Assembly (NCBI GenBank): GCA_025937835.1
Contig: JAICQO010000057.1
Span: 1-44,311, forward strand
Source of the DNA: Polyangiaceae bacterium
GTDB lineage: Bacteria; Myxococcota_A; Polyangia; Polyangiales; Polyangiaceae
DNA length: 44,311 nucleotides
Reading direction: 5' to 3'
Shown here: positions 1 to 44,311 of the stretch, piece by piece
Position numbering within the stretch: the stretch's first letter is position 1
How the letters are laid out: every line of letters begins with the position of its first letter
Program-made: the position numbers and the translations under genes
Notes under the pieces: model-generated
What the model was told of the DNA's origin: nothing
Databases searched by the model: none
The model's input: the letters and a program-made list of their open reading frames with translations, nothing else

Positions 1-37
1 CCCAGCAGCACGAGGAGGACCGGGCTTCCGGGCTTAC

Positions 38-270
38 CGGCTTACGGGCTTACGGGCTTACGGGCTTACGGGCTTACGGGCTTACGGGCTTACGGGCTTA
101 CGGGCTTACGGGCTTACGGGCTGATGGGCGACAGGCTGATGGGCGACAGGCTCCGGAGCCCGACAGCCCGTAAGCCCGTAAGCCATCAGCCCAAGCCCTG
201 TGAGCCCATCAGCCCCAAGCCCGTAAGCCCATCAGCCCCAAGCCCGTAAGCCCCAAGCCCGTAAGCCCGC
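38..270. repeat. Octamer tandem array with inverted counterpart (giant hairpin)
   Basis: Nine perfect head-to-tail copies of the octamer GGGCTTAC run from 46 to 117, preceded by a degenerate copy at 38. After a perfect palindrome (GGCTCCGGAGCC, 149-160) the complement GTAAGCCC occurs at 170, 223, 246 and 261, mixed with related words such as ATCAGCCC and CAAGCCC. The two halves could fold into a hairpin of about 230 bases. The array lies just beyond the terminator of the neighbouring minus-strand sigma gene. No open frame with plausible codon use covers it. The 8-base period would shift frame if it expanded inside a gene, but no gene is seen on it here. Confidence 0.9.
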
Positions 271-311
271 AAAAAAAAAGCGGCCCCGCAAAGTCCCATT
301 GCGGAGCCGCT
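271..311 (-). terminator. Rho-independent terminator of the FliA-like sigma gene
   Basis: Read on the minus strand, an eight-base stem (AGCGGCTC pairing imperfectly with GGGGCCGCT, extended by CGCA/TGCG) closes a short loop and is followed by nine consecutive T residues. It starts about 40 bases after the stop codon at 351. This is one of the few textbook intrinsic terminators in the window. Confidence 0.8.
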
Positions 312-350
312 ATCGTTGTGTGGCGGGGGAGAGTCGGAACGGAGGCCGAT

Positions 351-1130
351 TCAGACCGACGCGACCAGCAGCTTCAGCCGCTGCATCGCGCGCGAGTGCA
401 GCTGCGAGATGCGGGGCTCGCTGACGCCGAGCTCCACGCCCAGGTCCTTGAACTTCACGCCGCGGAAGTAGTGCGACGAGACGATGTGACGCTCGCGCTC
501 GGGGAGCTTGTCCACGGCGCGAACCAGGCTCTCTTGCGTGAACTTGGCGGCGACCGCATTCTCACTCGAGCTCAGTTGGCTCAGGCAGCGCGATTGTTCC
601 CACTCGCTGACGTCGTCCAGGCGGACCACCGCGGGCGGCGGCACGTACTCGCCGCTCTCGACCGAGGCGTTGGCGGCGGCGGCGCGGGCGCGGCGGGGCA
701 GCCAGTCCTGAGCGCGCAGCTCGTCGAGGATCGCGCCGCGGACGCGGACGCGCACGTACCACTCGAAAGAGTCACCGGCGGTCTGGCCGTGACGACGAAT
801 CGCATCCCACAGGCCACCCATGCCGGCGGCGAGCAGGTCCTCGCGGAGCACGTTGCGCGGCAGCTTGCGCTGAAAGCCACCGGCGATCTTACGAACCAGC
901 GGGGTGTACCGTTCGAGCAGGTCACGCTCGAGCACGCCCGACGGCTTCACGGCGGCGGCGGCGCGGGCCTTGGTCTGGCGGCGAGAAGCCGGCGCAGCGC
1001 CACGGCGGCGCGGGGTCGGCGCAGCGCCGGGTATCAAGGTCAGACGCGGCGGCGTGCTGGGGCGGGGCGCCTCCTGAACGCTGCTATCGGGACCGGCCGG
1101 ACACGCTGCGAGATTCGTCAGTGCAGACAT
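351..1130 (-). CDS. FliA/WhiG-family alternative RNA polymerase sigma factor
   Basis: A 259-residue sigma-70-family protein of group 3. After a low-complexity Pro/Ala/Arg-rich N-terminus of about 60 residues, regions 2.1-2.4 are seen, including the string RGAILDELRAQDWLPRRAR that is typical of FliA/WhiG factors. Region 4 follows near the C-terminus, with a helix-turn-helix around LGVSEPRISQLHSRAM. Region 1.1 is absent. The start was set at ATG 1130 because GGAGAG lies seven bases upstream; an in-frame TTG at 1187 would lie upstream of the predicted transcription start. It is divergent from pilM. FliA factors usually serve motility genes, but no flagellar gene is visible and the target regulon is unknown. 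Expression is probably sigma-54 dependent. Confidence 0.9.
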   Translation of the reverse strand: MSALTNLAACPAGPDSSVQEAPRPSTPPRLTLIPGAAPTPRRRGAAPASRRQTKARAAAAVKPSGVLERDLLERYTPLVRKIAGGFQRKLPRNVLREDLLAAGMGGLWDAIRRHGQTAGDSFEWYVRVRVRGAILDELRAQDWLPRRARAAAANASVESGEYVPPPAVVRLDDVSEWEQSRCLSQLSSSENAVAAKFTQESLVRAVDKLPERERHIVSSHYFRGVKFKDLGVELGVSEPRISQLHSRAMQRLKLLVASV

Positions 1131-1155
1131 CAATTGCTCTCCGATTGGGACAGTT

Positions 1156-1172
1156 TGCACCCCACGTGCCAA
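1156..1172 (-). promoter_or_regulatory. Candidate sigma-54 (-24/-12) promoter for the FliA-like sigma gene
   Basis: On the minus strand the sequence TTGGCACGTGGGGTGCA matches the sigma-54 consensus TGGCACG-N4-TTGCW at 11 of 12 defined bases, with exactly ten bases between the GG and GC elements. The predicted start of transcription is near 1145, giving a 15-base leader that carries the GGAGAG ribosome site of ATG 1130. Confidence 0.65.
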
Positions 1173-1623
1173 CGGAGTTTTATTCAATTTTTTCCATCAG
1201 TTAGCACGTTTTACCCTTTTGACCCCCGCCTGGGGGGGTATGCGGTGACCCGGGCGATTCCCAAGGCGACACACCGAGTTCTTCGCGATCGGGTGGGTTG
1301 GCTCCGGCGGACCTACCCGCAGGCGGAGTGGGTAGCGGCGGACCCATCCCCCCGGTCAGCACTCCAGACCGCTTCCCGATCGCGCTTTTCTCGTGGTTTT
1401 GGCGCCGGGTCCTGGCTGACTCAGTGTGAGACTGGCCGTTCGCTGGGTCCTCCTAGCCCCGTCGGCTGCGGCCCCCGCATCGAAACGAGACGCGCTGGGG
1501 CGGGTTGCTCGTTTCTTGGCTGCGGGATCGCGCGAATGCGACAGTTACAGGCGAAACAGCGTCGCTTCGGGTCGGAGAGTCCGCGCAGAGGGCGGCCGCC
1601 GCTCGAGAGGACTTGGGCCGAAC
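1173..1623. other. Divergent intergenic region between the sigma gene and pilM
   Basis: About 450 bases without a convincing gene. Two short perfect inverted repeats stand out: ACCCCC-N6-GGGGGT at 1222-1239, about 85 bases upstream of the predicted sigma-54 start site and so well placed for an enhancer-binding protein, and CTACCC-N11-GGGTAG at 1313-1335. The open frame running into pilM from 1426 looks like noise rather than an N-terminal extension. No clear promoter for pilM was recognised. Confidence 0.5.
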
Positions 1624-2697
1624 ATGGGCGAAGGTAGAAATCTGGTCGGCGTCGATATCGGGTCGGCATCCGTGAAGGTCTGCCAGGTCAAGGAGACCCG
1701 CCGCGGGCTGAGCCTGGTTCGATTCGGCTACGTGCCGCTGGCCCCGCAGGTGATCGCGGACGGCCAGGTGATGGACCAGGGGGCTGTCACCGCGGCGCTG
1801 CACAAGGCGTTCGCCGAGGCGAAGATCCGCCAGCGCGAATGCGCGCTCAGCGTCTCGGGGCAGTCCGTGATCATCCGCAAGATCGTGGTGCCGATCATGA
1901 CCCCGCAGGAGCTCGACGAGCAGATCCAGTGGGAGGCCGAGCAGCACATCCCGTTCGACATCCGCGACGTGCACGTGGACTACCAGGTGTTGCGACGCCG
2001 GCCCGAAGCGAGCCAGATGGACCTGCTGCTCGTCGCGGCCAAGCGCGACCAGATAGAGGATTACGCGCAGCTCGCCCGCGCCGCGAAGCTGAAGCCGCTG
2101 GTCTGCGACATCGACGCCTTCACGGTGCAGAACCTGTTCGAGTACTCGCGGGGCTTGCCGGTCGATCGCACGGTGGCGATCCTGAATGTCGGTGCGAGCT
2201 TGTCCTCCCTCAACATCGTCGCCAACGGCGTGAGCGCTTTCACGCGCGAGATCGCCAACGGCGGAAACGCGATCACCGAAGAGATCCAGAAGCAGCTCGG
2301 CGTGTCGCACGAGCAGGCAGAGGCACTGAAATGCGCCGCGGGCGGCGCCCCCGAGTACCGCACCACCACTCCCCCGCCCCAGGTCTTCGCGGTGATTGAC
2401 GGCGTCACCTCGGCGATCGCGGCGGAGATCCAGAGGAGCCTCGACTTTTACCTGGCGACGAGCGGCGAGGGCGAGATCGAGCGGATCTTCGTGACCGGTG
2501 GCACGGCCAACCTGGGCTCGCTGATCCAGGCCATCGAGCGCCGCGCCCGCGTCCCCGTCGAAGCCTTCTCACCGATGGAAAAAATCGCGATAGAGGCCAA
2601 AGACCTCCGGCGCGACCTGCTCGAACGGCACCAAGCCGAGCTCTCCGTAGCGCTCGGCCTGAGCCTCCGCAAAGAGAAGGAGGCGCGCGCAGCATGA
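1624..2697 (+). CDS. pilM: Type IV pilus assembly protein PilM (actin-like ATPase)
   Basis: A 357-residue cytoplasmic actin-fold protein that forms the inner ring of the pilus alignment complex and binds the N-terminus of PilN. The phosphate-1 loop is in LVGVDIGSASVKVCQV near the start, phosphate-2 in AILNVGASLSSLNIV near residue 190, and the adenosine motif in FVTGGTANLGSL near residue 290. Length and motif order match PilM. The frame is open further upstream, but ATG 1624 is chosen because homology begins at once after it and GAGAGGA lies 12 bases ahead. Its stop overlaps the pilN start by four bases (ATGA), so the two are probably translationally coupled. It is the first gene of pilMNOPQ. 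Confidence 0.95.
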   Translation: MGEGRNLVGVDIGSASVKVCQVKETRRGLSLVRFGYVPLAPQVIADGQVMDQGAVTAALHKAFAEAKIRQRECALSVSGQSVIIRKIVVPIMTPQELDEQIQWEAEQHIPFDIRDVHVDYQVLRRRPEASQMDLLLVAAKRDQIEDYAQLARAAKLKPLVCDIDAFTVQNLFEYSRGLPVDRTVAILNVGASLSSLNIVANGVSAFTREIANGGNAITEEIQKQLGVSHEQAEALKCAAGGAPEYRTTTPPPQVFAVIDGVTSAIAAEIQRSLDFYLATSGEGEIERIFVTGGTANLGSLIQAIERRARVPVEAFSPMEKIAIEAKDLRRDLLERHQAELSVALGLSLRKEKEARAA

Positions 2698-3338
2698 TCC
2701 GCATCAACCTGCTCGCGCAAAAGAAGAAGGCCCAGCGCGCCGGACAGGAGGCGAGCCAGGCCTGGCTCGTCGCCGTCTTGATCGCGCTCTTGCTGGAGGT
2801 CGTGGGGCTGTTCGTGTTCCACGGCATCAAGAGCGAGGAGCTCGCGGAGCAAGAACGCAAGAACCGCGCGGTGATTCAGCAGATCGAGCGCTCGAAGAAG
2901 AACGTCGCCGATCACGAGGCCGTGAAGCAAAAGCTCGCCGTGCTCCGCGCGCGCGAGGAGGCCATCGCCAAGCTGCAGAGCGCCCGCACCGGGCCCACGG
3001 CCGTGCTGCTCGAGTTCGCGCGGATCCTGACGCCGAACCGCGGCCCTAGCGTCAGCCCGGAGCGGCTCAGCCAGCTCTCGCGCGACAACCCCTTGGCAGC
3101 CATGAACGCGAGCTGGGACCCGCGCAGGCTGTGGATCACGAGCTTCCGGGAGGAGCAGCGTCGAGTTCGGATCGACGGCCTGGCGCGTGACGGAGAAGAC
3201 GTGAGCGAGCTCGCGCGCCGTATGAACCTCTCCGACTATTTCAAGGACGTGCAGCTTCTGCCGGCGCATCGCGAGATCGACCAGGCGACCAAGCTCGAGC
3301 TGGTGCGCTTCGCGCTCCAGGCGGGGGTGAAGTACTGA
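2694..3338 (+). CDS. pilN: Type IV pilus assembly protein PilN
   Basis: A 214-residue bitopic inner-membrane protein. It begins MIRINLLAQKKK, the conserved cytoplasmic INLL segment known to dock into PilM, followed by one membrane helix (about residues 23-44). A periplasmic coiled-coil then leads into a ferredoxin-like domain that pairs with PilO. It overlaps pilM by four bases, and its stop abuts the pilO start (the final A of TGA is the first base of ATG). Size, topology and position all agree with PilN. Confidence 0.93.
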   Translation: MIRINLLAQKKKAQRAGQEASQAWLVAVLIALLLEVVGLFVFHGIKSEELAEQERKNRAVIQQIERSKKNVADHEAVKQKLAVLRAREEAIAKLQSARTGPTAVLLEFARILTPNRGPSVSPERLSQLSRDNPLAAMNASWDPRRLWITSFREEQRRVRIDGLARDGEDVSELARRMNLSDYFKDVQLLPAHREIDQATKLELVRFALQAGVKY

Positions 3339-3955
3339 TGGCACGCGCCGAGGTCTCCCTGAATCGCTTGCCCGTGGCCGCCAAGTTCGCGGTCGGCATC
3401 GGGCTCGTGGCCGTGCTGGCGATCGCCTACGTGGTCGTGTTCTACGGCGATCTGTCGAACAGCATCAGCACCGCCGTAGCCGAGGAAGAGCGGCTGCGCC
3501 GCGACCTGGCGGAAGCGCGGAAGAACGAGTTCGTTTACGAGAAGGATCTGGCAGAGCTCACGCTCCGCCAGCAGCGCCAGCGCGAGCTCAACAAGGTGCT
3601 GCCGACGAACACCGAGTACCCGGCGTTTTTGAGCGCGGTGCAGAACGTCGCCAACGTCACGGGCGTCTCGCTCACGGCCTGGTCGCCGAACCAGGAAGTC
3701 ACCGAGGAGTTCTACGCGCGCGTCCCGATGAAGCTCGAGCTCTCCGGCCGCTTCCACCAGGTCGCCAAGTTCCTGTACGGAATCGGCCAGCTCGATCGCA
3801 TCATCAACATGGAGAACATCTCCCTCAGCGACCCGAAGCAGGTCGGCGACGATCTGATCTTGAGGGTGGAGGGCCTGGCCACGGCGTTCCGCGCCGTAGA
3901 GCACGCCACGGTGACCTCTGCCGACAAGCGCGGCGCGGCGAAGGGGGGCAAGTGA
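3338..3955 (+). CDS. pilO: Type IV pilus assembly protein PilO
   Basis: A 205-residue inner-membrane protein with one N-terminal transmembrane helix (about residues 16-37), a periplasmic coiled-coil (about 45-90) and a C-terminal ferredoxin-like domain. The string KVLPTNTEYPAFLSAVQ after the coil is typical of PilO. It forms heterodimers with PilN that connect cytoplasmic PilM to the lipoprotein PilP. It overlaps pilP by four bases (GTGA). The C-terminal tail is Lys/Gly-rich and probably disordered. Confidence 0.93.
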   Translation: MARAEVSLNRLPVAAKFAVGIGLVAVLAIAYVVVFYGDLSNSISTAVAEEERLRRDLAEARKNEFVYEKDLAELTLRQQRQRELNKVLPTNTEYPAFLSAVQNVANVTGVSLTAWSPNQEVTEEFYARVPMKLELSGRFHQVAKFLYGIGQLDRIINMENISLSDPKQVGDDLILRVEGLATAFRAVEHATVTSADKRGAAKGGK

Positions 3956-4524
3956 ACCGCTCGCTCCTGCTCGGCGGGCTGTGCCTGATTTCAGCCGCTG
4001 CGCTCGGCTGTGAAGAAGAGAAGGTCATCCAGTCGACGGCCCGCGCCCCGAGCGCCCCGAGCGCCTCGGCGGGCACAGCCGCGTCGGCGGCGCCGCCACG
4101 CGCGCCGATCGACGAGTCCGAGTTCGTCGAGAGCGACAAGAGCCGCGACCCGTTCCGCTCCTATGCCCGCTTGTTTGCCGAAGAAATGAAGGCGCCGGAC
4201 AAGGTCCAGCTCGACATCGTGCTGCGCGATTACTCGATCGACGAGCTGAAGCTGATCGGGATCGTGACGCGCCTCGAGCCGGCGCGGGCCATGGTCGTGG
4301 ACCCGACCGGCAAGGGTCACGTGATCCGCCGCGGGCAGTTCATCGGTCGGCCGGATCTGGTCCGGCGAGAGGGCACTGCGACTGGGACCTATCAGGTCAA
4401 CTGGCGCGTCGATCGCATCCGAGCCGGTGACGTGGTCCTGGTCCGCGAAGATCCCACGAACCCGGACGTCCCCGCCGTGTCGCGCGTGCTGCCGCTGCGC
4501 ACCGAGGCGGACCTCGCCAGGTAG
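3952..4524 (+). CDS. pilP: Type IV pilus assembly lipoprotein PilP
   Basis: A 190-residue lipoprotein linking PilNO to the secretin PilQ. It has a signal peptide with lipobox (SAAALGC, Cys at about residue 20), then an Ala/Pro/Ser-rich flexible linker. The folded PilP domain begins near residue 60 (SRDPFRSY) and includes LKLIGIVTRLEPARAMVVDPTGKGHVIRRGQFIG. The start is GTG 3952, overlapping the pilO stop. The 79-base gap before pilQ contains a T6 run followed by a small GCCGG/CCGGC hairpin. The order is wrong for a terminator on either strand, so read-through into pilQ is expected. Confidence 0.92.
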   Translation: MNRSLLLGGLCLISAAALGCEEEKVIQSTARAPSAPSASAGTAASAAPPRAPIDESEFVESDKSRDPFRSYARLFAEEMKAPDKVQLDIVLRDYSIDELKLIGIVTRLEPARAMVVDPTGKGHVIRRGQFIGRPDLVRREGTATGTYQVNWRVDRIRAGDVVLVREDPTNPDVPAVSRVLPLRTEADLAR

Positions 4525-4603
4525 CGAGCGGGTCCGATTCGTGCCGGAACCGATCGCGCGTTTTTTGCCGGATTCAACCGGCAACGACTAGGCTCCTTCC
4601 CTA

Positions 4604-6904
4604 GTGGAAACGCCGAAGAGTCGCTGGTTTCGCTCGAGGGCAGCGCTTTCCGTGGTGCTCGCCGTGGCCGCCTTCGGGGCCGCGCCCGTGCTCCACGCCG
4701 AGCCGAACCGGCCCGCCGTGGCCACTCGAGTATCGGTCGAACCCGACGGCGCGCGTGGCGCGAGCCTGAAGGTCGAGTTCACGGCACCGCCCACCTACAA
4801 CGTGCGGCTCGAACGCGGCGGCCTCCGCCTGGTGATCGACGTGCCGAACGCCGAGCTCGGTAAAGTTCCGGCGGCGTTCACCGATGCGGTGGGAGTCGTT
4901 GGCGGCGTGATGGCCCAGAGCTTCCAGAGCGGCGCCTCGAAGACGGCGCGCGTGCTCGTGACCCTGCTCGAGACCGCGAGCTATTCGGTCACCGTCGAGG
5001 GCACGACGCTGGTCGTGCGGCTCGTCCCGGGCGCCTCCGGCCCGATGCCCGCCGAGCGGCCCGAGCCGAAGGCCAAGGCCGTCAGCGGCGCCGCTCCTCG
5101 GGTGATGGACGTGCGCTTCGAGCACGGCAGCCTGGTCGACAAGCTGTGGATCGAGCTGTCCGAGGGGGCAGAGTTCCGCGAATCCTCCGGTAGCGGCGAC
5201 AAGGCTCGGCTCGAGATCTCCGGCGCCAAGCTGCCGCCCGAGCTCGAGCGCTTGCTCGACGTCTCGGCCTTTCGAGGTCGCGTCAGCGCCGTGGCCGCCT
5301 ACCAGGCGCGCTCCGGCGGCGCGGTGGTGCTCGAGGCCGACAAGAGCCCGGGCGTCCAATCGCGCGTCGAGCGCCAGGGCCGGTCTCTGGTCTGGTCGTT
5401 CTACGAGCCGGGCGCGCTGCCCACCAGCGTGACGGGCATCGCCCGCGACGGCAAGGTCGCGCGTAAGACTCGCACCGTGTACGTCGAGGACACGCTGTCG
5501 GACATTCCGGTCGTCCACTCGGGCTTCGATCGTGAAGCCAGCACCGAGTCCGAGCCCGTCGCCGGCTTCGCGCCGGGCATGCTCGGTCAGCAGCGCCAGG
5601 CGTTCGCCGGCAAGCGCATCGACCTCGACCTGAAGGACGCCGACATCCACAACGTGCTCCGGCTGTTGGCCGACGTCGGTCAGGTCAACATCGTGACCGC
5701 GGACAACGTCTCCGGCACGGTCACGATCCGCATGCGCAACGTGCCCTGGGACCAGGCCCTGGACGTGGTGTTGCAGTCGAAAAACCTGGGCATGGTGCGG
5801 CAAGCCAACATGATCCGCGTGGCGCCGCTCGACGCGCTCGAGAATGAGCGCAAGCTGCAGATCGCGCGCAGGCTGCAAGAGGTTCAGCTCGCGCCGCTCG
5901 AGACGCGGCTGATCCCGATCAGCTACGCGCAGGCCAACGCCATCCTCGACCGCGCGCAACCGTTGCTCTCGGAGCGCGGCACGATGGCGGTCGACGAGCG
6001 CACCAACGTGCTCATCGTCCGCGACATCGCGGGCAACCTGAACCAGATCGAGGAGCTCGCGCGCTCGCTCGACACGCAGACGCCGCAGGTCCTGGTCGAA
6101 GCCAGGATCGTCGAAGCGACGAGCCGCTACCTCCGCGACGTCGGTATTCAATGGGGTGGTGACGCCACGTTCTCGGGGGCCACCGGCAACCCGACCGGCG
6201 TGGCGTTTCCGAACTCGGTGGGCATCGTCGGCGGCGCGAGCGACAACAACACGCCGACCGCCGGCCTCAGCCCCTTCGCCAACACGGTCGCGAACCCGAA
6301 CTTCGCGGTCAACCTGCCTGCGGCCGTCGGCGCGGGACAGGGTGGCGCGCTCGGCCTGACCTTCGGCTCGATCGACAACAACTTCAACCTGTCGCTCCGG
6401 CTCTCGGCCGCGGAAGCCAGCGGCATGCTGCGGATCCTTTCGAGCCCGCGCATCCTGACCCTCGACAACAGCGAAGCAAGGATCTCGCAGGGCACGCTGC
6501 TTCCGTACTCCCAGGTCAGCGCCCAGGGCGTGCAGACCACGTTCCAGGAGGCGAAGCTCCAGCTGCTCGTGAAGCCGCACGTGACGGCGGACGGCAGCGT
6601 GAGCATGCGCGTCAAGATCAACCGCGACGAGCCGGACTTCAACCAGACCTCGGCCGACGGCGACCCCACGATCTTGAAGCGCGAGGCAGAGACCGACCTC
6701 TTGGTGATGGACGGCCACACCGCCGTGATCGGCGGCATCTACACCCGCAACACCGGCAGGAACCTCGATCAGGTGCCGTTCTTCGGCGACATCCCGCTGA
6801 TCGGCCTGCTCTTTCAGCGCCGCCGTGCCAGCGACACGCGCGGCGAGCTCGTGATCTTTCTCACGCCCCGGATCGTGAATCGCGCGGAAGCGCTCGGTCG
6901 TTAG
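4604..6904 (+). CDS. pilQ: Type IV pilus secretin PilQ
   Basis: A 766-residue outer-membrane secretin, the channel through which the pilus fibre leaves the cell. It has a signal peptide ending near VLHA (about residue 33), two AMIN peptidoglycan-binding domains (about 40-140 and 165-265), and an STN/N0 domain (about 345-415, DLDLKDADIHNVLRLLADVG). An N1 domain and the secretin core follow (about 500-766), including LLVKPHVTADGSVSMRVKI and the terminal PFFGDIPLIGLLF motif. The start is GTG 4604; the ribosome site is weak. Length is normal for myxobacterial PilQ. No pilus motor or pilin genes are in the window. Confidence 0.95.
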   Translation: METPKSRWFRSRAALSVVLAVAAFGAAPVLHAEPNRPAVATRVSVEPDGARGASLKVEFTAPPTYNVRLERGGLRLVIDVPNAELGKVPAAFTDAVGVVGGVMAQSFQSGASKTARVLVTLLETASYSVTVEGTTLVVRLVPGASGPMPAERPEPKAKAVSGAAPRVMDVRFEHGSLVDKLWIELSEGAEFRESSGSGDKARLEISGAKLPPELERLLDVSAFRGRVSAVAAYQARSGGAVVLEADKSPGVQSRVERQGRSLVWSFYEPGALPTSVTGIARDGKVARKTRTVYVEDTLSDIPVVHSGFDREASTESEPVAGFAPGMLGQQRQAFAGKRIDLDLKDADIHNVLRLLADVGQVNIVTADNVSGTVTIRMRNVPWDQALDVVLQSKNLGMVRQANMIRVAPLDALENERKLQIARRLQEVQLAPLETRLIPISYAQANAILDRAQPLLSERGTMAVDERTNVLIVRDIAGNLNQIEELARSLDTQTPQVLVEARIVEATSRYLRDVGIQWGGDATFSGATGNPTGVAFPNSVGIVGGASDNNTPTAGLSPFANTVANPNFAVNLPAAVGAGQGGALGLTFGSIDNNFNLSLRLSAAEASGMLRILSSPRILTLDNSEARISQGTLLPYSQVSAQGVQTTFQEAKLQLLVKPHVTADGSVSMRVKINRDEPDFNQTSADGDPTILKREAETDLLVMDGHTAVIGGIYTRNTGRNLDQVPFFGDIPLIGLLFQRRRASDTRGELVIFLTPRIVNRAEALGR

Positions 6905-6914
6905 CAGCGCGGGC

Positions 6915-8414
6915 ATGCGCCGGGTGGTCTTCTTGGGGGCTGCCCTCGGCGCGTGCAGCAGCGAGGCGCGGGCCTACGACGCTTCGGTCAGCGCGACGCA
7001 CGACGCGCAGTTCTATGCGGTGAGCAGCCCGTTCGGCAGCCCGGAGCTGTTGCGACGCCGGCACACCTCGACGTTGGGATTGTCGGTGCTCGACATCGGC
7101 AGCGCCGGTGGAAGCCGCGGTCGCGGTCCGGTGGCGCGCTTCGATTTCCGGGCACGGCTGCGGCTCGACGCGGACTTCGGGCAGTCGGCAGCCGAGCGCG
7201 ATCCGGCGGCGCTGCGTTTCGTACCCGGCCTCGAGCAAGCGCCGTTCGACTTGATGTACGCCTACCTCGACGCCACCGGGCTTCTCTCCGGCGCGCTCGG
7301 CTTCCGCCTCGGACGGCAGCTGCTGGTGGATCCGCTCGGTTTCTTCGCGCTCGACGGCGCGCGGCTCGCGCTTTCGCTGCCGCTCGCGCTCGAGCTTGGT
7401 GGCTACGCGGGAGTCGAACCCCGACCCGGACTCCCGATGCTGGCCACCGCTCGCTACACCGCAGACGGCGTGGCGCGCGGCGACCGCGACGGCTTCGACC
7501 CCAACCAGGCCCCGTGGTTCCTCGAGGAGTCCGCGCTCGCGCCGGCGTTCGGGGCGTTCTTCGCGGCGCGACAGCTCGGCCCAGTCTCGGCCTCGCTGCA
7601 TTATCGCAAGGTGCTGAACCGCAGCCACGTGCGAACCGCGCCGTTCACGACCGACCCGAGCGCGGCACCTGCGGGCTACGCCGAGACGCGCACGTCGAGC
7701 GAGCGCGTCGCCGCTGCGGCCGAGCTCCGGCTCTGGAGCGCCGCCACCGCCAGCGGGCGCGCGGTCTACGATCTGTATCGCGAGCAGTGGAACGCCCTCT
7801 TGGCCGGAGCGCGCGTGTTTCCGAGCTCGCGGCTCAGCCTCGGCGCCGAGCTCGACCGCACGCGCCCGAGCTTCGACGGCGACTCGATCTTCAACTGGTT
7901 CACACACGGGCCGACCACGCGGTTTCTCGGCCATTTCGCGTACGCGCCGTGGAAGCGGCTCCGCGCGAGCGCGAGCTGGGGCGTGCGCTGGTTCGAGACC
8001 GAAGGCGACCCGATTGCGTTCGACGGCACGAGAACCGTGGACAAGAACCATCCAGCGCTCGTTGGCTCCGCCGCCGGTACGCTGGACCTCGAGCTGACCG
8101 AGCTCTCGCTGTCGGCCGTCGCGGAAGCGGGGGATCGCGGTCACCTGACCGGTGCCGATCTGCGCGTCGAGCGCTCGCTGGGCGGCGGTCGCTACGACTC
8201 GCTCGCGGTGCTCTCGCTCTACGACTGGTCCGATCCGGCGCGGGCCGACCGCGACGCCACCAGCTTCAGCTACGTGCTCGCGGCCGGGATGCGCGGCGGC
8301 TCCCAGCTGTTCGGGCAGAGCCGGTTCGGACTCGAATGGGAGCACACCATGAACCGCCTGGTGGGTCAGCGATTTCGCGTGCTGGCCACGCTCGAGCTCG
8401 AGGTGTTCCGATGA
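6915..8414 (+). CDS. Probable outer-membrane beta-barrel protein
   Basis: A 499-residue protein of unknown family. A signal peptide (about residues 1-21, ending EARA) is followed by alternating hydrophobic/polar segments rich in Tyr, Phe, Arg and Leu, as in beta-barrels (for example LRFVPGLEQAPFDLMYAYLD and LRASASWGVRWFETEGDPI). The last residues, LEVFR, resemble a barrel C-terminus. It has no CxxC motif like that in MtrB. Its stop overlaps the start of a seven-haem cytochrome lipoprotein (ATGA), so the pair is probably co-translated. By analogy with porin-cytochrome conduits, it may house or anchor the cytochrome in the outer membrane; this is inference. Confidence 0.65.
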   Translation: MRRVVFLGAALGACSSEARAYDASVSATHDAQFYAVSSPFGSPELLRRRHTSTLGLSVLDIGSAGGSRGRGPVARFDFRARLRLDADFGQSAAERDPAALRFVPGLEQAPFDLMYAYLDATGLLSGALGFRLGRQLLVDPLGFFALDGARLALSLPLALELGGYAGVEPRPGLPMLATARYTADGVARGDRDGFDPNQAPWFLEESALAPAFGAFFAARQLGPVSASLHYRKVLNRSHVRTAPFTTDPSAAPAGYAETRTSSERVAAAAELRLWSAATASGRAVYDLYREQWNALLAGARVFPSSRLSLGAELDRTRPSFDGDSIFNWFTHGPTTRFLGHFAYAPWKRLRASASWGVRWFETEGDPIAFDGTRTVDKNHPALVGSAAGTLDLELTELSLSAVAEAGDRGHLTGADLRVERSLGGGRYDSLAVLSLYDWSDPARADRDATSFSYVLAAGMRGGSQLFGQSRFGLEWEHTMNRLVGQRFRVLATLELEVFR

Positions 8415-9145
8415 GCCTCGAGCGCTCGTGGTTCGGCGCGTGCGTGCTGCTCGCCTCGCTGGTTTCGGCGATCGCCGCCTGCTCGAGCACGCGCGACCCC
8501 GGAGCTCCGGCCGTGTACCCGTCCGAGCGTCCGACACGGCCGCTGGCGCCGGATCCGCTCGACCACGGAACCAGCTTCGTGCACGGCCACGCCGAGCTCG
8601 CTGCCAACGACAGCCAGGCGTGCGCGCGCTGCCACTCGGAGAACGACTGCCTCGCCTGCCACGACGGCCGGGTGCGGCCGCGCAGCGCCCACCCCAACGA
8701 CTTCTTGTCGCTGCATGCGGAGGCCGCGCGCCTGAACGGTCCATCGTGTGCGACCTGCCACCACAGTCAGAGCTTCTGTGTGAGCTGCCACGAACGGTCG
8801 GGCATCGCCGAGAGTGGCCCAGCGGGCGTCGCGGCGGGACGCGGCCGCTTCCATCCACCGAGCTCGGTGTGGAGCGGCGTCGCGCGCGGCCCAGGCCATC
8901 ACGCCTGGGAAGCGGAGCGAAATCTTTCCGCCTGCGTCAGCTGCCACGTCGAACGCGATTGCGTGCGCTGCCACGCAACGCAAGGCGTCGGCGGCCCCGG
9001 CACGGGCCTTCCGGCCGGCGCAGGCCGCGCCAATCCACATCCTTCGGGTTTTGCGAGAGACTGCGCGTCGGCGCTGCGCGACAACTCCCGTCCCTGCCGC
9101 GTCTGCCACGATCCGGCGGATCCGCTCCTGGAGGCGTGCCGCTGA
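8411..9145 (+). CDS. Seven-haem c-type cytochrome lipoprotein
   Basis: A 244-residue protein with seven CxxCH haem-attachment motifs, at residues C71, C80, C113, C123, C175, C184 and C229. Six are in close pairs nine or ten residues apart, and many extra His residues could serve as distal ligands. The signal peptide ends in a lipobox (AIAAC, Cys24), so the protein should be a lipoprotein on a membrane facing the periplasm or the outside. ATG 8411 overlaps the barrel gene stop. It is an electron carrier by motif; donor and acceptor are unknown. The same open frame extends far upstream, antiparallel to no known motif, and is ignored. Confidence 0.85.
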   Translation: MSLERSWFGACVLLASLVSAIAACSSTRDPGAPAVYPSERPTRPLAPDPLDHGTSFVHGHAELAANDSQACARCHSENDCLACHDGRVRPRSAHPNDFLSLHAEAARLNGPSCATCHHSQSFCVSCHERSGIAESGPAGVAAGRGRFHPPSSVWSGVARGPGHHAWEAERNLSACVSCHVERDCVRCHATQGVGGPGTGLPAGAGRANPHPSGFARDCASALRDNSRPCRVCHDPADPLLEACR

Positions 9146-9287
9146 ATGCGCATGCAGGCCGAAAATAAGCCGCGTCCGAACACGGGCCGAGCTTCCGACG
9201 TCGCAATCCGCTTGCGTGACCCTTCTACGCGTGGGTATAGCGGCAGTGCGTCGAGCTGGTCTCGGCCGGCGGCGAAGGAGGCCTTCG

Positions 9288-9542
9288 GTGAAGGAGCTTG
9301 CCCGGTATCTGTTCGAGAACCTGTACTTCGACTTTCAGGGCGATATCACGATGGAGAAGATGCGCGAGTTCTTGCGCGAAGACGACAGCAAGGAAGCGCG
9401 TGCCCTGCTCTCCAAAATCATCGAAGAACGTGGCATCGAGGATCTGTTGATCACACTGGCAGATTGCCTGAAAGAGCACCTCCGCACGGGGGTGAGCGAG
9501 AACATCATCCGCGATCAGCTGGCGACCTACTCGGACAGCTGA
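9288..9542 (+). CDS. Small acidic protein of unknown function
   Basis: An 84-residue hypothetical protein. GTG 9288 is preceded by GAAGGAGG with ideal spacing, the best ribosome site in this part of the window, and codon use is typical for the genome. The protein looks soluble and largely helical, starting with VKELARYLFENLYFDFQGD and continuing with charged helices (EKMREFLRED, EARALLSKIIEERGIEDLL). There is no signal peptide, membrane segment or metal motif. It lies between two cytochrome lipoprotein genes but is separated from the upstream one by 142 bases, so a shared function is not shown. I do not recognise the family. Confidence 0.7.
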   Translation: MKELARYLFENLYFDFQGDITMEKMREFLREDDSKEARALLSKIIEERGIEDLLITLADCLKEHLRTGVSENIIRDQLATYSDS

Positions 9543-9583
9543 GCCACAGAAGTGCCCGCATCGCCCGCGCTGCGGCGTCGGCG

Positions 9584-10573
9584 ATGCGGACCACACTGTG
9601 GGCGGTCGGGGCTGTCTCGGCGGTGACAGCGGCAGCCGGTTGTGACGTCGGGCCGCGCGCGGAGTTCGAGCCGCCACACGTCCACGTCGTCGAAACCCGC
9701 CCGGCCGACGGCGACGGCACGGACTGCGCCGATTCCGACCCGGATTGTGGGGTCTCGCGGCGCCCGCGGATCGTCGTGCGCTACGACCGTCCTCTGTGGC
9801 CGGAGCCCGAACGCTTCCGCGAGGTCTTGGTACGCACGGGCCGGGCCGGAGTGCGGATCACCTCGGCGCGCTACGACGTCCTCGACCGAACGCTGTCCTA
9901 CGAGCTCGGGCCGAGGCTACGCCCCCGTACCCTGTATCGGGTCGAGCTCGCGGATCCCGCGGAAGGCTTCACCCCTCGGGCATACGACGGCGGTGAGGTC
10001 GCGCCTGGTGCCGTACCGCTGGAGTTCAGCTTCCTCACGCAGGGCGAGGACGCCGCAGCCGAAGAAGAGGTGCTGGAAGCGCCGGTGCCCAGCTGCTCTC
10101 GGATCGCCGCGCTGCTCGACCGGCATTGCGGCAACTGCCACGGCGCGGACCGGCCAGCCATGGGGTTGACCCTGAATTCTCCCGAAGGGCTGCGGGCGAC
10201 GGCGATCCAACGCGTCGCGCGCCAGACCGAAACCGGAAACGACAGCGGCGTTCCCTCTTTGCACCCACCGCGCTTCGGCACGGCCATGCCGGTGATCGAG
10301 CCCGGCAAGGCCGCGGGCAGTTACCTCGTCTACAAGCTGCTCTCCGGCAGCGCCCCGTTCGAGCCTTGCCGTTCTGCCGAGTGCGCCGAGCTCGCCGATC
10401 AACCGGGCGCCGAGGCGTGCGAAGCCTGGACCGAGCTCGAGCGCGAGCGGCTGCGCGATTGGTTCGTGCGCGGCAGCCCGATGCCGCCCGAGTATTCCGA
10501 GCAGCCTCGCCTCGACTGCGCCTCGCTCCGCGCGCTGCTCCGCTTCATCGACGACGGCGCGCGCTGTCCGTGA
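9584..10573 (+). CDS. Lipoprotein with one c-type haem motif
   Basis: A 329-residue predicted lipoprotein: signal peptide with lipobox TAAAGC (Cys20). An N-terminal beta-rich Ig-like domain (about 25-150; RIVVRYDRPLWPE, RTLYRVELAD) resembles the Ig-like modules often found on surface proteins. A cytochrome-like domain then carries one CxxCH motif (HCGNCHGADRP, about residue 182) and possible distal Met ligands downstream (TAMPVI, SPMPPE). Four further Cys (CRSAEC, EACEAW, LDCAS) may form disulfides. The architecture resembles predicted surface cytochromes of myxobacteria that lack other named domains. It is probably part of the same redox locus as the seven-haem protein. Confidence 0.7.
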   Translation: MRTTLWAVGAVSAVTAAAGCDVGPRAEFEPPHVHVVETRPADGDGTDCADSDPDCGVSRRPRIVVRYDRPLWPEPERFREVLVRTGRAGVRITSARYDVLDRTLSYELGPRLRPRTLYRVELADPAEGFTPRAYDGGEVAPGAVPLEFSFLTQGEDAAAEEEVLEAPVPSCSRIAALLDRHCGNCHGADRPAMGLTLNSPEGLRATAIQRVARQTETGNDSGVPSLHPPRFGTAMPVIEPGKAAGSYLVYKLLSGSAPFEPCRSAECAELADQPGAEACEAWTELERERLRDWFVRGSPMPPEYSEQPRLDCASLRALLRFIDDGARCP

Positions 10574-10736
10574 GCCGGATCCGCCGCACGCTTCCACTCA
10601 GAGCTCGAGCGCGCCGGATGCGAGGCTCTGCGACTGGCGGCGTCACTGGAACATTTCAAGCTCAATGATCCACAACCCAGTTGACGGCACGCCGATCCGG
10701 AGCCTTAGTTTCTGCCAATGCGCGGGGTCGTAAGGC

Positions 10737-13700
10737 ATGTCAACTGAGTTGGCAGTCGTCGGCGCGGGGGCAACCCTGGAGAGACTCCTCGGGCGGGGCG
10801 CGATCGGGGAGGTCTGGCTTGCCCGTGCAGCGGACCTGCGCGCCTTCGTCGTGAAGTTCGCGCGCGATCGCGGCGCGCTGCCGAACCTGATCGACGAAGG
10901 CGAACGCTTGCTCGGCATCGACTCGAGCTTTTGCTCGCGCTTGCTCGGCGTGGGTCGACTGCAGTCAGCGCTCACGCTGGAGAGCGCCGCGGGGTCACGG
11001 GCTTTCGAAGGCGGCGCTCCGTACCTCGTGCTCGAGCACCGCGAAGGAGCCGCGCTCGACACGTTCGCGCCCGAGCCCGATCCGGAGCGGCGCTTGCGGC
11101 GTGCGCTGGTGGTCGCGCGCGACATCGGCCGCGCTCTGTCGGACGTGCACGGCGCCGGCGTGGCCCACGGCGACGTGAAGCCCGCGAACATCTTGTTCGA
11201 GCCGGACGAGCTCTCGGCTCGGCTCGTGGACTTCGGGCTCGCCGGCGCCGCGAGCGTCGCGCGTGCCAGCGGTGGCACGCGGCGGTACCTCGCACCCGAA
11301 GCGCTCGAAGGGCAAGGCCGAGGCGACGCCCGGCTGCGCGATCTGTACGCGCTGGGCGTAACGCTGTCGGAGGTAAGCGGTGTCACCCCGACGCCCGCCG
11401 GGAAAACCGCCGATTTTCCCGCAGCATCCCGGCTGCGGCGGATGATCGCCGCGCTCACCTCGCCTGCCCCGGCGGCGCGACCCGACGCAGAATGGGTGGT
11501 CGGGCGCGCGCTCGAGTGGCTCGGCGAGGTCGAGCCGTTCGAGACGGCCCTCCGGCGGAGACGGAGCCGTATCCGACAGACCTACTTGTCGACGAGGCGG
11601 CGCGAGCTATCGCTCGCAGCGACGAGCTCCGAGGTGTCGCTCGCGGTCGACGGAGAGCCAGCGCGCTGGCTCGAAGAACAGCTCGCGCTGCTCCGAGCGC
11701 TCGAGGCGCTGCGCGGAACGGAGCTACGCCAAGCCCCGCGCGTGCTCGGAAACCTCGAGGGCATCGAGCGCGCCCGCTGGCTCGTCGAGCTCGTGGGTCC
11801 CGCGGCAGCGGCCTGGCCAGACCTCGGCAGCAGCGACGCCGAGCTCGCCGCTCGATTGCTCGACGCGGTGACGAGACGGGAGCCGCGACAGCTCGCCTTC
11901 CACGATCTGGAGGCGGGGCGCGACACCAACCGTCGTAGTCTCTCCGGCGAACAGCAGCTCGACCTGACCGAGCTTTCGCTCGAGCTCGGCCGCGGCACCC
12001 CGAGCCCGAGCGCGCTCGACCAGGCGGAAGCGCTCGTGCATTCGGGTAGAGCGCCCGCGCCGCTCGGCCTGGCTGTCGGGCGGGCGCTCCGGTTGCGCGG
12101 CGAGCTCGGCCGGGCGCTGGCGGTGCTCTCGGAGGTCCCCGGCGGCGCGGCAGACATCGAGAAGGCCGAGCTCTTGCGCCGTGCCGGCGATCGCGACGGC
12201 GCCCGCGCGACGCTCGATCGACTGACGGAAAGCGACCGCCAGCTGCCGCGCTACGCGGCCGTCTCTGCGCGGCTCACGCTCGACGCGGGCGACGCGGCCA
12301 CCGCGCTCGCAGAGCTCGCGACGGCGAGCGACGCGCTCGGGCTCGAAGTCCGCGCGCTGTCGCTGCTCGCGCTCGAGCGCCGCAGCGAAGCCGAAGCCAC
12401 GCTCGCGCGCGCCCGGCTGGTCTCCGAGGGGGAGGAGTCCCGAGCGCGGCTCGAAGCGCTGTCCGGTAACCTGGCCCACTTCGAAGGCGACTCCGAGCGC
12501 GCGCTGTCCGCGTTCCGTCGCGCCGCCGAGCACGCGGCACGCGCCGGGGCCGTGCTCGAGGAAGCGACCTACTTGACCGGCATCGCCGCAGAAGCCTCCA
12601 ACGTGGGCGAGCTCTCGCTCTCGCTCCAAGCCGGGCTGCGCGCGGTGCTGCTGTTCGAGGGGCTCGGGCGCTCCCGCGAGGCGGCGCGCGCCCTGCTCTC
12701 GCTGTCGAGCGCCCACGCGGCGCTCGGCTCCGTGACGCTGGCGCGGGAGCACGCCGAGGCCGCGATCCGGGCCGCTCGCGCCGCTGGCGACAAGCGCTGT
12801 CGAGCCTACGCACACCTGGTGCTCTCCGACGTGAGCGGCGCCGGCGATCGCGACGGCCTCGAGCACGTCCGGCACGCCGCGTCCTTGCTCGAAGGCGACG
12901 CGGACGACGCGCTACGGGTTGCCGCCCGGCTCCACGAACGGGGCGCCGAGGTGTCCGTTGCGGAGCTCGATCGCGGCGCGAGCTCGAACGATCGCGCGCT
13001 CGACGTGCGCCTGGAGTGGTGGGCCGCGCGAGCGCGCTGTGCCGCTGCTGCGGCGACACCCGAGCGCCCCGACCGCGTGCTGGACGCGCTGCTGTCGCTC
13101 GCGAGCGAGCGCGCGCCGGTGGGCGTGCGCGGCCCAGCGGCGTTCGCCGGCGCGGAGCTCGCCGCGCGGATCGGCGACGGCGACAGCGTGCGGCGGCTGA
13201 CGCTGATCGCGTCCGAGGCGGCCCGCCACTTGCTGGAGCGCAGCGGCCCCGAGCACGCGGCCCTGGTCCGGCTGCTGCCCTGGGTGCGGCTCGCGGAGGG
13301 CGGTACCGGTGGCGGCTTCTCCGCCGAACAGCTCGCCGACGTCGATCGGCTGGTGCGGGCGCTCGGTCAGCGCGATCGCCTGCGACCGCTGCTCGAGCAG
13401 GTCGTGGATGCGCTGGTGTTGTGGACGGGCGTGGAGCGGGGGCTGTTGCTGCTACGCGCCCCCGGCGGGCGGCTGCGGCCGCGCGCGGGCCGCAACTTGT
13501 TGCGCACGGACCTCACGGGCGCTCAGCTCAGCCTGAGTCACTCGCTCGCCGAGCGCGCCCTCGCGCAGGGCGAGCCCGTGGTGGCCGTCGATGCCTCGGG
13601 CGATCTGCCGGACGTCCACGAGAGCGTGCACGCGCTCAAGCTGCGCAGCGTGCTCGCCGTCCCGCTCCTGGCCCGTGGTGAAGCGCTGGGCGTGGTCTAT

Positions 13701-14885
13701 CTCGACGATCGCGCGCGCCGCGGCGCCTTCGGCCCGCGCGAGCTCGGCTTCGTGCGGCTGGTGGCGACGCTCGCGGCCGTCGCCATCGCCGACGCTCGCG
13801 ATCAAATCCTGTTGCGAAGGGCCGCGCGCCGCGCCGAGCGCGCCGAACAGCGCCTGGCCCGCTCCCTCGCCCGCCGCGAAGCAGAGCTCGACGTCGCCGA
13901 ACGCGAGCTCGCGCGCGCCCGCGAAGCGCGCGAGACGCGCCACCGCTACGACGCGATCGTCGGCCAGAGCACGGCCGTGCGCTCGATGCTGAAGCTCGTC
14001 GATCGAGTCACTTCGTCGGAGGTGCCCGTGCTGCTCGTCGGCGAGTCCGGCAGTGGCAAGGAGCTCGTGGCGCGCGCCATCCACGACAACGGCTCTCGCA
14101 GCAAGCAGGCCTTCGTCGCCGAAAACTGCGGAGCGATCCCAGAGACGCTGCTCGAGACCACCCTGTTCGGGCATGTGCGGGGCGCGTTCACCGGCGCCGC
14201 TCGCCCGCGCGCCGGCCTGTTCGAGGTCGCCGACAAGGGCACGCTGTTCCTCGACGAAATCGGCGAGATGAGCCTGGGCATGCAGGCCAAGCTGCTGCGC
14301 GCCTTGCAAGAGGGTGAGATCCGGCCGGTTGGTTCGGACCGGGCGCGCAAGGTGGACGTCCGGGTGATCGCCGCCACGAACCGGGATCTGGCGGCGATGG
14401 TCGGCTCTTCCAAGTTCCGCGAGGATCTGTACTATCGCCTGAACGTGATCAGCGTGAAAATTCCGGCCCTGCGCGAGCGCGTCGGGGACGTTCCGCTTCT
14501 CGTCAAACACTTCGTGGAACTGCACGCCGGCAAGCGCTCCGTGCAAATCTCCAAGGCCGCGATGGACCGACTCTCCGCCTACTCCTGGCCGGGCAACGTG
14601 CGGCAGCTCGAGAACGAGGTGCGGCGCGCGCTGGTGCTGGCGGACGAGGTCGTGACGCCGGAGCAGCTGACCCCCGAGGTGGGCGGCCGCGCCGAGGTCA
14701 AGAGCGGCGACGAGCTCAACCTGCGGCAGCGTCTGGACGCGCTCGAGGTCGAGCTCGTGACGATCGCACTGCGACGGACGCAGGGCAATCAGACGCGGGC
14801 CGCGGAGCTGCTCGGGCTGTCACGCTTTGGTCTGCAAAAGATGATGAAGCGCCTCGAGATCTCGTTTACTTCGAGCCTCTCGTGA
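10737..14885 (+). CDS. Kinase-TPR-GAF-AAA+-Fis sigma-54 activator fusion
   Basis: A 1382-residue cytoplasmic regulator. Residues 12-270 form a Ser/Thr kinase: glycine loop LGRGAIGEV (18-26), VVK lysine (about 39), catalytic HGDVKPAN (about 143-150, a non-RD form) and DFG (about 165). TPR-like helical repeats occupy about 400-860. A GAF domain spans about 880-1030, then a coiled linker. The sigma-54 AAA+ domain has Walker A GESGSGKE (about 1101), the GAFTGA loop that contacts sigma-54 (about 1148) and Walker B TLFLDEIGE (about 1168). A Fis-type HTH ends the protein (TRAAELLGLSRFGLQKM). It should activate sigma-54 promoters in response to signals sensed by the TPR/GAF parts. The stop overlaps the adenine methylase start. 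Confidence 0.93.
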   Translation: MSTELAVVGAGATLERLLGRGAIGEVWLARAADLRAFVVKFARDRGALPNLIDEGERLLGIDSSFCSRLLGVGRLQSALTLESAAGSRAFEGGAPYLVLEHREGAALDTFAPEPDPERRLRRALVVARDIGRALSDVHGAGVAHGDVKPANILFEPDELSARLVDFGLAGAASVARASGGTRRYLAPEALEGQGRGDARLRDLYALGVTLSEVSGVTPTPAGKTADFPAASRLRRMIAALTSPAPAARPDAEWVVGRALEWLGEVEPFETALRRRRSRIRQTYLSTRRRELSLAATSSEVSLAVDGEPARWLEEQLALLRALEALRGTELRQAPRVLGNLEGIERARWLVELVGPAAAAWPDLGSSDAELAARLLDAVTRREPRQLAFHDLEAGRDTNRRSLSGEQQLDLTELSLELGRGTPSPSALDQAEALVHSGRAPAPLGLAVGRALRLRGELGRALAVLSEVPGGAADIEKAELLRRAGDRDGARATLDRLTESDRQLPRYAAVSARLTLDAGDAATALAELATASDALGLEVRALSLLALERRSEAEATLARARLVSEGEESRARLEALSGNLAHFEGDSERALSAFRRAAEHAARAGAVLEEATYLTGIAAEASNVGELSLSLQAGLRAVLLFEGLGRSREAARALLSLSSAHAALGSVTLAREHAEAAIRAARAAGDKRCRAYAHLVLSDVSGAGDRDGLEHVRHAASLLEGDADDALRVAARLHERGAEVSVAELDRGASSNDRALDVRLEWWAARARCAAAAATPERPDRVLDALLSLASERAPVGVRGPAAFAGAELAARIGDGDSVRRLTLIASEAARHLLERSGPEHAALVRLLPWVRLAEGGTGGGFSAEQLADVDRLVRALGQRDRLRPLLEQVVDALVLWTGVERGLLLLRAPGGRLRPRAGRNLLRTDLTGAQLSLSHSLAERALAQGEPVVAVDASGDLPDVHESVHALKLRSVLAVPLLARGEALGVVYLDDRARRGAFGPRELGFVRLVATLAAVAIADARDQILLRRAARRAERAEQRLARSLARREAELDVAERELARAREARETRHRYDAIVGQSTAVRSMLKLVDRVTSSEVPVLLVGESGSGKELVARAIHDNGSRSKQAFVAENCGAIPETLLETTLFGHVRGAFTGAARPRAGLFEVADKGTLFLDEIGEMSLGMQAKLLRALQEGEIRPVGSDRARKVDVRVIAATNRDLAAMVGSSKFREDLYYRLNVISVKIPALRERVGDVPLLVKHFVELHAGKRSVQISKAAMDRLSAYSWPGNVRQLENEVRRALVLADEVVTPEQLTPEVGGRAEVKSGDELNLRQRLDALEVELVTIALRRTQGNQTRAAELLGLSRFGLQKMMKRLEISFTSSLS

Positions 14886-15763
14886 CCGAAGCGCGCGGAA
14901 CAGCGGCGCCCGTGCTCAAATGGGCCGGCGGCAAGCGCCAGATCGTCAAGCAGATCCTGGAGCTCTTGCCGACGAAGATTGCCACGTATTACGAACCGTT
15001 CGTGGGCGGCGGAGCGGTGTTCTTCGCGCTCTACAACGAACGCCGGTTCGAGCGCGCCGTGATCGGCGACAAGAACCCCGAGCTCGTCAACGTCTACCAG
15101 GCGCTCAAGCACGACGTCTCGGGCGTGATCCGCGCGCTGAAGAGGCTGAAAGACCAACACTCCGAAGAGCACTACTACAAAGTGCGGGCGACGATTCCGC
15201 GCTCGGAGACGGCGCGCGCGGCGCGCGTGTTGTACCTGAACAAGACCGGCTTCAACGGCCTTTACCGCGTGAACCGCAGCGGCCAGTTCAACGTGCCGTT
15301 CGGCCGCTACGACGCGCCCAAGATCGTGAACGAGCCGCGTCTGAAGGCAGCGGCCGAAGCCCTGGCGAACGTCGAGATCATCAACGAGGATTTCGAGGTG
15401 CTGGCCGCGAAGGCTGGGGTCGGCGACGCCGTCTACTTCGACCCGCCGTACTTGCCCGTCTCGGCGACCGCGGCGTTCGCGGAGTACTACGCCGACCCTT
15501 TCGGAATCGTCGAGCATCGCAAGCTCGCCAAGGTGTTCGACGGGCTGACCCGCAAGGGCATCGCCGCCGTGCTCTCGAACTCCGACACCCCGGTCACCCG
15601 CGGCCTGTTCGAGAAGTATCAGCTTCAGATCGTGTCCGTGTCGGTGCGCCGCGCCATCAACTCGGTGGCCACCCGTCGCGGCGGCGTCGGAGAAATTTTG
15701 GTCACCGCTCAGTCGACGCCGCCCAAGCGCCGCACGGCCGCGGCGCGCCGGCCTTTCGGGTAG
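14882..15763 (+). CDS. D12-class DNA adenine methyltransferase (Dam-like)
   Basis: A 293-residue N6-adenine methylase. It shows the D12 signature KWAGGKRQI at the N-terminus, the SAM-binding motif YYEPFVGGGAVFF (about residues 38-50), the RVNRSGQFNVPFG segment and catalytic DPPY (about residue 186). This order is typical of Dam and DpnM enzymes that methylate GATC, although the target cannot be read from sequence. There is no restriction enzyme or specificity gene nearby, so it is a solitary methylase. GTG 14882 overlaps the stop of the giant activator, implying one operon. Its last 55 bases overlap the convergent FecR-like gene, and the tail there (PPKRRTAAARRPFG) is basic and probably dispensable. 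Confidence 0.92.
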   Translation: MTEARGTAAPVLKWAGGKRQIVKQILELLPTKIATYYEPFVGGGAVFFALYNERRFERAVIGDKNPELVNVYQALKHDVSGVIRALKRLKDQHSEEHYYKVRATIPRSETARAARVLYLNKTGFNGLYRVNRSGQFNVPFGRYDAPKIVNEPRLKAAAEALANVEIINEDFEVLAAKAGVGDAVYFDPPYLPVSATAAFAEYYADPFGIVEHRKLAKVFDGLTRKGIAAVLSNSDTPVTRGLFEKYQLQIVSVSVRRAINSVATRRGGVGEILVTAQSTPPKRRTAAARRPFG

Positions 15764-16821
15764 CGCAACAGATAGCCCCGCGCGCGCTCGCGGGCGAGCT
15801 CGGTCTCACCTGCGCGTGACCAGGCTTCTACCTCGCGCGCCAGGGCGTCTTCGGCCATCGCGCCCTTGGAGTCCAGGCGGCGCGCCGAGGCGAAGGCCTG
15901 AGCGGCTTCACGCGGCCGGCCCAGCTGATCCAACAGCGTCCGTCCGCGCGTGAACTCCGCGAGCGGCGCGCGCGCGTCGCGCGGGAAGCGCTTCACGAGG
16001 CGTTCGAGGAACGCCACTGCGCGATCGGGGCGCCCGCCGAGCCGCGCCGCGTCCGCGGCGAGCAGCAGCTCTTCGGGCAGATCGCGCACGGACTTCGGAC
16101 CTTCTCGATCGATCTCGGCCAGGGCCGCCGCATAGTTGCCGTCTTGCACGAGCGCCCGCCACGGCGAAACCGGTCGCGGTGTAGGCGCCGCAGGTGCAGC
16201 CGACGCAGGCGGCGATTCCGGCTCCGGCTCCGACGCCGGCTGTTCGACGGGGCGTACCTCCCTGAACTGCCCGGTCTCGCCGACCCCGAGCTCCCGATCG
16301 CCGAGCGGCGACGTCACGCGCACGCGACCGCGCTCGACGGAAACGGAGACGCGCTCCGCCTCGCGCGTGACGGTGAACACCGTCCCGAGCACCTGTACGG
16401 TCACGCTGCCCGCCAGCACGCGGAACACGCGCTGCGCGTTGGGGGTGACCGAAAAGCGAGCGCTACCGGAGTCGAGGCGCAGCGTGATCTCCTCGGCCGT
16501 CGACACGACCGGCTCGAGCCGCGCGTTCGCGGAGCGAGCCACCACCTCCGAGCCGTCGGCGAAGTGGATCAGCGGCTGCGGCGCCTGCGGAGCCGTGGTG
16601 GTTGCCACGGGCCGCTCCGGCTCGGACGACCAGCGCTGACCGACGAGCAGCACCACCAACGACACGACCGCGGCCAGCGCCACCACCAGCGCCCCGCGGC
16701 GGCGCCTCCGCGACAGCAGCGAGCGTTCGACGCGCGCGCGCACCCGGCGCTCGCGCTCGGGGGTCCAGCTCGGTTCGACCTGGCGCTTGAGCTCGGCGAG
16801 TCGGGAGACGATGTCAGCCAT
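15709..16821 (-). CDS. FecR-domain membrane protein with TPR-like tail (likely anti-sigma)
   Basis: A 370-residue inner-membrane protein. Basic cytoplasmic residues 1-42 precede a single membrane helix (about 43-62). A periplasmic FecR domain (about 85-200) includes the typical GSARFSVTPNAQRVFRVLAG and VQVLGTVFTV strings. A Pro/Ala-rich linker (about 210-245) and helical repeats like those of outer-membrane TPR proteins follow (about 250-365). Its ATG overlaps the stop of the ECF sigma gene (ATGGCTGA), so the two are coupled. FecR proteins commonly control a partner ECF sigma factor across the membrane, so an anti-sigma role is likely. The 3' end overlaps the adenine methylase gene antisense by 55 bases. 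Confidence 0.82.
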   Translation of the reverse strand: MADIVSRLAELKRQVEPSWTPERERRVRARVERSLLSRRRRRGALVVALAAVVSLVVLLVGQRWSSEPERPVATTTAPQAPQPLIHFADGSEVVARSANARLEPVVSTAEEITLRLDSGSARFSVTPNAQRVFRVLAGSVTVQVLGTVFTVTREAERVSVSVERGRVRVTSPLGDRELGVGETGQFREVRPVEQPASEPEPESPPASAAPAAPTPRPVSPWRALVQDGNYAAALAEIDREGPKSVRDLPEELLLAADAARLGGRPDRAVAFLERLVKRFPRDARAPLAEFTRGRTLLDQLGRPREAAQAFASARRLDSKGAMAEDALAREVEAWSRAGETELARERARGYLLRYPKGRRAAAVRRLGGVD

Positions 16822-17377
16822 CGGCGAACGCCTCCTCGATCACCTGGCTGGCCGCGAGAATGCGGCGCTTGGCGGTGGCGAGCGAGCAGCCCGACAGCGA
16901 CGCGACGCTCTCGAGCGGCTCGCCTTCGATGTTGCGGAGCGCCCAGGCAATCCGCTGGTTGGCGGGCATGCCCTCGAGCACGCGGTACACGCGGGCGAGC
17001 AGCGCTCGCTCCTCGGCCGTGGCCCCCGTGTCCGCCACGCGTTCGTAGACCGCCGGCTCGTCGAAACCGACCAGGCGGCGCAGGCTGCGCTTTCGCAGCC
17101 GCGCCCGCGCAGCGCGCACCGTCACGCGCGCGAGCCAGCCCTTGACGGCGGCCGGATCCCGTAGCTGGCTCACGCCGCGCACGGCCGCGAGGAACACCTC
17201 CTGCACCGTGTCGTCGACGTCGTCGTCCCGGCCGAGCAGGCGATGGGCCACGGCCGCGACGTACGGCGCGTAGCGCCGGAACAAGGTATCCAAGTCGAGC
17301 CCTTCCAGGCTCGTCTCGGGGGCGCTGCCGTCCGCCGCGAGCGGAACGACGCGCAAGGCGGGTTCTCCGCGCGGCAT
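16814..17377 (-). CDS. ECF-type RNA polymerase sigma factor
   Basis: A 187-residue sigma factor of the extracytoplasmic-function group. Region 2 is seen in LFRRYAPYVAAVAHRLLGRD followed by DVDDTVQEVFLAAVRG, and region 4 in LARVYRVLEGMPANQRIAWALR and SLSGCSLATAKRRILAA (HTH). Regions 1 and 3 are missing, as usual. ATG 17377 is preferred because a GAGGGG ribosome site lies six bases upstream; ATG 17416 is the alternative. It overlaps the FecR-like gene, its probable regulator. It is divergent from the aminotransferase-LuxE-LuxC operon across 175 bases, so regulation of that operon is possible but not shown. Confidence 0.9.
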   Translation of the reverse strand: MPRGEPALRVVPLAADGSAPETSLEGLDLDTLFRRYAPYVAAVAHRLLGRDDDVDDTVQEVFLAAVRGVSQLRDPAAVKGWLARVTVRAARARLRKRSLRRLVGFDEPAVYERVADTGATAEERALLARVYRVLEGMPANQRIAWALRNIEGEPLESVASLSGCSLATAKRRILAASQVIEEAFADG

Positions 17378-17552
17378 ACTCCCCCTCAGTGCGCTTCGGT
17401 TCGCCAATCGGCTCATCCTGGCCTCGAATGAGCCGAAAAGCTCGCGCTTTCCCACCGATCGAGCATCGCCGCCACGCTCCCACTCCCACCCCCGCGCTGA
17501 GGGCGCCAACGCCGGATTTGACCGTGCTCCCGCGCGGTTCCAAGCCTCGAGC

Positions 17553-18851
17553 GTGAGCCCTCCCGCCTCCGGCCAGCAACGCCCCGAGCTCCTGGTCCAG
17601 CCCCCTGGCCCGCGTTCCGTCGAGCTCGCCGCGGTCCATGGCGCGGTGTCGGCGCCGATGGGTCCGCCGGAGCGACCAGGGGGCATCGTGCTCAGCCGGG
17701 GGGAGGGCGCCAACGTCTGGGACGTCGACGGCAACCGCTACGTGGACCTCGCCGCCGGCTTCGGCGCGCTGCTGCTCGGGCACGGTCACCCCGCCGTCGT
17801 GAGCGCGGTGCAGCGCCAGAGCGAGCAGCTGTTGCTGGCGCTCGGCGACGTATTCCCCGCCGACGCCAAGGTCGAGCTCCTCGAACGCCTGACCGCGCTC
17901 TATCCGGAGCCCGCGCAGGGCATCATCGCCCAGTCGGGGTCGGACGCCGTGAGCGCCGCGCTCAAGACCGCGCTGCTCGCGACCGGGCGACCCGGCGTGA
18001 TCGCCTTCGGCGGCGCCTACCACGGCCTCGGCTACGGGCCGATGGCGGCGTGTGGTCTGCGCGAGAGCTATCGCGAGCCGTTCGCCGCGCAGGTCGGCCG
18101 GCACGTGCGCTTCGTCCCGTATCCGTGGAGTCCCGTGCTGCTGGCCGAGACGCTGCAGCTCGTCCACGCCGAGCTCGTTCAGGGCACGGCCGGCGCGGTG
18201 CTGGTGGAGCCGATCCTGGGCCGCGGCGGCGTGGTGGTCCCGCCGCCCGAGTTTCTGCCCGAGCTCGCGCGCCTCACGCGCGAACACTCGGCGTTGCTGA
18301 TTGCCGACGAGATCTGGACCGGTCTGGGACGTTGCGGCGAGATGGCGCGCTCTTTCTCGAGCTGCTTGCCCGACCTGATTTGCTTCGGCAAGGGCCTGGG
18401 CGGCGGGTTGCCGCTGAGCGCCGTGATCGGCCGGCGTGAGGTGATGCAAGCCTGGCAACGCCCGAACGAGGTCGTGCACACCGCCACCTTCGCCGGCGCG
18501 CCGCTCGCCTGCCGCGCAGCGCTCGCGACCCTCGACGTGCTCGAGCACGAGCAGCTTCCCGAGCGAGCCCTGTCGCTCGGGGTCGAGCTCGAACAGCGGC
18601 TCGTGACGACGCTCGGCCCGCGCGGCTTCGGCGTGCGCGGTGCCGGCTTGATGCTCGGCATCGACCTCGGACCGCGCCCCGGCGCAGCGGCCACGCTGAT
18701 GGGCGCGCTGCTGCGCCGCGGTTACCTGACGACCACGGGTGGTGGCCAGCGCGAGGTGTTGGTGCTCACCCCGCCGCTGGTCATCGACTCCGAGTTGCTG
18801 CTCGACTTTCCGCTGGCGCTCTCGGCCGCCATCGACGAGGCCGGACTGTGA
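17553..18851 (+). CDS. Class III PLP-dependent aminotransferase
   Basis: A 432-residue fold-type I transaminase related to 4-aminobutyrate and ornithine aminotransferases, which move amino groups onto or off aldehydes distant from a carboxylate. Seen: GANVWDVDGNRYVDLAAGFG near residue 55, SGSDAVSAALKTAL (cofactor phosphate contact), LLIADEIWTGLGRCG (PLP-pyridine Asp), and FGKGLGGGLPLSAVIG with the Schiff-base Lys280. Start is GTG 17553. Its stop overlaps the LuxE-like start (GTGA), so it is the first gene of a three-gene coupled operon. Given its partners make an aldehyde, a role in turning that aldehyde into an amine is a reasonable inference, but substrate and direction are unknown. Confidence 0.88.
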   Translation: MSPPASGQQRPELLVQPPGPRSVELAAVHGAVSAPMGPPERPGGIVLSRGEGANVWDVDGNRYVDLAAGFGALLLGHGHPAVVSAVQRQSEQLLLALGDVFPADAKVELLERLTALYPEPAQGIIAQSGSDAVSAALKTALLATGRPGVIAFGGAYHGLGYGPMAACGLRESYREPFAAQVGRHVRFVPYPWSPVLLAETLQLVHAELVQGTAGAVLVEPILGRGGVVVPPPEFLPELARLTREHSALLIADEIWTGLGRCGEMARSFSSCLPDLICFGKGLGGGLPLSAVIGRREVMQAWQRPNEVVHTATFAGAPLACRAALATLDVLEHEQLPERALSLGVELEQRLVTTLGPRGFGVRGAGLMLGIDLGPRPGAAATLMGALLRRGYLTTTGGGQREVLVLTPPLVIDSELLLDFPLALSAAIDEAGL

Positions 18852-19972
18852 GCCCCTCGGCAGAGCTCGTCCTCGAGTCCGACGCGCTCCATACCCGGGT
18901 TCGCGCCTTCGCACGCGGCGCGCCGGGCGAAGATTTCGAATCGCTGGCGCTCGCGATCGCCCGCTTTCAAGCCCGCTATTCGCCCGGGTTTGCACGCCTC
19001 GTCGGGTCCTCGCCACTCGAGCGGCTCGAGCAGATCCCGTCGGTGCCGACCGAGGCGTTTCGGCTCACGCGCGTGGCCGTTCACGGCGCAGAACAGGACG
19101 TGGCGCGCTTCGTCACGAGCGGCACGACCGGCTCGGAGCGCGGCACCCACGCGTTCCGCACCACCGCCACCTACGCCGAGCTGTCACTCGCGTTCGGACG
19201 GCGCGCGCTGACAGCGCACGGCCGCCGTCCGACCGTGGTGGCCCTGGCTGACCTGCCCGGTGAGCGACCGAGCTCGTCGCTCGGCTTCATGCTCGAGCAC
19301 TTCGCGCGCAATCTCGATGGCCGCGCGCTCGACGGCGGCCCGTTTTTGCCGAGCGCTCCGGATCGCTACCTGTTGCGGGCAAGCGGCGTCGATCGCGAGG
19401 GACTGCGCCGCGCCGCAGCCATCGCGCGCGAACGCAACGAACCGCTGCTCGTGCTCGCCACCTCCTTTGCGCTGGTCGCGCTGCTCGACGGCCTCGGCAG
19501 CGAGCGCTTGGCTCTACCGGCGGGAAGCGCGGTCATGCAGACCGGCGGCTACAAGGGGCGGAGCCGGGAGCTCGACCCCCCGGTCCTGCGCCAGACGCTC
19601 GCCCGTGGCCTCGAAATCCCCGAAAATAGCCTGGTCACCGAGTACGGGATGACCGAGCTCTCGAGCCAGCTCTACGAGGGGACGCTCGATGGCGCCGAGC
19701 TCCGCGCGCCGCCGTGGACGCTGCTCGAGCCGCCGTGGCTGCGCGTGATCCCCGTCGAGCCGGAGACGCTGTCACCCGTCGCGCCCGGCCAGGTCGGGCT
19801 CGCGCGCTTCATCGATCTCGCCAACGTGGACTCGGCGGTCGCGATCCTCACGCGCGATCTGGTCCGCCGGAACGAGCTCGGTATCGAGCTCCTGGGGCGC
19901 GCGCCCGGCGCGCTACCCCGCGGTTGCTCGCTCGCGGTCGAGGCGCTGCTCGAGTCCGGCCGTGAGCGCTGA
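18848..19972 (+). CDS. LuxE-family acyl-protein synthetase
   Basis: A 374-residue member of the LuxE family in the ANL adenylate-forming superfamily. In luminous bacteria LuxE activates a fatty acid with ATP and hands the acyl group to LuxC. The ATP-binding loop is seen as FVTSGTTGSERGTHAF (about residues 88-103) and the adenylation motif as LVTEYGMTELSSQLYEG (about residue 263). A conserved front segment RFQARYSPGFARLVG is also seen. Length matches LuxE. It overlaps the aminotransferase by four bases and the LuxC-like gene by eleven. No luxA, luxB or luxD is nearby, so light production is not implied; a dedicated acid-reducing pathway is. Confidence 0.85.
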   Translation: MSPSAELVLESDALHTRVRAFARGAPGEDFESLALAIARFQARYSPGFARLVGSSPLERLEQIPSVPTEAFRLTRVAVHGAEQDVARFVTSGTTGSERGTHAFRTTATYAELSLAFGRRALTAHGRRPTVVALADLPGERPSSSLGFMLEHFARNLDGRALDGGPFLPSAPDRYLLRASGVDREGLRRAAAIARERNEPLLVLATSFALVALLDGLGSERLALPAGSAVMQTGGYKGRSRELDPPVLRQTLARGLEIPENSLVTEYGMTELSSQLYEGTLDGAELRAPPWTLLEPPWLRVIPVEPETLSPVAPGQVGLARFIDLANVDSAVAILTRDLVRRNELGIELLGRAPGALPRGCSLAVEALLESGRER

Positions 19973-21023
19973 GCTCCGCGCACGGCTCGAGCCGCTGTTC
20001 GCCGCGGCCCGGCGCATCGCCGATCCCGGCGATCCGCTCGGTCAGCGAGCACGCGCGGAGCTGCCGGCACAAACCCGCCTCTCACCCCAGAACGTGGAGC
20101 TCGCGCTGACACGCTGCCTCGAGAGCTCTGCCACCGACGCCGAGCTCGCCTGGTTTTCGGCACGCACACCGAAGAGCGAGCGGAGCCACGTGCTGCTCAG
20201 CGCCAACGTGTTCACGGCGGCCCTCCGCGCGATCGCGACCGGCCTCGTCGCCTCACCCCGCGTGTTCGTACGAGCCTCGCGCCGGGAGCCGAAAATGGCC
20301 GGTCTCCTCGCCGAAGCCGCGCCCGGGTCGTTCGCCCTCATAGAAGAGCTCCGGCCCAGAGCGGGCGATCAGCTCTTCGCTTACGGCTCCGACGCCACGC
20401 TCGACTCGCTGCGGCGAACGTTCACTCCGGGGACGATTCTCCACGCCCACGGCTCGGGCTTCGGTGCGGTGGCCGTCGATGTCAGAACACTCGCGCCGCT
20501 CGAAGAGATCGAGCTCGCACGGGCCCTGTCGTACGACGTCGTGCTCTTCGACCAGCGCGGCTGCCTGAGCCCGCGCGTCGTCTGGTTCCAGGGTGCGATC
20601 GACGGCGCGCGCTCCTTCACGCGCTCCGTAGCCCGAGCGCTCGCAGAGCGGGAACGCGACCTGCCCGCGGGCGAGCTCGGTGCGGAAGAGCGCGCCGAGC
20701 GCGAACGCTGGCGCGCCGCGCTCACCTACGCCGGCCAGGTCGAGCCGGCAGGCGCCGGCTTCGTCGCCCTGCTCGACGGACCGCCGCTCGAGCTACCCGA
20801 GCTCGGCGCTCGCTCGTTGCTCGTCGTCGCCTGCGCCGACGCCGCCGCAGCGGCCCGCCCGCACGCCGCGAAAATCACGACCCACGCGACCCGCGGCTCC
20901 GCCGAATTTTCTGCCGAATTCGCGCGAGCTCTCCCGCGATCGCGCGCCTCGGGCTGGGGCGAGCTCCAGCGCCCCAGCTTCGACGGACCCGTCGATCTGC
21001 GCTCGCTGCCAGAGCTCGGCTGA
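19962..21023 (+). CDS. LuxC-family acyl-CoA/acyl-protein reductase
   Basis: A 353-residue protein of the LuxC (aldehyde-dehydrogenase-like) acyl reductase family, which reduces an acyl thioester to an aldehyde with NADPH. The strongest motif is VVLFDQRGCLSPRVV, with the probable acyl-accepting Cys near residue 200, exactly as in LuxC proteins. A nucleotide-binding stretch appears at HAHGSGFGAVAVD (about residue 165). It is somewhat shorter than marine LuxC (about 480 residues), lacking part of the N-terminus. Start is GTG 19962, inside the end of the luxE-like gene. It ends the operon, seven bases from the convergent DUF4156 lipoprotein gene. Confidence 0.82.
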   Translation: MSAELRARLEPLFAAARRIADPGDPLGQRARAELPAQTRLSPQNVELALTRCLESSATDAELAWFSARTPKSERSHVLLSANVFTAALRAIATGLVASPRVFVRASRREPKMAGLLAEAAPGSFALIEELRPRAGDQLFAYGSDATLDSLRRTFTPGTILHAHGSGFGAVAVDVRTLAPLEEIELARALSYDVVLFDQRGCLSPRVVWFQGAIDGARSFTRSVARALAERERDLPAGELGAEERAERERWRAALTYAGQVEPAGAGFVALLDGPPLELPELGARSLLVVACADAAAAARPHAAKITTHATRGSAEFSAEFARALPRSRASGWGELQRPSFDGPVDLRSLPELG

Positions 21024-21030
21024 CGCGCGT

Positions 21031-21537
21031 TTACTTCTTCTTGGCGTCGGCCTTGGCCGCCTTCTCCTGTGCAGCCTGCTCTTTCTCCTCGGCTGCCTTG
21101 CGCTCGGCTTCTTCCTGTTCCTGGGCCTCGCGCGCCTCCTTCTCTTCGAGAGCCTTCACTCGCGCCGCCTCTTCGGCCTCTTCCATCTCCGGCGTCTTGC
21201 ACTCGAGCGCCTGCCCGCCGATGAACACCTCGCGCACCGAGCTCGTGCCCGCGCGGTTGGAACGCTCGGCCTCGATCAGCGCGAAGTTCGCGTCGAGGCG
21301 CGCCGCCTGGTTGCGGAAATCGTTCTCCGCCCCCGTGCGCGCAGCCTTCTCGTCGTCCGAGCTCGACCTGCCACTGATGTCGCCGAGCGACTTGCAGTGC
21401 AGCGGCTTCGTGCTCTCGCGCACCACCTTGACGTTCTGCGCTTCGGGATCGAGCTCCTTCACGCTCCCGAACAAACAACCGACCACGCTGCCGGAAACCA
21501 GCAGAATCACCCCGAGCTTCGCGCACAGATGGACCAT
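21031..21537 (-). CDS. DUF4156 lipoprotein with charged coiled-coil tail
   Basis: A 168-residue predicted lipoprotein. ATG 21537 is chosen because AGGAG lies eight bases upstream. The signal peptide ends in the lipobox GSVVGC. The middle (about residues 30-105) matches the DUF4156 pattern: LDPEAQNVKVV, CKSLGDISG, RNQAARLDANFALIE and the closing VFIGGQALEC, with two conserved Cys likely forming a disulfide. Residues 110-168 are almost all Glu, Lys, Ala and Arg, forming a predicted coiled-coil or single helix ending in KADAKKK, an unusual addition. The family has no established function. It follows the radical SAM gene on the same strand after 97 bases. Confidence 0.8.
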   Translation of the reverse strand: MVHLCAKLGVILLVSGSVVGCLFGSVKELDPEAQNVKVVRESTKPLHCKSLGDISGRSSSDDEKAARTGAENDFRNQAARLDANFALIEAERSNRAGTSSVREVFIGGQALECKTPEMEEAEEAARVKALEEKEAREAQEQEEAERKAAEEKEQAAQEKAAKADAKKK

Positions 21538-21634
21538 GTCGGGCACTCCTCTCGCCGCGCGAGACTACCACCAAACCGTCGTGAAGCCGGCAGCGCCGAC
21601 CAGTCCCCCCCGGTAAACGGAGGCCGAGCAGGCC

Positions 21635-23500
21635 CTAGCCCACGAGCGGCAGCCGGCGCGGCGCATTCCGGGCGCGCGCGACCACGCTGATCGGCTCGTC
21701 CGACAGCGGTAGTGCCTGATTCTTGGCGTAAACCGGGTGTCGCCCGTGCGTCTTGAACCAGTCGGCGACGGTCGCCGTCATCTTCATCTTCTCGACGATC
21801 TGCCGGAACCCGACGCCCGTGTTGTAAGCGCAGAACGAGATCTCTCCCATCTGCGTGCCGTACGGGATGATGCACATCTCCGTGCGCCGGAAATCGTAGT
21901 TGAACAGATCCTGGAACCACATACCGGCGACGAACAGGAAGCGCCACTCGAACTTTCCGGCGTCGCCCTCGCTCGCACCGACGCGGTCCCCGCTCGCGCC
22001 GATCTGGCTCAGCAATTGGCGAGCGCACTCGATGACGCCGTAGCCTTCGGGCGCCCGCTCCGCTCGAAAATTACGAAGTAGCGACAACCCGAGCGCGATC
22101 TGCGTCTCGAGCCGCGAGCGGCCGCTGTCGGCGATCTCCTGCACGTCGGCGAGCAGCTGCTCCACGTCCAGAAATTCGGCGACCGGCACCATTTGCTTGG
22201 TGCGCTTGTGCACGAGCAGCACCGTGCCGATGCCGCAGTTCGGGTGACAACCGCATTTCAACGCGCCGAAGTCGGCGTGCTCGCCCTGCATCACGTCGAC
22301 CGCGTCGCTGAACGGGTTCATCGCGCTGAGCGGGAACCAGTCGCGCATCGGCTCGGTCTGGCCCAGCTGGTGCGACAGATCGTGAGCCAGGTGGCTCAGC
22401 GTGTAGCGCTGGCGCTTTCGCTGTTCGTCCGAGATGTCCTCGTCGCGCCCCGTGAAGCTCACCGGTTGGAACGAGACCACCGTGACCTTGTCGGCGTTGT
22501 CGACCGCAAACTGGACGATCGGGCCGACCTGGTCGTTGTTCACACCGTTGACGACCGTCACCACCAGCACCACGTCGATGCCGGCGGCGGCCAGGTTCTC
22601 GATCGCGCGCAGCTTCACGTCGAACAGGTTGCCGACCTTGCGGTGGGCATTGGCCTCGTTGGTGACGCCGTCGAATTGCAGATAACACAGCCGGAGACCC
22701 GCCTCTTTGGCGGCCTTGCAGAACTCTGCGTCCTGCGCGAAGCGGATACCGTTGGAGGCGCACTGCACGCAGAAGTAGCCGACTTCCCGCGCGTAGTGGA
22801 TCGCGCGCAGAAAGTGCGGGCTCAGCGTGGGCTCGCCGCCCGAGAATTGAACGCTGAGCTGGCGGCGCGGCTTGATCCCCACCGCGTCGTCCAGGATCTT
22901 CTGCACGTCTTCCCACTCGAGCTCGTGGACGAAGCCGACCTGGTTTGCGTCCATGAAGCACGGATCGCACATCATGTTGCAGCGGTTGGTCAGATCCACG
23001 GTCAGCACCGAGCCGCGGCCGTATTTGATCGTCGAGCTGCCGTGGTCGCGCAGCTTGCTCGGCGGCGACTCGAAGTCCCTGCCCGGGAACAGCCGCTCGA
23101 TCCTGCCGAGGAACGCAGGGTCCATGCTGATCACGTCTTCGAACTCACCGTGCACGGGGCAGCGCTTGTGCATCACCACGCGCCCGTCTCGCTCCACGAT
23201 CTGCGCTTTGATTTCCCCGGGGTGATCCTGGAGGAACTCGCGCAGGTCCGTCTCTCCCCGCAACACCTTGGCCCGCGTCTCCTTCACGCACTCCGGGCAC
23301 AGGGAGTCCGTGCTCCTCGGCCAACCGAGCGGCGGCGACGTGCGCTGCGCCTTCCTTTGCAACGGACCTGGCGCCCAGCTCGGCTCGAGCGGGGGCCGCG
23401 AAAACCGCTCCGAGTAAGCTCGCCAGACCGGCCAGGCAAAACGTGCCGCGGCGCTCAGCGCCTCGCCGATGACGGAGCGATTCAGATTAAGCAAGTTCAC
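21635..23500 (-). CDS. Radical SAM protein of the MJ0619/Tes (tetraether synthase)-like family
   Basis: About 620 residues. A front iron-binding unit is seen: SLCPECVKETRA followed by MHKRCPVHGEFEDV, the CPxC...CPxHG arrangement of MJ0619/Tes proteins. The radical SAM core carries CNMMCDPC (the CxxxCxxC cluster ligands) and QFSGGEPTLSPHF for SAM. A later FGALKCGCHPNCGIGTVLLV suggests extra iron-sulfur clusters. Archaeal Tes joins two lipid tails to make tetraethers; bacterial relatives are suspected to build ether or membrane-spanning lipids, so a lipid role is inferred here. The start is uncertain: GTG 23500 is used because residues upstream are unlike the family. There are no neighbouring lipid genes. 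Confidence 0.72.
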   Translation of the reverse strand: MNLLNLNRSVIGEALSAAARFAWPVWRAYSERFSRPPLEPSWAPGPLQRKAQRTSPPLGWPRSTDSLCPECVKETRAKVLRGETDLREFLQDHPGEIKAQIVERDGRVVMHKRCPVHGEFEDVISMDPAFLGRIERLFPGRDFESPPSKLRDHGSSTIKYGRGSVLTVDLTNRCNMMCDPCFMDANQVGFVHELEWEDVQKILDDAVGIKPRRQLSVQFSGGEPTLSPHFLRAIHYAREVGYFCVQCASNGIRFAQDAEFCKAAKEAGLRLCYLQFDGVTNEANAHRKVGNLFDVKLRAIENLAAAGIDVVLVVTVVNGVNNDQVGPIVQFAVDNADKVTVVSFQPVSFTGRDEDISDEQRKRQRYTLSHLAHDLSHQLGQTEPMRDWFPLSAMNPFSDAVDVMQGEHADFGALKCGCHPNCGIGTVLLVHKRTKQMVPVAEFLDVEQLLADVQEIADSGRSRLETQIALGLSLLRNFRAERAPEGYGVIECARQLLSQIGASGDRVGASEGDAGKFEWRFLFVAGMWFQDLFNYDFRRTEMCIIPYGTQMGEISFCAYNTGVGFRQIVEKMKMTATVADWFKTHGRHPVYAKNQALPLSDEPISVVARARNAPRRLPLVG

Positions 23501-23667
23501 GCGGCCGCTAGCATATACGAGCCGTCGCGACCGCGGGGCTCGCCAGCCGAAGATCGCAAAACCCCCCAGTCGACATCGACCCGCGGGCCAGTCGGGGCTC
23601 GGCGACGAGGATCGTCGCGCGGCGGCCCCGAACATGCCAAAGGATCGAGCGGCGCAGACCCCGAACC

Positions 23668-24834
23668 TTGGCACCTTCCTTCATCGTCTTGAGCGACCTG
23701 CACCTCTCGCACGGCGGCTCACGGTCGCTGGCACAGGATTGCGCCGCTTTGATCCAGGCTCACGCCGGCACGGAAATCGTGATCGCTGGCGACGCCTTCT
23801 CGCTCTCGAGCGATCCGGGCGAGCGCGACCCGGTCGAATCCGTGACCACGCTCGTGAAGAGCGAACCGCGCCTGGTTGCAGCGCTTCGCGCGCACCTCGC
23901 GGCGGGGTCGAAGCTCACGCTGCTCGCGGGCAACCACGACGCGGCCGTCGCCGACCCGCGAACCCGCGCCGGGCTGCTGTCTGCGCTCGAGCTCCAGGAA
24001 CACGCTCCGCTCGCGCTCGAACCCTGGTTCATCCGCCGCGGCCAGGTCCACGTCGAGCACGGCCACCTCTGGGATCCGGACAACGCACCGGCGCATCCGC
24101 TCTCGAGTTGGAGCGGCCGCACCGAGCCGCTCGGCATCGCGCTGACGCGCCGCTTCATCGCCCGCTACGGCGTCTGGCAGTTCGCGCACGCGCACGAGAC
24201 CACGGTCGCTGGCGGCCTTTCGCGCGCGTTCAATCTCTTCGGCCCGCGCGCGCCGCTGCTGATCGCACGCTACTTCCTGAGCTCGGGCAGGTTGTGCGCC
24301 GAGAGCCTGTTCGAACGCGGCCTCGCTGACGAGCGAGCGCGCGGCCAGGCCGAGCTCGAGGAGCTGTCGGCGCAGAGCGGCGTCGATGCCGCGGCGCTCG
24401 CTGCGCTGGTCGCGGCCGCGCCCGAGCCCACCCACCTACGCTTTCGAAATTTGTTTCTGCGCCTCTACTACGATCGCGTCTTCGCCTCGCTCGCCCTCGG
24501 CGCTGGCCTATTCGGCGTCGCGCTCGCCGCGTCACCGCTCAGCGCCGCCGTCGCGGTCGGCTCGGGCGCCTACCTCGGCTGGAACGTGCGCCACTCAGGC
24601 TCGCGCTACCAGAACCGCCCGATCCAGCGCTTGCGCGAAGGCGCTGAAATCGTGCGGCGATTCACCGACGCCGGCCTGGTCGTGTTCGGGCACACGCACG
24701 TGCCGGAGCACGCCGCGGGCTACGCGAACCCGGGCTCGTTCGGCTACCCGGCGCCGGGCACGGGCCGGCCGTTCCTCAGCGTCGACGCGGACGGAAACGC
24801 CAGGCTCGAGGCCTGGCCGCTCAAGGCCGGATGA
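23668..24834 (+). CDS. Calcineurin-like metallophosphoesterase with C-terminal membrane pair
   Basis: A 388-residue phosphoesterase. All five metal motifs are present in order: VLSDLHLSH near the start, IAGDAFSL, LAGNHDAA, VEHGHLWD and, near the C-terminus, VFGHTHVPE. The two halves of the active site are split by a long insert (about residues 150-330) that includes a hydrophobic pair of helices (VFASLALGAGLFGVALAA and the next AAVAVGSGAYLG). It may therefore sit on the membrane and act on a lipid or nucleotide phosphate, somewhat like LpxH, but the substrate is unknown. The start appears to be TTG 23668 with no clear ribosome site. It is divergent from the radical SAM gene and ends 14 bases into lolA. 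Confidence 0.78.
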   Translation: MAPSFIVLSDLHLSHGGSRSLAQDCAALIQAHAGTEIVIAGDAFSLSSDPGERDPVESVTTLVKSEPRLVAALRAHLAAGSKLTLLAGNHDAAVADPRTRAGLLSALELQEHAPLALEPWFIRRGQVHVEHGHLWDPDNAPAHPLSSWSGRTEPLGIALTRRFIARYGVWQFAHAHETTVAGGLSRAFNLFGPRAPLLIARYFLSSGRLCAESLFERGLADERARGQAELEELSAQSGVDAAALAALVAAAPEPTHLRFRNLFLRLYYDRVFASLALGAGLFGVALAASPLSAAVAVGSGAYLGWNVRHSGSRYQNRPIQRLREGAEIVRRFTDAGLVVFGHTHVPEHAAGYANPGSFGYPAPGTGRPFLSVDADGNARLEAWPLKAG

Positions 24835-25549
24835 TCTGAGTCCCGGCGGGCGGAGTGAACGAGAACTCGCCCTGGGGCGGCTTGGCGTTCACTTCCGGAT
24901 TCAAGAAGTCGAAGCGGTTCCGGTTGCGCTGAGCGTCGAGCAAGATCACGCGCCGGACCTGGTACGTCCCGCCGTCGATGTAGAGGAACATCTTCTGATA
25001 GGCGGGCGTCGCTTCCTTCGGCTCGCCGAGCAGCACGTAGCCGCCCTCCACGCCCATCTTCTTGGGATCGAGCTTGGTCAGCTTGAACGACTGCTTGAGG
25101 CTGCCGGTGCCGAGCAAGAACGCGAGCGCCGCCGGGTACTGGCTCTTCTCGAGCGGCTGCTCGTACATCTGCTTGTTCTCTTTTTCGTAGATCTTGATGA
25201 TCTTGCCGTCGGACACGACGCGGTTGCCGTTGTTCGTGTAGCGCCAGCTCATCTTGCCGGGCTTCTCGAACACCACCGAGCCCGAGCTGTCCTTGGTCTT
25301 GCCGTAGGTCGGCACCGTGTAGCGCTGACGAAACCCGGCCTTGAAGGTCTTGGTCCGGTCGTAGAACGCCTGCACGCGATCGGCGATCTGCTCCGGAGTC
25401 GGGCCGCTCGTGACGGGCTTCAGCGCCGGGTCGTCCTTCGGCGCTGGGGGCGCGGGCGGCGCCGAGCTCGGCGGACCCGCGTCCGCGCTGAGGCCGATCA
25501 AGAGAGCGGCAGTCGCGAGCGCGAAACCGGAGGCGAGGCGGTGGAGCAT
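24821..25549 (-). CDS. lolA: LolA-like outer-membrane lipoprotein carrier
   Basis: A 242-residue periplasmic protein. A signal peptide (MLHRLASGFALATAALLIGL, cleavage near residue 24) and a Pro/Ala linker lead into the LolA fold. The fold includes RVQAFYDRTKTFKAGFRQRY, SGSVVFEKPGKMSWRYTN and IIKIYEKENKQMYEQPL, with a closing NRFDFLNPEVNAKP strand. LolA carries lipoproteins from the inner-membrane LolCDE exporter to the outer membrane, which suits a genome full of lipoproteins. ATG 25549 is chosen; the frame upstream to 25660 lacks a signal peptide. Its 3' end overlaps the convergent phosphoesterase by 14 bases. Confidence 0.85.
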   Translation of the reverse strand: MLHRLASGFALATAALLIGLSADAGPPSSAPPAPPAPKDDPALKPVTSGPTPEQIADRVQAFYDRTKTFKAGFRQRYTVPTYGKTKDSSGSVVFEKPGKMSWRYTNNGNRVVSDGKIIKIYEKENKQMYEQPLEKSQYPAALAFLLGTGSLKQSFKLTKLDPKKMGVEGGYVLLGEPKEATPAYQKMFLYIDGGTYQVRRVILLDAQRNRNRFDFLNPEVNAKPPQGEFSFTPPAGTQIIRP

Positions 25550-25702
25550 GTCGGAGTGTCCTGTCACTTGGATACGTTCGGGGGCGGAATGTTCTTTCAG
25601 ACGAGCCGGCGCCCCGAAGGATTCGCTTGGGCTTCTACGGGACGCCCTCTTCCTACGCAAGCCACCGAACTTTCCGGCGTTCGGCCCGCTGACCGGTGGC
25701 GT

Positions 25703-26269
25703 TCAGCGCGCCCCGCCCCGGCTCCTGCGCATTTTGAGGGCAGCCAGCAGGCGTGGCGGCAGGGATCTCGCCGGAGCGGAAAGGCGCTCGGCCATCGTCC
25801 CGATCCGCAAGTGCGTGATCGAGACGGCCAGCGCGTCGGCCGCGTCGAGCGGCGGCAGGGCCGAGAGCCCCAAGAGCGCCTTCACCATCATCGCCACCTG
25901 GCGCTTCTCGGCGCGACCGCTGCCGACGACGGTCTGCTTCACACGCGCCGGCGGGTATTCGCCGACCTCGAGCTCTGCGCGTCCGAGGCACAACATCGCG
26001 ACCCCGCGCGCGTGCCCGAGCTTCGCCGCGGCTTGCGGGTCCTTGTTGTAGAACAGCGCCTCGACCGCGCCCACGGTCGGCGCGTACTTGGTGATCAGCG
26101 ACTCGAGCCCGTCGGCGATGCCGACCAGGCGCTCCGAGAGCGGCGCCCCCGCCTCGAGCGCGATCACGCCGTGCGCCACGTGCACGAGCCGATTGCCGTC
26201 GCGTTCCACGATGCCCCAGCCGAGGTTGACCGTGCCCGGATCGATCCCGAGTGCTCGCATCGCGCTCAT
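25703..26269 (-). CDS. ruvC: Holliday junction endonuclease RuvC
   Basis: A 188-residue RNase H-fold nuclease that cuts four-way DNA junctions with RuvAB. The metal-binding acids are all present: D10 (LGIDPGTVNLGWG), E70 (AVEALFYNKD), D142 and D145 (PPLDAADALAVS). The QTVVGSGRAEKRQVAMMV segment is also typical. The C-terminus is extended by a basic tail of about 30 residues (LLAALKMRRSRGGAR). ATG 26269 overlaps the stop of the upstream transporter (ATGA), so the two are co-translated. ruvA and ruvB are not in the window. Confidence 0.95.
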   Translation of the reverse strand: MSAMRALGIDPGTVNLGWGIVERDGNRLVHVAHGVIALEAGAPLSERLVGIADGLESLITKYAPTVGAVEALFYNKDPQAAAKLGHARGVAMLCLGRAELEVGEYPPARVKQTVVGSGRAEKRQVAMMVKALLGLSALPPLDAADALAVSITHLRIGTMAERLSAPARSLPPRLLAALKMRRSRGGAR

Positions 26270-26991
26270 CCGCTGCTCGGTACGACGGGGGGCGCCGTGT
26301 TGGCTTCGGCCGCGCTCAGCTTGACGGGCTCGATCTTGAGCCCGCGCTCGATCAGCGCGTGCACCAGATAAATCGCCGGCGTCAGCCCGACCGCGATCAA
26401 AATCTTAACCAGGTACGACGACATCACCATGTTCACGATCGTGTCGAACCCGAGCAGCCCCGACCAGGCCACGAAATTGATCACGAGCGTGTCGATCAGC
26501 TGCGACACGGCCGTGGACCCCGTGGCGCGCAACCAGAGCAGCCGGTTCTGCGTCAGCCGCTTCAACGCGTGGAACACGAAGATGTCCACGAACTGCGCGA
26601 CCACGTAGGCGATCATCGACGACAGCAGGATCCGCTGCGAGCCGAGGAACACCGTTTGAAACGCCTGTTCGGTGACGCCGCTCCAATCGGGCCGGGTCGT
26701 CAGCGGCGCGATCGGCACCGCGCCGGCGATGAAAATGAACGTGTAGGCGAGCACCGCCAGCCCGAACCCGAGCAACGTCACGAACCGTGCCGCGCGCTTT
26801 CCGTAGAACTCGTTCAACACGTCCGTCAAAAGGAACGTGATCGGAAACGGGATCATCCCGACCGTCAGCACGAACGGATGCCCGAACAGCACGGGCTCGA
26901 TCAGCTTGCTGCCGATGATGTCGCCCACGATCAGGCAAGTACTGAAGATCCCTGCCAGGATCATGAACAAGCGGGTGCGGGGATCGGTCAT
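26266..26991 (-). CDS. Queuosine-precursor transporter (YhhQ/VUT family)
   Basis: A 241-residue inner-membrane protein with about six to seven helices. Typical YhhQ/QPTR strings are seen: LIVGDIIGSKLIEP, GMIPFPITFLLTDVLNEFYGKR, SSMIAYVVAQFVDIFVFHALK and TAVSQLIDTLVINFVAW. The family imports 7-deazaguanine precursors (preQ0/preQ1) for tRNA queuosine. Some annotations call it a vitamin transporter. It is co-translated with ruvC, a pairing with no obvious functional link. No preQ1 riboswitch was recognised in the 77 bases upstream. The C-terminal 20 residues are polar and Pro-rich. Confidence 0.85.
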   Translation of the reverse strand: MTDPRTRLFMILAGIFSTCLIVGDIIGSKLIEPVLFGHPFVLTVGMIPFPITFLLTDVLNEFYGKRAARFVTLLGFGLAVLAYTFIFIAGAVPIAPLTTRPDWSGVTEQAFQTVFLGSQRILLSSMIAYVVAQFVDIFVFHALKRLTQNRLLWLRATGSTAVSQLIDTLVINFVAWSGLLGFDTIVNMVMSSYLVKILIAVGLTPAIYLVHALIERGLKIEPVKLSAAEANTAPPVVPSSG

Positions 26992-27068
26992 TGGGAGCGG
27001 GTGAGCCGAGGCCCATCTTCGAGCCAGACCCCCTCCGGCGCAAGCCGTGTTACCAGTAGCCCTCCGCC

Positions 27069-27395
27069 ATGCCCCCCGCCCTGACTGGCAAACAAAAGCG
27101 CTTCCTCCGCGCCCTCGCGCACGACAAAAAGCCCGTGGTTCAGCTCGGAAAAGAGGGGCTGACCGAGGCCGTTCGCAAGGCCACGGACCAGAGCCTCGAG
27201 ACCCACGAGCTGATCAAGGTCAAGGTCGCCTCGTCGGACGAAGACCTGGACGCCCTCGGAGCGCGCCTGGCAGAGCAGACCCGCTCGTCACTCGCCGACG
27301 TCATCGGTCGCACGCTGCTGCTCTACCGCGCGCGGACCAAGAAGCCGACCATCGTGCTCCCCAAGGCCACCACCAAGACCGAGGGCTCCCCGTGA
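27069..27395 (+). CDS. yhbY: YhbY/CRS1-family RNA-binding protein
   Basis: A 108-residue protein made almost entirely of one CRM (YhbY) domain. LTGKQKRFLRALAHDKKPVVQLGKEGL, the charged helix around LETHELIKVKV and the GRTLLLYR end with its conserved RTKK follow the family pattern. A Lys/Thr-rich tail of about 15 residues extends it. YhbY binds pre-50S ribosomal subunits and helps ribosome assembly. It overlaps the oligoribonuclease start (GTGA), so the two RNA-related genes are coupled. Confidence 0.9.
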   Translation: MPPALTGKQKRFLRALAHDKKPVVQLGKEGLTEAVRKATDQSLETHELIKVKVASSDEDLDALGARLAEQTRSSLADVIGRTLLLYRARTKKPTIVLPKATTKTEGSP

Positions 27396-27967
27396 CCGCA
27401 AAACCCACGAAAGATGCCCGCCCCGACCGCCGCCAGACCGAAGGCAACCTGGCCTGGCTCGACCTGGAAATGACCGGGCTCGATCCCCGAGAAGACGTGA
27501 TCCTGCAGGCCGCGCTGATCATCACCGACTCGCAGCTCACGCCGCTCGAGGAGTTCGTGTGCGACGTCTGGCAGCCCCCGGCCGCGCTCGAACGCATGAC
27601 GCCGTTCGTGCGCAACATGCACGAGAAGAACGGGCTCCTCGCCCGCGTCGCGGCCTCGCGCATCGACATCGGCTTCCTCGAGAAGCTGCTGCTCGAGCGT
27701 GTCTCGGCCTGGTGCCCGTATCCCGCGATCCTCTGCGGCAACAGCATCGGCCACGACAAGCGCTTCGTCGAACGCTGGATGCCGGGCCTCGCCGGCTACC
27801 TCAGCTACCGCACGGTAGACGTCTCGTCCCTGAAGATCCTCACCAAGCTCTGGTACGGCGACGCGGCCGCCTACGCCAAGCCGAACACGCAAGAGCACGA
27901 TGCGCTGTTCGACATCCACCAGAGCATCGCCGAGCTTTCGCACTATAAGGCGAGCATCTTCAAGTAA
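27392..27967 (+). CDS. orn: Oligoribonuclease (DEDDh 3'-5' exonuclease)
   Basis: A 191-residue exonuclease that degrades very short RNAs and pGpG, the last step of c-di-GMP breakdown. Exo I is WLDLEMTGLDP with D24 and E26; exo II is GNSIGHDKRF; exo III is NTQEHDALFDI with the catalytic His and Asp. RTVDVSSLKILTKLW is highly typical of Orn. The N-terminus has about 18 extra polar residues compared with Escherichia coli Orn. GTG 27392 overlaps the yhbY stop. A weak hairpin (CCGACC/GGTCGG) at 28058-28076 lies between it and the convergent signal peptidase gene. Confidence 0.95.
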   Translation: MTAKPTKDARPDRRQTEGNLAWLDLEMTGLDPREDVILQAALIITDSQLTPLEEFVCDVWQPPAALERMTPFVRNMHEKNGLLARVAASRIDIGFLEKLLLERVSAWCPYPAILCGNSIGHDKRFVERWMPGLAGYLSYRTVDVSSLKILTKLWYGDAAAYAKPNTQEHDALFDIHQSIAELSHYKASIFK

Positions 27968-28057
27968 TGCTCCGGTCACGCCTTCGCGGGCCGTCCCAGT
28001 AACGACCAGCGGGGCAAATGGGCGAGCCAGCGCGGCACCCTCCCTGAGACAGCGACC

Positions 28058-28076
28058 CCGACCGGAATTGGGTCGG
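28058..28076. terminator. Possible weak hairpin terminator between convergent genes
   Basis: CCGACC and GGTCGG form a six-base stem around a seven-base loop, between orn (plus) and the signal peptidase gene (minus). There is no T run on either side, so it can only be a weak or factor-dependent terminator. Confidence 0.25.
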
Positions 28077-28114
28077 CCTTGATCCCGCCCAGAACAAGAG
28101 CCCAGGCGCCTCGC

Positions 28115-29371
28115 TCAGTCGGGGTAGGTGCCGAAGCGCTCCCAGCGCGGGCGGCTCTCGGCGAACGACGCCCAGATCAGCACCGCCCGACCCTTGACCG
28201 ATTCCAGTGAAACGGCCCCGAACTGCCGTGAATCGAAGGAATTGTCACGGTTGTCGCCGAGCAAGAACAGGCTGTTCGAGGCCACGGTCACGTCCACGCG
28301 GTCTCGCGCGTCGAGCCCCGGGTCGTGCAGCACCCGGTAGCGGTGATCGCCGAGTGACTCCTCACCTAGCGCGGTTTGCAGCGCGACGCCGTTCACGCGC
28401 ACCGCGCGGCCGTCGATCTGCACCCGATCTCCAGCCACGCCGATCACCCGCTTCAACAACACCTGCGCCGGGTCCCGCGGTGACTCGAACGCCACGATCT
28501 CGCCGGGCGACACCCGCCGAGCGCTCGGCCCCTTCGCGACAAACACGTGGTCCCCGGCGATCAACGCCGGCGCCATCGATTCCGAGGGCGTGCGGAACGC
28601 CTCGAGCAGCTCGCGTTTCAGCGCGAGCGCAGGCATGCGCTCCGGCCTGGGCAGGCGCAACGCCAGCGCGGCACCATCCGCCCGTGCCTCGAGCTCCCTG
28701 AGCTCGGCCGAGGCTCCGAACACTTCCGCCGCCCACTTGGCTGCCCGGGCGGCCGCCTCGGGGGAGCCAAGCGCGACGCGCGCCTCGACCTCGTGATCCT
28801 CGACGCCCCACGCTTCGTACGAGCCACCGCCGGGAGCGACATCGGCCACCAGCACGAACTTCGAACGCGCCGTGAGCTCGTCGAAGCGCCGTGTCAACGC
28901 CGGGGCGCCCCCGGGCCCGTCCGCTTTCGCCCCCGCGGTCGCGATGCGGATCCCGTGCTTCGACTGCGTCACGCCGAGCGCGAGCGGTCCGAGCGCGCCG
29001 CGTTGCTCGAGCGCCTGAACCACGCACTGTCCGGCCGCGACCGAGAGCGTGCCCGTGAGTTCGATGCGCAGCTCCTGGGGCTCCGAAATCGAGACCGCGA
29101 CCTCGTCGAGCTCCCGCTTCAGATCGAGCCCGCACTCCGGCACCAGCGCTTGCAGCGCGCCGAGCTGTGCCGCGAGCTCGGTGTCGCGCACCACGAACCG
29201 CGAAAGGAGCCGCGTCCGCGCCGGCGCTCGCGCCGCAAACGAAGGCTCGCTCGGCGGAGCATCCGGAGTCGCCGCCCCAGGCTCGCTCGCAACCTTCGCC
29301 ACGCGCCCCGAGCCGCCGCAGCCCAGCGCCATTCCGCACACCCAAGCTCCCAGCAGCCACCGCGAGATCAC
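28115..29371 (-). CDS. Signal peptidase I fused behind a lipoprotein N-terminal domain
   Basis: A 418-residue protein. The C-terminal 160 residues are a complete S26 signal peptidase I: nucleophile SESMAP (Ser265), general base LLKRVIGVAGD (Lys307), and the closing LLGDNRDNSFDSRQFG box. Unlike usual LepB, which has N-terminal membrane helices, this begins with a lipoprotein signal (MISRWLLGAW...MALGC). About 235 residues of an unrecognised domain follow, with two repeat-like Leu-rich halves (FVVRDTELAAQLGAL; VALGSPEAAARAAKWAAEVF). It should thus be tethered by lipid in the periplasm, perhaps cutting a special set of exported proteins. Start is GTG 29371. Confidence 0.85.
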   Translation of the reverse strand: MISRWLLGAWVCGMALGCGGSGRVAKVASEPGAATPDAPPSEPSFAARAPARTRLLSRFVVRDTELAAQLGALQALVPECGLDLKRELDEVAVSISEPQELRIELTGTLSVAAGQCVVQALEQRGALGPLALGVTQSKHGIRIATAGAKADGPGGAPALTRRFDELTARSKFVLVADVAPGGGSYEAWGVEDHEVEARVALGSPEAAARAAKWAAEVFGASAELRELEARADGAALALRLPRPERMPALALKRELLEAFRTPSESMAPALIAGDHVFVAKGPSARRVSPGEIVAFESPRDPAQVLLKRVIGVAGDRVQIDGRAVRVNGVALQTALGEESLGDHRYRVLHDPGLDARDRVDVTVASNSLFLLGDNRDNSFDSRQFGAVSLESVKGRAVLIWASFAESRPRWERFGTYPD

Positions 29372-29518
29372 GCGCGGAGTCTACACGAGTCTCCGAATTG
29401 CTTGGGGTGCGCCCGCGGGAACGAGCGCGACGCACGGCGCGTGTTCGTCCCGAGGCAACCGATCTCGGCGCAGCCGGGAGCAGCAGCCGCGCCTCGCCGT
29501 CCCTGATGGTTTTGGGCC

Positions 29519-32016
<2,498 letters not shown>

Positions 32017-32059
32017 AGCTCTCGCGGATCCTGGGGGCGCCCGTGCTAGCCTCGGCTCG

Positions 32060-32494
32060 ATGAGCGCGGCCGCCCCCACCGCTACCGACGACGAACAGCT
32101 GCTGTTCGACGGCCGCCCGGCGCTGATCCCGAGCCTCGGCGTGCTGCTGCTCGTGATCGTGACCGCGGGCCTCTGGCTCTTGCCCCAGTGGTGGAAGCAG
32201 CTCGCCTGCCACTACCGCGTGACGACGCGCCGGATCGTGATCGAGAGCGGCGTGCTGTCGAAGCGCATGGAGCAGGTCGACCTCTACCGCATCAACGACT
32301 ACACGGTGGAGCGGCCGTTCCTGCAGCGCCTGCTCGGAACGGGCAACATCCTGCTCCGCTCGATGGACAAGACCACGCCGGAGCTCACCCTCGAGAACAT
32401 CCGCGCCGACGTGGTCACCTTGTACGAGCAGCTGCGCAAGGCGACCGAGCTCGACAAGACGCGGCGCAACGCCCGGCTCGTCGACTACGAGTAG
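32060..32494 (+). CDS. Bacterial PH-domain membrane protein (YdbS-like)
   Basis: A 144-residue protein. A polar N-terminus (EQLLFDGRPALIPS) precedes a membrane segment (about residues 25-45, LGVLLLVIVTAGLWLLPQWW). A bacterial PH2 domain follows, with YRVTTRRIVIESGVLSKRMEQVDLYRI and LGTGNILLRSMD, the standard strands of the YdbS/YdbT family. The family is of largely unknown function and is thought to be membrane-associated. It is 43 bases downstream of ilvC on the same strand but probably independent of it. Confidence 0.85.
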   Translation: MSAAAPTATDDEQLLFDGRPALIPSLGVLLLVIVTAGLWLLPQWWKQLACHYRVTTRRIVIESGVLSKRMEQVDLYRINDYTVERPFLQRLLGTGNILLRSMDKTTPELTLENIRADVVTLYEQLRKATELDKTRRNARLVDYE

Positions 32495-32551
32495 CCCAGG
32501 AAAGCCGCCGGTTCTGGCCGGAGCGCCCCGGATCTGCGAAACTCCGAGACC

Positions 32552-33571
32552 ATGTTGCCGGAACTCAGCGAGCTCGGAGCCCTGACCCAGAGGTATGCCG
32601 CCGTCACCGCGGCGCTCGAGCTCGAGTCTGGCGAACAACCCCTGGTCCTGCCGAACGGCGAGTGGTTCCCCGACAAGTTCCAGGGTGACTTCGAGTCGGT
32701 GGAGCGCTTGCTGTGCCGGATGCAAGGCTACGCCGGGCTCGAAGCCACCGAGATCACGCTGTCGCTCGCGGGCCTCGGCCCGGAGGGCGCGAGCTGCTCT
32801 TCCGGCAAGGCCAGCAGTTGCGGCAGCTGCGCCGCGCCGACTCCGGGAAGCGACGAGGTCGGCCTCGAGCGCAACGCCTCGGGTTATGCGATCCGGCTTC
32901 CGGCCTCGTTCGTCTCGCACCCGATCGGGCTCACCAGCACGCTCGCGCGCTTGCTGGGCGGCATCCGCTTCATCGAGAGCGGCGCGGCCGAAGCGGACGC
33001 CGAACAGGCGGAGCTCAGCGCCGTCGCCCTCGGCTTCGGCGTGCTGTTGCTCGAGGGCTCGTACATCTACGCCAAGAGCTGCGGCGGCCCGAGCGTCGGC
33101 AAGCTCACCGCGATGGGCTGCGGCGAGCTGTCGTGGGCGTTCTCGTTGTTTCTGGCCACCGAGGGCCACGCGCCCGGTCCCGCCAAGAAAGAGCTCTCCA
33201 CCACCCAGCGCGCTTTTTTCGACGAAGCCTGGGGGCTCGTGAGCTCGAGCTCGAACAAGAAGCTCGTGGAACGCCTGAAAGAGGACCCGGCCAAGGCCGC
33301 CAAGTCGAAGCTGCAAGTAGCGCCTGCCCGTTCCTGGCTCGCCGGTGTGTTCGGCTTCGGCGGCGCGAAAAAGCCGGCCGATCGCGAGGCGCTCGCGCTC
33401 GAGGCGCTCGAGCGCGGCGACGACGTCGACGGCATCGCTGCGCTGCTCGCCACGGCTCCCGCCGCGGGCGCCTCCGAGTCCGTTCCTGAAGCCACACGCG
33501 CGAAGCGGGCACGCCCGCGCGACGACGTCTCGGAGCTCGTCGACGAGGCATTGCGCGAGCTGCGCGGCTAG
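32552..33571 (+). CDS. Unknown protein with a Cys-rich insert
   Basis: A 339-residue soluble protein without signal peptide or clear membrane helix; I do not recognise the family. A well-formed N-terminal region (LVLPNGEWFPDKFQGDFESV, RMQGYAGLEATEITLSLAG) is followed by a Cys cluster CSSGKASSCGSC near residue 85 and a lone Cys-Gly pair (SYIYAKSCGGPS, AMGCGELSWAFSLFLA) near 175-195. The pattern could bind a metal or iron-sulfur cluster, or form disulfides. The C-terminal third is Ala-rich, including ALEALERGDDVDGIAALLAT. Start ATG 32552. Its stop overlaps the stop of the convergent octacysteine lipoprotein gene by three bases. Confidence 0.7.
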   Translation: MLPELSELGALTQRYAAVTAALELESGEQPLVLPNGEWFPDKFQGDFESVERLLCRMQGYAGLEATEITLSLAGLGPEGASCSSGKASSCGSCAAPTPGSDEVGLERNASGYAIRLPASFVSHPIGLTSTLARLLGGIRFIESGAAEADAEQAELSAVALGFGVLLLEGSYIYAKSCGGPSVGKLTAMGCGELSWAFSLFLATEGHAPGPAKKELSTTQRAFFDEAWGLVSSSSNKKLVERLKEDPAKAAKSKLQVAPARSWLAGVFGFGGAKKPADREALALEALERGDDVDGIAALLATAPAAGASESVPEATRAKRARPRDDVSELVDEALRELRG

Positions 33572-34971
33572 AAGAGGCCGGTCGTTTCCGGGCAGGCTTC
33601 GGCGGCGGCCGAGCAGGCGTCCCAGGCATCGGCGGCTTCCACGCCGGCCACGGCCACGCTGTTGCTCCCTGAAGTGCAGGAGCAGTCCCAGCCGGTGTCG
33701 CTCTCGGAACATTGCACCTGGACGATCGCCTGCTGTGCGATCTCGAGGTCGCCGAGCGTGCCGGCCCGGGAGCAATTGAGCTCGGTGTTGCAGACACGCC
33801 CGACGACGCTCTGGTTTTGCGCGGTGCAGGTCACGTCGCCGCCCGGCTCGATCTCGTAGCGACGAGCGCAGATCTCCCCCGCTTCCGTGCAGGTGGCGAT
33901 CGTCGCCGGCGTGTCCAGGTCGAAGGAGAACGTGCCTTCGTAGCCGCCGCAGTCGCAGCGCGACTGATTGCCGGTGATCGTGGCGCAGCTCGCGAAATCG
34001 GGTGAATAGACCGAGACGACCGTGCCGTCGTCGAGCTCGAGCGGCTGCTTGCAACCCTGGGTCAAGCCGCAGTTTCCGTCGGACGCGCTCAGGGACTCCG
34101 GCTCGCACTCGCGCAGCCCGGCCGGCTTGCGCTCCTTGGACTGGCACAGCGACAGCGCAGGCCCACAGGCTTCTGCGATGGGAGTGTCGAGGAGCGACTC
34201 GTAGCGCATTCCGTCATCCATACCGGCGCACGAGCAGGACACGCTGCCCTCGACCCCGCTGTCGCTGCACGACACCTCGGTGGTCTCCTCGATGAAGACC
34301 GCCGTGCCTTCCTCGAGCTCGATCGTGTGTTCACAGTGGAGCTGCCGCGAACACGACTGCGAATCGACCTTCTCCGTAGGCTCGCACTCCTCGGGCAATC
34401 CGCCGAGGTCGGGGCCCTTCCCTGCACAGAACGCGCTGGCGACGGCGCAGGCCGCTCCGCTGCTCTCCGCGCGCACGTCGTACGTCCCTTCGACGTTGCC
34501 CTTGCAGTAACACTTCCAGGCGTCACCCGCGCCCTCGTTGCAGAAAACCGAGAGGTACACCTGGTTGCAGGTAAAGCCGACGTTGCACGAACCGCTGCCC
34601 TGCATGGCGTTGTCCGGCTCACAACCCTCGGGGATTGGAATCGGATCCAGGTTCGGCATGCCCCCGGTCGCGACGCCCCCGGTAGCAACGCCGCCCGTCG
34701 CAGCGCCTCCGGTTGCCTTTCCGCCGCTCGCAGTGCTCCCGCCGCTGGCCGTCGCGCCGCCTTCGCCCGCGCCCGACGCATCGCCCGCCGCTCCCGGTGT
34801 GCCCCCAGGCTCTGCTCCGGAGGAGCTCCCCGCTGCACCGCCTTCGGCCTCCGTGGGCGCGGCGCCCGCCTCACCGCTCGGCTCGTCCCCGGACCGCGAC
34901 GACTCGCCGCCACACGCCGCGGCCGCGATCACGCCCGCGCTCAAACCAACCAGAATAGTGATTGCTTTCAT
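33568..34971 (-). CDS. Lipoprotein with four tandem eight-cysteine modules
   Basis: A 467-residue predicted surface lipoprotein. ATG 34971 begins a signal peptide with lipobox VIAAAAC. Residues 25-110 are a Gly/Ala/Thr/Ser linker with ATGGVATGG-type repeats. The rest is four modules of about 75-90 residues, each with eight Cys in one pattern: C-x(10,11)-C-x5-C-x(8-21)-C-x(8-10)-C-x-C-x(18-20)-C-x6-C. Three modules begin with CEP. The C-x5-C, C-x-C and C-x6-C spacings are identical in all four, so they are duplicated domains probably locked by four disulfides. I know no named family with this pattern. Binding or adhesion at the cell surface is a guess. Confidence 0.82.
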   Translation of the reverse strand: MKAITILVGLSAGVIAAAACGGESSRSGDEPSGEAGAAPTEAEGGAAGSSSGAEPGGTPGAAGDASGAGEGGATASGGSTASGGKATGGAATGGVATGGVATGGMPNLDPIPIPEGCEPDNAMQGSGSCNVGFTCNQVYLSVFCNEGAGDAWKCYCKGNVEGTYDVRAESSGAACAVASAFCAGKGPDLGGLPEECEPTEKVDSQSCSRQLHCEHTIELEEGTAVFIEETTEVSCSDSGVEGSVSCSCAGMDDGMRYESLLDTPIAEACGPALSLCQSKERKPAGLRECEPESLSASDGNCGLTQGCKQPLELDDGTVVSVYSPDFASCATITGNQSRCDCGGYEGTFSFDLDTPATIATCTEAGEICARRYEIEPGGDVTCTAQNQSVVGRVCNTELNCSRAGTLGDLEIAQQAIVQVQCSESDTGWDCSCTSGSNSVAVAGVEAADAWDACSAAAEACPETTGLF

Positions 34972-35382
34972 GATTCCACTCACGACGCCGGCAGAGCACA
35001 CCCGACCCCACGAGGCCTCGTCGCCCTGGGAGCACGCGCCCCGGATCGCTCCGCGAACGCCGACCGCGAGCTCGCCGAGAGCGACGAGTCACGCACACCG
35101 GGGCTCACACAACCCAAGATCGCCCGAGCTCTCATACCCGCGCTGCGGAGCCTAGCGCGAGACCCAGCGCAAACCCAAGCCGGCACTCCCATACGCTTCG
35201 AGGCTCAGCGCAAAACTGCGCGCCCAAAAAAGATGACCCCAGCACGCCCGGGCATGATCGCGTTGCAGGACATCAGCTGGGCGCTCCATGCGGAGCCGCC
35301 ATCACGCAGATCCCCTGAATTTTCGCGGCGATCGCCCGCCCCTGGCACCGGCTTCCGAACCCGAGTAGCTTCCGCGCCTCAA
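34972..35382. other. Gene-free interval upstream of tRNA-Arg
   Basis: About 410 bases between the octacysteine lipoprotein gene (minus) and tRNA-Arg (plus). Open frames here have poor codon use and no recognisable protein features. It must hold the promoters of both flanking genes, but no clear -35/-10, sigma-54 or operator sequence was found. Confidence 0.5.
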
Positions 35383-35456
35383 GCGCCCGTAGCTCAGCTG
35401 GATAGAGCGGTGGATTTCTAATCCACTGGTCAGGGGTTCGAATCCCTTCGGGCGCG
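35383..35456 (+). tRNA. tRNA-Arg (anticodon TCT)
   Basis: A complete cloverleaf of 74 bases. The acceptor stem GCGCCCG (35383-35389) pairs with CGGGCGC (35449-35455), with discriminator G. The D-arm is AGCTCAGCTGGATAGAGC; the anticodon stem GTGGA/TCCAC encloses the loop TTTCTAA with anticodon TCT, which reads AGA/AGG arginine codons, rare in a genome this rich in GC. The T-arm GGGGTTCGAATCCC is canonical. CCA is not encoded. Confidence 0.97.
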
Positions 35457-35552
35457 CCCAGACAACCGCATCACGGCGCGGGTTCTCGCGGCGCGCCTAG
35501 GCATCCGCTTTGCGTCGCGACACGGCCGGGTGGCCTCGGCCCGGCGGGCCTC

Positions 35553-35656
35553 GGTACCTTATGTCTCAGCGGACTGAGTCGGAGGGCTCGGGATTCAGTG
35601 CAGTTGGAGCGGGCTCTGCGAGCCCGGTGCGAATCCCTCCGGGCGCGCTGAGTACC
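35553..35656. other. Strongly self-complementary element repeating the tRNA-Arg 3' end
   Basis: Nested perfect stems lie between tRNA-Arg and the HNH gene. CTCAGCG (35565) pairs with CGCTGAG (35646); CGGAGGG (35580) with CCCTCCG (35635); CGGGCTC (35610) with GAGCCCG (35620) over a TGC loop; and GGTA (35553) with TACC (35653). Bases 35630-35648 match the tRNA-Arg 3' end (35439-35457) at 18 of 19 positions. It does not fold as a cloverleaf, so it is not a normal second tRNA. It may be a tRNA-derived relic, an attachment-like site, a structured RNA, or the 3' hairpin of the HNH transcript, whose stop is 21 bases away. Confidence 0.55.
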
Positions 35657-35676
35657 GGAATCTGCGTTCGCGCGGG

Positions 35677-36840
35677 CTACTCGGGTGTGCGTGGCCGCCC
35701 CGCATCGTCTGGAACGTGAACGCCCCACGCCTCGTACGGGCGCGATTCGCGCGCGCGGGCAACGAAGTCACTTCCGAAATCTTCTTCGGCTGCGAGGGCG
35801 TTGTGGGCGCGGCAGCGCAGAGTGACGTTTTCGAGGTGATGCTCGCCGCCGAGGGCGAACGCTTTCAGGTGATGCAGCTCGAGCCACGCGGTCTCACGAC
35901 AGCGTTCTCCCGTTTCAGCCCTGTAAGTGCAGCGCCCGGTGTCGCGCTCGAAGACAGCGCGGCGGATTGCGGCGGGCACGTGTCTTCCGCGCTGGCGCGG
36001 AGCTGCGGGCGCCGGCTCGGTGTTCGTATCGGCAGCGGCCGAGCGCGGTCGGCCCGTGACGGCGTACTTCTCGCGCTCGAGCTCGGCAACCAGAGAGCGC
36101 ATCGCGCGCAGATGCAGCGCCGCGAGGCCGGCGCTGGGAGCAGCATGAGAGAGCAGCGCCTTCGCTTTCTCGACGAGCTGCACGTACTCGTCGCCCGCCT
36201 CGAACTGTACTCGGTACCGCTCAGGCTGGAACCGATCCGGCGCGACGGGGTCCAGTGCTGCTTCGGTCGCGTCGTTCGCCGGCGCACTCTCCGTTTCGTC
36301 CACCGGCTCCGTCCAGTCGCGCGGTCGCTCGCCCGGCTGCAGCTCGCGAACGGGATTCAGCGAGCTCACGAACTGATCCCAGGTCGGCGAAGGAGGCACG
36401 AGCTGCGAAGGCTCGGGGCCGAGGGGCTCGATGCGCGGCAGAACATGCGGCAGCGGATCGAGCTGCCGGACGAGGCGAGCGATTTCCTTCTTGGTCCGGT
36501 GCTTGGCACGAAGCAGAACTTCAGCCAGGTTCTCGGCCGTTAGGTGCGGGCCGAGCATCAGCAGGCCCGTGAGAGGGAATCGGCGCACGAGTCGCGCGGC
36601 GGAGACGCGCCGGAAGGCTTCGTCTTCGGAGAACCGAAGCTCGTAGATGCAATAGGTGTAGAGGCTCGCGCAGGCGCGGGTGCGGTGGATGCCGCGGGCT
36701 TCGACCTCACCGAGGTGCGCGAGCAAGCTCGCCAGGAGCTGGTTCGAGCGCCCGATGAGCCGTCGCGTCGCGGCGAGCAACTCGCCGTCGGAAAGCTCAG
36801 TGTGGAAGGAGGCTGGACCTACCGAATCGATAGCATTCAT
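35677..36840 (-). CDS. DUF222-like HNH endonuclease-domain protein
   Basis: A 387-residue protein with an N-terminal helical domain of the DUF222-like type (ELLAATRRLIGRSNQLLASL, GIHRTRACASLYTYCIYELR, SEDEAFRRVSAARLVRRFP). A variable acidic middle follows, then a C-terminal HNH nuclease domain: FERDTGRCTYR, LELHHLKAFALGGEHHLENV and LRCRAHN, with the HH/N catalytic residues present. Such genes are abundant in actinobacteria and some myxobacteria, where they behave like mobile or repeated units. Biological role unknown. ATG 36840 is taken over the upstream TTG 36849; neither has a clear ribosome site. Its 3' end abuts the self-complementary element beside tRNA-Arg. Confidence 0.82.
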   Translation of the reverse strand: MNAIDSVGPASFHTELSDGELLAATRRLIGRSNQLLASLLAHLGEVEARGIHRTRACASLYTYCIYELRFSEDEAFRRVSAARLVRRFPLTGLLMLGPHLTAENLAEVLLRAKHRTKKEIARLVRQLDPLPHVLPRIEPLGPEPSQLVPPSPTWDQFVSSLNPVRELQPGERPRDWTEPVDETESAPANDATEAALDPVAPDRFQPERYRVQFEAGDEYVQLVEKAKALLSHAAPSAGLAALHLRAMRSLVAELEREKYAVTGRPRSAAADTNTEPAPAAPRQRGRHVPAAIRRAVFERDTGRCTYRAETGERCRETAWLELHHLKAFALGGEHHLENVTLRCRAHNALAAEEDFGSDFVARARESRPYEAWGVHVPDDAGRPRTPE

Positions 36841-37099
36841 GCGACGCAATCTACACCTGCGATTTCAAGGCTCCGTATTCGAGCGCCCGCGCGCGATCGC
36901 AGCCACGAATGGCGGCGAAGTCGTTGTTTGATGCGAACGCTCCGAGAATCGGCGCATAGCGCGCGTGCTGGCCATGAGTTAACCGCGCGACGGAGAGTGC
37001 CGACGGCGCGCCCAGATCGCTGTCAAGAGCGGACTGCGAAATCGACTCGCGCTGCGGCTGTTCTAAAAGCGGAAGCAACTGGCTCTTGGAGCGGCCGAC

Positions 37100-38479
37100 G
37101 TGCCGCTGATGCGTTTGCTCTTCGACCACGGCACGTTGGTGCTCGCGGAAACACCGGATTGGCCGCTGGATTTCGTGCCGGGTTTGCTGTGGGACGAGCG
37201 GGTGGCGCTGTTCCGAGCGCCGGCCTGGCGCTATCCGGAGGTCGTCGCGGCGCTCTCGTCGCAAGCGCTGCCGCTGCGGGACGAGGTACGTCCGCCGGCT
37301 TCGCCAGTGCCCGGCCATTGGCGGCCGATCGAGCTGCGGCCTTATCAACAGGCTGCGGCGCTGTCTTGGGATCTCGCGCAGAAGCGCGGCCTCGTGGTGC
37401 TGCCGACGGGCAGCGGGAAGACGCGGGTGGCCCTATCGATCCTGGCTTCGACCGGAGCGCGGGCGTTGTGCCTGGTACCGACGCGCGTTCTGCTCGAGCA
37501 GTGGATGGCGGAGATCCGCGCCGTGTACCAGGGAGCCGTCGGGTGCCTCGGGGACGGCGAGCATCGGCTGGAAGCGGTGACCGTGGCGACGTTCGAGAGT
37601 GCCTATCGGCATATGCCGCGGATCGGTCGGGAGTTCGATCTGCTTGTGGTGGACGAGGTGCATCACTTCGGCGTGGGGGTTCGGGACGAGGCGCTGGAGA
37701 TGTCGATCGCGCCGTTTCGGCTGGGGCTCACGGCGACGCCGCCGGGCGCTGCGTCGCTCAGCCGGCTCGCGGAGCTCTTGGGGCCCGTGGTGTATCGGCT
37801 GGGCGTGGGGGATCTCGCGGGCAAGTGGCTCGCGGAGTTCGACCTGGCGGTGCTGCAGCTCGGGTTGACCGACGAGGAACGGCAGCGCTACGCCGCCGAC
37901 TACGGGCTGTTCTCCGAGTTCAACCGGCGCTTCCGGCGCTTCCATCCCGAGGGAAGCTGGCAAGAGTTCGTGGTCGCGGCGTCGCAGTCGCCGGAGGGCC
38001 GGGCGGCGCTCTCGGCGTGGCGCAGGACTCGGCGTCTGGTGGCCTTCACGCGCGGCAAGGCGCGCGCGGTACGGAAGCTCCTCGATCGCCACGCGGATGC
38101 CCGAGTGTTGATCTTCACCGCGGACAACGAGAGCGCCTATTCGATCGCGCGCGACAATCTGGTGATGCCGATCACCTGCGAGATCTCTCGCGCCGAACGG
38201 ACGCGAGCGCTCGACGCGTTTCGCGCGGGCGAAATCCGGGCGCTCGTGAGCGCACGCGTCCTGAACGAAGGGATCGACGTCCCGGATGCAGATGTGGCGA
38301 TCATCGTCGCGGGGACGCGCGGGGAACGCGAGCACGTGCAGCGCGTGGGCCGGCTGCTGCGGCCGTCCCCCGGAAAGCGCGCCGTGGTCTACGAGCTGGT
38401 GACGCTCGCCACGGGGGAGGCACGCCGGGCTCACGAAAGGAGGCGGGGCCTTGCAGCCGCGAACTTTGTTGGGGCTTAG
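37100..38479 (+). CDS. XPB-like superfamily 2 DNA helicase
   Basis: A 459-residue helicase. After an N-terminal domain of about 75 residues come ELRPYQQAAALSW (Q-like motif), Walker A VVLPTGSGKTRVAL (K107), Walker B VVDEVHHFG (185-191) and GLTATP. In the second RecA domain are RVLIFTADNE, VSARVLNEGIDVPDADVAI and QRVGRLLRPSPGK (arginine finger). The DEVHH box and the overall order are those of XPB/Ssl2 helicases in their compact prokaryotic form. GTG 37100 is preceded by GGAG at eight bases. It overlaps a Bax1-like gene, as in archaeal XPB-Bax1 pairs, which together open and cut damaged DNA. Confidence 0.9.
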   Translation: MPLMRLLFDHGTLVLAETPDWPLDFVPGLLWDERVALFRAPAWRYPEVVAALSSQALPLRDEVRPPASPVPGHWRPIELRPYQQAAALSWDLAQKRGLVVLPTGSGKTRVALSILASTGARALCLVPTRVLLEQWMAEIRAVYQGAVGCLGDGEHRLEAVTVATFESAYRHMPRIGREFDLLVVDEVHHFGVGVRDEALEMSIAPFRLGLTATPPGAASLSRLAELLGPVVYRLGVGDLAGKWLAEFDLAVLQLGLTDEERQRYAADYGLFSEFNRRFRRFHPEGSWQEFVVAASQSPEGRAALSAWRRTRRLVAFTRGKARAVRKLLDRHADARVLIFTADNESAYSIARDNLVMPITCEISRAERTRALDAFRAGEIRALVSARVLNEGIDVPDADVAIIVAGTRGEREHVQRVGRLLRPSPGKRAVVYELVTLATGEARRAHERRRGLAAANFVGA

Positions 38480-39626
38480 CAGCAGGACGGGGGACGCGAC
38501 CATCGTTCCGAATTACCTGACCGAGCGAGACCACCCCTGGTTGTGCGCCGCGCTCGACGAGCACGCTCGCTTCGTGGGCCAACGGCGCAGCGAGCTCCGC
38601 GCGCGGATGCGAGAGCCGCTCCCGACGCGGGCACCGAAAGGCAAGCTTCGCTTCGTCGCGACATTGCTGGAAACGCTCGGTACCGACCAGGCGGCGGCGC
38701 CCGTTCCACCTCGCGAGGCGCGCTGGGCAGCGTTTCGCGCGGCGACGGCGCGTCCCTTCGCTCGCGAAGCCGTGCTCGCCACAGCCGCCCGAGAGCTCGG
38801 GGTCGAGGCCGAAGCGCTCGAGGCTTCCCTGTTCGCAGATCTCGAGAGTGAACGTCGGGTGTCCCCCCTGCCGGACGATCTCACGCCGGAACGGCTCGCG
38901 CTGGAAGCAAATCTGATGCTGGTGCGCGCCTGGCTCCGGCGCGCGGTCCGCGTTCGTATCGCGGCCTGGGGCAACACGCGCGCGCTGATTCGCCAGGCGC
39001 AGCTCGCGGGTTTGCTCTGCGTCGTTCGAAGACAACCGCCCAGCGAGTCGCACGAGGGGATCGCGCTGGAGATTTCCGGCCCCTTCGCGTTGTTTCGACA
39101 CACGGAGCTGTACGGCCGCGCGCTGTCGGCGCTGGTTCCGCGCGCCGCGTGGTGCGATCGGTTCGAGCTGGTCGCCGAGTGCGCGCTCGGTCGCGGTCCC
39201 GAGACCGCAAAGCTCCTGGTCCGGTCAGGCGATCCGATCGCGGTCGCTCACGAGGTCACGAAGAACGGCCGTCGCCTGGAGTCGCGCTTCGAGCGAGATT
39301 TTCGACGTCGCGCGCCGGACTGGGACGTCGTTCGCGAACCCCGCGCGCTGGAGGCGGGTGGGACGCTGGTCTTTCCGGACTTCGAGCTCATTCACCGCCG
39401 CGAACCGGAGCGGCGCTGGCTGCTCGAAATCGCCGGCTTCTGGACGCCAGAGTACCTCGCGACCAAGCTCCAGCGCCTGCAGAGCGCGGGCATCGACCGA
39501 CTGGTGATCTGCATCGACGAGCGCCGGGGTTGTTCCGACTCGGGAATGCCGGATGGCGCCCGGATCGTGCGTTACAAGAACCGCATCGATCCCGAGCGCG
39601 TGCTCTCTATCCTGCGCTCCGGGTGA
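38451..39626 (+). CDS. Bax1/DUF790-family nuclease partner of XPB
   Basis: A 391-residue protein of the DUF790 family. In archaea its member Bax1 binds XPB helicase and cuts DNA near bubbles. Seen: NYLTERDHPWLCAALDEH at the front, the conserved LEANLMLVRAWLRRA helix and IALEISGPFALFRHTELYGRAL. The nuclease core is VFPDFELIHR (D310), LLEIAGFWTPEYL (E326) and a downstream K339, a PD-(D/E)xK-like set. The start is TTG 38451 behind GGAGG, inside the helicase gene by 29 bases in another frame, so the two are co-translated. The end of the protein (RYKNRIDPERVLSIL) is family-typical. Confidence 0.87.
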   Translation: MQPRTLLGLSSRTGDATIVPNYLTERDHPWLCAALDEHARFVGQRRSELRARMREPLPTRAPKGKLRFVATLLETLGTDQAAAPVPPREARWAAFRAATARPFAREAVLATAARELGVEAEALEASLFADLESERRVSPLPDDLTPERLALEANLMLVRAWLRRAVRVRIAAWGNTRALIRQAQLAGLLCVVRRQPPSESHEGIALEISGPFALFRHTELYGRALSALVPRAAWCDRFELVAECALGRGPETAKLLVRSGDPIAVAHEVTKNGRRLESRFERDFRRRAPDWDVVREPRALEAGGTLVFPDFELIHRREPERRWLLEIAGFWTPEYLATKLQRLQSAGIDRLVICIDERRGCSDSGMPDGARIVRYKNRIDPERVLSILRSG

Positions 39627-40751
39627 TCAGTTCCCGCAGCCGATGCGCGTGGCAGAGACCGCGACGTCGTCGAGGTAAATGCTGCCCTTGGCCTCGCCGG
39701 TCGAGAAGATGCCGAGGCGGATGTGGTCGATTTTCTGCGAAACAGCGCCTTCGGTCGAGATCGAGGTGGTCATCGGCTTGCCGGTGGATTGGTAGCTGAT
39801 CGCCTCGCCATCGATGAACGTGGAGACCGTGAGCGCGCCGGACTGCTGTACGTGGGCTTCGAAACAGAACCACTTGCCCTTCGGCATCTCGCGCGAGCCA
39901 CAGCCCGTCGCCTCGCCGCCTGCGAGGCCGATGATGGTGACCTGTGGCCCCGCGTACTCCTCGCACGGCGCCTTGCTCCGGTATCCGAAGCGCACGGCCG
40001 GATCGTCGGCGGTGCGGAAGCCCGGCGTGAGGTCGATGTCGAGCGTCTCGCGGTTGCTGATGTCGAGCCCGGTTTCCCAGTAGCTGTAAGCGCGCACCCA
40101 GAAATCATCGACGGGCTCGAACTGCGCGGACAGGCGGCACTGTGCGAAGTGCTTGTTGGTGATCTTCAGCGACTTCGAACCGCTCTTCGCCTCCATCGCG
40201 GTGACGCCCATCGTGAATTGGCTCGCCTGGAACTCGCAGGAAGAGTCGAGCGCGTGCCAGGGCATCGCCGTCGGCACCTCCCCTTCGGCGACGCCCTCGA
40301 AGTCTTCGCAGAGCATTTCGCTGCCGGAGCAGCCGACACCACCTCCGGATTTGCCGCCCGCAGGCGCGCCCGCGCTGCCGCCTCCGACGCTAACGCCGCC
40401 GCTGCCGGTCATCCCCGCCGCGGCTCCGCCATTACTGCCCCCCGTGCTCGCACCCGCCTGGTTAGTGCCGCCCGTCGGGCCGCTCGTGCCGCCGGTCGAG
40501 ATCGAACCGCCCGCCGCAGCTCCACCGGTCGGGGCAACGCCGCCGCGGGGGATGATGCTGTGCACCCCGCCGGTGCCCGCGTTGCTCGTTCCGCCCTGTG
40601 ATTCGGCGCGACCGCCGGTCGCGGTGGGAACGCCCCCAGAGCTCGTGCCCCCGACAGGGGCGGGCTCCATCTGCGGCGTCGATTCGTCCGACGCGCTGCA
40701 AGCCCAACTCAATACCGCGACCGCACCGAATGTAGTCCAACGCACGTGCAT
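39627..40751 (-). CDS. Secreted lipoprotein with concanavalin-like/polysaccharide-lyase-like domain
   Basis: A 374-residue predicted lipoprotein. ATG 40751 starts a signal peptide with lipobox LSWAC. A Gly/Ser/Thr-rich linker of about 125 residues (GGTSSGGVPTATGG-type repeats) precedes a beta-rich domain of about 230 residues. The domain has LCEDFEGVAEGEVPTAMPW at its front, FWVRAYSYWE, FCFEAHVQQSG and IYLDDVAVSATRIGC at its end, the layout of concanavalin-like polysaccharide-binding or lyase domains. No catalytic residues could be assigned. It probably binds or acts on a carbohydrate at the cell surface, consistent with the secreted esterase gene 80 bases upstream on the same strand. Confidence 0.7.
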   Translation of the reverse strand: MHVRWTTFGAVAVLSWACSASDESTPQMEPAPVGGTSSGGVPTATGGRAESQGGTSNAGTGGVHSIIPRGGVAPTGGAAAGGSISTGGTSGPTGGTNQAGASTGGSNGGAAAGMTGSGGVSVGGGSAGAPAGGKSGGGVGCSGSEMLCEDFEGVAEGEVPTAMPWHALDSSCEFQASQFTMGVTAMEAKSGSKSLKITNKHFAQCRLSAQFEPVDDFWVRAYSYWETGLDISNRETLDIDLTPGFRTADDPAVRFGYRSKAPCEEYAGPQVTIIGLAGGEATGCGSREMPKGKWFCFEAHVQQSGALTVSTFIDGEAISYQSTGKPMTTSISTEGAVSQKIDHIRLGIFSTGEAKGSIYLDDVAVSATRIGCGN

Positions 40752-40831
40752 CCAGTGACTCAACCCGCCCCGCGTGTCCAGTCGTGGCAAGGGTGAGCGC
40801 AGATCCAGCCTTCAGTGGAGACAGCCGTCGG

Positions 40832-42313
40832 TCATGCCCGCGTCGCGCGGTTCCTCTGAGCAGGGAAATTCGGCCGCTTGCGGCGCAGGCCCAACAGCGC
40901 AAGTCCGAGCGCAGCCAGCGCGACGGGAGCACGGCCCGCTGTCGAACGACCAGGCGTCACGCTACATCCGCCTTCGTCTGAAGCGTTGTCCATCGGCGCA
41001 CCCATGGCAGCACCGGGAGCTCCGCCGGGGGGCGTCGCGGGCTGGCCACCAGAGCCGCTGCTCGGCTTACCACCGCTTCCGCCAGCGACCGGTGGTGCCG
41101 CGATCGGAGCGCTGCCGCCCGAGCTCGTCCCGCCCGTACTCACTGCTCCGCCGGAAGTCGGAGCGGTGGGCTGCGTTCCGCCGCTCCCCGAGCCGCTGGT
41201 TGCGGTCGTGCCCCCGGTCGGGGGCGAGCCGCCGAGGCCGCTGCCCCCAGCGCTCGTGGTACCGCCGCCTCCCGCGGCCGGCGTGCCGCCGATCCCGGTG
41301 CTGCCGCCGCCGCCGCTCGCACCGCCGCCGCCTGCACCCGCGCCGCCGCCTGGAGGGGCGTTGCCGGTGCACTCGGGATCCGTGCCGCCGGCTTTATCGA
41401 GCCCGAAGAACGCGAGGATCGACTCTTCCTCGTATGCCATCGAGTGCGAGCCGCCCTTGGCGGACCAGGCTTCGAGCACGGTGCTGCCGCAGGCGTTCTT
41501 CCAGAACTGCCGATCGTAGTCGCCGATCGAGGTCTTGCTCGTATCCGTGCTCGTGGGCATCTCCGGCAGACCGAGCACGTTCGTCCACTCTTTGATGGCC
41601 TCCTTCATGTTGTTGTAATCGATGGTCCCGTCCGCCGTCCCGTGGAAGAGCTGCATGCGGCGTCGCGGGCCTGTGTAGCCGGGGTTCATGCCGCGCACGA
41701 GGTCGCCCCACTCCATCGCAGTCTTGGTGGTTCTGCCGCCCGCGCAGTTGTTGCTCCACTGCTGGCCCTGATCGAACCCGTCCGCCCAACAACCAGCGGG
41801 AACGCCCGCGCGCGCCGAGCCGGCTTTGAACAGCTCCGGGTACACGGCGATCATCGCCTGAGTCATCATCGCGCCCGACGAGCCGCCCATGATGTACACG
41901 CGATTGGGATCGCCCTGGTACTGGTTCAGGGCGTACTTCACCATTTGCGCGACGCCCTGAGTGTCCCCGCCTCCGTCGTGCGTCAGCGATTTGGTAGTGC
42001 CGACGTCCCAGCAATTTCGACCGGTAGCTTCGGGCAAAATCACGATGAAGCCGTTGGCGTCCGCAGCGGCCAGGATCTTCTTGATGCTGTTCTTGTAGCC
42101 GTCGACGGGCGTGCCGCAGGAGTGACAGCCGACCAGGATCGGCGGGTTGCTCGCCACCTGGTCGGGCACGTAGATGTACATGGTCAGGTAGTTCGGCACG
42201 CCGCTCGCGCCCCAGGAGTTGACCTTGGTCACCGATGCGGCGTGCGCTGGCGCCGCCCCGAACAATCCCACGATCGTCGCGAACGCGAGCGCGTGCTTCT
42301 TCTCTCGAGTCAT
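40832..42313 (-). CDS. Secreted CE1/PHB-depolymerase-type esterase with MYXO-CTERM-like tail
   Basis: A 493-residue secreted alpha/beta hydrolase. The signal peptide is cleaved near AHA-AS (residue 25). The esterase domain (about 28-325) has the family strings LVGCHSCGTPVDGYK, FIVILPEATGRNCWDVG and nucleophile MGGSSGAMM (Ser145). A later HGTADGTIDY (Asp) and GGSHSMAYEEES (His) complete a plausible triad. It belongs to the CE1/LpqC group that includes feruloyl and acetylxylan esterases and PHB depolymerases. A linker of about 120 Gly/Ser/Thr residues follows. The C-terminus has GGCSVTPG, a membrane helix (VALAALGLALLGL) and basic RRKR, the MYXO-CTERM sorting layout. ATG 42313 has AAAGG upstream. 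Confidence 0.85.
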   Translation of the reverse strand: MTREKKHALAFATIVGLFGAAPAHAASVTKVNSWGASGVPNYLTMYIYVPDQVASNPPILVGCHSCGTPVDGYKNSIKKILAAADANGFIVILPEATGRNCWDVGTTKSLTHDGGGDTQGVAQMVKYALNQYQGDPNRVYIMGGSSGAMMTQAMIAVYPELFKAGSARAGVPAGCWADGFDQGQQWSNNCAGGRTTKTAMEWGDLVRGMNPGYTGPRRRMQLFHGTADGTIDYNNMKEAIKEWTNVLGLPEMPTSTDTSKTSIGDYDRQFWKNACGSTVLEAWSAKGGSHSMAYEEESILAFFGLDKAGGTDPECTGNAPPGGGAGAGGGGASGGGGSTGIGGTPAAGGGGTTSAGGSGLGGSPPTGGTTATSGSGSGGTQPTAPTSGGAVSTGGTSSGGSAPIAAPPVAGGSGGKPSSGSGGQPATPPGGAPGAAMGAPMDNASDEGGCSVTPGRSTAGRAPVALAALGLALLGLRRKRPNFPAQRNRATRA

Positions 42314-42551
42314 GCCCGTACCTTTGGCTAATCGCTTGGGTCGACGACGAGGGTCAGCCGACACACAGCCCATATCTCACAAACGCGAGACTGCAAAGCA
42401 ACGCTGCCGCTCGACGTTCGCGGCGTTCAGCGCCCAGCCCGAATTGTTCCAACGCGAAGCTAAGGAACGGATCTTTAAATAGGAAGGCGCGTCCGTTATG
42501 AAAAGTTTGCTCGCGCTTTTGAGAGGTTGAACGCGATGCGTGCGCGAAAGC

Positions 42552-43214
42552 TCAGCGCGAAGCGTCGTCGGGATCGATCCACACGGGACGGAACATCACG
42601 GCCATGCGCGGCTCGGCGTGCGCCACTTTCGGAATGGCGTGCTGGTGAGTGCGCTGTGTCGTCCCGCCCATCACCAGCAGATCTCCGGGGCCAAGCGTCA
42701 GGCCCACAGAACGACCGCCGCCGGTCGGGCGCACCAGAAAGCGCCGCGGCCCCCCGAGCGAAACGCTCGCCACGAGGGCTTCCGGCAGCTTGCGCGCCAC
42801 GTAGTCGCCATGGAAAGCGACGCTGTCGCGGCCGTCACGATAGAGCGCCACCGACACGCGCTCGAACGGCTCCCGGTAGCGCTTCTCGAGGATCGCCTGG
42901 ATTTGCCACAGCACCGGGTGTCCGGGGCCGTCGGCGGGAAGCACCGCATAGACGCGCGGCACCTCGACCTCGCGCTCGTACATCTTCCGTGTCTCGCTAC
43001 GGAAGCGAGTGGTGGCGAGCAGGTGCTCGAAGAGGCTCGCGTCGCCGCGCAGCCAGCCCGGTGCGTGCTCGAGCCAGGCGCCCGGCGCGAGCTCGATCCG
43101 CGTCGCCCTCCGAAATTCCGGGTCGAACGCCGGGGCTTCGTTGCCGAAGAATCCGAGCTGCCGCTGGAGCACACTCAAAGGTAGCTGAGGCCACCACTCT
43201 TGCCGCCGCCTCAC
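42552..43214 (-). CDS. AlkB-family 2-oxoglutarate/Fe(II) dioxygenase
   Basis: A 220-residue dioxygenase of the AlkB type, which removes methyl groups from damaged DNA or RNA bases by oxidation. The iron ligands are H135 and D137 (AFHGDYVARKL) and a distal His (QRTHQHAIPKV, about residue 192). The 2-oxoglutarate/substrate arginines are R203 and R209 (EPRMAVMFRPVW). VSLGGPRRFLVRP is also family-typical. Start GTG 43214, divergent from the following lipoprotein gene by 45 bases. The 238 bases beyond its 3' end, up to the esterase start, contain an AT-richer stretch (about 42470-42520) suitable for the esterase promoter. Confidence 0.9.
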   Translation of the reverse strand: MRRRQEWWPQLPLSVLQRQLGFFGNEAPAFDPEFRRATRIELAPGAWLEHAPGWLRGDASLFEHLLATTRFRSETRKMYEREVEVPRVYAVLPADGPGHPVLWQIQAILEKRYREPFERVSVALYRDGRDSVAFHGDYVARKLPEALVASVSLGGPRRFLVRPTGGGRSVGLTLGPGDLLVMGGTTQRTHQHAIPKVAHAEPRMAVMFRPVWIDPDDASR

Positions 43215-43259
43215 TGCGACAAAGACACTCCTCGGTCAGGAGCGTGTTATCGTTCAGCC

Positions 43260-44189
43260 ATGCGCGGTTGGCTCTGGGGTGCGGCAATTTTCGCGGCCGC
43301 TTGCGGCGGGTCGACGCGAGCGCAGGAGGAATGGGGGAACGACCAGCCCAGCGCCGAAGAGCTCGTCGGCGAGTGGATGAGCGTGTACATCACCGCCGGC
43401 GCCATCTCCCGCGACTCGCGGCTGTGGTTCGAAGAAGGCGGCGTGTTTCGCACGCAGACGTTGGATACCTTCAGCTTCACCGAGCCGCCGACGCGCTCCG
43501 AGGCCACCGGCGAATTCGAGGTCACGAGCCGCAGCACGGTGCTCCGCCGTTGGGACGGAACCGAAGCCGAAGACAGCCTGACCATCGTCTCTGGTCGCGT
43601 CCTCGACGAACCCCATCCCTGCTGCTCGGGCGTCGATGGCCCTCGCTCGTGGACGCACCTCGGTTACCTGGCGCAGGACCGCGAGCGAACGCGGTTTCAC
43701 TCCGAAAGGTCGCAGAGAGCGCGCCAGGCGAACGAAGACTCGGACAGGACGGAGAGCACCCGCGTCGACCTCGCATTCTCCCGCTCACCGCTGCAGATGC
43801 GACCGGGCGACGACTGCGCGCTCGACCTGTCGATCGCCGTCGAAGCCTCGGGACCGGAGGGCGCCGCATCGCGAAGCGTGGAGCTCGCGTTGCCGTGCGT
43901 AGTGACGGAGCACACCCCTGGGATCCTGGTGATCCTGATCGCCGGGCATGAGACCGCCGGCGGTTTCTCGGTGCTCGAGTTCCCGCCGGCGAGCGCGACC
44001 GCGTGGCGGGAGCTGCTGGAATCCCGCGCGCCCACCGGCGACTGGCCGGAGGCGCTTCAGAAGCTCATCGTCCGGAGCTTTCGGCCTTACCTCGTGATGG
44101 ATCGCCAGCGGCCCGACCTGATGTTTTCGTACTTCAATCCGATGGCGTTAGTAGCGGAAGGCTACGTCTCGGTGCCTCGAGAGCCGTAG
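43260..44189 (+). CDS. Unknown lipoprotein
   Basis: A 309-residue predicted lipoprotein of no recognised family. ATG 43260 begins a short signal peptide with lipobox IFAAAC (Cys15). The N-terminal half has lipocalin-like or META-like strands (ELVGEWMSVYITAG, SRLWFEEGGVFRTQT, ATGEFEVTSRSTVLRRWDG), a pattern common in small periplasmic calycin-type domains. A HPCCSG motif near residue 122 may form a disulfide with CALD or LPCVV. The C-terminal half is mixed. It faces the AlkB gene divergently, and its last 56 bases overlap the minus-strand gene at the window edge. Confidence 0.72.
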   Translation: MRGWLWGAAIFAAACGGSTRAQEEWGNDQPSAEELVGEWMSVYITAGAISRDSRLWFEEGGVFRTQTLDTFSFTEPPTRSEATGEFEVTSRSTVLRRWDGTEAEDSLTIVSGRVLDEPHPCCSGVDGPRSWTHLGYLAQDRERTRFHSERSQRARQANEDSDRTESTRVDLAFSRSPLQMRPGDDCALDLSIAVEASGPEGAASRSVELALPCVVTEHTPGILVILIAGHETAGGFSVLEFPPASATAWRELLESRAPTGDWPEALQKLIVRSFRPYLVMDRQRPDLMFSYFNPMALVAEGYVSVPREP

Positions 44190-44311
44190 GCGCCGGCCGC
44201 GGTCGCACGGTGGCCAGCACCGTCTCGAGCAGGGGCCGAGCGCGGCCCATCGCGCGCGCGCGGATCGCCCAATCCCACGCGGCCTCGAAGCGCTTCCAGC
44301 CCGTCGCGTAG
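44134..44311 (-). CDS. 3' end of a minus-strand gene cut by the window edge
   Basis: The last 59 codons of a gene entering from the right, ending in TGA at 44136-44134. The visible end has natural codon use for this genome and reads YATGWKRFEAAWDWAIRARA then MGRARPLLETVLATVRPRP. This resembles the tail of B12-binding radical SAM proteins (a Trp/Arg-rich helix, then GRxRPLLE), but the match is weak and there is no domain to confirm it. It overlaps the end of the plus-strand lipoprotein gene by 56 bases. Confidence 0.5.
   Translation of the reverse strand, partial: YATGWKRFEAAWDWAIRARAMGRARPLLETVLATVRPRPAPTALEAPRRSLPLLTPSD

Follow-up and report, generated by a model that had tools for sequence, protein, structure and literature searches.

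A conserved aminotransferase-LuxE-LuxC operon in the Polyangiales as a candidate acid-to-amine pathway

In a Polyangiaceae bacterium (assembly GCA_025937835.1, contig JAICQO010000057.1; "the window" denotes the whole stretch of 44,311 nucleotides that was analysed), three overlapping genes encode a class III aminotransferase (AT), a LuxE-type acyl-activating enzyme and a LuxC-type acyl reductase. We propose that they probably form a self-contained reductive-amination pathway, leading from a carboxylic acid via the aldehyde to a primary amine. This assignment is well supported by the conservation of the trio, by gene fusions, by the matching presence and absence of the AT gene and by the loss of key residues in the AT active site. 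A sequence-only reading of this locus had suggested a pathway to a fatty amine that operates without luciferase; conservation, fusions, co-occurrence and AT residues speak for its route from acid to aldehyde to amine, while the attribute "fatty" could not be established.

Genes and predicted reaction sequence

The first gene of the operon (17553..18851, + strand) codes for a fold type I, pyridoxal phosphate (PLP)-dependent AT of 432 amino acids (Pfam Aminotran_3, 7.9e-85). It is followed by the gene for an ATP-dependent acyl-activating enzyme, or acyl-protein synthetase, of the LuxE type (18848..19972, + strand; 374 amino acids; PF04443, 1.5e-6) and by that for a compact LuxC-type acyl reductase (19962..21023, + strand; 353 amino acids; PF05893, 4e-15). 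All three frames lie on the + strand and overlap by 4 bp (AT/LuxE) and 11 bp (LuxE/LuxC). The exact AT start codon is uncertain; one near 17553 is favoured by a PGPRS motif that is conserved close to the N-terminal end. All Pfam scores exceed the gathering cut-offs, with the LuxE match covering the C-terminal part only and the LuxC match the central part only. The motifs TSGTTGSERG (LuxE) and QRGCLSP (LuxC), named at the outset as hallmarks of these genes, are both found, and together with the reading frames and Pfam assignments they bear out the overlapping trio.

In view of the partial Pfam matches, relatives were collected, alignments of LuxC, AT and LuxE were built, and the PDB was searched with the resulting profiles. 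The best sequence match of the LuxE profile was chain E of the Photobacterium LuxC-LuxE complex (7xc6_E, 9.8e-27), and the LuxC profile matched chain A of the same complex (7xc6_A, 1.2e-20). Both sequences are divergent from the luminous proteins, and their catalytic cysteines align with those of 7xc6. Among all solved structures, the one that best matches an AlphaFold2 model of LuxC (mean pLDDT 92.6) is 7xc6_A (Z 30.7 over 338 residues). The LuxE model (pLDDT 88.9) comes closest to PaaK and aryl-acid AMP-ligases, i.e. ANL ligases (Z 24); 7xc6_E is absent from the VIA-align list for this model, an absence that carries no meaning.

The predicted catalytic residues of all three enzymes are intact and invariant among relatives. 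In LuxE, the TSGTTG adenylation loop comprises residues 90-95 (19115..19132, + strand), of which S91 and G92 are invariant and T93 is present in 90 of 91 sequences. The predicted acyl-accepting Cys360 in the RGCS motif (19925..19927, + strand) is found in 91/91 and is aligned to KGCSL of 7xc6_E. The predicted thioester cysteine of LuxC, Cys201 in QRGCLSP (20562..20564, + strand), is conserved in all 87 rows with a letter at this position and aligns to YDQQACFS of 7xc6_A. In the AT, Lys280 (GKGLGGG; 18390..18392, + strand), the predicted PLP Schiff-base lysine, and D252 are invariant in 88/88 operon-type sequences.

According to our proposal, LuxE would adenylate a carboxylic acid with ATP and move the acyl group onto its C-terminal Cys360, from where it would be passed to Cys201 of LuxC. 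NAD(P)H-dependent reduction of the acyl group by LuxC, probably inside a LuxC-LuxE complex, would then yield the aldehyde, which the AT would turn into a primary amine. The direction of flow, the direct acyl transfer and the aldehyde as AT substrate are inferred.

A role in bioluminescence was considered and rejected. A profile search of the genome for LuxD (PF02273) gave no match, and the same search was positive in a control genome with a luxD-like gene (G189). Three luciferase-like proteins (PF00296) are encoded in the genome, all on other contigs and none linked to the operon. The initial statement that luxA, luxB and luxD are missing thus agrees with the genome search for luxD, and for luxA and luxB it applies to the locus only, given the three PF00296 proteins elsewhere.

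Conservation and co-occurrence of the three genes

Of the Polyangiales genomes sampled, 101 of 107 contain LuxE; outside the class, 130 of 150 genomes of the phylum are positive, some with weak matches only. In most cases the genes are arranged as AT-LuxE-LuxC. LuxE is nearly absent from the sister orders of the same class (7/134, with weak matches). A search for LuxC in 59 relatives found a single copy in 53 genomes. The complete trio is present at 45 loci of the order. At 42 of these the AT gene directly adjoins that of LuxE, and LuxE adjoins LuxC, or is fused to it, at every locus except one with a gap of 410 bp; in two relatives (L048 and L054) LuxE-LuxC is a single fused protein. The order AT-LuxE-LuxC with 4-bp overlaps is kept within the Polyangiales and is found again in many families outside the class, so that the survey for this arrangement proposed in the sequence-only reading has revealed it across much of the phylum. 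Chance adjacency of the three genes can be excluded on account of this conservation across families and classes.

Clustering of the neighbours of about 90 loci yielded neither a constant fourth gene nor a linked downstream consumer of the amine. With no other constantly linked gene, the module consists of just AT, LuxE and LuxC. Local neighbours are an upstream FHA-GGDEF gene, seen within the family only, an SseB-like gene (its identity read from the sequence) in other families, and a Tes-like radical SAM gene within the genus only.

The genes are not physically coupled in every case, since the AT or LuxC has a separate location in the genomes of several families, which speaks against the proposal. 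We scored AT and LuxC in 60 genomes that had been chosen by LuxE status and position. LuxE-positive genomes carried the AT in 25 of 26 cases and LuxC in all 26, LuxE-negative ones carried the AT in 3 of 34. Fisher's test for LuxE and AT gives p 1.5e-12, a nominal value because the genomes are related and were picked by LuxE status. When cases with adjacent AT and LuxE were removed, the AT was present in 14/15 LuxE-positive versus 3/34 LuxE-negative genomes (p 1.4e-8, likewise nominal); common descent makes both p values optimistic. The three exceptions (G004, G024 and G245) have an AT gene that is interrupted by a contig end or stops about 50 bp or less before it, so that LuxE is probably hidden in a gap of the assembly. 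In another genome (G059, 74% complete), an additional truncated operon-type AT is seen. The sole LuxE-positive genome without AT (G368) has LuxE-LuxC in another operon, with aconitase-like genes and a flavoprotein. Independent occurrence of the genes in relatives, which would weigh against a joint pathway, was thus sometimes found as regards linkage, yet not as regards genome content, where the genes are kept together.

These data also bear on the idea that LuxE-LuxC deliver an aldehyde for alcohols or ether lipids, with an ordinary amino-acid transaminase merely co-located in the operon. LuxE-LuxC without adjacent AT in some families would fit this idea; the genomes of those families, however, still carry the AT clade elsewhere, and its active site is of a unique, non-amino-acid type (see below). 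We consider this explanation highly improbable.

Active site of the aminotransferase

In a comparison with 20 paralogs from the phylum, the operon-type ATs, whether linked or unlinked, group together in a clade of their own (support 100/99). Four positions set them apart, whose roles in contacting the substrate carboxylate or the cofactor we assume from E. coli GABA aminotransferase. Leu159 (18027..18029, + strand) replaces a substrate-carboxylate arginine: the position is L in 83 and M in 5 of the 88 sequences, R in 17 of 20 paralogs, and aligns to R of PuuE/GabT (R141 in E. coli GABA aminotransferase). Arg224 (18222..18224, + strand) takes the place of the gateway glutamate, changing EPxxGE to EPxxGR, in 88/88 sequences, with E in 18/20 paralogs. 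Trp255 (18315..18317, + strand) stands for the PLP-contacting glutamine (DEVQ to DEIW); W, Y, F, L or M occurs here in 85/88, and Q in 18/20 paralogs. Val404 (18762..18764, + strand) replaces the second carboxylate arginine (R398 in GABA aminotransferase); none of the 86 rows with a letter has R, which is present in 18/20 paralogs. Position 70 is always F.

The binding pocket has thus changed in favour of a hydrophobic or aromatic substrate and at the expense of dicarboxylic amino acids, which is what one would expect of an enzyme that acts on an aldehyde made by LuxC. The arginine that has been lost usually binds the glutamate donor, which speaks against the proposal; Arg224 could replace it in donor binding.

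Assignment of the AT as an acetylornithine, ornithine or GABA transaminase was rejected on the basis of model cut-offs, the separate clade and the lost R/E/Q/R residues. The protein reaches 244 of the 410 bits required by the NCBIfam argD model and 236 of 507 for GABA, and it is also far under the cut-off for putrescine enzymes. A separate argD in the same genome scores 447 bits, above the cut-off. The loss of carboxylate-binding residues and the presence of this second gene argue against an ordinary amino-acid transaminase; a specificity of that kind, which would count against the amine route, is not what cut-offs, clade or active-site residues predict.

An alternative would be that the AT acts first and makes an amino acid, which LuxE-LuxC then reduce to an amino aldehyde. 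The AT gene is indeed the first of the operon, and omega- or beta-amino acids are among the products that enzymes of class III can form. An amino-acid product would, however, be expected to need a carboxylate-binding position, and these are lost in all operon-type ATs, which renders this order of events improbable. Alternatively, the AT might have the class III fold but work beside LuxE-LuxC as a racemase, epimerase or aminomutase, given that its profile finds a broad-specificity amino-acid racemase of class III as the top PDB match. The scores of many class III subfamilies differ by no more than a few bits, though, and the racemase retains R at position 398 and GD at position 211, both of which are lacking in the AT clade. 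We regard this function as very unlikely.

Nature of the acid and comparison with known systems

For the acid-to-amine pathway, an acid with a hydrophobic acyl chain and one of the aryl type are both possible as the starting compound. LuxE proteins fall into four kinds by partner gene: AT, aconitase/flavoprotein (L097, L116 and L119), short-chain dehydrogenase (SDR; located on plasmids) and luminous. AT-type LuxE form one group in 82% of bootstrap trees, with some long branches and weak deep forks, whereas the luminous LuxE group with that of a luxD-like cluster (L126; 100/99), apart from the AT type. Outside the phylum, organisms with LuxE-LuxC were sampled through plasmids only; LuxE-LuxC-SDR operons were found on plasmids of Azospirillum, Pantoea, Priestia and Lactiplantibacillus, often with an ABC or SLC23 transporter. 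Since the LuxE types differ by partner gene, LuxE-LuxC appears to be an exchangeable carboxylic-acid-reductase unit, with the downstream enzyme setting the product. What the AT type acts on can therefore not be read from luminous LuxE.

It is possible, if tentative, that a long-chain fatty acid is converted by the three enzymes to the fatty aldehyde and the fatty amine, which would serve as part of a lipid or as a signal. The only biochemically known LuxE-LuxC pair (7xc6) reduces fatty acids, and the AT pocket positions F70, L159 and W255 are now hydrophobic or aromatic. TamH, a transaminase of the same broad class, takes C7-C14 aldehydes (PMC9594044). On the other hand, the AT-type LuxE clade is separate from the luminous one, which uses fatty acids, relatives outside the phylum lie beside ABC/SLC23 transporters and an SDR, suggesting other acids, and the LuxE model is nearest to PaaK and aryl-acid ligases. 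LuxD, the fatty acid supplier in luminous bacteria, is also missing from the genome.

A small, aryl or heterocyclic acid, converted by the same enzymes to a small amine for a cofactor, polyamine or wall component, is a doubtful yet conceivable alternative. It would agree with the predicted PaaK-like fold of LuxE, with the transporters and SDR, or aconitase-like genes and flavoprotein, of other LuxE-LuxC operons, and with the lack of any constantly linked lipid gene. However, AT-type operons likewise have no constantly linked transporter or small-molecule gene, and the fold match of LuxE tells the superfamily, not the substrate.

The operon shares with the luminous LuxC-LuxE reductase (7xc6) both enzymes, both catalytic cysteines, the adenylation loop, the ALDH-like fold of LuxC and the tight gene pairing. 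It differs in having no LuxD, a LuxC shorter by about 120 amino acids (477 in Photobacterium), a separate LuxE clade, and an AT as partner in place of luciferase. The plasmid LuxE-LuxC-SDR operons likewise hold the pair outside bioluminescence, but with an SDR, often a transporter, no AT, a full-length LuxC and a separate LuxE clade. Non-luminous LuxE/LuxC genes are also known from flagellin glycosylation islands (PMC7874193, PMC4875605), where aminotransferases occur as well; these variable islands differ by encoding an ACP, a ketoacyl reductase, an AMP-dependent synthetase and glycosyltransferases.

In tambjamine biosynthesis, TamA and TamH convert a fatty acid to an amine via activation, reduction and class III transamination (PMC9594044), a logic of acid activation, aldehyde formation and amination that the operon shares with TamA-TamH and PigE. 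In TamH and PigE, however, the transaminase is fused to a thioester reductase within natural-product clusters, and TamH uses an acyl-carrier protein. Here the AT stands alone, unfused (213 of the 850 bits of the PigE model), reductase and activator are LuxC and LuxE, no carrier protein is involved, and the genes belong to the common genome of the order. In myxobacteria, the transaminase MxcL of myxochelin biosynthesis turns an aldehyde into a primary amine (PMC9611931); unlike the operon, this system relies on an NRPS-bound thioester and an NRPS reductase domain, within a siderophore cluster of some strains.

In the literature covered, which included few subscription journals, we found no publication joining LuxC, LuxE and myxobacteria or describing the operon, and nothing relevant on a fatty amine or aminolipid in myxobacteria. 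The supposition that the pathway was undescribed in this group thus agrees with the sources at hand. The kinds of enzyme are known already; what is new is their combination, together with its core-genome status and its product.

That nearly all genomes of the order carry the genes in single copy points to a basic constituent of the cell and not to a secondary metabolite made by some strains only. With evenly balanced confidence, we propose that the whole order and many other classes possess a near-universal, single-copy, carrier-protein-free LuxE-LuxC-transaminase line to a primary amine of basic importance, i.e. a lipid amine or a cofactor or wall component. If this is true, the three proteins would be a ready acid-to-amine biocatalyst that needs no carrier protein, the reducing half of the bioluminescence system would have a second, widespread use as the entry to amine synthesis, and an undescribed core metabolite would be common to a large bacterial phylum.

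Genes adjoining the aminotransferase operon

Next to the aminotransferase-LuxE-LuxC operon, the window carries a gene for a radical SAM protein (21635-23674, minus strand) which scored 338 bits against the model of the tetraether lipid synthase Tes, below the cut-off of 450 bits, that is, a predicted bacterial Tes-like enzyme. Across the genus, most genomes keep this Tes-like gene beside the operon along with a phosphoesterase gene, and some also have a LolA-like gene there.

Divergent from the operon lies a pair encoding an ECF sigma factor and a FecR/TPR protein (window 15709-17734, minus strand). Many of the family's genomes have a diguanylate cyclase-like gene of the FHA-GGDEF type immediately upstream of the aminotransferase gene (e.g. 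locus L041, 13195-14097, minus strand; also about 20 other loci), possibly representing a regulatory link to the operon.

Other settings of LuxE and LuxC

Natural LuxE-LuxC fusion proteins of ~745 aa are encoded at two of the compared loci, L048 (8051-10282) and L054 (297-2531), both on the plus strand. Locus L126 (6655-12659, minus strand) harbors a luxD-like, luxC and luxE cluster devoid of an aminotransferase gene; the adjoining gene product contains a class II tRNA-synthetase core domain and is similar to prolyl-tRNA synthetase. On plasmids of Azospirillum, Pantoea, Priestia and Lactiplantibacillus (L146-L149), LuxE-LuxC-SDR operons are accompanied by ABC or SLC23 transporters, which suggests that an acid is taken up and then reduced to an alcohol.

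Operons with aconitase-like genes

A different operon type, found at L116 (8405-13825, minus strand), L097 and L119, combines LuxE and LuxC with large and small aconitase-like subunits and a pyridine-nucleotide flavoprotein. It looks like a further undescribed use of the LuxE-LuxC unit.

Follow-up and report, generated by a model that had tools for sequence, protein, structure and literature searches.

Introduction

Displaced tDNA fragments have been reported to mark genomic islands integrated in tDNAs. In the Islander description, such islands are recognised by criteria of configuration, orientation and end-fragment, intervals are filtered to 2–200 kb, and the T-loop/T-stem appears as a known crossover region, the T/J site (PMC4383910). 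More generally, in a second study, tRNA gene-like remnants left by integration have been presented as an expected and pervasive feature of prokaryotic genomes (PMC9897764). The locus described below lies in a window of 44,311 nucleotides (the whole stretch of DNA that was analysed) from a Polyangiaceae bacterium, and it is another, fairly ordinary instance of this well-known kind. Compared with the Islander criteria, the locus has an intact tDNA and, downstream of it and in the same orientation, a cognate 3′ fragment that reaches the tRNA end and is non-coding, with a T/J-type crossover region; in contrast, the interval holds no integrase and, at <200 bp, is far under the 2-kb minimum. Similarly to the partial tRNA genes described in PMC9897764, a non-functional tRNA piece accompanies a complete gene of its own kind, whereas, unlike the genes described there, this piece has 23 bases only, is missed by ARAGORN and has no element left. 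A third term of comparison is given by the multi-copy HNH nuclease genes of the myxobacterial order: the gene adjacent to the fragment belongs to such a family, yet it is unlinked to the tRNA repeat. The locus would extend the record of tRNA-targeted integration by one small scar, in a group of myxobacteria that has been poorly sampled. Among the papers listed by literature searches, none deals with this tRNA-Arg locus or with the myxobacterial members of this HNH family.

The repeat at the tRNA-Arg gene

The proposed integration target is a complete tRNA-Arg gene with anticodon TCT at 35383–35458 of the plus strand (ARAGORN; Rfam RF00005, 70.7 bits). Its 3′ end (35435–35457, plus strand), which begins in the T-loop region, runs one base beyond the discriminator and stops one base short of the annotated gene end, recurs in the same orientation at 35626–35648, with 21 of 23 bases identical, 2 mismatches and an offset of 191. 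The 19-base match with one mismatch reported in the first-pass annotation (35439–35457 against 35630–35648) is correct, and the true repeat is slightly longer. Under a strict local scheme the repeat scores 17. Of 20,000 stretches of 218 nt simulated with an order-3 Markov model, none reached this value (the highest was 13), and 800 comparisons with tiles elsewhere in the window peaked at 11. In the draft genome (6.92 Mb, 227 contigs), the 17-mer core is found exactly in two places, nowhere at one mismatch and in ten places at two mismatches, and the reversed control pattern gives five matches with ≤2 mismatches. At the ten two-mismatch places ARAGORN detects no tRNA, although two of these loci have one elsewhere. 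In the loci compared, which contain 51 distinct tRNA genes, only this tRNA-Arg(TCT) has a flanking repeat of its 3′ 20-mer with ≤2 mismatches.

The second copy is a bare tRNA 3′ fragment in non-coding DNA. Its similarity to the tRNA gene ends in the T-loop/T-stem on the left and one base beyond the discriminator on the right. The 86 nt that precede it show no detectable trace of the remaining tRNA (515 of 5,000 simulations were equally good), and neither ARAGORN nor the Rfam tRNA model at permissive thresholds detects a tRNA there, the only weak Rfam match being to an unrelated lncRNA family (E 2.9). No terminator or promoter was found at the second copy by a simple scan, and there is no step in GC content at this point. 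The fragment has C at 35639, where the tRNA-Arg(TCT) gene has T at 35448, as do the congeners compared; thus, the fragment does not simply copy the present tRNA gene, and the difference suggests either that an element from another host brought in one of the two ends or that the scar has acquired a mutation. The C at this variable T-stem position is common to G009, G020, G034 and G092, none of them a congener.

Between both copies, a spacer of 167 bp (35459–35625) is the proposed residue of a lost element. Open frames of ≥25 residues number 12 in this region; no Pfam match was found in the four overlapping frames tested, nor any PHROG match in the two frames tested, and no Rfam family matches the spacer. 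No real counterpart of it exists in 97 genomes, where the best matches are short. Of five loci checked for matching at the second copy, four have a tRNA-Arg at that very point. Repeats of the attP arm type are limited to two imperfect pairs, which are not informative.

A putative integration scar

The reading that we prefer, with a probability of about 0.63, is that the second copy is a displaced tRNA 3′ fragment, an attR-like scar of an integrative element whose interior was lost later. A tyrosine-integrase element would have inserted into tRNA-Arg(TCT) at its T-loop/acceptor part; the attP of the element would have carried a matching tRNA 3′ end, by which the tRNA gene would have been restored, and the other 3′ end would have been pushed beyond the element's far end. 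An internal deletion may later have removed the integrase and the cargo, which would leave the intact tRNA, a non-coding residue of about 170 bp and the 23-bp fragment at 35626–35648. Integrase, element and deletion alike are inferred from this anatomy and from a further fragment that one congener has at this tRNA. After clean attL × attR excision by tyrosine recombinases, a single att site is left, and an internal deletion fits better than such excision because the second copy remains. The first-pass annotation had proposed a remnant or the edge of an excised island; the part that invokes a remnant of integration at the tRNA 3′ end is the best supported, short of proof, whereas the excision is disfavoured by the retained copy. 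No integrase family matches the spacer frames tested, and none was found on the contig, the seven PF00589 matches of the genome being all on other contigs. When the right junction was sought with ≤3 mismatches in 183 genomes of the order, it was found in one, the genome under study, so that neither an empty nor a filled version is available from relatives. In the relatives' loci compared, the neighbours of the tRNA-Arg are not syntenic and there is no empty site. Exact searches with 22 bases of the second copy gave no match in viral contigs.

The congener that bears on this reading is G003, in which the same tRNA-Arg is present on two contigs, C5 and C32. On C32, a detached 5′ fragment of tRNA-Arg(TCT) (bases 1–41, 95%) precedes the intact gene by 15 kb (1593–1632 against 16658–16732 of locus L076), and just downstream of the intact gene there is a weak integrase relic (PHROG E 3.9e-4; Pfam 0.021, below the cut-off), which matches an integrase locus of the genome under study in tblastn (E 4.5e-4). 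The fragment and the relic together support, without proving it, the use of tRNA-Arg(TCT) as an integration target in the genus, and the 3′ fragment here and the 5′ fragment in G003 jointly suggest this tRNA as a target in the group. No intact integrase is encoded on C5 or C32, all 13 integrase matches of G003 being elsewhere. A candidate integrase relic 5′ of the C5 tRNA was rejected, as it has no Pfam or PHROG match and its sole tblastn match to the integrase loci of the genome under study (E 0.009) is low-complexity sequence outside the candidate stretch.

Duplication and foreign origin as alternatives

The alternative that survives best, although we consider it unlikely, is that slippage or unequal recombination produced a partial tandem duplication or a second tRNA gene, of which all but the last 23 bases have decayed. 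A clear case of such an event is known from G016, a member of the same family, where an exact block of 65 bp, which starts 9 bases inside the tRNA-Arg 3′ end and includes a hairpin-like stretch, is repeated 110 bp downstream (L040, contig C322); ordinary tandem duplication therefore also yields partial tRNA repeats in this group. However, the G016 block runs well past the tRNA, whereas here the similarity stops one base past the discriminator. A decayed gene is further disfavoured by the lack of any detectable remainder in the 86 nt mentioned above, and nothing would preserve the 3′ end alone of a dead tRNA gene.

Somewhat less probable still is that the second copy is a foreign tRNA-Arg 3′ end brought in with other DNA, either as the att edge of a rightward island or by an illegitimate join, in which case the HNH gene and the helicase–nuclease pair beyond it could be on acquired DNA. 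In favour of this are the C at the T-stem position, shared with the four non-congeners named above, and the match of the second copy plus 4 further bases to the tRNA-Arg(TCT) 3′ end of G092, from another family of the order (96% over 27 bases, the best of 97 genomes); yet the extra match consists of 4 bases only and is the best of so many genomes. The distribution of the helicase–nuclease pair is also in line with a foreign origin. In the window, an XPB-like helicase gene adjoins a DUF790/Bax1-type nuclease gene (37100–39626), and the best relatives of the helicase gene are patchy, with >60% identity in G033, G005 and G006 and only ~40% paralogues in G001–G004 and G007. Pairs of XPB and a Bax1-type nuclease are known from archaea. 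Against a foreign origin, the genome holds no third copy with ≤1 mismatch that could mark a larger island, and the GC content shows no step at the second copy. The helicase–nuclease pair was also considered as a fixed neighbour of the tRNA, an idea that was dropped: it recurs in six relatives (G033, G005, G006, G020, G030 and G016), where the stretches compared lack this HNH gene.

The neighbouring HNH gene

Beyond the second copy, an HNH-family nuclease gene is encoded on the minus strand at 35677–36849 (ATG at 36840, with an upstream TTG at 36849). It was assigned by PHROG HNH families (best E 3.7e-8), its match in Pfam being weak (E 0.077). Its stop codon faces the second copy at 28 bp, in agreement with the distance given in the first-pass annotation, in which the gene and the repeat were taken together as a possible very small homing element. 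The family is multi-copy in some relatives, and identical segments of 124 bp stand at contig ends of G003, but apart from this, proximity is the only thing that joins gene and repeat. The gene lies on the minus strand beyond the second copy, so that the repeats do not bracket it; what they bracket is about 170 bp of non-coding DNA. The paralogues of the same genome are also against such an element: those on contigs C186 and C22 align to the window from 35723–35724 to 36975 or 37031, i.e., the open reading frame plus ~130–180 bp upstream, and the matches of those on C123 and C66 (the latter a fragment) fall inside the span 35723–~37031. Both the tRNA-Arg and the second copy are outside this unit of paralogy. 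Moreover, none of 43 other HNH-family loci has the repeat (≤3 mismatches) or a tRNA (ARAGORN) in flanks of ~1.5 kb or up to the contig end; these loci, some of which are pieces of one gene, come from the genome under study, G003, G006, G007, other relatives and one named metagenome-assembled genome, for which 4 kb was sought. The search for the repeat beside other copies, which the first-pass annotation had itself put forward as a check, thus goes against its proposal, a lack of the element at those copies being one of the outcomes that it had named as refuting, and a homing element that combines the HNH gene with the tRNA-derived repeat is highly improbable, being refuted by the comparison of paralogues. 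The HNH genes are a repeated gene family in their own right, unlinked to the tRNA repeat, and the adjacent gene can be separated from the tRNA story.

Less probable alternatives

A structured or tRNA-like RNA that requires a T-arm-like 3′ end has been considered as well, given that nested complementary segments can be seen by eye around the second copy (CGGAGGG/CCCTCCG and CGGGCTC/GAGCCCG). This explanation is very doubtful: the folding energy of 35540–35670 is no better than that of shuffled sequences on either strand (z −0.11 and −0.65), no Rfam family is matched, and the 5′ strand of the T-stem is missing before the second copy. A second tRNA, a tRNA-like RNA or a known RNA family at this point was rejected or found to be unsupported by ARAGORN, Rfam, folding and simulations. 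Equally far-fetched would be a reading of the 191-bp unit itself as a minimal integrase-less satellite, with two tRNA-derived att sites and little beyond attP arms, mobilised in trans by an integrase from another locus, the tRNA-Arg being a repeated target in the genus. Finally, chance resemblance, which a GC-rich genome and a short string might favour, is scarcely credible in view of the simulations, none of which reached the score, and of only two exact core copies in 6.9 Mb, 191 bp apart.

Other features of the HNH family

Several observations concern the HNH family itself. Members are found in 13 of 97 relatives at E 1e-20, with 20 matches in G003 and 12 in G046. A single-sequence structure model of the protein had a mean pLDDT of 38.9 and was discarded, and no convincing structural relative was found among solved structures (best E 0.53). 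In the longer stretch examined around the C22 copy, a tRNA-Arg(CCT) lies ~8 kb off and was taken as unrelated. The upstream stretch common to the paralogues (36850–37031 of the window, and C22, C186 and C123) has a CTTGACA near its outer edge, although a consensus promoter scan of this stretch gave no match. In the family alignment, simple repeats (SASAGT, GSGS; loci L064 and L061) abound in the linker that joins the conserved N-terminal region to the HNH domain, and L064 has an HDQ repeat in place of the expected HNH domain, in a stretch perhaps cut by the contig end. In G003, four HNH loci (L070–L073, on contigs C72, C5, C20 and C63) are situated at contig ends, and exactly 124 identical bases are common to the four contigs, as if near-identical copies had broken the assembly. 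These contig-end copies suggest that the N-terminal region of the HNH genes spread recently or underwent gene conversion.
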